From Christensenellaceae bacterium (lineage in GTDB: Bacteria; Bacillota; Clostridia; Christensenellales; Christensenellaceae): a DNA stretch of 33,830 nucleotides. Each line of letters begins with the position of its first letter. The first letter of the stretch is position 1. Positions 1-33,830 of this stretch are shown here, one piece after another. Both the position numbers and the translations under genes were made by a program. Below the pieces are notes generated by a model that was not told the DNA's origin, did no database searches, and worked only from the letters and a program-made list of their open reading frames with translations. Location of the stretch: assembly GCA_017523755.1 (NCBI GenBank), contig JAFWWA010000010.1, positions 1 to 33,830 on the forward strand, given 5' to 3'.

Positions 1-95
1 CCATTGATGAATATATTAGATACTACAACACAGAACGAATCAAGGTGAAACTGAAAGGACGAACTCCTTCTCAGTTCAGGAGTTCGTCCTTGTAA
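1..95 (+). CDS. IS3-family transposase OrfB, C-terminal end (partial)
   Basis: Only the last 30 codons lie in the window (frame starting at base 3, stop TAA at 93-95). They contain the string EYIRYYNTERIKVKLKG followed by TPSQFR, the usual C-terminal end of the DDE integrase (OrfB) of IS3-family elements of the IS150 type, where a YYN-x-x-RI-x-x-KLKG segment precedes a short basic tail. The enzyme cuts and joins the element ends. The catalytic DDE residues lie upstream of the window, so it cannot be judged whether the element is intact. The matching right end follows at 114-138. Confidence 0.8.
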   Translation, partial: IDEYIRYYNTERIKVKLKGRTPSQFRSSSL

Positions 96-113
96 ATAAT
101 TAATCTAAATGCG

Positions 114-138
114 TGTCCAACTTTTGGGGTGCACTACA
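114..138 (+). mobile_element. Right terminal inverted repeat of the IS3-family element
   Basis: The segment starts TGTCCAACTTTTGGGG and ends in CA, about 20 bases after the transposase stop codon. This TGTCCAACTTTTGGGG pattern followed by a terminal CA is typical of right ends of IS150-group IS3 elements. The chromosome probably resumes at about base 139-141. The left end and any target duplication lie outside the window, so the exact boundary is inferred. Confidence 0.7.
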
Positions 139-191
139 CAAGAAAGGGGTCTTTTCTTATATTGAACATCTGACTGTAAGAATTCGCTCTG

Positions 192-656
192 TTAAGCATC
201 TCTGTTTTCAAGGTCTATCTTCTCGGCTGTGACTCCGCCTTCAGCAAGGAGCGTCTTTGAGAAATCATCCGGATAATCATAAATGTATACTATCCTCGAT
301 ATGCCGGCATTTACTATGAGCCTTGCGCATATCGTACACGGATAATGCGTGCAGTACAGCGTCGCGCCCTGGACCGACAGCCCGAGCTTCGCAGCCTGGA
401 TAAGGGCATTCTGCTCTGCATGGACCGCATAGCAGAATTCCTGCCTCGTTCCGGACTGGACTCCGTATTTCTGGCGCATGCACTCGCCTCTTTCCTTGCA
501 GCTCTTTATCCCTGCCGGCGCGCCGTTATAGCCTGTAGTAAGTATCCTTTTATCCCTTACTATGACAGCTCCGATCTGTCTGTTGGTCTTATAGCAGCTC
601 GACCACTTCGATATCGTTACCGCCATCTCGGCAAATCTGTAATCCCACTTATCCAT
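192..656 (-). CDS. dCMP deaminase (zinc-dependent)
   Basis: 154 residues, the usual length for bacterial dCMP deaminases of the ComEB type. The enzyme turns dCMP into dUMP, feeding thymidylate synthesis in the cytoplasm. The cytidine-deaminase zinc signature is complete: H79-A-E81, with E81 as proton shuttle, and P106-C107-T-I-C110. A GYNG-x-P substrate-loop motif sits at 42-47, and extra cysteines (C53, C59) precede the HAE motif as in this family. The ATG start follows a GGGAAGG-type ribosome binding site. The gene stands alone and is divergent from the DUF1846 gene, with its own sigma-A-type promoter at 741-769. Cytidine or tRNA deaminases share the motif, but the long insert before HAE favours dCMP deaminase. 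Confidence 0.92.
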   Translation of the reverse strand: MDKWDYRFAEMAVTISKWSSCYKTNRQIGAVIVRDKRILTTGYNGAPAGIKSCKERGECMRQKYGVQSGTRQEFCYAVHAEQNALIQAAKLGLSVQGATLYCTHYPCTICARLIVNAGISRIVYIYDYPDDFSKTLLAEGGVTAEKIDLENRDA

Positions 657-740
657 AAATACCGGCCTTCCCTGTCAGCATCAGCCCTTTAAAAGGCGAA
701 TGAACGCGCTTTTTAAGCGTTCAGACAATTTGTTTTATAT

Positions 741-769
741 AGGATACAATCACGATTTTTGTTTGTCAA
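741..769 (-). promoter_or_regulatory. Sigma-A-type promoter of the dCMP deaminase gene
   Basis: On the minus strand TTGACA (764-769 on the plus strand as TGTCAA) is followed after exactly 17 bp by TATCCT (741-746). The leader to the ATG at 656 is about 80 nt and holds a small hairpin, GAACGC paired with GCGTTC, near 699-720. Confidence 0.7.
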
Positions 770-851
770 CCGCGTAAGAGCATGCCCCCCTAAGGCTCGC
801 GGACAATATAAAAAATAATATCTGTGCATGTTTTAATTGGCACGTTTTCTG

Positions 852-881
852 TTGAACGGGAGAGCGCCGTGATGATATAAT
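852..881 (+). promoter_or_regulatory. Promoter of the DUF1846 gene
   Basis: TTGAAC (852-857), an 18 bp spacer, then TATAAT (876-881) preceded by TGA, an extended -10 element. It lies about 60 bp before the start codon at 942. Confidence 0.7.
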
Positions 882-941
882 TTTTAATGATTTTTATGAA
901 ATCATTTGTATTCAAAAAAGAATCCGGGAGATCGTTTTGAA

Positions 942-2426
942 ATGAGAAAGATCGGTTTTGACAATGACAAGTATATAAGCCTTCAGTCTTCAAAGATAGC
1001 TGAAAGGATAGCCCACTTCAACGGAAAACTGTACCTTGAATTCGGCGGAAAGCTGTTCGACGACTATCATGCTTCAAGGGTCCTCCCCGGCTTCAAGCCT
1101 GACAGCAAGCTGTTCATGTTAAGACAGTTGAAGGACCAGGCTGAGATCGTCATAGCTATAAACGCTGAAGACATCGAGAAGAACAAAGTAAGAGGCGACC
1201 TTGGCATTACATACGACCTTGACGTTTTAAGACTTATAGACGTGTTCCGCAGCTTCGATCTTTTCGTGGGGAGCGTCGTCATTACAAGATACGAGGAGCT
1301 TCCCGCGGTCGACAATTTCGTAAAAAGGCTCACGACTCTCGGCATCAAGGTATACAAGCATTACACCATTCCCGGATATCCCTCGAACGTAAAGCTCATA
1401 GTGAGCGACAACGGCTACGGGAAAAACGACTATATCGAGACTACGAGATCGCTCGTAGTCGTTACCGCTCCCGGCCCCGGTTCCGGCAAGATGGCCGTCT
1501 GTCTCTCGCAGATCTTCCACGACTACAAGCACGGCATCAAATCCGGCTACGCCAAATTCGAGACCTTCCCTATATGGAATCTTCCTCTCAAGCATCCCGT
1601 CAATCTGGCATATGAGGCTGCCACCGCGGACTTGAACGACGTCAATATGATCGACCCGTTCCATCTTGAAGCGTACGGCATAACGACGGTCAACTACAAC
1701 CGCGACGTCGAGGTCTTCCCTGTGCTCAACACCATGTTCCAGATGATAGCCGGGGAATCACCCTATAAGAGCCCGACAGACATGGGCGTCAACATGGCGG
1801 GATACTGCATAACCGATGATGATGTCGTAAGCAGGGCTTCCGAGCAGGAGATCATAAGGAGATACCTGAACGCCGTAACGAACGAATGGCTGGGCCAGTG
1901 CGACAAAGCAGAGGTCTTCAAACTCGAACTTCTCATGAATCAGATGGGACTCTCAACATCTGACAGACCTGTTGTAGGCGCTGCACTTACCCTGGCGGAT
2001 GAGACCGAACAGCCTGCCGCTGCGATCGAGCTCGATGACGGCACCATAATAACCGGAAAGACCAGCCAGCTCCTCGGGGCTTCGTCAGCAGCGCTCTTAA
2101 ACAGCCTTAAGGTCCTGGCCGGCATACCGCACAGCATACATATAATCTCACCTACGATAATAGAACCCATACAGAAGCTCAAGGTCGAAAATCTCGGTAA
2201 TCACAATCCCCTCCTCCATATGGACGAGACACTGATCGCCCTTTCGATCTCGGCAGTGACTGATAAGAATTCCGCTCTGGCACTGGAACAGCTGCCAAGG
2301 CTCAAAGGCTGCGAAGCGCACTCCTCCGTCAAACTCTCAAGAGTCGACGAGAACGTCTACAAGCGGCTCGGCATGAACCTCACTTCCGAGCCTACTTATC
2401 AGTCGAAGAGGATATTCCAGTTCTGA
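942..2426 (+). CDS. DUF1846 / UPF0371 family protein
   Basis: 494 residues from the ATG at 942, the usual length of this family. An in-frame TTG at 906 also exists, but the GGGAG at 926-930 is placed for the ATG at 942. The family is widespread in Firmicutes, has solved structures and has no settled biochemical role. Visible features are an N-terminal segment rich in family-specific hydrophobic and Gly motifs (KIAERI, FGGKL, SRVLPGF), and near residues 176-183 a glycine-rich P-loop-like string, APGPGSGK, which could bind phosphate or a nucleotide. No signal peptide or membrane helix is seen, so it is probably cytoplasmic. It is monocistronic, with its own promoter and a strong terminator at 2441-2472. 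Confidence 0.88.
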   Translation: MRKIGFDNDKYISLQSSKIAERIAHFNGKLYLEFGGKLFDDYHASRVLPGFKPDSKLFMLRQLKDQAEIVIAINAEDIEKNKVRGDLGITYDLDVLRLIDVFRSFDLFVGSVVITRYEELPAVDNFVKRLTTLGIKVYKHYTIPGYPSNVKLIVSDNGYGKNDYIETTRSLVVVTAPGPGSGKMAVCLSQIFHDYKHGIKSGYAKFETFPIWNLPLKHPVNLAYEAATADLNDVNMIDPFHLEAYGITTVNYNRDVEVFPVLNTMFQMIAGESPYKSPTDMGVNMAGYCITDDDVVSRASEQEIIRRYLNAVTNEWLGQCDKAEVFKLELLMNQMGLSTSDRPVVGAALTLADETEQPAAAIELDDGTIITGKTSQLLGASSAALLNSLKVLAGIPHSIHIISPTIIEPIQKLKVENLGNHNPLLHMDETLIALSISAVTDKNSALALEQLPRLKGCEAHSSVKLSRVDENVYKRLGMNLTSEPTYQSKRIFQF

Positions 2427-2440
2427 AACAGGATAAAGCA

Positions 2441-2472
2441 AAGCCCTGCCTTCATTTCGGCAGGGCTTTTAT
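2441..2472. terminator. Bidirectional intrinsic terminator between DUF1846 and the reductase pair
   Basis: A perfect 10 bp stem AAGCCCTGCC / GGCAGGGCTT with an 8-base loop, with T-rich sequence on both strands. It sits between two convergent genes and can serve both. Confidence 0.85.
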
Positions 2473-2500
2473 AATACTGTTTGATCCAAGTCTATGGTTA

Positions 2501-3364
2501 TCAGCGGACTCCTCCGGGATACAGTCCGGACCAGCCGCAGCCTTCGACTTTGTCTATGAGAGCCATATCTTCTTCGGATATCTCAAAGTCGAACACCTTC
2601 GTATTCTCTATTATGCGCTCAGGCGTCTTGCTCTTGGGCAGGGGCAGGAGTCCCTTCTGGAGCTCCCAGCGGATGCATATCTGGGCTATCGACTTGTTGT
2701 ACTTCTCAGCGAAGGCCTTCATCTCCTCCACCTCAAAGATCCTTCCTGTCGCAAGAGGTCCCCATGCTTCCACGAGCATGCCTTCCTTCGTGCAGAAATC
2801 AACCGTATCCTGCTGCATGTATGAAGGATGGAATTCTATCTGGTCGAGCATCGGCTTTATCTCGCAGGTGTCATATATGACCTTTATGTGCTCCTCGAAG
2901 CAGTTGCAGACTCCGATGGCGCGGATCTTTCCGTCCTTGTATAGCTTCTCGAAAGCTCTCCATGTCTCCTGCAGCTCCTTTTTCCAGCCCTCGTCACCGT
3001 TCCATCCGAACGGAGGTATCGGCCAGTGAACGAGATACATATCGACATAATCGGTCCCGAGATTCTTGAGCGACTGGTTGAATATCTTTATGCATCCCTC
3101 ATAGCCCCTGAACTCGGGCCTTCCCGGACGCTTTGTCGTTAAGAACAGTTCTTCCCTCCTGATACCGGACCTTGCTATACCTTCTCGGACGCTCGGCTCG
3201 TTCCCGTATGCGGCAGCCGTATCTATATGCCTGTATCCCGCTTCGATGGCCGTCTTTACTGCATTCACGGCGATCTCACCGTCAGGTGTCTGCCAGGTGC
3301 CGAATCCGACGCACGGTATCTTTACGCCATTCCTCATCACATAGGTGTCTGTAAGTGTCTTCAT
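2501..3364 (-). CDS. Aldo/keto reductase (second gene of tandem pair)
   Basis: 287 residues, full length for an aldo/keto reductase of the AKR5/YtbE-like class. It is a cytoplasmic NADPH-dependent reductase of aldehydes or ketones on a TIM-barrel fold. The catalytic tetrad is complete: D48 (in HIDTAAAY), Y53, K78 (TTKRPG) and H113 (VHWP). Near the C-terminus, LPLPKSKTPERIIEN gives the K-S/T-x-x-x-R-I-x-x-N cofactor phosphate motif. The start follows AAAGGAG and lies 25 bp after the stop of the upstream paralogue, so the two form an operon. The substrate cannot be told. The loop after K78 differs from the paralogue (RPEFRG against NDQHG), which suggests different substrates. Confidence 0.93.
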   Translation of the reverse strand: MKTLTDTYVMRNGVKIPCVGFGTWQTPDGEIAVNAVKTAIEAGYRHIDTAAAYGNEPSVREGIARSGIRREELFLTTKRPGRPEFRGYEGCIKIFNQSLKNLGTDYVDMYLVHWPIPPFGWNGDEGWKKELQETWRAFEKLYKDGKIRAIGVCNCFEEHIKVIYDTCEIKPMLDQIEFHPSYMQQDTVDFCTKEGMLVEAWGPLATGRIFEVEEMKAFAEKYNKSIAQICIRWELQKGLLPLPKSKTPERIIENTKVFDFEISEEDMALIDKVEGCGWSGLYPGGVR

Positions 3365-3389
3365 TTATCAAGCTCCTTTATATATTGTC

Positions 3390-4241
3390 TTAAAACCATA
3401 CTGTATCTGGATGCTTCCCGCTCCATCCACAGTCATCTATCGAATCGAGATATCTCATATCCTCTTCGGCTATCTCGAAATCGAACAGCTTCGCGTTCTC
3501 AAAGATCCTCTCCTTATGCACGCTCTTGGGCAGAGGCAGAAGTCCTTTCTGCAGCACCCACCTTATGCAAAGCTGGGCTATGGATCTTCCGTACTTCTCC
3601 GCCATGGCGGCTACCTTTTCGTTCTTGAATATCTCGCCGGTCCTTAGCGGGCTCCATGCCTCGGTCAGTATGCCGTATTTCCTACAGGTCTCGACCGTAT
3701 CATCATTGGTCCAGCTTATATGATATTCTATCTGATCTACCTGCGGCATTATCTCTGCATATCTTAAAAGATGCTCGATATGCCTCGTCCAGTAGTTCGA
3801 AAGGCCTATAGCTCTTACCCTGCCTTCCTTATACAGCTTCTCGAAAGCCCTCCAGGTCTCCCTCGAATACCATTCCCAGTTGTCCCTTATTGCCTTAGGT
3901 GCGGGCCAGTGGATAAGGAACAGGTCTACGTAATCCGTATCAAGGAGCTTCAGCGAGCCCTCGAAGGCCTTTAAGGTCTCTTCATACCCGTGCTGATCGT
4001 TTATGAGCTTTGTGGTGATGAATATGTCCTCTCTTTTTACTCCCGATCTCCTTATGCCTTCGGCGACGCTGCCCTCGTTGTGATATCCCTCGGCCGTATC
4101 TATATGCCTGTATCCCGCTTCGAGCGCGTACTTCACAGCCTCTGCTGCGACCTCTCCGTCAGGAGACTGCCATGTGCCGAAACCTACGCAGGGGATAGTG
4201 ACTCCGTTCTTAAGGGTGAATACGTCAGTGAGCCCTTTCAT
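3390..4241 (-). CDS. Aldo/keto reductase (first gene of tandem pair)
   Basis: 283 residues, a paralogue of the downstream reductase with near-identical N-terminal and C-terminal blocks (FGTWQSPDGE; LPLPKSVHKERIFEN). The tetrad is D48, Y53, K78 and H111. Use of NADPH is inferred from the K-S-x-x-x-x-R-I-x-x-N motif. A CAGGAGGG ribosome binding site precedes the ATG, and a good promoter with an adjacent palindrome lies at 4286-4332. It is transcribed away from the dihydrodipicolinate-synthase-family gene starting at 4465. That pairing is seen in sugar-acid or keto-acid pathways, but no such pathway can be assigned from this window. Confidence 0.93.
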   Translation of the reverse strand: MKGLTDVFTLKNGVTIPCVGFGTWQSPDGEVAAEAVKYALEAGYRHIDTAEGYHNEGSVAEGIRRSGVKREDIFITTKLINDQHGYEETLKAFEGSLKLLDTDYVDLFLIHWPAPKAIRDNWEWYSRETWRAFEKLYKEGRVRAIGLSNYWTRHIEHLLRYAEIMPQVDQIEYHISWTNDDTVETCRKYGILTEAWSPLRTGEIFKNEKVAAMAEKYGRSIAQLCIRWVLQKGLLPLPKSVHKERIFENAKLFDFEIAEEDMRYLDSIDDCGWSGKHPDTVWF

Positions 4242-4285
4242 GCTTCTGCCCTCCTGTATGACGATCTGTTTTTACATGCATCATG

Positions 4286-4314
4286 ATTATATCAATTCCG
4301 AGCCTTCTTTTCAA
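4286..4314 (-). promoter_or_regulatory. Promoter of the aldo/keto reductase operon
   Basis: Minus strand TTGAAA (4309-4314), 17 bp spacer, TATAAT (4286-4291). The leader to the ATG at 4241 is about 38 nt. Confidence 0.75.
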
Positions 4315-4332
4315 CCTGAAGGCGCTTTCAGG
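4315..4332. promoter_or_regulatory. Palindrome abutting the -35 box, candidate operator
   Basis: CCTGAAGGCGCTTTCAGG is an 18 bp near-perfect palindrome, with only one internal pair not matching. It touches the -35 hexamer of the reductase promoter directly. Position and symmetry suit a dimeric regulator; which one is unknown. Confidence 0.45.
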
Positions 4333-4389
4333 CAGTGCCGGAACAGCTCGGGAACATTCATGTTTTTTTCGATTTTTGCCGTATCCTTA

Positions 4390-4419
4390 TGGACTCGGGA
4401 GTCCTGATTGAAATATAAT
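4390..4419 (+). promoter_or_regulatory. Promoter of the lyase gene with a palindrome in the spacer region
   Basis: TATAAT at 4414-4419 with a weak -35 (TGGACT, 4390-4395) 18 bp upstream. An inverted repeat, GGACTC-GG-GAGTCC (4391-4404), overlaps the -35 and spacer. The weak -35 and overlapping palindrome suggest regulation, but no regulator gene is nearby. Confidence 0.5.
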
Positions 4420-4464
4420 CTACTTATAAAGAATCTATAAGAAAGACCCTATCAGGAGGAGACA

Positions 4465-5412
4465 ATGGCTAAATTCAACAAAGGCGTATATCCCACTATG
4501 ATAACCCCTTACAATAAGGACGGACAGGTGGATTATGGTTCAGTTAAAGCACTCATCGAGTGGTTCTGGGAAAAGGGCTGCGAAGGAGTTTTCGCGTCCT
4601 GCCAGTCGAGCGAGATATTCCATCTTTCCCTTAAGGACAGAGTGAAGCTCGCGAAGACTGTTAAGGAGACTGCCGATGAGCTCGACGCAAAGGATCCCGC
4701 GCACGGCGGAATGACAGTGGTCGCTTCAGGCCACATTTCGGACGATCCGGATGAACAGGTATACGAGCTCTCCGCGATGGCAGACACAGGAGTCGACGCG
4801 GTCATAATGATATGCAACAGGCTCGATATCGCGAACACGACAGAGGACAAATGGATCGAGGAAGCGGACAGGCTTCTCTCAAGAGTGCCTGATAAAGTCA
4901 AATACGGCTTCTATGAATGCCCCTATCCCTACCGCAGGCTGCTTACGGATAAGATGCTCAAGTGGATGGTCAGTACCGGACGTTTCGCGTTCATAAAGGA
5001 TACCATCAGCAACGTGAAGATCATAAACAACAGGCTGGACATTCTTAAGGACAGCGGCATACATCTGTTCAACTCGAATGCTCCTACCCTGCTCGATACC
5101 TTAAAGCACGGCGCTGACGGCTACAGCGGACCCATGGCCAACTTCCATCCCCAGCTTTACGTATGGCTCTGCAAGAACTTCGAGAAGGAGCCCGAGAAAG
5201 CCGAATGGCTCTACTCCTTCCTCTGCACGGCTTCCTATCTTGAAGGCGGCCTCACATATCCCCCGACAGCCAAGTACATGCTCAGCAAATATGAGGGGAT
5301 CCCGATGGAGTATACGTCGAGGACAAAGGACGCAAGGCTCATGACAGAGTACGACACCGCCTCCATAGACAGGATGAAGGCTCTGGCAGACTGGTTCGAA
5401 AAGCAGCTTTGA
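4465..5412 (+). CDS. Dihydrodipicolinate synthase / N-acetylneuraminate lyase family protein
   Basis: 315 residues, a single TIM barrel of the class I aldolase DapA/NanA superfamily. The members make or break C-C bonds with pyruvate or related keto acids through a Schiff base. The lysine expected to form it is K178 (FAFIKDT), and Y150 (GFYECP) matches the tyrosine of the usual Y-N-x-P motif. The usual DapA G-T-T-G-E loop is replaced by SCQSSE (45-50), so this is unlikely to be the housekeeping lysine-pathway enzyme and is more likely a catabolic lyase or dehydratase. A clear AGGAGGA ribosome binding site precedes the ATG. The gene is monocistronic, ends at a terminator, and is divergent from two reductases that might act on its aldehyde or keto products (inferred). 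Confidence 0.85.
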   Translation: MAKFNKGVYPTMITPYNKDGQVDYGSVKALIEWFWEKGCEGVFASCQSSEIFHLSLKDRVKLAKTVKETADELDAKDPAHGGMTVVASGHISDDPDEQVYELSAMADTGVDAVIMICNRLDIANTTEDKWIEEADRLLSRVPDKVKYGFYECPYPYRRLLTDKMLKWMVSTGRFAFIKDTISNVKIINNRLDILKDSGIHLFNSNAPTLLDTLKHGADGYSGPMANFHPQLYVWLCKNFEKEPEKAEWLYSFLCTASYLEGGLTYPPTAKYMLSKYEGIPMEYTSRTKDARLMTEYDTASIDRMKALADWFEKQL

Positions 5413-5429
5413 TATATTAAATAATGACT

Positions 5430-5466
5430 AAGGGCTGCGGAGCAATATCCGCGGCCCTCTTCTTTT
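5430..5466 (+). terminator. Intrinsic terminator after the lyase gene
   Basis: AGGGCTGCGG pairs with CCGCGGCCCT (one wobble pair), followed by CTTCTTTTC. Confidence 0.75.
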
Positions 5467-5477
5467 CCTGCCATATA

Positions 5478-5512
5478 CAAAAGATCCCGCGCCTTAAAGC
5501 ACGGGATCTTGT
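5478..5512 (-). terminator. Intrinsic terminator of the SH3-domain lipoprotein gene
   Basis: AAGATCCCG (5481-5489) pairs with CGGGATCTT (5502-5510). Read on the minus strand it is followed by TTTTG, downstream of the stop codon at 5530. Confidence 0.75.
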
Positions 5513-5529
5513 CTAATTGACTTATCTTG

Positions 5530-6531
5530 TCAGTTCTCTATAAGGTCATCTCTTATGTAACCCTTAAGTGACTTGCCGTTCTGTACACAGCTGATCTTGT
5601 ACCAGGTGTACTCGCCGTCCTTGGTTCCTTCATCAAGGAGATATAGGTTCGTGCCCTTGGAGAGCTTGCCTACCACGCTGCTGCTTGTCGTAGCGGACGA
5701 ACGCAGGTTGACTCCGTCCTTTGCGACCTTCATTACCTTCGCGGACAGGAAGTCGCCTCTGATATATCCGCTCTTCTCGCTTCCGGACTGTGTGAACGTT
5801 ACAGCATACCATGTGTTGTTCCCGTCGGGCGTGCCGTTATCAGTAACCGTCACTTCTGTACCGATATTAAGACTGGTGACCTTGTTGCTGGTGGCATTTG
5901 CCTCGGACCTTACATTCACTCCGCTGGAGTTGACGTACATCGTGCTTGCGGTCCCTGAAGGAGCCTGCGATCCTTCTCCTCCCTGTGCCGATCCGGAAGG
6001 ACCGGGTGTGGTCTCTTCCTTGAAGCCGTCCACTGAAACATAATCGCACTGGGCAAATCCGTCTTCCGTCGCTTTAAGCACAGCATATACCGTAGTCGTG
6101 CTGCTTTCGATATCGATGCTCACATAATCTTCATTCGAATATGACTCAAGATCGTATCCGGGCCAGAGGGAAAGCAGGAATCCGGCTTTCTGTGTCCCTG
6201 ATGAATCCGTTATCTTGGAGGTCATCCTCTGTGTTGCGGGCAGTCCGTCTATGCTGAGCTTTCCTTCGGAATCAGCAGTTCCGGAGAAGGTCTCCGCTCC
6301 GACGGTCACTGTCAGCTGTCCTCCCGATATCGGAGCATCGCTGCTGTCTTTGAGCATTACAGTAAATGTTACTGTTTTATCATATGGCGTTTTTGTCGGT
6401 GTCGGCTCTGCTGAAACGCTTGCTTCAGGAACATCCTCGCCTTGCTGGCTGTCTTTTGATTTGCCGCAGCCTATCGACATGATGCTGAATATCATGATAA
6501 CTGCGACCAATACAGCTAAAAATTTCTTCAT
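5530..6531 (-). CDS. Lipoprotein with two bacterial SH3 domains
   Basis: 333 residues from the ATG at 6531, which has an AGGAGGACAGA ribosome binding site; a longer in-frame reading to 6600 lacks one. A lipoprotein signal peptide ends at C22 (SIGC), so the protein should be anchored on the outer face of the membrane. An S/P/T linker follows, then an Ig-like or carboxypeptidase-regulatory-like beta domain (about 50-160) and a Gly/Ser linker. Two SH3b domains lie at about 198-262 and 266-332, each with the V-N-V/L-R-S start and W-Y core. SH3b pairs commonly bind cell-wall peptides or polysaccharide. No hydrolase domain is present, so it is probably a wall-binding or sensor lipoprotein. It is monocistronic. 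Confidence 0.85.
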   Translation of the reverse strand: MKKFLAVLVAVIMIFSIMSIGCGKSKDSQQGEDVPEASVSAEPTPTKTPYDKTVTFTVMLKDSSDAPISGGQLTVTVGAETFSGTADSEGKLSIDGLPATQRMTSKITDSSGTQKAGFLLSLWPGYDLESYSNEDYVSIDIESSTTTVYAVLKATEDGFAQCDYVSVDGFKEETTPGPSGSAQGGEGSQAPSGTASTMYVNSSGVNVRSEANATSNKVTSLNIGTEVTVTDNGTPDGNNTWYAVTFTQSGSEKSGYIRGDFLSAKVMKVAKDGVNLRSSATTSSSVVGKLSKGTNLYLLDEGTKDGEYTWYKISCVQNGKSLKGYIRDDLIEN

Positions 6532-6902
6532 TCTGTCCTCCTGTTTGATACAGTACAGTCTAAAATCATACTTATTGTATATCATTTTGTTATTATACAC
6601 AACTTTTTTCGCCTTTGCACACTTAAGTTAACAGAAATGAAAAAAGTATGACACAATATCTATGACTGAAATGCCGCGTATCATCTACCGATTGTATATA
6701 TATTAACATCTATGTGAATATAGTCAAGAAAAATGAAGCATTTGTTAAATACACCGCACAAACAGCCCGCATTTATATTCCCCTGAAAGCACAAAACCGG
6801 CCCAGAGGGCCGGTGCTGTGTCTTTAAGAAGATCATTTCCTCCGGGCTCACGCCCTGAAGGATCTTTAAACTCTGTCTCGCGGTCACAGATCCTGATTGT
6901 TT
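6532..6902. other. Intergenic region between the SH3 lipoprotein and the ECF operon
   Basis: No convincing gene. The left part holds the AT-rich upstream region of the lipoprotein gene, with TATAAT-like boxes on the minus strand near 6590-6600 but no strong -35. The right part holds the trailer and terminator of the ECF operon (6791-6814), plus a small GGGC-GTGA-GCCC hairpin (minus strand) near 6844-6855. Confidence 0.6.
6786..6814 (-). terminator. Intrinsic terminator of the phosphoribosyltransferase-ECF operon
   Basis: ACCGGCCC-AGA-GGGCCGGT forms a perfect 8 bp stem. On the minus strand it is followed by a TTTGTGCTTT tract. It lies about 90 bp after the stop codon of the S-component gene. 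Confidence 0.8.
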
Positions 6903-7481
6903 TTATACGTAAGGAACGATATTGCGGACGTTCTTGAGGAGCGGAGCCAGCCAGAGCACTACGAAAGGAGTGAGGGCGATCGGTACGACGTCAGCGATAC
7001 CTATCATGGATACTGCGAACCAGTAGTCTGTACCGGTGAAGTATGAAAGTGAAAGGCTCGTGGTGACGATCATGAGGATGCCGAATCCTACGCAGAGGAT
7101 CTCGCTCTTGATGATGAATTTGCTCTTTGACTCAGCGATAACATCGAGAAGCTCGAGTTTGCCGTTCTTGAGGTGGATAAGAGCGGGAAGAGCAGCTGAG
7201 AGTCCGACTGTGATACCGTCAGTAAGAGGGGAATGGAGCGGTACGAACATTCCGGCAAGGAGTGCCCATACGATCGTTCCGATATAACCTGCGAAGAATC
7301 CGCTTACAGGCCCGAAGAGGTATCCGATAGCGGGGATTATGAAAGCGAATGTACGGAAGTGCACCTGTCCGGGGATCAGCGGGATAGGTGAAAGATATGC
7401 CCATACAACACCTGTGAGAACACCAAATATTACGAAGAATATGATGTTCACGAATGAGAATTTCTTTTTCTGGTTTTCCAT
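6903..7481 (-). CDS. ECF transporter S component (substrate-binding membrane subunit)
   Basis: 192 residues with about six hydrophobic helices. The segment GVVWAYLSPIPLIPG, the GPVSGF-x-AGYIG helix and the following loop are typical of S components of energy-coupling-factor transporters. These bind one small substrate tightly and hand it over through EcfT and the ATPases. It is the last gene of the operon, 76 bp after EcfT, with an AAAGGA ribosome binding site. The substrate is not readable from sequence. A phosphoribosyltransferase as first gene of the operon, and PurBox-like sites upstream, suggest a purine base or related compound (inferred). It belongs to a dedicated (group I) ECF system, since its own T and A subunits are encoded beside it. 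Confidence 0.87.
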   Translation of the reverse strand: MENQKKKFSFVNIIFFVIFGVLTGVVWAYLSPIPLIPGQVHFRTFAFIIPAIGYLFGPVSGFFAGYIGTIVWALLAGMFVPLHSPLTDGITVGLSAALPALIHLKNGKLELLDVIAESKSKFIIKSEILCVGFGILMIVTTSLSLSYFTGTDYWFAVSMIGIADVVPIALTPFVVLWLAPLLKNVRNIVPYV

Positions 7482-7557
7482 GGTTTTTTCCTTTCGATTT
7501 GTCTTGTCGAATGATATTTGTTGCTCCCGTCCGCGAAACGGGGAGTTTTAAACTTTT

Positions 7558-8367
7558 TCAGATGAGCGGGATATAGAACAGCACGTGCAGTACTATCGTC
7601 CCGGCTACCGCGACCAGCGTCACCAGTGCGAATATGAGGTCTCTGACGGTAGGCTTTATGGTCTTGTATGAGGTCCTCTTGACATTGAAGTTCAGCTTGT
7701 AGTAGTGCATCCCGAGGGATATCGCATGGCCCTTGTTAAGGACCCTGAAGAAGAGCGGCACTGCGAATATGAGATAGTTCTTGATCTTCGTAGTCCACTT
7801 GCACTGCTCTATCTCAAGTCCCCTTGAGCTCTCGGCTTCCATTATCGTGTTGAGCTCGCTTATGACTATCGGGATGACCTGGAATACAAGTCCTATGCCG
7901 TAGGACAGCGAATACGGGAAATGCCATTTGCTGAGTCCCAGGATTATCTCGCTGAAGTTCGTCGAGATCAGCACCGTGAAGAACGACGAAACCATGAGGT
8001 AGAGCCTTAACGCCGAGGCAAAGCCCTTGTATATGTCATACCAGTCTATGCATATCTTTATGCCCAGCACCTCTGTCCTTAAGAACACGGGGCCTTCGAC
8101 CTGAGGCTCCTGGAACATGCCCAGTATGAACCAAAGTATAAGAAGGAATATCATAATTGCCTTCAGCTGCTTTGCAAGGAAGGCCATCTCCTTCATCACG
8201 CCGGCGCTTATCCACAGTATGAGGAAGAACACGAGCAGGAATGCGAGCGCCCATGCTGTCTTGACAACGGATGTGAGTACGGCCATGACTATCAGGAAGA
8301 CGAACTTCGTCCTCGGGTCAAGCTTATGCAGGAAGGTATCCTTATCTACATATGTAAGATATCTCAT
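7558..8367 (-). CDS. ecfT: ECF transporter transmembrane coupling subunit EcfT
   Basis: 269 residues. It has the EcfT pattern of an N-terminal D-x-R-T-K motif (LDPRTKFVFL), several membrane helices, and a cytoplasmic helix with the coupling triad (ESSRGLE) that docks into the ATPases. The second triad, usually x-R-G, reads SLG here (AISLGMHYY), so one of the two coupling motifs is degenerate. The protein couples ATP hydrolysis by EcfAA' to the S component. Its ATG overlaps the stop codon of the ATPase gene by 4 bp (ATGA), showing translational coupling. Confidence 0.9.
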   Translation of the reverse strand: MRYLTYVDKDTFLHKLDPRTKFVFLIVMAVLTSVVKTAWALAFLLVFFLILWISAGVMKEMAFLAKQLKAIMIFLLILWFILGMFQEPQVEGPVFLRTEVLGIKICIDWYDIYKGFASALRLYLMVSSFFTVLISTNFSEIILGLSKWHFPYSLSYGIGLVFQVIPIVISELNTIMEAESSRGLEIEQCKWTTKIKNYLIFAVPLFFRVLNKGHAISLGMHYYKLNFNVKRTSYKTIKPTVRDLIFALVTLVAVAGTIVLHVLFYIPLI

Positions 8368-10031
8368 TCCTCTTCACCTCTCTTCCCAAGGAGTTTCTGA
8401 GCTTCCTCTTTGAACTCCTCCACATTGAAGCAGACCTTATCAAAGTTGTATCTCTTCGAAAGCTGTACCACAGGCGGCAGCGAGATGTTTATGAATTCGA
8501 ATATGTCGTCCCTTAAGGCCAGATCCTTTATGGTCCCGTAATATATCTTCTCTGATTTGTTCAGTATTATGGCCTCGTCGGCATTCCTGAACACGAGCGG
8601 TATCTCGTGGCTTATTATTATGACGGTCTTCCCGGCGTCCCTCAGTCCCCTTATGATATCCTCGAGCTGGTTCTTAATAAGGAGGTCCATTCCGAGCGTG
8701 GGCTCGTCCAGGATTATTACGTCAGAGCTCGAGAAGAGCACCGACAGTATCGTGAGCAGATGCTTCTTTCCCATCGAGAGGTTCACGGGGAAAGTCTCGG
8801 CGTCGTCATAAAGATCGTACTTCTTTAAGACTTCGTCGACCTTCTCGGGGGAGAATTCCAGACCGTGCATCTTTGCGCAGAACGATATCTCAGCCCTTAC
8901 GGTCTGCTCGAACAGCATGTGCTCCGGATGCTGGAAAACGAGGATTATGTTCCTCGATATCTGGGCAACGGTCTTCTTCAGGATCGATTCGCCCATGAAT
9001 CTAACGTCACCGGTCGTCGGCTTGTATATGCCGTTCAGATGCTTGACCAGGGTCGTTTTTCCCGAACCGTTCTGGCCCATTATGGCTACCACCTTTCCCT
9101 TGGGGAAAGCGGCGTTTATATCCTTTAACGCATGATATCCGTCTTCGAAGAACTTGTTGAGCTGATGTACGGTTATGTACGGATCATCCGAGGTCTCTGA
9201 GTTGTCCGTAAGCTCCTCCGTCCTCTTTTCGAATATCTTATCGAGCTCCCGCTCTGCTCCGCGCATGTTGTAGAACATGCCGATATCATCCGTAAGCGAT
9301 GAAAGAGCTCTGTAGATCTCTACTTCCTGGGGTATCGTGACTCCAAGGGTCTCCTGCAGCGGGAAATCTCGGAAGAAATCGTCCCTTAAGCCGTCGAAAA
9401 CGATCTTTCCGTTGTCGAGGCCCATGACCTTGTCCACTATGCCCGCCGACCAGTCGAGGTTGTTGTCGACTATCAGCACCGTCGTGCCGTCGGCCTTGAG
9501 CTGGTTCAAAATGCCTCTCACCATGTTCTTCCCGTTGGGGTCGAGCGAGCTCACCGGCTCGTCCATGATGAGTATGTCGGGCTTCATCGCGAGGACTGAG
9601 GCTATGCAAACCGCCTGCCTCTGCCCGCCTGAAAGTGCCGCGACCGAACGCTTCCTTAAGTACTGAAGGTTAAGAAGGTCCAGAACGTACTCTATGCGGT
9701 CGGATATCTCCTCCGAGGATATGCCCATGTTCTCGACGCCGAACGCGATAGCGTCCTCAACGCCGTATCCGAACAGCTGATCCTCAGGGGTCTGTGAGAC
9801 TACGCTTACAAGGGCGTCGCTCCCGAAATCGAGCTCGCCTTCGAGAACGCCGTTCTGCTCAAGAGCGGGGATGACGCCTGACAGGACGTTTACAAGCGTG
9901 GTCTTTCCGCTTCCGCTCGGTCCCACTACGGCAGTGATCTGTCCCTCTCCTATCGTGAAGGTGACGTCATCGAGCACTGTCTTTCCCTTCGGCGTATATC
10001 TGTATGTGATATGCTTTACATCAAAACTCAC
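8364..10031 (-). CDS. ECF transporter ATPase, fused A and A' subunits
   Basis: 555 residues carrying two ABC ATPase domains in one chain, about 1-245 and 285-510. Domain 1 has Walker A G37-P-S-G-S-G-K-T44, Q80, signature LSGGQ (133-137) and Walker B ending D157-E158, but the H-loop histidine is replaced (IVDNNLD near 187-193). Domain 2 has Walker A G319-Q-N-G-S-G-K-T326, a QHPEHMLF Q-loop segment, a degenerate signature LSMGK, an intact Walker B (IILDEP) and an intact H-loop (IISHE). ATP sites in such dimers combine the Walker motifs of one domain with the signature of the other, so one site should be consensus and one degenerate. The start is GTG, with AAAGGAG upstream and a 15 bp gap to the phosphoribosyltransferase gene. 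Confidence 0.92.
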   Translation of the reverse strand: MSFDVKHITYRYTPKGKTVLDDVTFTIGEGQITAVVGPSGSGKTTLVNVLSGVIPALEQNGVLEGELDFGSDALVSVVSQTPEDQLFGYGVEDAIAFGVENMGISSEEISDRIEYVLDLLNLQYLRKRSVAALSGGQRQAVCIASVLAMKPDILIMDEPVSSLDPNGKNMVRGILNQLKADGTTVLIVDNNLDWSAGIVDKVMGLDNGKIVFDGLRDDFFRDFPLQETLGVTIPQEVEIYRALSSLTDDIGMFYNMRGAERELDKIFEKRTEELTDNSETSDDPYITVHQLNKFFEDGYHALKDINAAFPKGKVVAIMGQNGSGKTTLVKHLNGIYKPTTGDVRFMGESILKKTVAQISRNIILVFQHPEHMLFEQTVRAEISFCAKMHGLEFSPEKVDEVLKKYDLYDDAETFPVNLSMGKKHLLTILSVLFSSSDVIILDEPTLGMDLLIKNQLEDIIRGLRDAGKTVIIISHEIPLVFRNADEAIILNKSEKIYYGTIKDLALRDDIFEFINISLPPVVQLSKRYNFDKVCFNVEEFKEEAQKLLGKRGEEE

Positions 10032-10046
10032 TTAAAAGGGCTCCTT

Positions 10047-10598
10047 TTATTTGGAAGACTTTACAGGGAACACCGGGAGGGGCTCAAGGAATATGATGTC
10101 GTCCCTCTTTGATGCATCGCCTTCGGCAAGTATAGCCGCCCTGCCCTCGACAGTGCCGCCGGCGCGGCGCACGAGCGCTTCCATGGCCTTAAGGGATTCT
10201 CCCGTGCTAATGACGTCGTCGACTATGAGCACTCTCTTGCCGCTTATCTCTTCAGCCTCTTCCTCATCGAGGCAGAGTATCTGCTTTGTCCTTGTCGTTA
10301 TCGAATAGACCTCTGTCACGAAAGGATTGACCATGTAGGGCTTAATGCTCTTTCTTGCGACATAGTATCTCTTCATACCGAGAAGTCTAGAAAGCTCCTG
10401 TACGAGCGGTATGCCTTTGGCTTCCGCCGTTATAAGGACGTCGACTTCGGGCAGCTTCTTTAAAAGCTCCTGAGCAGCCTTGAGCACGAGCTCGCAGTCG
10501 CCCAGAATTACGAAGCTCGCTATCTCGAGCTGGTCGCTAACACGGACTATAGGCAGTTTTCTCGTAAGGCCTGCAACTTCTATCTCATAGTAACGCAT
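10047..10598 (-). CDS. Phosphoribosyltransferase, adenine/xanthine type
   Basis: 183 residues from the ATG at 10598, which has GGGAG 8 nt upstream. The type I phosphoribosyltransferase signature V-L-I-V-D-D-V-I-S-T-G (123-133) binds PRPP. An E59-A-K-G62 string resembles the EARG segment of adenine phosphoribosyltransferases, and the size fits that group. The reaction would be base plus PRPP to nucleotide plus pyrophosphate, trapping an imported purine. It is the first gene of an operon with a complete ECF transporter, so uptake and trapping are probably coupled. A sigma-A promoter lies at 10652-10680 with PurBox-like sequences further upstream. Which base it uses is uncertain: adenine, hypoxanthine or xanthine. 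Confidence 0.82.
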   Translation of the reverse strand: MRYYEIEVAGLTRKLPIVRVSDQLEIASFVILGDCELVLKAAQELLKKLPEVDVLITAEAKGIPLVQELSRLLGMKRYYVARKSIKPYMVNPFVTEVYSITTRTKQILCLDEEEAEEISGKRVLIVDDVISTGESLKAMEALVRRAGGTVEGRAAILAEGDASKRDDIIFLEPLPVFPVKSSK

Positions 10599-10651
10599 CG
10601 TATACTCCCTTATAGGTTTTAGTGCATGCCGAATCATATCCGGACATAGAT

Positions 10652-10680
10652 ATTATATGTTTCAATGAATACAAAATCAA
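10652..10680 (-). promoter_or_regulatory. Promoter of the phosphoribosyltransferase-ECF operon
   Basis: Minus strand TTGATT (10675-10680), 17 bp spacer, perfect TATAAT (10652-10657). Transcription should start near 10645, leaving a leader of about 47 nt, too short for a large riboswitch. Confidence 0.75.
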
Positions 10681-10713
10681 TCAATTTCTTAATAATTTGT
10701 TAATATTTTCAGC

Positions 10714-10790
10714 AAATGTTCGGCATAGCTGCATATAGCTTCCGGTATACATTCCAATCGAGACGGATCACGAGCTAAAATCCGAACATT
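10714..10790. promoter_or_regulatory. Inverted pair of PurBox-like sites
   Basis: The plus strand at 10778-10790 reads AAATCCGAACATT, a full match to the PurR box AWWWCCGAACWWT known from lactococci. An imperfect inverted copy, TATGCCGAACATT on the minus strand, lies at 10714-10726. The shared 9 bp arms AATGTTCGG / CCGAACATT are centred about 67 bp apart. Relative to the predicted start near 10645, the near copy is at about -75 and the far copy at about -139. Binding by PurR is inferred; no purR gene is in the window. Confidence 0.5.
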
Positions 10791-10817
10791 AGCTTCCATA
10801 TGCTGATTTATAAGTAT

Positions 10818-10854
10818 GGGAACAAGTAAAAGGAGGCTCATTCAAGCCTCCTTT
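10818..10854 (-). terminator. Intrinsic terminator of the acyltransferase operon
   Basis: AAAGGAGGCT (10829-10838) pairs with AGCCTCCTTT (10845-10854), followed on the minus strand by TTTTACTTGTT. It lies downstream of the stop codon at 10894. Confidence 0.85.
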
Positions 10855-10893
10855 ACACTGCATTACCTTTTTATTTTTCCGGGATAATATCTC

Positions 10894-11982
10894 TCACTTT
10901 CTGATCAGTCTCCCTGCCTTTACGAAAAGCTTCCTTAAAAGATCGGTCACGAACATCCCTATAAAGGGGAAAATAAAACTGTAAATGAGATAATACGGCA
11001 TGAGCTCCTTCATCGGGAGCTTCCAGTCTATATAGTGGAAGATATTGTTGTAGAGATAGACGTTAAGAGTGTACCTTCCGAGCTTCGTTATACGCAGCTT
11101 GGAAAGTATATCGTTCAGGAATTCGCAGGTGCTGCTCTGTCCCGAGAAGGTTATGCCTACCGATATGATAAACACCATAGCGAGAAGGAAATCGAACTGC
11201 GAGCGGTCAAAGTGAGCGGATAAGACTATTACGGCGATATATCCACCCGTCTCGGCAAGCGTTATTAGGAAAGTGCCTAAGCCTGTGAATTCGGTCTTTT
11301 TAAGCGACTCAGCAATGCTGTGGCTCATGACGCCCCCCGCGAGGCCCATCATTGCCCTTAAGAGCGCACCGTATGGGAATCCCGTTTTCCCGAGCTTTCC
11401 CGTTACGTTGAGATTTCCCGCATACATGGACAGGATCCCCATGAGCATTGCGTACATGACGGGAACTGCCGCCTTCTTAAAAAACCCATTTTCTTTCTTC
11501 AGAAGAAAATACAGGAAAAACGGCATGACTATCATCATTGCAGATATATACCATACCTGCCCCAGGACCGCGTAGTGCCTGACTCCTGTCGAGTCCATTA
11601 GGAGCGGCACGTATACGCTTTCAGCGGCATTCTTAAGTATCTCCCCTGCCGTCGGTTTTGACACGAACTGCCTCACCGCAAAAGCCACGGCGCAGGCAAG
11701 AAGAAGATCCGGCATGATGCCCTTTATTTTTCTTTTCATTATTGAAAAGACCATGCTGCCGGTATCCGTCATCTCCCCGTCTTCGGCTTCCCTCACCCTC
11801 CCGGCACTCTCCGTCATAAGGAAGCCCGAGACGACGAAAAAGAACTCGACCGCTATATATCCTCCCCTGAAAGGAGAGCTCTCCCCCTTCGAAGCAAGGA
11901 AGACTGTATGCGTGAGAACTATGAGAGCGACGAAGATAAGCCGCCAGAAGTCTATAGCGAGATTTCTTTTTCTTTTCTCCAT
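10894..11982 (-). CDS. Acyltransferase 3 family membrane protein
   Basis: 362 residues from the ATG at 11982, with GAGGAG 6 nt upstream; it starts 16 bp after the preceding stop. About ten membrane helices. The N-terminal block has the family hallmarks: a basic start with DFWR (IDFWRLIFV), the putative catalytic histidine in LTHTVF, and GGYIAVEFFFVVSGFLM, the signature following the first helices. Family members transfer acetyl or other acyl groups onto extracellular polysaccharides, peptidoglycan or lipids. The target here is unknown. It is the last gene of a four-gene operon whose other members are membrane proteins of unknown function, so it may modify an envelope component that those proteins bind or help build (inferred). 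Confidence 0.88.
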   Translation of the reverse strand: MEKRKRNLAIDFWRLIFVALIVLTHTVFLASKGESSPFRGGYIAVEFFFVVSGFLMTESAGRVREAEDGEMTDTGSMVFSIMKRKIKGIMPDLLLACAVAFAVRQFVSKPTAGEILKNAAESVYVPLLMDSTGVRHYAVLGQVWYISAMMIVMPFFLYFLLKKENGFFKKAAVPVMYAMLMGILSMYAGNLNVTGKLGKTGFPYGALLRAMMGLAGGVMSHSIAESLKKTEFTGLGTFLITLAETGGYIAVIVLSAHFDRSQFDFLLAMVFIISVGITFSGQSSTCEFLNDILSKLRITKLGRYTLNVYLYNNIFHYIDWKLPMKELMPYYLIYSFIFPFIGMFVTDLLRKLFVKAGRLIRK

Positions 11983-11998
11983 ATCATGCTCCTCTTTT

Positions 11999-12610
11999 TT
12001 AAACGTCATCCGCACCTTTCTCTTCAGTAGTGTCAGGATGCGCTCCGCCCGATACATACACCGATAATATGACAATGCTCAGCAGCGCCATGAAAGCGAC
12101 CGCAATGATCAGAAGATGTAATATCGCATCATCAAGATGATTGGGGATGCTTTCAAGTATCCGCCACATTACAACAGCCGCTGATACGCAAGCCGCCGAA
12201 TATACGATAAACGGCACAGGGCTTACCGGTCCGCTTCCGGCATATCTCCTCCATCTTATAAGGAACACGACGGAGAGCACCAGCAAGACCACAGGCTGGA
12301 TCAGCAGGATACTGTACAATGCCCACTCCGTTATATGCTCCGATATGATGAGCGCTGCTGTCAGTATGCTCATAAATATGGTATGCAGAAGAAAATGCAG
12401 CATAATGAGGATCATAACGGTCCTGCCTACATGCCTTGCCATCACAAGGCCTGTGACCGAAAGCACAAAAAGCGCTGCCGTCATAATCATCTCATCCCCC
12501 GGGCCAGATCTGTCAAAGATCGACCCGGATAGAACAAGGACCGAAAACAGATAGCAGACAGTAAGAACTATCTCAGATATGATAAGACAGATCTTTCTTG
12601 TGATGTTCAT
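11999..12610 (-). CDS. Hypothetical multi-pass membrane protein
   Basis: 203 residues with about six hydrophobic helices and short loops, ending in an acidic tail (TTEEKGADDV). The ATG follows AAAGGAGAGACCGT. No family is recognised. It lies 73 bp downstream of the 12684-13172 gene and 16 bp upstream of the acyltransferase start, on the same strand, so it is probably co-transcribed. No catalytic motif is seen; a small integral membrane partner of the acyltransferase is possible but not shown. Confidence 0.75.
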   Translation of the reverse strand: MNITRKICLIISEIVLTVCYLFSVLVLSGSIFDRSGPGDEMIMTAALFVLSVTGLVMARHVGRTVMILIMLHFLLHTIFMSILTAALIISEHITEWALYSILLIQPVVLLVLSVVFLIRWRRYAGSGPVSPVPFIVYSAACVSAAVVMWRILESIPNHLDDAILHLLIIAVAFMALLSIVILSVYVSGGAHPDTTEEKGADDV

Positions 12611-12683
12611 ACGGTCTCTCCTTTATAACGCCATGTGATCCTTCTTTTTGACTTTAAGATCATATCCGCTGAAACGGAAAACG

Positions 12684-13172
12684 TCATCTTTCCTTTTTTA
12701 TGAATCTGATCCCCGTAAGGAACAGGCACACAGCCCTGAACAGAAGCCCCGGGATCATGAACTGAGGTCCCTCACCGGCATTGATCCCTATGGGAAGCGT
12801 CCTTATGACGATGTCGATTATGACAAAGATGAATGCGGCGGTCTCAGTGATCCTTCTCGTCCTCTCCTCTCCGCCGAGGAGCCGCTTCATCGCGAGCCCG
12901 AATACGAGCGCTGCGGCGAGTATCGCAAAATACACAATCAGCTCATTTCCAGTAGACCTGTACAACAACGAAAGGCATGTGACCTCTGCCCTTGACAGGA
13001 ATGCCATTCCGAGCCCGAAAAGGAAGGACAGTATCCCCTCAGATGTATAAGTCACGGCCTCCCCCGACCCAATGATGAAATAAAGGAGAGGCAAAAGAGA
13101 AGCAGCCTGTATAAGGAGCACGTATTTTTCCGTTCCCGAAAGCTTTTTCAGCCTTGCTATAAGTTCCTTCAT
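12684..13172 (-). CDS. Hypothetical membrane protein
   Basis: 162 residues with a short basic N-terminal helix (KELIARLKKLSG), about four hydrophobic segments and a basic tail (RFIKKER). No family is recognised. Its ATG overlaps the stop codon of the upstream gene by 4 bp, indicating coupled translation and a likely shared task with the single-pass protein at 13169-13813. Confidence 0.75.
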   Translation of the reverse strand: MKELIARLKKLSGTEKYVLLIQAASLLPLLYFIIGSGEAVTYTSEGILSFLFGLGMAFLSRAEVTCLSLLYRSTGNELIVYFAILAAALVFGLAMKRLLGGEERTRRITETAAFIFVIIDIVIRTLPIGINAGEGPQFMIPGLLFRAVCLFLTGIRFIKKER

Positions 13173-13813
13173 CCCATGACCTCCTCAAGCGTCGACGCGA
13201 GATAGTATCCCTGTCTTTCAGCCGAGAGGGTGTTTTCGTCCCTCTTCTCAAAAACGGTCTTTCCGCTCACGGGATCTATCATCCTAACGACGGCGCTCCC
13301 CTCATCCTGCATGAGCCCGCCTGCGGTCATGCTGTAAAGCCTGTATAACGGATTGGTCCCGGGGAACCAGTTAGCGCCTACCGTCTCTCCCATGCACACG
13401 AGCTCCCCCGATCTCGAGAGACCCGTCATCATCGTGTTCCTGTAAACTGTCTCCTTCTCATATGTCTTAAGGTCTATCTTTACAAGGTCACAGAGAAGGA
13501 ATCCGAACCTTGTGGAGTGGTATTCGTTTATATAGAGGGTATCGCCTTCTGCATGGGCTCCCCAGTCGTAGCCGAAATCGCCCGGCACGAGCTTGGCTGA
13601 CCATTCCTGATCCCCGTCATATATGCCGCTCTCGTCGTTGGTCTTCTTTACGAAGTCCCTTATATAGAGGTCGGTCCCTTCTATGGGATGCCAGTCATTC
13701 CTGAAGCCGAGCGCCGCCATATCGTATACCGTGACGCTCACGAAAAAATACAGGGCCGAGGCCAGCAGCAGTATGAATAGAAATGCGTTCATAGAGAACT
13801 TCGGGCTTTTCAA
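13169..13813 (-). CDS. Hypothetical single-pass membrane or secreted protein
   Basis: 214 residues. The first codon is TTG at 13813, with AAAGGAG 11 nt further upstream; an internal ATG at 13792 is an alternative. One N-terminal hydrophobic helix (FLFILLLASALYFFVSV) is followed by an extracytoplasmic part rich in Tyr, Asp and Gly (YDWGAHAEGDTLYINEY and similar), suggesting a beta-rich, propeller-like or sensor domain. No named family is recognised. It is the first gene of the operon running to 10894. Confidence 0.72.
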   Translation of the reverse strand: MKSPKFSMNAFLFILLLASALYFFVSVTVYDMAALGFRNDWHPIEGTDLYIRDFVKKTNDESGIYDGDQEWSAKLVPGDFGYDWGAHAEGDTLYINEYHSTRFGFLLCDLVKIDLKTYEKETVYRNTMMTGLSRSGELVCMGETVGANWFPGTNPLYRLYSMTAGGLMQDEGSAVVRMIDPVSGKTVFEKRDENTLSAERQGYYLASTLEEVMG

Positions 13814-13862
13814 AATATCACGATCTCCTTTACGAAGAAATAGTATGGTCCCTATATCCGTT

Positions 13863-13892
13863 ACTATAGCACAGTTGCAGGCGCATGACCAA
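13863..13892 (-). promoter_or_regulatory. Promoter of the membrane-protein/acyltransferase operon
   Basis: Minus strand TTGGTC (13887-13892), 18 bp spacer, TATAGT (13863-13868) preceded by TGC, an extended -10. Confidence 0.6.
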
Positions 13893-13923
13893 CAAGAGCC
13901 GGCTGAAGCGCCTTATATGAGGG

Positions 13924-14685
13924 TCAGAGGATCCTGCCCTCCCATTCGTCATCCGGGAAAGCTCCGAGCATCTCAGCTACGGTAGGCGCAATATCAAGTA
14001 TCGAGGCACCGGTGATCGACCTCCCGGGCCCGTATCCCTCTCCCTTTATTATTATGGGGATAGTCATATCTTCCTTCATGTCGGTCCCGTGTATCCTGTC
14101 ATGGCCTCCGTGATCCGCGGTGATGATGTATGTATATTCTTCCCCGAGACTGTCCATGATATGCTTCACATGGCGCCACGATGTCCTTACCGAGTCCAGA
14201 TATTCACCGCTCATCCAGCCGTACTTATGTCCCATCCCGTCGGGCAGCGCCAGATAGATGAATGAGAAGTCGGGGCTGAACCGCTTTATGTAGCTCACTG
14301 ATTCCTCGGCCACGAGCTCAGTAGAGAGCTCATAGCCCATGAGCTTGCAGTGGTAACACGAGCTGTGATGTATCACCGCGGGAGGAGCCACGTCCCTCAG
14401 TTCCTCGAAGTTGTAGAACATCGCCGTGGTCTTCCGTGCGGCCTTCAGCTGTTCGAAAAGCCCCGGCACCGGCCTTACCTGAGGCGCGTACGCGTTGGTC
14501 GTGGTCCCGTGCCTTGACGGTGGAACGCTGTGGAAAAGGGAGATATGGCACGGTAGGGTCACCGGCGGGAATACCGTGACGGCGTCCATTTCGACGCTCG
14601 CGCATCTTTTCAGTTCCTCGAATTCCGGCACTCCATAAAGAGAGTCCGGCCTCATCCCGTCTATAAGGATCAGTATAACTTTCAT
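13924..14685 (-). CDS. Alkaline-phosphatase-superfamily hydrolase (type I phosphodiesterase / nucleotide pyrophosphatase)
   Basis: 253 residues, cytoplasmic by appearance (no signal peptide). The metal and catalytic set of the phosphodiesterase/ENPP family is present: D9 (LIDGMRPD), nucleophile T43 (FPPVTLPCH), D149 and H153 (LPDGMGHKYG), D191 and H192 (ITADHGGHD) and H199. Such enzymes bind two zinc ions and split phosphodiester, pyrophosphate or phosphonate bonds. At 253 residues it is at the short end for the family and lacks the long insertions of nucleotide pyrophosphatases. The substrate is unknown. An AAGGAGGACGC ribosome binding site precedes the ATG. It stands alone, about 110 bp upstream of the membrane-protein operon on the same strand. 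Confidence 0.88.
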   Translation of the reverse strand: MKVILILIDGMRPDSLYGVPEFEELKRCASVEMDAVTVFPPVTLPCHISLFHSVPPSRHGTTTNAYAPQVRPVPGLFEQLKAARKTTAMFYNFEELRDVAPPAVIHHSSCYHCKLMGYELSTELVAEESVSYIKRFSPDFSFIYLALPDGMGHKYGWMSGEYLDSVRTSWRHVKHIMDSLGEEYTYIITADHGGHDRIHGTDMKEDMTIPIIIKGEGYGPGRSITGASILDIAPTVAEMLGAFPDDEWEGRIL

Positions 14686-14976
14686 CCGCGTCCTCCTTAA
14701 CAGGTCACTGCCATGTTGCCGTCCAGCATCTCACTCTGCTCCGCGGTTTTTTAAGGCAGGACCTTTTTACAAGTCCAATATAGCATAAACCGCAAGGATA
14801 TAGGCTCCCCCTGTCCTCTTTTTTTGATATCACAGGTTTTTTCATGTGATCAGCGTCTGTCAGGCCGATAATCATTGAATACTATTGTATTCATGGTATA
14901 TAGTTAAGGTGAGCATTATAAAAACGGATAAAATGTATTTTAAGTTTTTTCGACAAAAGAGGTCTTGGAGGGATTT

Positions 14977-16098
14977 ATGGACAATATAGAAAGAACTATG
15001 AACATCCTTCACTATAAGAAGGCAGACAGACTGCCCGCCGTACATTTCGGCTACTGGCCGGAAGTGCTCATAGAGTGGGCCGAGCAGGGCAAGATATCTA
15101 TGGAGCTTGCCAAGGGCTGGAGGATAGGCAACGAGTGCGAGATCGAGCTCGACAGGATGCTCGGCTGGGACTTCAACTACCTGCGCCAGCAGATGATGCC
15201 CAATCACAGGCTCTATCCGCCGTTCGAGACGAAGGTGCTCGAGACTCTTCCGGACGGGAGCCAGCGTGTGCAGAACCATCTGGGCCTTATAGAGAGGATA
15301 AAGCCGGGACTCAGATCCATACCTTCCGAGGATGACTATCTGTTAAAGGACAGGGACGCTTTTGAGAAGCTGTATAAGCCCAGGCTCAAATATTTCCCTG
15401 AGAGGGTCGACAGGGAGTTTTTCAGTCATTTCAACGAGACCAGGTCCTACGACAGCCCGGCCTGCCTCTATATGGGCTCGATCCTTGGAGATATCAGGGA
15501 TATGTGCTCGCTCGTCGGCATGAGTTATCTTATGTATGATGAAGATGAGGACCTTTTCAGGGATATAGTCGACACACATGCCGATCTCCAGTATGAATGC
15601 ATCAAAGCAGTGTTCGAAACAGGCGCGAGATTTGATTTCTGCCACATGTGGGAGGACATGTGCTTCAAGACAGGACCCCTCATAAGTCCTAAGCATTTTG
15701 AGGAGTATGCTGCCAAGCATTACAAGAGATATACCGATCTCTGCCATCAGTACGGGATCGACATCGTATCCCTCGACTGCGACGGTGTCGTAGACGAACT
15801 GATCCCGATCTGGCTCGAGAACGGCGTCAATACCATCTTCCCGATAGAGGTCGGAGTCTGGGGCGACCAGTTCGCTGCGGCAAGGAAGAAATACGGCGAA
15901 AGGCTCCTTGGCGTCGGCGGAATGGATAAGCGTGTCCTCCGCGAGGACAAGGCGGCCGTGGACGCCGAGATCGAAAGGCTGAAGCCCATCATCGCGCTCG
16001 GAGGCTTTATCCCCTGCGTCGACCACAATATAATGCCCGGCACCAAGTTCGAGCTCGTTCAGTACTACACCGATAAGATAAAGAGCTTAAAAATCTGA
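14977..16098 (+). CDS. Uroporphyrinogen decarboxylase (URO-D) family protein
   Basis: 373 residues from the ATG at 14977, preceded by GGAGGG; an in-frame TTG at 14965 is less likely. The fold family includes true HemE and the zinc-dependent corrinoid:thiol methyltransferases (MtaA, MtbA, CmuA). The HemE N-terminal R-Q-A-G-R motif is absent (here LPAVHFGYWPE), so this is not the haem enzyme. The methyltransferase H-x-C zinc motif is also changed: the matching place reads SLDCDG, with a further cysteine in FIPCVDHNI near the C-terminus, so a D/C/C site is possible. No corrinoid protein is encoded nearby. It is best called a URO-D-superfamily protein of unknown substrate. A terminator follows at once. 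Confidence 0.85.
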   Translation: MDNIERTMNILHYKKADRLPAVHFGYWPEVLIEWAEQGKISMELAKGWRIGNECEIELDRMLGWDFNYLRQQMMPNHRLYPPFETKVLETLPDGSQRVQNHLGLIERIKPGLRSIPSEDDYLLKDRDAFEKLYKPRLKYFPERVDREFFSHFNETRSYDSPACLYMGSILGDIRDMCSLVGMSYLMYDEDEDLFRDIVDTHADLQYECIKAVFETGARFDFCHMWEDMCFKTGPLISPKHFEEYAAKHYKRYTDLCHQYGIDIVSLDCDGVVDELIPIWLENGVNTIFPIEVGVWGDQFAAARKKYGERLLGVGGMDKRVLREDKAAVDAEIERLKPIIALGGFIPCVDHNIMPGTKFELVQYYTDKIKSLKI

Positions 16099-16107
16099 TG
16101 ACATCAT

Positions 16108-16141
16108 GACCGCCCTCTGTCACAGAACCAGGCGGTCTTTT
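16108..16141 (+). terminator. Intrinsic terminator after the URO-D-family gene
   Basis: GACCGCC (16108-16114) pairs with GGCGGTC (16131-16137), followed by TTTTC. It lies only 25 bp before the start codon of the next reading frame, so esterase expression depends on read-through or on a promoter inside the upstream gene. Confidence 0.75.
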
Positions 16142-16166
16142 CATACTTTCATAAGGGAGGTATCAT

Positions 16167-16229
16167 ATGGCGCTTATAACACTCAACTTCGAGAGCCAGT
16201 ATCTTGGCAATAACCATAACGTCGGGTAA
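16167..16229 (+). pseudogene. N-terminal 20 codons of the esterase, cut off by a frameshift
   Basis: An ATG with a strong AAGGGAGG ribosome binding site opens a frame beginning MALITLNFESQYLG and stopping at TAA 16227-16229. MALIT-x-x-F-x-S-x-x-LG is the usual start of the FrmB/tributyrin-esterase family, whose main part continues in another frame from 16232. One extra G in the GGG run at 16224-16226 would join the two as NVGVIMPD. The gene is therefore split by an apparent one-base deletion, or a sequencing error. Confidence 0.7.
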
Positions 16230-16231
16230 TA

Positions 16232-16984
16232 ATGCCCGACAGGGACAGGGATACCATGGCCAGGGATTTTTATTCCAGCGGAAAAAAATACAAGGTCCTC
16301 TGGCTTCTGCACGGTACCTTCGGGGACTATTCCGACTGGATAAGGAAATCCATGATCGAGCTTTACGCCTCCGAAAGAGACCTTATAGTCGTGATGCCGT
16401 CGGCCATGAACTCGAACTACGCCAACTGGCCGTCCTTCAGCACCGGCTATGACATGTTCGATTATCTCACTGAGGAACTGATGCCTCTCGTATACGGCTG
16501 GCTCCCCGCATCGGACAAACGGGAAGATAACTTCATAGCCGGTCTCTCGATGGGAGGCAGAGGCACCTTCGTCTACGCCTTCAACCATCCCGAACTGTTC
16601 GCGGGAGCTGCGATACTCTCGGCCAATCCGTATGATTTCAGAAAGCTCAGAGAGAAAGGCACGGGCATGTGGGAACGCATGAAGAAATCCGCCGTCAATT
16701 TCGAAGGCGGCGAGGAGGAATTTATCGATTCCTACCAGAATTCAGTAAAGGTGCTCCGGGAACAGGTGAAGAAAGGAGCCGTCCTGCCTAAGCTGTTCAT
16801 AGGCGCCGGCGAGGAAGACAGGATGATAATGGACGATATGCCCGAGACCAAGGCGCTCCTGGAAGAGCTCGGCATAAAAGACGTCATGTATCATACGGCT
16901 CCGGGGCTGGCACACGAGTGGCGCTACTGGGACATGGCGATCGAGAAGGCTCTCGATTTCTTCGGGATCGAGAAAAAGGACTGA
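16232..16984 (+). CDS. Esterase of the FrmB / tributyrin-esterase family (frameshifted at its start)
   Basis: 250 residues are readable from ATG 16232. This is an alpha/beta hydrolase of the esterase D/tributyrin-esterase type, acting on short-chain acyl esters or S-acyl substrates. The triad is S106 in GLSMGG, D196 (GAGEEDR) and H228 (GLAHEW), and the oxyanion segment is LLHGTFGD (25-32). The first strand of the family lies in another frame at 16167-16229. The sequence TAATAATG joins the stop of that frame to this ATG, so termination-reinitiation could still give a protein lacking about 22 residues. No separate ribosome binding site is evident before 16232. Activity of the shortened form is doubtful. 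Confidence 0.8.
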   Translation: MPDRDRDTMARDFYSSGKKYKVLWLLHGTFGDYSDWIRKSMIELYASERDLIVVMPSAMNSNYANWPSFSTGYDMFDYLTEELMPLVYGWLPASDKREDNFIAGLSMGGRGTFVYAFNHPELFAGAAILSANPYDFRKLREKGTGMWERMKKSAVNFEGGEEEFIDSYQNSVKVLREQVKKGAVLPKLFIGAGEEDRMIMDDMPETKALLEELGIKDVMYHTAPGLAHEWRYWDMAIEKALDFFGIEKKD

Positions 16985-17010
16985 CCGGCAGTTATATAAA
17001 GAAGCATGAA

Positions 17011-17043
17011 AAGGACCTCATCTGTCAGATGAGGCCTTAGTAT
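17011..17043. terminator. Bidirectional terminator between the esterase and zinc-ribbon genes
   Basis: AAGG-A-CCTCATCTG pairs with CAGATGAGG-CCTT across a single T. It lies between convergent genes. Confidence 0.7.
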
Positions 17044-17056
17044 TCTAGCATTATGC

Positions 17057-18421
17057 TTACGGTTCCGTATCAGGCTCAGGCTCTTTCGTCTTTTCAGGCT
17101 CCTGGGTCTTCTCTGGTGTTGGTTCAGGAGTCGGCTCGGGAGTGGTGTCCGGTGTCGGATCAGGAGTCGGCTCGGGCGTATTATCAGGTGTCGGTTCCGG
17201 CGTGTCGCTCGGCTCCGCGGACCCTGACGGTGAAGGAGACGGGCTGCTCGAAGGAGCGGCGTTAGACTTTGTTGGTGATGCCGACGGTTTTGTTGTAGGT
17301 CTTGCGGTCCTCTCAGGTTCTCTGGTCTTGCTCGGGCTGGGGCTCGGGCTCGGCGAAGGAGACGCGTCAGCCGAGGCTGAAGGCGTAGGCTCGGGAGCCG
17401 GTCTGCCCGTAAATTCTATGGAATGTATGATCCTCGAGTAGACATCCGAATAATCGTACTCGGTGCCGTTCCCTTCAAAGAACAGCACTGATATTATGCT
17501 GTAGTCCTCCTGGTCCAGGAACCAGTAAACGTCTATGATCCCCAGCACGCTGGGTTCCTTCGAATCGATCCTGGCATGTATCATTTCCGTGCCGTTGATG
17601 ACGGCCTTTTCCTTTGATATAAGGGATGAATCCGCGTGATTGTCCTTAAGCTCGCTTATCATCTCGTCGGCAAACCGGGCAAGATCGTCCTCCGTGTGTC
17701 CTTCTCCTGCCGCTCTTGAGGCGTACATCATCGCATAGTCTGCGCCGTTCTTCTCGGGATATACATACGGATCCTCATCTTCCCACTCTTCAGGCACCTT
17801 GAGGACATAGTTCCCGACGGTATAGTCGCGGAGCCTGTTGAAAAACGCATCTGATATCTTCTTTCCCGAATCACTTAAGGCAGGAGTCCCCTCAGGGGCA
17901 GGGTCGGCGGTCTCGTAAGGCTCTATAGCTTCCTCTGTAGGCACAGGCTCATCTGCAGCTGCCAGTTCCCTCTGTTTCTGGATCACTCCTATCACTATAA
18001 GGACCAGCGTCAGCACCGCAAGGGCAATGATCACATATCTTATGATCTTTTTGCTCCTGCCGCTGTCCTGACCGTCTTCCTCATCATCGGGAAGATCGAA
18101 GATCACCTGTTCCCTGTCCTGCGTCTTATTATCATTTCTCTGCTTACGCTCTTTTTCTCTTCCGCTGTCGTAAGAAGCGTAACTGTCCCCTGTACCGGTG
18201 TCAGCCGTTATATCGCTGTCATCATCGATCGAATGTACCGAGGGAAGATCGAGCTCGAAAGCGTCGGCACCGGTGTTATCCGCGTCCTCCTCAGGGAGAG
18301 TATCCGCGATATTTTCCGCTTCCGCTTTTATCACATCCGTTATAGGAAGCCCGCAGTGGGGACATTTATCCGCAAATGTTGAAACTATCCTGCCGCATTT
18401 CGGGCATTTGACAAGAGCCAT
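17057..18421 (-). CDS. Zinc-ribbon membrane protein with Pro/Thr/Ser-rich C-terminal tail
   Basis: 454 residues. The N-terminal zinc ribbon has four cysteines (C6-x2-C9, C20-x2-C23). An acidic low-complexity cytoplasmic stretch follows to about 123, then one membrane helix at about 126-146. The extracytoplasmic domain at about 190-335 has the pattern of a leading V-x-N-Y-V-L-x-V-P-x-x-W, a middle VINGTEMIHARI and a closing SRIIHSIEF; a similar pattern occurs twice in the lipoprotein at 32453-33487. The tail from about 340 is built of Pro-Ser, Thr-Pro-Glu and Thr-Pro-Asp repeats and may span the wall. The function is unknown; the topology suggests a sensor or envelope-linked protein. An extended -10 (TGGTATAAT, minus strand, 18487-18495) lies upstream. 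Confidence 0.85.
   Translation of the reverse strand: MALVKCPKCGRIVSTFADKCPHCGLPITDVIKAEAENIADTLPEEDADNTGADAFELDLPSVHSIDDDSDITADTGTGDSYASYDSGREKERKQRNDNKTQDREQVIFDLPDDEEDGQDSGRSKKIIRYVIIALAVLTLVLIVIGVIQKQRELAAADEPVPTEEAIEPYETADPAPEGTPALSDSGKKISDAFFNRLRDYTVGNYVLKVPEEWEDEDPYVYPEKNGADYAMMYASRAAGEGHTEDDLARFADEMISELKDNHADSSLISKEKAVINGTEMIHARIDSKEPSVLGIIDVYWFLDQEDYSIISVLFFEGNGTEYDYSDVYSRIIHSIEFTGRPAPEPTPSASADASPSPSPSPSPSKTREPERTARPTTKPSASPTKSNAAPSSSPSPSPSGSAEPSDTPEPTPDNTPEPTPDPTPDTTPEPTPEPTPEKTQEPEKTKEPEPDTEP
17070..17370 (-). repeat. Imperfect short tandem repeats coding the Pro-rich tail
   Basis: About 17070-17215 is built of degenerate 6-12 base units coding T-P-E-P and T-P-D, and about 17325-17370 of units coding P-S. 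The DNA is low complexity and could vary in copy number by slippage. Confidence 0.75.
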
Positions 18422-18544
18422 CTATCCTTTAATCTCCTTTAAGACAATAAAACACATCTGAGAGGTATCAGAACCTCGCCTTTTCCATTATACCAAATAT
18501 CTCAGATAAATATATTCGCTTTTCAGCACATTTCCGTCTGCCCC

Positions 18545-18577
18545 GTCAAATAAAGCCGTCACCAGACGAAAACGGCT
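18545..18577 (-). terminator. Possible terminator overlapping the end of the propeller-like lipoprotein gene
   Basis: On the minus strand AGCCGT pairs with ACGGCT across a 12-base loop, followed by TTATTTG. The upstream arm lies inside the last codons and the stop codon at 18559 falls in the stem. The stem is modest. Confidence 0.45.
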
Positions 18578-20253
18578 ATTTTATCCGCAGCCGTCTCGGA
18601 CTTTTTCCCGTTCCAGTGCATGAGGCTGCAAAGCATCTTTTCAGAAGAGACATATTTGTCTTCCTCATACGAGTCACTGCATTTAAGATAGCTGATGCTG
18701 TCCCTCTTGATGCTTCCGTCCTTATATCCTGTTTCAAGGAAAGTGCTGACATCAGTATCGATCGCAGTGCTTTCCTTTTTCACCGTGTCCCATATGCAAA
18801 GGGTACCCGAATAGCTGTACCCGCATTTTTTCGAATCAGTAAAATACAGTACACCCTTCCCATCCGAAGTGAAATATGCCCTCAGTTCAGAATAACTGTC
18901 ATCAAACAGCCCGTAATTATTCCTGTATGCATAACACGAGTCGGAGATCAGAGTCGATCCGTCCTGATCAAAAGAGCGATACCAGAGTTTCCCTGTTTCA
19001 CCGTCAGCATCAGTGAGATAGATAACTGAGTCCCCTTTGGGAGACAGCATATAGCCAAGAACGCCTTCAGCGGCCTTTACGGTATCCGACAGTCTGCCGT
19101 CATCAAGGCCCGCGATGAACAGATGGCGCTCCTTTGTAAGATACGCCGTATGTCCGTTCCTTATATCGAAGCTTCTTATGTCGTCTGCCAGTATTTCCGA
19201 CTTCCCGTCAGGAGATACCGAGCACATCATCCCCAGATCATTGTCCTTTTTTATCCTGGCATAAAGACAGCCCTTATGGTAATCTGTAAAAACATCTATA
19301 TTCCCCTTATCGCTGAATATATGATTGAAATTCGGCCTGCCCGGCAGATGAACGGGGATTATGCCGTCCTCTTTATCCCACAGATACATCGTATCCTGAC
19401 TTCTAAGGCGTATGACCGCAAAATCACCGTCATCATTTATACCGGCGTCGGTGATCCTCTTTTCATCCAGTTCTAAAACTGTTTTCTTTTCACCGTTTGA
19501 AACTATATATACTTTATATCTTGCTTCCCCCTGAGGCACCTCTTCATCGAGACGGCATTCACTGAAGCACATGAAGCTGCCGTCGCCGGATATGCATATC
19601 GGGATCACCTCAAATCCGGTGACACTGCCGTAATCGCAGACGGTCCTCACGTTTTTCTCACCGGCATCAAGGCAGAAAAGAGAAAGAGAGGAGTGGTCAC
19701 GAACAACGTCAAGGACCGAGCCTGTATCTGACGCTGTCACGAAATACTCGTAAGGCCCTAACGATACGGGCCCGTCGTCCCCGTACGAATATCTGAAAAA
19801 AGAATACTCGTCGTAAAGTCCCGGCGGATACTCGTCTCCCGTGGACTCTTCCGGAAGGAAATATCTTTCCTTTCCCTTCTCATGGAAAATGACCTTGACG
19901 TATATGACGGAATCATCCCTTACTTCCGATATCCTGTATACGTTCTCATCCACAGGTTTATCGGCATCTTCCGATCTCACTGAAAGCGAGCCGTCTTTCC
20001 CGAGCAGTATGATATGCTCCCTGTCGACTGTCGCAGTTACGGAGCCGAATCTCCCGGGTATCTTCGACAGAGTGCCGGCACTGATCTCAAGATACGCATT
20101 CCCATCCGTATCTATATATGCGCCTGAGGGTTTCTTTTGAGGCTCCTCATAGTCGTCTTTATCCGTTTTGCACCCTGAGGCCGATATGAGAAGGAGAGCT
20201 GTTATAACAAGGCATATCATCCTCTTAAAAATCTCAAAGCTTTTTTTAATCAT
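18559..20253 (-). CDS. Lipoprotein with a probable beta-propeller domain
   Basis: 564 residues. A lipoprotein signal peptide ends in SASGC (C28). The rest lacks helices and repeats a pattern of about 40-50 residues with turns such as SPDGKSE, SPKGDSV, TSDGKGV, GDGSFM and NDDGDF, as in TolB/WD-like beta-propellers. It should be an extracellular, membrane-anchored protein; no enzyme motif is seen. The start is supported by GAGGA before the ATG; M12 is a less likely alternative. It lies upstream of the zinc-ribbon protein gene on the same strand (137 bp gap), which has its own promoter. A binding or sensing role is inferred. Confidence 0.78.
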   Translation of the reverse strand: MIKKSFEIFKRMICLVITALLLISASGCKTDKDDYEEPQKKPSGAYIDTDGNAYLEISAGTLSKIPGRFGSVTATVDREHIILLGKDGSLSVRSEDADKPVDENVYRISEVRDDSVIYVKVIFHEKGKERYFLPEESTGDEYPPGLYDEYSFFRYSYGDDGPVSLGPYEYFVTASDTGSVLDVVRDHSSLSLFCLDAGEKNVRTVCDYGSVTGFEVIPICISGDGSFMCFSECRLDEEVPQGEARYKVYIVSNGEKKTVLELDEKRITDAGINDDGDFAVIRLRSQDTMYLWDKEDGIIPVHLPGRPNFNHIFSDKGNIDVFTDYHKGCLYARIKKDNDLGMMCSVSPDGKSEILADDIRSFDIRNGHTAYLTKERHLFIAGLDDGRLSDTVKAAEGVLGYMLSPKGDSVIYLTDADGETGKLWYRSFDQDGSTLISDSCYAYRNNYGLFDDSYSELRAYFTSDGKGVLYFTDSKKCGYSYSGTLCIWDTVKKESTAIDTDVSTFLETGYKDGSIKRDSISYLKCSDSYEEDKYVSSEKMLCSLMHWNGKKSETAADKIAVFVW

Positions 20254-20390
20254 AAGTTCCTCTTCCCTTCCCCCCTCGATATGAAACAGTACTGTTACCC
20301 TTCTGAACTCATGTACCGTTCATGCCCGGTTTTTATATTATCAGATTATATCAGATATCCTCCTTATGTTTGAATACAAAAAAGTCCATC

Positions 20391-20441
20391 GAAAAAAATG
20401 AAACGGCCCTCTGTCCCCGAACCCGGGCAGATGAGCCGTTT
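20391..20441 (-). terminator. Intrinsic terminator of the GH42-like gene
   Basis: On the minus strand AAACGGC pairs with GCCGTTT around an inner C/G-rich stem, followed by CATTTTTTT. It lies about 40 bp after the stop codon at 20480. Confidence 0.75.
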
Positions 20442-20479
20442 GAGCTCTATTAATCTCTCAGACCTGGCCTTTATACTTC

Positions 20480-22093
20480 TTACCAGTCTTCAGCAACACA
20501 GGAATCGGGATTTAAGACCACTCTTAACACGATCCCGGGATACAGGAATGCTCCGCAGTCTATCTCGTCGCCTCTCCTTACGAATTCGCATACCCAGCTG
20601 CCGTCAGCGCCAAAATGGCCCTCCTCTATCGTGAAAGCCGTGAGCTCAGTTGCAGCCCTGCTCTGATATGTCCTTGTCGGGAAATGATCGTCGGGATCCG
20701 TCCGCTTGAGGAATCTCGCGGCGAAACCTACTCCCGCCATGTAATACTCCGTGGGGGACGCCTCAAACACGACCGCTCTTCCCCTCCTGTCAAAGGCGTC
20801 CGGATCGTCATTTAGGAGCGCGCCTATCCTCATGTTCCTTCCTAAAAGCGCTCCCTTTTCGTTCCTCGTCGTGAAGTTGAAGGTTATATGGTATTTTTCA
20901 CGCTTTACATGCTTATATGTCTGGAATTCCTTCTGTGTCACCCCGAATATCCTGTCCGTACCGCCGTACTTCTTTATTACGGGAGCCATGAGCGACAGTA
21001 TCTCAAAGCTGTCGGCTACCTTTTTCGCAGCGTCCGTCAGAGTCCCGTCCGACTTCACTGTGCTCTCCGCTCCGAATCCGCATATGCCTATGGCGCCAAG
21101 ATCAGCGGCCGCGTGGATATGGTTAAGCGCGAAACCTTCCCCGCCTGTGCCCGTCTCGGGTATGAAGAGCATGTTTCCGTTTTTCAGATGGGACCTGCAT
21201 GTCCTCATATAGCTTTCCATATCCTGCATATAGATGTCGGCTCCGAAGCACTTTATGGAAGGGGCAGCCTTCTGCCATATAGGTATCGTCCTTCCTACAG
21301 GCGCTCCCGAGGAATAGCTCTGTCCTCCGACCTCCTGCCTTACCTCGCCTACTATCGTGTTCATTATGAGAGGAAGCTCGGGATATATCTCGTTTCCCGC
21401 AGAAGCGATCCTTTCTATCGCCCTTCCGAAATACCATGAGGAGAAGGCTTCATGGGCGTATCTTCCGAAGCGTCCGTACCAGGAATCGTCTTTCATGGAT
21501 GCCCCCGAATCCTCGAGCACTATTCCCTTTAGTTCTTCAGGAACGCCAATGTCGAAATCGCTCTGTGCCTTTTTCGAGTAGTCCCTGTCCGCGGGATAAA
21601 GCCCGACCTCATTTTCGACCTGTACCGCTATCACGGTACGCTCGTTTTTGTCCTTATCCCTTATCTCTTCTATAAGCCGGGCAAAAGCTTTTCTGTCTGC
21701 CTCTACAGTCTCGCTGCAGTGAGGGGACATCATGGGAACTACGCCGCCGTCAGCCTTGATGGCCAGCTTGAACCTCTTTTTGTCTCTTTTTGCCCAATCA
21801 GGCATATATGTCAGGTCGGCGTTCTTGCTGAACCCGAACCAGAGGATTATGAGATATAGCCCTGCATCCCTTACCTGGTCTATAAGGGAGTCGACCATCG
21901 AAAGGTCGAAAACGCCTTCCTCGGGCTCGAGCTGATACCAGTAGACGGGTACCTCGAGAGTGTTCCCGTGGTAGGACTTCACAGCTTCTATGCTGCGGCG
22001 TAACATCTCGCGGTCCCCGTTGCTCGAATTGTGGCTCTGAAGGCCCAGCACGAATATCGGTTCCCCGTTCCTGTCTTTGAAAATAGTATCCAT
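20480..22093 (-). CDS. GH42-like beta-galactosidase family protein with DUF5597-type C-terminus
   Basis: 537 residues, no signal peptide, so probably cytoplasmic. The TIM barrel begins at residue 1. P49-V-Y-W52-x-x-L-E-P-x-E-G-x-F-D is the early-strand motif of GH42/GH35-type clan A enzymes. The acid/base is expected at E162 (VQVENEVG) and the nucleophile at E313 (LFIPETGTG). The C-terminal third (about 390-520) is a beta domain of the kind annotated DUF5597, containing EYYMAGVGF. Such proteins release terminal galactose or similar sugars; the precise sugar is uncertain. An extended -10 (TGATATAAT, minus strand, TATAAT at 22126-22131) precedes it. The gene is divergent from the GH43-like gene. 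Confidence 0.82.
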   Translation of the reverse strand: MDTIFKDRNGEPIFVLGLQSHNSSNGDREMLRRSIEAVKSYHGNTLEVPVYWYQLEPEEGVFDLSMVDSLIDQVRDAGLYLIILWFGFSKNADLTYMPDWAKRDKKRFKLAIKADGGVVPMMSPHCSETVEADRKAFARLIEEIRDKDKNERTVIAVQVENEVGLYPADRDYSKKAQSDFDIGVPEELKGIVLEDSGASMKDDSWYGRFGRYAHEAFSSWYFGRAIERIASAGNEIYPELPLIMNTIVGEVRQEVGGQSYSSGAPVGRTIPIWQKAAPSIKCFGADIYMQDMESYMRTCRSHLKNGNMLFIPETGTGGEGFALNHIHAAADLGAIGICGFGAESTVKSDGTLTDAAKKVADSFEILSLMAPVIKKYGGTDRIFGVTQKEFQTYKHVKREKYHITFNFTTRNEKGALLGRNMRIGALLNDDPDAFDRRGRAVVFEASPTEYYMAGVGFAARFLKRTDPDDHFPTRTYQSRAATELTAFTIEEGHFGADGSWVCEFVRRGDEIDCGAFLYPGIVLRVVLNPDSCVAEDW

Positions 22094-22291
22094 ATCTTAC
22101 CTCGCCTGAAAGTATCGCTGTCCTCATTATATCATCCGCCGCTGCTCATCATAAAGCCTGCTCACGGCCTGCCCGGTAAAAATCACATATCTTTGATGAT
22201 ATGCGTTCCTGCTATGGCTTTGACGGGCCCGATGGTGCATAATGGTATTGTCCCAATCGACAGTAAAACATGACCGTTCATGGAGGCATTT

Positions 22292-23437
22292 ATGGTAGAA
22301 AAGAGCTTTTTTGAAAGATACTGTGACCTTAAGAGCAGGATAGCTCCGTTTGAGCTCAGAACAGATCCCGAGACCGTAAAGACGAGAGCGGCAGTCAACA
22401 TACTGCTCGAGCGTGCATACAACGTTGCCGCGGGAGCAGGAGTCGATGGAAGATTCGGCCTCGGTTCCGGGCATAATGTGGAGAACTATATGAGACGGGC
22501 CGGTGATTATGTTGGCGCTCTTGAAAGAGGCGAATATCCGCTTAAAGGAAAAGTGACTGAACCCGGCCTCGCTTTCATAGACCACAGCTTCATAAAGAAG
22601 GACGGGCGCATGCATGTCTTCTTCAACAGAGGGTATATCGGATATGAGTGGGATACGATGCCTGTCCAGACTGTGGGCCACGGCGTCAGCGATGATCTCA
22701 TAAACTGGACATGGGAGACGCCCTGCCTTTCAGTGGATCCCAGCGAATTCGAGAACTATCAGGTGTGGTCACCGGGCGTAGTCGAAAAAGACGGCACCTA
22801 TTACATGTACTACACGGGCGTCAGGTACAGCTGCGCGCAGGCCATATGCCTTGCGACATCGCAGGACCTGTACAACTGGGAGCGTTATGAAGGAAATCCC
22901 ATAGTAAAGCCCGGTCCGTGGGGCCCCTGGGACATCGGATGCTGGTCGGACTGCCGTGACTCGATGGTATTCATCGACAGCGACGGAACGGCATATATGT
23001 ATTACTGCACGACTAAATTCGGGGAAGACGGAAAGACCGTTCCCGCAGTCGGAGTCTCAGTATCACGCAATATGGTAAACTGGGAGGACAGAGGAGCTTA
23101 CTCCTTCGATATATGCGACTTCGCGCTCGAGTCGCCGTATGTGCTTAGACACGACGGAAGATACTACCTTTTCTATACGAACTGCGGCCACGGAACTGCG
23201 TATGCCGTCTCGGATGACCCCATATCCGGATGGCAGAGCCTCGGTATGCTCATACCATGGACAGTCCCGCCGGAATGCCCGGCAAACGTGCCGTCCTGTG
23301 CCGAGGTGTTCGAATTCAAGGGAAAATGGTATATCTCAAGCTGCCTGAGGGAGCCCGGTAACGAACAGTACCTCGAGCTTTTCGAGCTTGGATGGAACAG
23401 CGACGGTACCGTGACGGTAGGAAAAAGGCTCGAGTGA
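22292..23437 (+). CDS. GH43-like glycosidase / five-bladed propeller family protein
   Basis: 381 residues from the ATG at 22292, which has GGAGG 5 nt upstream; an in-frame ATG at 22280 overlaps that site and is less likely. No signal peptide is seen. The sequence repeats the five-bladed propeller pattern of GH43/GH32-type proteins: FIDHSFIKKDGRMHVFFNR, VWSPGVVEKDGTYYMYYTG, RDSMVFIDSDGTAYMYY and ESPYVLRHDGRYYLFYTN. D in FIDHS, D in CRDSMV and E in ALESPYV are the likely acidic residues of the active site. These enzymes release arabinose, xylose, fructose or related sugars; the sugar here is not determined. It is monocistronic, ends at a terminator, and is divergent from the GH42-like gene. Confidence 0.8.
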   Translation: MVEKSFFERYCDLKSRIAPFELRTDPETVKTRAAVNILLERAYNVAAGAGVDGRFGLGSGHNVENYMRRAGDYVGALERGEYPLKGKVTEPGLAFIDHSFIKKDGRMHVFFNRGYIGYEWDTMPVQTVGHGVSDDLINWTWETPCLSVDPSEFENYQVWSPGVVEKDGTYYMYYTGVRYSCAQAICLATSQDLYNWERYEGNPIVKPGPWGPWDIGCWSDCRDSMVFIDSDGTAYMYYCTTKFGEDGKTVPAVGVSVSRNMVNWEDRGAYSFDICDFALESPYVLRHDGRYYLFYTNCGHGTAYAVSDDPISGWQSLGMLIPWTVPPECPANVPSCAEVFEFKGKWYISSCLREPGNEQYLELFELGWNSDGTVTVGKRLE

Positions 23438-23465
23438 TAAAAGGAGGCGTTCCCGCCTCCTTATA
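23438..23465 (+). terminator. Intrinsic terminator after the GH43-like gene
   Basis: AAGGAGGC pairs with GCCTCCTT across GTTCCC, directly after the stop codon. The downstream T tract is short, so it may be more effective on the minus strand for the glycosyltransferase gene. Confidence 0.7.
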
Positions 23466-23606
23466 CATATCCACTGCGGTCCCATACCGCTGATGATGAC
23501 TTTTAACGGATTCCAGTAATAATACGGTACAGGGCAGTCAGTACGATAAAAGTCTTAAAAGGAATAAAAGATATAGTTCTTTTCCGGGCTGTCCTTCCGC
23601 ACCGGC

Positions 23607-24608
23607 TCAGTCAAACAGTTCCGACCGTGTGGGTCTCAGCTTTGACAGCAGGCCGGCTGCCATGTGGCAGAGCCTCATGATAACAGGCGAAGCGCTTTGC
23701 GACACCAGGCAGAACAGCTTGTATCTCGGGCGGATCCTGCTCCTCATGACCTGCCTTATATGGTTTTTCGAAAAGGCCTGCATCTCACGTACGACCGGTC
23801 CCGCTTTCTTTTTCTCCTCCCGGGACAACGTGCTGTAGCTGCGCCACATCTTGCCTATGACCGCGATGCATCCCGGCAGAAGATCCTCCGGATACATGTT
23901 CAGGGCCTCATATTTTGCTATGTATGCATTCCATGCATCTTCTATGTTCCTTAACGACAGCGTATGCGAGAGACTGCTTTTTCTCATGCGGAAATGGAAG
24001 AATACCTGTGAAAGGGATGCTATGGTCCCGCCGTTTTCCGCGAGCTTCTTCATCAGCACCCACGTGGTCGCGATATCCTCATAGGCGAAGCCCTCAGGAA
24101 ACCTTATACCGCTGAAGCATTCGCGGCGGTAGATCTTGTTCCACACCACGTCGCAGAATATCCCCTTTGCGTAAGGGGCAAGGAGCTCATCTCCCCTGAA
24201 TACAAGGAACGGCTCATCCTGTTTTTTGGGAGTGACCGTTTTCCCGGCATATTCCATACATCTGCCTCCCGCCACGATATCGGCGCCGGTGGCCGAAGCT
24301 GCCTTAAGAAGTTCACTGAAGGTCTCAGGTTCGATCCAGTCGTCACTGTCGATAAATGAGATGTATTCCCCGTTAGCCAGTTCCAGTCCGGTATTTCTCG
24401 TGGCGGCAAGCCCCCTGTTCTCATTATGTATCACGCGTACCCTGCCGTCAGCACGTGCATATCCGTCGCAGATCTCCCCGCATCCGTCCGTCGAGCCGTC
24501 ATCGATAAGAATGACCTCAATATCCCGTTCGGTCTGAGCCAGGATGCTGTCGAGACATCGTCTTATATATGGTCCTACATTGTAAACAGGTACTATCACG
24601 CTTATCAT
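23607..24608 (-). CDS. Glycosyltransferase family 2 (GT-A)
   Basis: 333 residues. The GT2 start (ISVIVPVYN), the IDDGSTDG sugar-nucleotide motif (D36, D37), N-x-G-L-A-A-T-R-N-x-G and the metal-binding D87-S-D89 define a GT-A inverting transferase. It moves a sugar from a nucleotide donor to a glycan or lipid acceptor at the inner face of the membrane. The C-terminal half is basic and helical, typical of capsule or cell-wall polysaccharide GT2 enzymes. A GGAGGG site lies 5 nt before the ATG. It stands alone with no other polysaccharide genes next to it, so the product cannot be inferred. Confidence 0.92.
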   Translation of the reverse strand: MISVIVPVYNVGPYIRRCLDSILAQTERDIEVILIDDGSTDGCGEICDGYARADGRVRVIHNENRGLAATRNTGLELANGEYISFIDSDDWIEPETFSELLKAASATGADIVAGGRCMEYAGKTVTPKKQDEPFLVFRGDELLAPYAKGIFCDVVWNKIYRRECFSGIRFPEGFAYEDIATTWVLMKKLAENGGTIASLSQVFFHFRMRKSSLSHTLSLRNIEDAWNAYIAKYEALNMYPEDLLPGCIAVIGKMWRSYSTLSREEKKKAGPVVREMQAFSKNHIRQVMRSRIRPRYKLFCLVSQSASPVIMRLCHMAAGLLSKLRPTRSELFD

Positions 24609-24803
24609 TTTTCCCTCCGGTCAAAAGATGCATGTTCATGATCAGATGTGCCTGACATGATGCTTTATAACGCATGATACGGCCTTACCACAGCGATATT
24701 ATACACCATGCGCTGACAGGCCTGCCCCGGTCCTCCCGTCCGTGTCCATATTTTTATGATCTTCTCTGCCAGGACGGTCTCTTTTCCCGCGGGCTCCCTG
24801 GGA

Positions 24804-24833
24804 TTGCGGGGAAAATACATAAGGATATATAAT
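24804..24833 (+). promoter_or_regulatory. Promoter of the acetyltransferase gene
   Basis: TTGCGG (24804-24809), 18 bp spacer, TATAAT (24828-24833); start codon at 24862. Confidence 0.6.
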
Positions 24834-24861
24834 CTGTATATCAACTACAGGGAGCAGGGAT

Positions 24862-25383
24862 ATGGATATAAGCATAGTGCCTATGACAAGAGAGCTCATG
24901 CACGAGATGTATAAGGATTTTCAGTTCGATCCCGACATATTCGACGATATGGAGCTTTATGAAAACAAAAAAAACTACATATATGACGAAAAGAAGGTGG
25001 ACTTCCTTTTCGATATGAGGAGCAGCGAAGAGAACAGCCACGCTTTCGCCGTGATGCTCGGAGGCGAGATCATAGGGGAAGTCGGGCTCAGGCACGCGGA
25101 CCCTGAAACAGGAGAATGCGAGCTTTCGGTACACTTAAAGAACGATCAGGTAAAGAATCTCGGCTACGGTACGGAGGCTGAGCGTCTTGCCGTAAAGTAC
25201 GCTTTTGATGAGCTCCATATGGACAGGGTATTTGCCGAGTCCCTTATAAAGAACACGAGGAGCCAGCATGTGCTGATGAAAGTGGGTTTCAGCTATACCG
25301 GAGAGGAGGATGGCTTCAAACAGTACCTCCTTAAAAAAGAAGACTGGGAAAAAATGTCCGGCCACTCAGCTTCAGACAGGTAA
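24862..25383 (+). CDS. GNAT-family N-acetyltransferase
   Basis: 173 residues, a single GNAT domain of the RimJ/RimL-like type. It carries IIGEVGLRH (strand 4 region), the acetyl-CoA loop G-Y-G-T-E (NLGYGTEAERL; a variant of Q/R-x-x-G-x-G/A), and the C-terminal NTRSQHVLMKVGF, matching the N-x-x-S-x-x-V-x-x-K-x-G-F motif of this group. It would transfer acetyl from acetyl-CoA to an amine on a protein or small molecule. It is followed after 36 bp by a small hypothetical gene on the same strand, probably in one operon. Confidence 0.9.
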   Translation: MDISIVPMTRELMHEMYKDFQFDPDIFDDMELYENKKNYIYDEKKVDFLFDMRSSEENSHAFAVMLGGEIIGEVGLRHADPETGECELSVHLKNDQVKNLGYGTEAERLAVKYAFDELHMDRVFAESLIKNTRSQHVLMKVGFSYTGEEDGFKQYLLKKEDWEKMSGHSASDR

Positions 25384-25419
25384 GCGTTACAGGTACTGAA
25401 TAAAAAACGGGGTGGAAAT

Positions 25420-25758
25420 ATGGTGATTAATGTATATGAACGCTATTTCGGTGCCGACGCCGTTTTCAGCGGGATAAAAAGAAACGGAGCGCTCGTCATG
25501 CTCATAAGCGACTCCGAGGCGGGTCAGATCACATACAGGGCGGCTGTGACTTTCTTCCCTCATACCGATGAGGAAGACTTCGCCGTATCCTATGACGCGT
25601 ATTTTGAAAAGGTACTTTTCAGCGGAAAAGGCAGAAGATCGAGGAAGAAGGAAACCCTGCTGCTTGAAAAGCTGAAAGAAGAGACCGATACCATCGCTCG
25701 GGAAAACGGCGCACGTGTTTTATGGGACAGCCCGCTTACAGATGAAAGAAGAGGCTGA
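25420..25758 (+). CDS. Small hypothetical protein, co-transcribed with the acetyltransferase
   Basis: 112 residues with a GGGGTGG ribosome binding site 5-6 nt before the ATG. No family is recognised. The first 70 residues look like a small alpha/beta domain (GALVMLISDSEAGQITYRAAVTFFP) and the rest is a basic, charged helical tail (GKGRRSRKKE). No signal peptide or membrane helix. The short gap to the acetyltransferase and the shared terminator suggest an operon; it could be a substrate or partner of the enzyme, which is only a guess. Confidence 0.7.
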   Translation: MVINVYERYFGADAVFSGIKRNGALVMLISDSEAGQITYRAAVTFFPHTDEEDFAVSYDAYFEKVLFSGKGRRSRKKETLLLEKLKEETDTIARENGARVLWDSPLTDERRG

Positions 25759-25802
25759 CAGCATCTCCCTTTTCTGATACGTTATAAAAACAGTTTTCTT
25801 AA

Positions 25803-25835
25803 ATCACGGCCACCCTTTAGAAGGATGGCCGTGAT
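25803..25835. terminator. Strong bidirectional terminator
   Basis: ATCACGGCCA-C-CC pairs with GG-A-TGGCCGTGAT around a short loop. It lies between the convergent hypothetical gene (plus) and the GH27-like gene (minus). Confidence 0.75.
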
Positions 25836-25917
25836 CCAGTCTTATGCTTTTTTGGCACTTATCTCTTATATACCGTTTATAAGGATCTTATTTTTGCTTT
25901 TATGTCTTCCGCCTTCG

Positions 25918-26904
25918 TCAGTGCTCAAGCCTGTACAGACGGCAGCACGGCGTCTCGGGATGATCGGAAGTTTCAACATGTATCTCATATGAAGATATCT
26001 TCTGGGCGACAATCCTGTTTTCAAGCAGATCATAACAAGCGAACTGATCATCCCATCCTACGTCACCTGGAACTATGTCTGTTTTCGTATCGCCATGGCA
26101 TCTGTTGAGTATGAACGCATACGCTTCCCTTGAGCTAAACGGTTTTGTTATAAGCACATGCCAGGGATCATAGTATCTTGCCGTCCTTCCGAGGCCTGCC
26201 CTTGCCACGTGTATGATCTCCCTGTTTTTAAGAAGCTCCAGGGTCTTCTTCCCCAGTCCCGCGATATCCCCGTTAATGACAAGGGGGCAGCCCAGCATCG
26301 CAAACTGTATGAAAACAGCTTCATTCCTGAAGAAGTCGAATTTAAGGGGAAGGTCTCCCGGCTGATATGTCCCGCCTTCTTCCATGGCATCTGCTCTCAG
26401 ATTAGCCTCGGAAGCTTTCGGATCCGTATCGCCGTCGCGGCAGCTGTCGAGCTGATTCCGCGTGATCTCAAAAAAGTCGGCGTCGTCCGTGATGCTGTCG
26501 ATAATAACGACATCAGCTATCCCTGACGCCCAGGCAAGATCATCTTTTGACGCCTTAACAGCGACCCTTATGTTTTTGCCGGCCGCGCCGATCAGCCTTT
26601 CCGCGGCTTCATGGTCAGCGCCGGCATCTACGGTTATCATCTGCGCTCCCGTCCTTCTTATAAGAGACTCTGCCTCTTCTACTGAGATACTGTTGTCTAA
26701 AGTGATGTCGGTAGAAAAACCGCGTGACTTAAGAGCCCCTGAAAATGCTCCTATATCGCTGAATCTGCCGTCCGGTCTGCCCAGCCTTATCACCTGATAC
26801 CCCGCGTTATAGAGGCCTGTGTCAAGAAGAAGATCAGCTTGTCTTGATATCTCTTTCTCATCAAGACAGGAAGCATCGTAACCCATATAGAATCCGTTTT
26901 TCAT
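25918..26904 (-). CDS. Divergent GH27 (alpha-galactosidase)-like protein, probably catalytically altered
   Basis: 328 residues, shorter than GH27 enzymes (about 380-430). Two regions recall the family. The N-terminus (GFYMGYDASCLDEKEI...GLYNAGYQVIRL...DGRFSD) follows the M-G-W-N-S-W...G-x-x-D-A-G-Y-x-Y-V pattern. Residues near 195-240 (FIQFAMLGCPLVINGDIAGLGKKT) follow the W-x-M-L-x-x-P-L-x-x-G-N-D-L segment with the next E-I-I. The usual Y-x-K-Y/F-D nucleophile motif is not evident and the opening W-N-S-W is lost, so it may be a binding protein or a changed hydrolase. No signal peptide. An AAAGGAA site precedes the ATG. The gene is divergent from GH31. The family call is by eye and uncertain. 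Confidence 0.55.
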   Translation of the reverse strand: MKNGFYMGYDASCLDEKEISRQADLLLDTGLYNAGYQVIRLGRPDGRFSDIGAFSGALKSRGFSTDITLDNSISVEEAESLIRRTGAQMITVDAGADHEAAERLIGAAGKNIRVAVKASKDDLAWASGIADVVIIDSITDDADFFEITRNQLDSCRDGDTDPKASEANLRADAMEEGGTYQPGDLPLKFDFFRNEAVFIQFAMLGCPLVINGDIAGLGKKTLELLKNREIIHVARAGLGRTARYYDPWHVLITKPFSSREAYAFILNRCHGDTKTDIVPGDVGWDDQFACYDLLENRIVAQKISSYEIHVETSDHPETPCCRLYRLEH

Positions 26905-27010
26905 TTTAAATTCCTTTCCTATCTAATAGATATTTTATTAGCTTTATGTCTGTATCTGCCGGATATCATTATTATAGACCACCTTGGGAATAATAAAAAG
27001 ATGTACAGGC

Positions 27011-27043
27011 AAAAAGGCCGTCTTGATACAGACGGTCTTTTTC
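27011..27043. terminator. Symmetric terminator-like hairpin between divergent genes
   Basis: GGCCGTCT pairs with AGACGGTC across TGATAC, flanked by A5 on the left and T5 on the right, so it works on either strand. It lies in the 298 bp between the starts of the GH27-like and GH31 genes, where no gene needs a terminator. It could be an insulator, the end of a small RNA, or an attenuator in the GH31 leader. Confidence 0.7.
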
Positions 27044-27202
27044 CTTGTTTAATGAAGAGCAGTATAGTATATTCAAGGTATAGCATGACCATTTTGATAC
27101 GTTCGACCGTCCTTAGACACCGGCCGGCTTTCTGTTGATGTGACAGCCGCGCTCCGTCATACGGCGGTCAGGACAGACACGGGATAACGGAGGATCCAAT
27201 CA

Positions 27203-29173
27203 ATGCAGTATTTCAGGAATGAAGGCGGTTCCCTCATTTTCAGGAACCACGGCGAGACTCTTATGATCACTCCCTGGGGCAGGGACAGCCTCAGGGTAAG
27301 ATCAGTCATTATGGGGGATATAAGGGATGACAGATTCGCACTGCTGGATCCCGGGGATACGGACTGCAGGATAACAGTATCGGAGTCGGAAGCAGAGATA
27401 GAAAACGGCAGGATAACCGCCAGACTGACCTTGAGCTCATGGAAGAAATACATGAAGATCTCCTTCTATGATCAGAACGGAGAGCTGCTTTTAAGAGAAG
27501 TCGATGACTATAACGCCCTTCAGATAAGAGCCCGGCATTTTGAGCCTGCGACCGGCGGCGACTTCAGGCTCAGGGTCTCGTTCGAAGGCATCGACGGGGA
27601 ACATATATACGGCATGGGCCAGTATCAGGAGGAGATGATCGACTGGAAGGGGGCGGTCCTCGAGCTGGCACACAGGAACAGCCAGGCCAGCGTGCCCTTC
27701 ATGATCTCGAGCCGGGGATACGGGCTGCTCTGGCATAACCCCGCGATAGGAAGAGTCAGCTTCGGCACGAACAGGACCGTATGGGAAGCCGAATCGGCAA
27801 AGCAGATGGATTACTGGATCACTGCAGGAAGCTCCCCTCATGCCATAAGCAGGAATTATGCCGAGGCTACCGGATTCCCACCCATGATGCCGGAATACGG
27901 GCTCGGCTTCTGGCAGTGCAAGCTCAGATACTGGAATCAGGAACAGGTTTTGAGCGTAGCAAGGGAGTACAGGATGCGCGGCCTTAAGATAGACGTGATA
28001 GTGATAGATTTCTTCCACTGGCCGAGGATGGGCGACTACCGCTTCGATCCGGAATTCTTCCCGGATCCCGGGGCCATGGTAAAAGAACTGAAAGAGATGG
28101 GCATAGAGCTCATGGTGAGCGTATGGCCTCAGGTCGCCCTTACGAGCGAGAACTATGAGGAGATGTATCAGGAAGGTCTTCTCGTGCGGGCTGAATACGG
28201 AGAACAGATAGGCATGCGCTTCGTCGAAGACAGCATGTTCCTTGACGCGACAAATCCCCGTGCTAGGAAATACCTCTGGAAAAAGATAAAGAAGAACTAT
28301 TATGACCTTGGGATAAGGATATTCTGGCTGGACGAGGCCGAACCCGAGTACGGTACATATGATTTCAAGAACTATAGATACAGTATCGGGAGCAACCTTC
28401 AGATCGGGAACATCTATCCGCAGATGTTCTCAAGGGCATTCTATGAAGGCATGACGGAGGAAGGCCAGAAGGATCCAGTCAATCTTGTAAGATGCGCGTG
28501 GGCAGGGAGCCAGCGCTACGGAGCTCTCGTATGGTCCGGCGACATAATGTGCAGATGGGAAGACTTCAGGCGTCAGGTATGCGCAGGCCTGAGCATGGGG
28601 ACTGCAGGCATCCCCTGGTGGACTACTGATATCGGCGGATTCCACGACGGATGGACAGAGAACGATGATTTCAGGGAGCTTATAATAAGATGGTTCGAAT
28701 GGGGCTGCTACTGCCCTGTCATGCGCATCCACGGCGACAGGAAGCCTGTGGTAAAAGTCACGAGAAAGGACGGCACGCCCGTGCTTGATTCGGGATCGGA
28801 TAATGAAGTGTGGAGCTTCGGGGAAAAAGCATACGGGATAATGACGTCGTATATGAGGAGACGTGAAGATCTGAGGCCTTACATACGGGAACTGATGGAA
28901 GAGGCGCATGAGAAGGGCCTTCCTCTCATGAGGGCTATGTGGTACTCCTTCCCTTCAGATCCCGCCTGTGCGGAAATAAAGGATCAGTATATGTTCGGAG
29001 ACAGATATCTGGTCGCGCCAGTCATGTATCCGGGGATGAGGAGCAGGGATGTTTATCTTCCGGAGGGAAACTGGAAAAACACCGACACCGGGGAGACAGT
29101 AAAAGGAGGATCGGTGATAAAGGCTGACGCTCCTCTCGAACGCATCCCCGTATTCGAACTTATACAGCGATGA
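27203..29173 (+). CDS. Glycoside hydrolase family 31 (alpha-glucosidase/alpha-xylosidase type)
   Basis: 656 residues, no signal peptide, so probably cytoplasmic. The N-terminal beta-sandwich (about 1-215) has the family GMGQ motif (IYGMGQYQ). The TIM barrel begins at about 230 (P-x-Y-G-L-G-F-W-Q). The nucleophile is D377 in FWLDEAEPE and the acid/base D447 in VWSGDI; further family strings are IDVIVIDFFHW and IPWWTTDIGGF. The C-terminal beta domains follow (YLPEGNW). GH31 enzymes release alpha-linked glucose, xylose or related sugars; WLD-x-x-EPE forms are frequent among alpha-xylosidase-like members, but the sugar is not fixed by this. A GGAGG site lies upstream. It is divergent from the GH27-like gene. 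Confidence 0.93.
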   Translation: MQYFRNEGGSLIFRNHGETLMITPWGRDSLRVRSVIMGDIRDDRFALLDPGDTDCRITVSESEAEIENGRITARLTLSSWKKYMKISFYDQNGELLLREVDDYNALQIRARHFEPATGGDFRLRVSFEGIDGEHIYGMGQYQEEMIDWKGAVLELAHRNSQASVPFMISSRGYGLLWHNPAIGRVSFGTNRTVWEAESAKQMDYWITAGSSPHAISRNYAEATGFPPMMPEYGLGFWQCKLRYWNQEQVLSVAREYRMRGLKIDVIVIDFFHWPRMGDYRFDPEFFPDPGAMVKELKEMGIELMVSVWPQVALTSENYEEMYQEGLLVRAEYGEQIGMRFVEDSMFLDATNPRARKYLWKKIKKNYYDLGIRIFWLDEAEPEYGTYDFKNYRYSIGSNLQIGNIYPQMFSRAFYEGMTEEGQKDPVNLVRCAWAGSQRYGALVWSGDIMCRWEDFRRQVCAGLSMGTAGIPWWTTDIGGFHDGWTENDDFRELIIRWFEWGCYCPVMRIHGDRKPVVKVTRKDGTPVLDSGSDNEVWSFGEKAYGIMTSYMRRREDLRPYIRELMEEAHEKGLPLMRAMWYSFPSDPACAEIKDQYMFGDRYLVAPVMYPGMRSRDVYLPEGNWKNTDTGETVKGGSVIKADAPLERIPVFELIQR

Positions 29174-29302
29174 CCAAAGCCCATAATGCGGAGCTTCAAA
29201 AAAAATAAAAAAACTTTTCAGATTTCTGTGACCTCTGAGCCCGGTTTTCTGTGTATAGGGTTGGAAGGGAAAGAAAAGACCTTCCAGAAGGAGGAAACAG
29301 AA

Positions 29303-30073
29303 ATGAAAAGGAATATGAAAAAGGTACTTGCCCTTATAGCGATAGTGATGATGATGGTTACAGCATTCGGATGCGCTAAGAGCACTGAAAAGAAGGAAGA
29401 TATCGTTGGCGGATGGAAGGAAGCTGAAGACGGTACGATAACAGATGAGTTAAGAGAGATCTTCGACAAGGCTACAGAAACACTGACGGGTGTGAATTAC
29501 GTGCCTAAGAAGCTCATCGCGACACAGCTGGTCGCCGGAATGAACTACAAGTTCCTCTGCGACGCGACGGTCGTCTATCCCGGAGCGAAAGCTCACGAAG
29601 CAGTACTCATAATATATAAGGACCTGAAGGGGAACGCCAGCGTGATCGAGATAATCGATGAGACCATGGAAGAGGAAAATATGCAGATCGCAAATCCGGT
29701 CGTACCGGTCGATTCCATCGAAGACGCGGAAAAAACGACGGGATTCGACATGGAAGCACCCGAGGCCATAGAAGGATATGACGGCAGGAACATATACGTC
29801 ATAAGCGGAAAGACGATACAGATCATCTACGGAGGAGAGGAAACGAACCTCTACGTAAGAAAAGCAAAGGGCAGTGACGATATCTCGGGAGACTACAACG
29901 TATACAGCGATATCCGTGATATCACCGTCGGAGATATCACCGTAAACGCCAGAGGGAACGGGAACGGTTTCATGACAGTGACCTGGGCGAAGGACGGATA
30001 TACCTTTGCCGCGATGGCGAGCGATACGATGACCGAGGAGTTCGTGACCGGGCTCGTTGGCAAGATCGGATAA
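29303..30073 (+). CDS. Lipoprotein with cystatin-like domain and DUF4367 domain
   Basis: 256 residues from the ATG at 29303, set by AAGGAGG 8 nt upstream; a longer in-frame reading lacks a site. A lipoprotein signal ends at C24 (AFGC). Residues about 35-120 match the cystatin/stefin pattern: a Gly pair (G36-G37), a helix DELREIFDKATETL, the first hairpin Q75-L-V-A-G79 followed by M-N-Y (the Q-x-V-x-G motif), then two strands. Cystatins block papain-like cysteine proteases with exactly these parts. About 130-256 is a DUF4367 domain, with DDISGDYN (192-199), also present in the anti-sigma protein two genes downstream. It is first gene of a three-gene operon with a sigma factor. The cystatin call is by eye; activity is inferred. 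Confidence 0.75.
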   Translation: MKRNMKKVLALIAIVMMMVTAFGCAKSTEKKEDIVGGWKEAEDGTITDELREIFDKATETLTGVNYVPKKLIATQLVAGMNYKFLCDATVVYPGAKAHEAVLIIYKDLKGNASVIEIIDETMEEENMQIANPVVPVDSIEDAEKTTGFDMEAPEAIEGYDGRNIYVISGKTIQIIYGGEETNLYVRKAKGSDDISGDYNVYSDIRDITVGDITVNARGNGNGFMTVTWAKDGYTFAAMASDTMTEEFVTGLVGKIG

Positions 30074-30096
30074 CAGACATACCGGAAGAGAGTTTT

Positions 30097-30666
30097 TTGA
30101 AGAACATGGAAGACAGTGCCATAGTACAGCTTTACTGGGACAGGGACGAGAGCGCTATAACCCGTTCCAATGAAAAATACGGAAGCTATCTGAGGAAGAT
30201 AGCTTTCAGCATACTGTTTAACAGGGATGACAGCGACGAGTGCGTCAACGATACCTATCTTAAGGCCTGGGATTCCATACCCCCGAAAAGACCGGAAAGA
30301 CTCTCCACTTATCTCGGAAAGATATGCCGGAACCTGTCGATCAATCTCTACGAACGCATGACGGCGTCAAAGAGGGGCGGTACCAATACCGACGTGTGTC
30401 TCGACGAGCTGGAAACCGTGCTCGGCACATCGGGAGAGGCTGATGAGCATCTCGATATGGCTCTCCTCACAGAGGCCATAAACGGGTTCCTCTCCTCTCT
30501 CGACAGCGACGTGAGGAACATGTTCGTTCTAAGATACTGGCACATGGAAAGCATCAAAGACATATCAGGAAGGCTCAAGACCGGCGAGAGCAGAGTCAAG
30601 ATGAGCCTCTCACGCGCGAGGGCAAAGCTCAAGGAACATCTTTTGAAGGAGGGATTCGAACTGTGA
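30097..30666 (+). CDS. RNA polymerase sigma factor, ECF (sigma-70 group IV) type
   Basis: 189 residues. Sigma region 2 includes the NRDDSDECVNDTYLKAWDSIP stretch, split as NRDDSDECVND and TYLKAWDSIP, with Y-L-G-K-I-C-R-N-L following. Region 4 carries the helix-turn-helix LSSLDSDVRNMFVLRYW then SIKDISGRL and SRVKMSLSRAR. It directs polymerase to a small regulon, probably including its own operon. The start is TTG 30097, 8 nt after GGAAG; ATG 30106 (MEDSAIVQLYW) is the likely start by family pattern, so this is unsettled. It lies 23 bp after the lipoprotein gene, and its stop overlaps the GTG of the anti-sigma gene (GTGA). Confidence 0.9.
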   Translation: MKNMEDSAIVQLYWDRDESAITRSNEKYGSYLRKIAFSILFNRDDSDECVNDTYLKAWDSIPPKRPERLSTYLGKICRNLSINLYERMTASKRGGTNTDVCLDELETVLGTSGEADEHLDMALLTEAINGFLSSLDSDVRNMFVLRYWHMESIKDISGRLKTGESRVKMSLSRARAKLKEHLLKEGFEL

Positions 30667-31256
30667 GAGCGATAACTTTTTTAAAGGCTATGAACGATAT
30701 AGACGACAGCAATATCGAAGCAGCGGAAAAAGCAGAAGAGAAAAACAGAGTGACCCAGTTTCCCTCATGGCTGAATATAAAGACGGTGACCGCGATAGCG
30801 GCAGCCCTCGTGATAACGGTGACCCTCGGCATCGTGCTTACAAAAAAGGATGACAAGACCATGGCTGTAAATCCCATGGAGCAGGTCATAACGACAGGGG
30901 AAGCGGAAGAGCTGACAGGCTATCCCTTGACCGTTCCGGAAAGCTTCATGGAGAGCCGAAAGACAGAGCTGTTCGTCTATAACGGACAAATGACAGAAGT
31001 AAACTATGTCGACAGGAAGGGCGAGATAGTGCTGACCGTTAGGAAAGCTCCGGGAGATGAGGACATAAGCGGGAACTATAACGAATACGATAAGACGGAC
31101 CGGATAGAGGCCGGAGGCACCGTCTATACTCTAAAGGGCAATAAGGGAATGATAAACCTGGTGCTCTTCACACGGGACGGGTACAGCTACTCTGTTGACT
31201 GTGCTCCGGGGATGACCATAGAGGAAGCGCTCGAACTCGCGCACGAGATACGGTAA
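30663..31256 (+). CDS. Anti-sigma-type single-pass membrane protein with DUF4367 domain
   Basis: 197 residues, GTG start overlapping the sigma stop codon by 4 bp. A short cytoplasmic N-terminus holds the ALNDID-like motif found in this anti-sigma group (here KAMNDIDDSNIEAAEK), expected to bind the sigma factor. One membrane helix lies at about 41-60, followed by an extracytoplasmic DUF4367 domain (about 75-197) with EDISGNYN and a later RDGYSYSVD. The same domain is in the lipoprotein that opens the operon. The protein should hold the sigma factor inactive until a signal outside is sensed (inferred from family and layout). A terminator follows at 31299-31337. Confidence 0.82.
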   Translation: MRAITFLKAMNDIDDSNIEAAEKAEEKNRVTQFPSWLNIKTVTAIAAALVITVTLGIVLTKKDDKTMAVNPMEQVITTGEAEELTGYPLTVPESFMESRKTELFVYNGQMTEVNYVDRKGEIVLTVRKAPGDEDISGNYNEYDKTDRIEAGGTVYTLKGNKGMINLVLFTRDGYSYSVDCAPGMTIEEALELAHEIR

Positions 31257-31298
31257 AAAGCTGCGGTACAGCGCTGCAGAAAAGAAAGTATGCTGTCC

Positions 31299-31337
31299 AA
31301 AGGGAGGCGCTTCGTAAGGAAGCTGCCTCCCTTTAAT
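31299..31337 (+). terminator. Intrinsic terminator of the sigma/anti-sigma operon
   Basis: AAAGGGAGGC (31299-31308) pairs with GCCTCCCTTT (31325-31334) with an inner GCTTC/GAAGC stem. Confidence 0.85.
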
Positions 31338-31392
31338 GTTTATACCTCTCCCCTATGTTCCTGGCTCCTTATATCCTCACTGCCGGCCTTAT

Positions 31393-31560
31393 TTACCTTA
31401 TAAGGCTCACGAGCTCCTCGAGAAACGACGCTGCACGGGCCAGCAGATCATAATCGGCCGCGTCTTCATCACCTTCCATGTACATAAGCTCTTCGATCTG
31501 ATCGAGAGCTCTTGTTAAATTCTCCCTTGCCCTTCTTGCCACTTCTCTTCTCTTTTTCAT
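31393..31560 (-). CDS. Small hypothetical protein, second of a pair
   Basis: 55 residues from the ATG at 31560, preceded by a perfect AAGGAGG 5 nt upstream, which fixes the start; the 54 bases upstream in frame overlap the preceding gene. The N-terminal part is very basic (MKKRREVARRARENL) and the rest acidic and helical (DQIEELMYMEGDEDAADYD), so it could form a helical hairpin or bind nucleic acid or a protein. No family is recognised. It lies 13 bp after the stop of the 142-residue gene and is clearly in the same operon. Confidence 0.7.
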   Translation of the reverse strand: MKKRREVARRARENLTRALDQIEELMYMEGDEDAADYDLLARAASFLEELVSLIR

Positions 31561-31573
31561 TTCTGCCTCCTTA

Positions 31574-32002
31574 TTAGAGTTCCGGGTCGTCACAGAGAAA
31601 GTCCCTGCCGGCACCGCCCCCGAAGATGTCCTCAGTGAGCCATCTTAATAGCATACAGTCCTCCAGAGGATCGTACGGGGTCTCCCAGTAAACTGTAAAA
31701 GACACTCCTCCGCCTCCCGGCAGTTCCGTAAACTCGTCTGAAAAGCAGTAGGCCGTGATGAGCGCCATCATGTCTTCGGGCTGAAGATCCTCTCTTCTCA
31801 GCATGAGCTCCGCCCTGCCCTCTTCTTCCGATGTGTGTGCCTTCAGTTCGGGCACTTCCGCCCCCGCTGCTTTTCTCCTTTCGATGAGGCTCCTTATAAG
31901 CATGACCGCTGTCTTAAACCTCACCCTCTTTTCCTTTTCCAGACCTTCCGCGCTGCCTCCGTTCAACATCTTCCTTATTAGCCTTTCTGATCTTCTGTCC
32001 AT
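31574..32002 (-). CDS. Small hypothetical protein, first of a pair
   Basis: 142 residues from the ATG at 32002 with AGGAGGAACGT directly upstream. The N-terminal third is basic and helical (MDRRSERLIRKMLNGG, RSLIERRKA). The C-terminal half is acidic, with aromatic residues and a Gly-rich loop (LPGGGGVSFTVYWETPYD). No membrane helix, signal peptide or known family was recognised. It heads a two-gene operon whose upstream DNA carries three spaced copies of a GTCCC motif (32049-32102) and two palindromes. Confidence 0.72.
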   Translation of the reverse strand: MDRRSERLIRKMLNGGSAEGLEKEKRVRFKTAVMLIRSLIERRKAAGAEVPELKAHTSEEEGRAELMLRREDLQPEDMMALITAYCFSDEFTELPGGGGVSFTVYWETPYDPLEDCMLLRWLTEDIFGGGAGRDFLCDDPEL

Positions 32003-32048
32003 ACGTTCCTCCTGTGCTCTTTTTGAGAGTCTTCCGGGCTTCCCCGGG

Positions 32049-32102
32049 GCGGTCCCCTTTATATACCCGGCTGTCCCTATATATAGCAACGGGTGTCCCT
32101 TA
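32049..32102. repeat. Three direct repeats of a GTCCC/TATATA element at 21-22 bp spacing
   Basis: Copies GCGGTCCCCTTTATATA (32049-32065), CGGCTGTCCCTATATATA (32068-32085) and CGGGTGTCCCTTA (32090-32102). The GTCCC cores start at 32052, 32073 and 32095, two helical turns apart. They end about 45 bp before the start codon at 32002, in the position of an operator or activator array. Confidence 0.6.
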
Positions 32103-32104
32103 CT

Positions 32105-32130
32105 CGGCTTAAGCCGGTATCAATATATTG
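32105..32130. promoter_or_regulatory. Two adjacent perfect palindromes
   Basis: CGGCTTAAGCCG (32105-32116) and CAATATATTG (32121-32130) lie side by side, immediately upstream (in the sense of the minus-strand gene pair) of the GTCCC repeats. They are candidate binding sites for dimeric regulators. Confidence 0.45.
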
Positions 32131-32247
32131 TGGTATATTTACCGAGGCATACAATATGTAGATTTCGCGCGTTTCAACAATTGTAAACAATCTGTAAATG
32201 TGCATTTTTCAGCATTTTAAACAGAGCATAAGGCATAAAAACAGCCT

Positions 32248-32281
32248 AAAAAAAGACGCCCTGTCTTTTATACAGGCCATC
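32248..32281 (-). terminator. Terminator-like hairpin without a visible gene
   Basis: On the minus strand CCTGT pairs with ACAGG across ATAAAAG, the stem is extended by a second block of four pairs, and seven T follow. No minus-strand gene lies between here and 32453. It could end a small RNA. Confidence 0.5.
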
Positions 32282-32452
32282 TCTTCCTCTGTCAGACATG
32301 TACTGCTGGATGGTCCGGTATTCATCAAAACGCTTTACGGGTGTTTAAATAACACAAACGCATTGCTGAACAGGTGTTTTTCATACATGCGATATAAAAA
32401 TTTTCACATATGTTATATAATAAAATGAGAGATCATTTATGAGAGGGAGAAT

Positions 32453-33487
32453 ATGAAAAGATCAGGTACAGGAAGACTAACAGTGATCATGATAACGATG
32501 GTTTTGCTTATTGCCGCCTGTTTTTCTTGCGGATGTTCTTCAGGTACTGAGCTTTCCGATGATGATACTTTCTTTAAAGGGATACATATCCGGCTTCCGA
32601 AAGCTTTAAAAGAAGAATCGGCAGGCGGCAATGAAGCTCAATACAGTTCAAAGAACAGCCGTGTCGTCTTTGCTGTTGAGAACAGTGAAAACTACAGGAA
32701 CGGCTACGATGCGTGGGAGGCGCATATACTCTATTCAAAATCCCTGTACGATAAACCGGGCACAGATATCTCACGCATAAGTATCGGCGGTATAGATGCT
32801 CTTATAGAGAAAAAACACGGGCATATATCCCATGCCGTCATGATCCTGAGATCAAATGCTGTCAGCATCAGTTTTGATTCCGAAGACGAAGAAATGCTTG
32901 AGAGCTTTGATGAAGCTCTCTTATCAGTAAAGATAGACTCAGGTGAGATCCCCGATATTAATAGATTCACATCACCTGAGACCCTGAAGGAAGAAGGTCT
33001 TAAGGAAAAGCCGGCTTATGCGGAAGGCCTGTACATCTATCTTCCGAAAATGTTCAGACCCCTGGAAGTCAACGGTGTCATGAGCTGGGAAGACCCGCCT
33101 CTTTACGCCCGGATACAGATAGTGAAGGTCCCGGACAGAATAACCGGTAAAGATGAGAAATGGTGGATCCAAACTATAAAAGACGATCTGTTTGGAGATA
33201 ATGACTACGGGGCAGTAACAATAAAAACACTTACGATCAACGGTATGGATGCGATCAGAGCAGAATTCGTCACATCAGCCGGTCAGCCAAGCGGCAGAGC
33301 CCGTACATATATCGGTATAGACCTTCCCGGAGGTAAGAATGACTCCGTGCTCCTTAAGTTTACAAAGCTGCTCGACAAAAGCCGGGATATGGATTTCGGG
33401 CATGTTATTAGGACACTGAGATTTGAAGACGGCTGGATCGATGCTGAAGAATTCAAGCCTGAGATGTTCATCAGCGCAGGCGGTTGA
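32453..33487 (+). CDS. Lipoprotein with two copies of a PsbP-like domain
   Basis: 344 residues. GAGAGGGAGA precedes the ATG. A lipoprotein signal peptide ends at C28 (SCGC), after a long hydrophobic stretch. The mature part has two similar halves, about 41-162 and 190-330. Each begins G-x-x-I-x-LPK (GIHIRLPKAL; GLYIYLPKMF), has an x-I-x-G-x-D/M-A-x-x-A/E middle (IGGIDALIEK; INGMDAIRAE) and closes with a short segment before S-V/L-R-F. The pattern resembles the extracytoplasmic domain of the zinc-ribbon protein at 17057-18421, and the PsbP-like/DUF1795 type of fold (by eye). Function unknown; probably binding or sensing at the cell surface. Monocistronic, ends at a terminator. Confidence 0.8.
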   Translation: MKRSGTGRLTVIMITMVLLIAACFSCGCSSGTELSDDDTFFKGIHIRLPKALKEESAGGNEAQYSSKNSRVVFAVENSENYRNGYDAWEAHILYSKSLYDKPGTDISRISIGGIDALIEKKHGHISHAVMILRSNAVSISFDSEDEEMLESFDEALLSVKIDSGEIPDINRFTSPETLKEEGLKEKPAYAEGLYIYLPKMFRPLEVNGVMSWEDPPLYARIQIVKVPDRITGKDEKWWIQTIKDDLFGDNDYGAVTIKTLTINGMDAIRAEFVTSAGQPSGRARTYIGIDLPGGKNDSVLLKFTKLLDKSRDMDFGHVIRTLRFEDGWIDAEEFKPEMFISAGG

Positions 33488-33492
33488 GCATG

Positions 33493-33525
33493 TAACGGGA
33501 CATATCACAATGTCCCGTTTCTTAT
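33493..33525 (+). terminator. Intrinsic terminator of the duplicated-domain lipoprotein gene
   Basis: ACGGGACAT pairs with ATGTCCCGT across a 6-base loop, followed by TTCTTAT. Confidence 0.8.
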
Positions 33526-33545
33526 AAACAGGCTGGATACTGCTG

Positions 33546-33580
33546 TAAAAAAAGATACCCTGATCTTATATCGGGTATCT
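33546..33580 (-). terminator. Terminator of the gene at the right edge
   Basis: AGATACCC pairs with GGGTATCT; on the minus strand seven T follow. It lies about 125 bp after the stop codon at 33704. Confidence 0.8.
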
Positions 33581-33703
33581 CAACGCTTAATATTTCGTTA
33601 TCATTCTGACTGCTGTATGCTCCTGCTGATTAATACTGTCAGATCGGTTTTTTATTATGGGCTTTTGTCTGCAGCCTGTTAACAGTTTCGATCACATATC
33701 AGT

Positions 33704-33829
33704 TTATCGTATATACTCCCAGCCGCACCAATAGTATATAAACTCTTCCATATCCTCCACGTAATCCAGTTCGATATCATTAAAGAAGATGAACCCAATC
33801 TCATGGGTCTTATCATTCGTTACCATCAG
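33704..33829 (-). CDS. C-terminal end of an unknown protein (partial)
   Basis: 41 codons to the stop at 33704, cut by the window edge. The readable end is acidic and aromatic (FNDIELDYVEDMEEFIYYWCGWEYIR, split here as FNDIELDYVEDMEEF and IYYWCGWEYIR). No family is recognised. A strong terminator downstream on the same strand and the uninterrupted frame to the edge support it as a real gene end. An internal ATG at 33824-33826 could be its start, giving only 40 residues, but nothing upstream is visible to decide. Confidence 0.6.
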   Translation of the reverse strand: MMVTNDKTHEIGFIFFNDIELDYVEDMEEFIYYWCGWEYIR

Positions 33830-33830
33830 C

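Follow-up and report, generated by a model that had tools for sequence, protein, structure and literature searches.

The periplasmic regulators RseB and MucB, which act in the sigma-E and AlgU systems, modulate an ECF anti-sigma factor, and their C-terminal domain binds the anti-sigma ectodomain. In the sigma-V/RsiV system of Clostridioides difficile, a membrane anti-sigma factor binds lysozyme, regulated proteolysis destroys the anti-sigma factor, and the regulon that is then expressed gives resistance; RsiV itself also blunts low lysozyme levels (PMC9044953). Bacterial stefins, including those of Clostridia, were reported in 2009 with a proposed defensive role (Kordis and Turk, PMC2784779). 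The part of that report available to us makes no mention of a regulatory link for these proteins, and literature searches returned no work on the regulation of bacterial cystatins.

The window analyzed here, a 33,830-nucleotide stretch of contig JAFWWA010000010.1 from a Christensenellaceae bacterium, holds a gene that joins the two themes: its product fuses a divergent stefin/cystatin domain to a DUF4367-like domain, and it stands directly before an ECF sigma factor and its anti-sigma factor. What is new is this link between a stefin and an ECF sigma factor, and that it recurs; the stefin domain itself is not, because clostridial stefins already appear in the 2009 report. Compared with the bacterial stefins described there (MEROPS I25, PMC2784779), the window protein has the same cystatin fold, trunk glycine, and QxVxG motif, but its family is exported, often carries two to four repeats per protein, and is not recognized by PF00031. 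Two further differences are its fusion to DUF4367 and its tie to an ECF sigma factor.

The gene encodes 256 residues (exact open reading frame bounds 29303-30073, + strand, as for every feature of this operon and its promoter given below). An alternative in-frame ATG upstream at 29186 would lengthen the protein, but the start at 29303 is preferred because a ribosome-binding site, AAGGAGG, can be read at 29288-29294. A signal peptide (29303-29374), recognized by eye, leads to the lipobox-like AFG-C24. The earlier note, which was made from the sequence alone, had called the product a lipoprotein with a lipobox cysteine. The hydrophobic stretch and AFG-C24 fit a permissive lipoprotein pattern, whereas the strict lipobox pattern is unmatched, and Phe at -2 is unusual; we regard the product as secreted and probably lipid-anchored. 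The 5' neighbor on the same strand is a large open reading frame (27203-29173), separated from the gene by about 130 bases. Elsewhere in the window, at 32453-33487, is a 344-residue open reading frame for an exported, lipoprotein-like protein without a match in Pfam or NCBIfam.

Residues 30-124 (about 30-125; 29390-29674) contain the elements of a cystatin in the expected order and spacing: G36-G37-W38, with the trunk glycines at 29408-29413, a helix, and Q75-L-V-A-G79-M-N-Y, in which Q75 to G79 (29525-29539) would form the first binding hairpin. Searching the single sequence against the whole PDB with phmmer placed three cystatins on top, all in the same register, at E values of 0.07-0.55. 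A profile of the seven copies of the domain in the same genome (alignment A1) retrieved cystatins and stefins only, and a 26-sequence profile reached cystatin A2 at E 2.9e-4 among 27 matches that were mostly cystatins; chorismate mutase AroH, which also appeared among the profile matches, is regarded as a chance match. Profile-profile comparison with human stefins A and B and cystatin C gave a probability of 91.5% over the part from the glycine through the helix to QVVAGTNY, which counts as supporting evidence only. AlphaFold2, run on alignment A2, returned a strand followed by a helix and four strands, the cystatin fold, at a pLDDT of 91.9. VIA-align matched this model to CsStefin-1 (Z 10.1), potato multicystatin (9.6), and papain-bound stefin B (1stf, 9.0), and the best Foldseek match was sialostatin L2 (E 6.5e-4). 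The motifs are also conserved: among 169 domains of the family the first glycine is kept in 147, the glutamine, valine, and glycine of QLVAG in 142, 133, and 157, respectively, and N in 143. Given the phmmer ranking, the 26-sequence profile, and the predicted fold, the resemblance to cystatins exceeds chance, and the domain is a divergent stefin/cystatin. The reading of a glycine pair, a helix, and QLVAGMNY as stefin-like, offered in the earlier note from the letters alone, is thus borne out in sequence match, fold, and conservation. Pfam and NCBIfam leave the N-terminal domain unnamed. A search with PF00031 found nothing in the same genome, nothing above cut-off in 99 genomes, and nothing among the seven A1 domains; since the gathering score is not reached, we label it a divergent domain of the cystatin-like superfamily, outside PF00031.

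Two more exported proteins of the same genome account for six further stefin copies. The first, at 5589-7223 of locus L087 (G000:C48), has four repeats, interrupted by a long linker rich in Pro and Thr; the second, at 15641-16375 of L087, has two repeats and, by eye, a TATAAT-type promoter. Across the class, stefin matches occur in 12 of 391 genomes, and within one genus, which we take to be Saccharofermentans, in 58 of 85, so that stefins of this type appear common in that genus; the genomes are a sampled set with many metagenome assemblies. Farther afield, a distant two-domain relative annotated as hypothetical lies on plasmid pAT1 of Aureibacter tunicatorum (Bacteroidota; L039, 3923-4528), and a partial relative (L040, 2073-2219) lies on a contig of 5.9 kb that comes from human faeces and is labelled "Bacteriophage sp." (unverified), though it may be bacterial DNA; these two matches offered no further context.

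Residues 126-256 (29678-30070) are 31% identical across 127 amino acids to the DUF4367 ectodomain of the anti-sigma factor encoded downstream, and on this identity they are a paralogue of it. The earlier note's description of a stefin "joined to DUF4367" is therefore right in substance, although Pfam is silent there: PF14285 calls the anti-sigma factor alone (24.9 bits, cut-off 22.1). That profile is too insensitive for DUF4367 in Saccharofermentans (0 of 85 genomes), and our own alignment, A4, was used instead. The domain is scarce, with 44 places in 391 genomes. Related sequences form small lipoproteins by themselves (L198, L201, and L208), anti-sigma ectodomains, and the C-terminal part of secreted proteins that lead other sigma operons. 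Three such leaders of ECF operons (L204, 4838-5851; L205, 4929-5837; L242, 683-1606) share the DUF4367 of their anti-sigma factor as C-terminus. The L204 and L205 operons, which carry a TGCAAC-N16-TTGT promoter, resemble the window's operon in having a secreted leader ending in DUF4367, a sigma factor, and a DUF4367 anti-sigma factor, and differ from it in that the N-terminal domain of the leader is, according to Pfam, copper-amine-oxidase-N-like rather than a stefin. Judged by domain order, these loci form a modular operon family: an X-DUF4367 leader, a sigma factor, and a DUF4367 anti-sigma factor.

The AlphaFold2 model of the DUF4367 domain (pLDDT 92.5) has as its best structural neighbors the C-terminal domains of RseB (Z 7.4) and MucB (6.7), both below 8 and thus under the reliable range, and Foldseek gave nothing significant (E 0.16 or worse). 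The resemblance is suggestive at most. It is one of modeled structure rather than of sequence, and RseB has a LolA-like N-terminal domain where the window protein has a stefin. A literature search on the term DUF4367 found no paper.

Directly 3' of the lipoprotein gene, which heads the operon as the earlier note had said, are the sigma factor at 30097-30666 (possible start ATG 30106) and the anti-sigma factor at 30663-31256, the start of the second gene overlapping the stop of the first. The former matches Sigma70_r2 (33.1 bits), Sigma70_r4_2 (32.6), and TIGR02937 (64.2); it has only sigma-70 regions 2 and 4, both above cut-off, which makes it an ECF factor. The latter crosses the membrane once, by a stretch near residues 41-60 where hydropathy reaches 2.4 (residue 41), and carries the DUF4367 ectodomain. 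Outside the window, the order of stefin, ECF sigma factor, and anti-sigma factor is found at two of about 90 stefin loci. At L071, the three genes overlap by 4 bases, and the sigma factor is 42% identical to that of the window. L072 has the same operon order with a different ECF lineage, its sigma factor being 24% identical to the window's and its anti-sigma ectodomain of the same DUF4367 kind; 3' of this operon, and possibly part of the same unit, is a gene for a 1256-residue BspA-type leucine-rich-repeat surface protein (L072, 5630-9400). A tree of 163 stefin domains, which are too short for the purpose, did not settle whether the three operon stefins have a single origin. The earlier note had called the combination unusual. 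The operon order is seen at 3 of about 90 loci in all, and the combination is no one-off, as it recurs in gene order, promoter, and co-occurrence in genomes.

A comparison among relatives bears on why the two domains are joined. A stefin leads the sigma operon in genomes G489 and G447, and in G861, G816, G856, and G832 the first gene of the operon encodes a DUF4367 lipoprotein that contains no stefin; three of these last (G861, G816, and G856) have stand-alone stefins with the same promoter as the sigma operon. The window has the two domains in a single protein at the head of the operon. Where genes kept apart but regulated together in one species are found joined in another, their products usually cooperate, and by this reasoning the stefin and DUF4367 likely do so.

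The promoters extend the association beyond gene order. A putative ECF promoter, TGTGAC-N16-CTGTGT, lies at 29227-29254, 76 bases before the start codon, and is the sole match in the window (0.07 expected); the pattern recurs at -74 in the sister operon L071. Resting on two operons, the motif is weak alone. TGTGAC-N16-CYGT has five matches in the same genome versus three for a reversed control and so is not enriched, for which reason no regulon is claimed for the window's sigma factor; the ECF motif is also absent from the genome's two other stefin genes. The stronger evidence concerns the sigma lineage of L072 and comes from a different family. There the L072 promoter, TGCAAC-N16-TTGT, is shared with non-stefin operons of its sigma lineage, and a weight matrix trained on ten such non-stefin operons only found TGCAAC-N16-YTGTAT 5' of 27 of 86 stefin genes versus 7 of 647 controls (Fisher 4e-21). 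The stefin genes so identified are mostly stand-alone, with sites 46-86 bases before the start. Of the 85 genomes of the genus, 60 have the L072-type sigma lineage. Stefins with the promoter are seen in 23 of the 40 stefin genomes that have a strong sigma match but in 0 of the 18 that do not (Fisher 1.8e-5), a value that overstates the evidence, since members of a single genus are related and do not count as independent. At the sigma loci themselves, the motif is present in 26 of 30, followed by a membrane protein gene, and the first base of the -10 element is the same in the stefin and sigma promoters of 14 of 15 within-genome pairs. Strong TGCAAC-N16-TTGTAT-like sites also precede some non-stefin genes (L161, 1-980; L165, 5047-5622; L075, 4941-5534), which may be members of the regulon.

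We propose, with a probability of about 0.6, that the window protein is made on induction, tethered to the membrane, and inhibits papain-type proteases from outside the cell, as part of a sigma/anti-sigma feedback module. The inhibition is predicted, and we infer likewise its target, the inducer, and the direction of the feedback. The N-terminal stefin would inhibit papain-type (C1A) cysteine proteases arriving from ciliates, the host, plant feed, or rivals by inserting its trunk glycines and QLVAG hairpin into their active-site cleft. The anti-sigma factor in the membrane would be inactivated by damage to the envelope or by the protease that attacks it, and the freed sigma factor would transcribe its own operon, with the inhibitor gene first. 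The DUF4367 domain of the lipoprotein would probably bind the ligand or partner of the anti-sigma ectodomain and so tune or shut off the response. As proposed, the system would resemble sigma-V/RsiV as an ECF system that senses an attacking enzyme and raises resistance, and would differ from it in that the inhibitor is a separate lipoprotein with a cystatin fold and that the anti-sigma ectodomain is DUF4367.

Alternatively, the cystatin fold could serve to bind or adhere to glycan, peptidoglycan, or protein without inhibiting proteases, with the operon acting as a general envelope-stress unit. The second hairpin is KDLKGN (family consensus EDLxGN), without the Pro-Trp of type-2 cystatins or the Leu-Pro of stefins, which weakens the inhibitor claim, even if neither pair is universal across the superfamily. 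Non-inhibitory proteins with this fold exist, monellin and CRES being among the matches of our model, and the analogous leaders of other DUF4367 operons carry a copper-amine-oxidase-N-like domain in place of the stefin. However, the trunk glycine and QxVxG, which are the protease-contacting elements in stefins, are among the most conserved columns in the 169 domains, and a mere scaffold needs neither. We therefore consider a binding module rather unlikely.

If the stefin does inhibit a protease, the enzyme could instead belong to the same cell: a cysteine protease that cleaves the anti-sigma factor or other surface proteins, held in check as negative feedback. The earlier note had likewise suggested control of a protease acting on the anti-sigma protein. 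The adjacency and common direction of the stefin, sigma, and anti-sigma genes, and the sharing of the anti-sigma ectodomain by the lipoprotein, speak for such a circuit, but nothing supports it directly, and there is no protease to propose for it. Signal peptidases are not known as targets of stefins. In one clostridial ECF system, sigma-V, the site-1 protease is likely such an enzyme (PMC9044953). Moreover, a search for the C1 family (Peptidase_C1) found none in the genome, a provisional result since the assembly is 69% complete. By contrast, C1A peptidases are enriched in the rumen ciliate Entodinium, which expresses cathepsins B and F (PMC6925433). Protection from external proteases, the other role named in the earlier note, thus fits better because no papain-family peptidase of the cell's own was found in the 69% complete genome and ciliate C1A cathepsins are abundant, and control of an own protease seems improbable. 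Rumen ciliates are a plausible source of the targets; that the window organism lives in the rumen is suggested by its relatives only.

Finally, a chance meeting of a common secreted stefin with a common sigma/anti-sigma pair, which the stand-alone position of most stefin genes and the mere 3 of about 90 loci with operon order might suggest, is very improbable and was rejected on the fusion to the anti-sigma factor's own domain, the recurrence of the gene order with a second sigma lineage, the promoter association, and the co-occurrence in genomes. On this evidence, the link between stefin and sigma factor is not accidental.

An inducible inhibitor of exogenous proteases could be part of something broader. 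Tentatively, and with less confidence than for the inhibitor itself, one may imagine a dedicated anti-protease stress response, in which DUF4367 sensors would detect attack by proteases or predators and switch on surface stefins, and the shared DUF4367 would close the loop. The ECF switch and its promoter sequence provide a handle, as an inducer of the switch should reveal the purpose of the stefins, and the joining in the window protein of parts that are separate in related genomes hints at the use made of the DUF4367 sensor domain. If such a stress response exists, rumen Clostridia would run an inducible defence against the cathepsins of protozoa, host, or plants.
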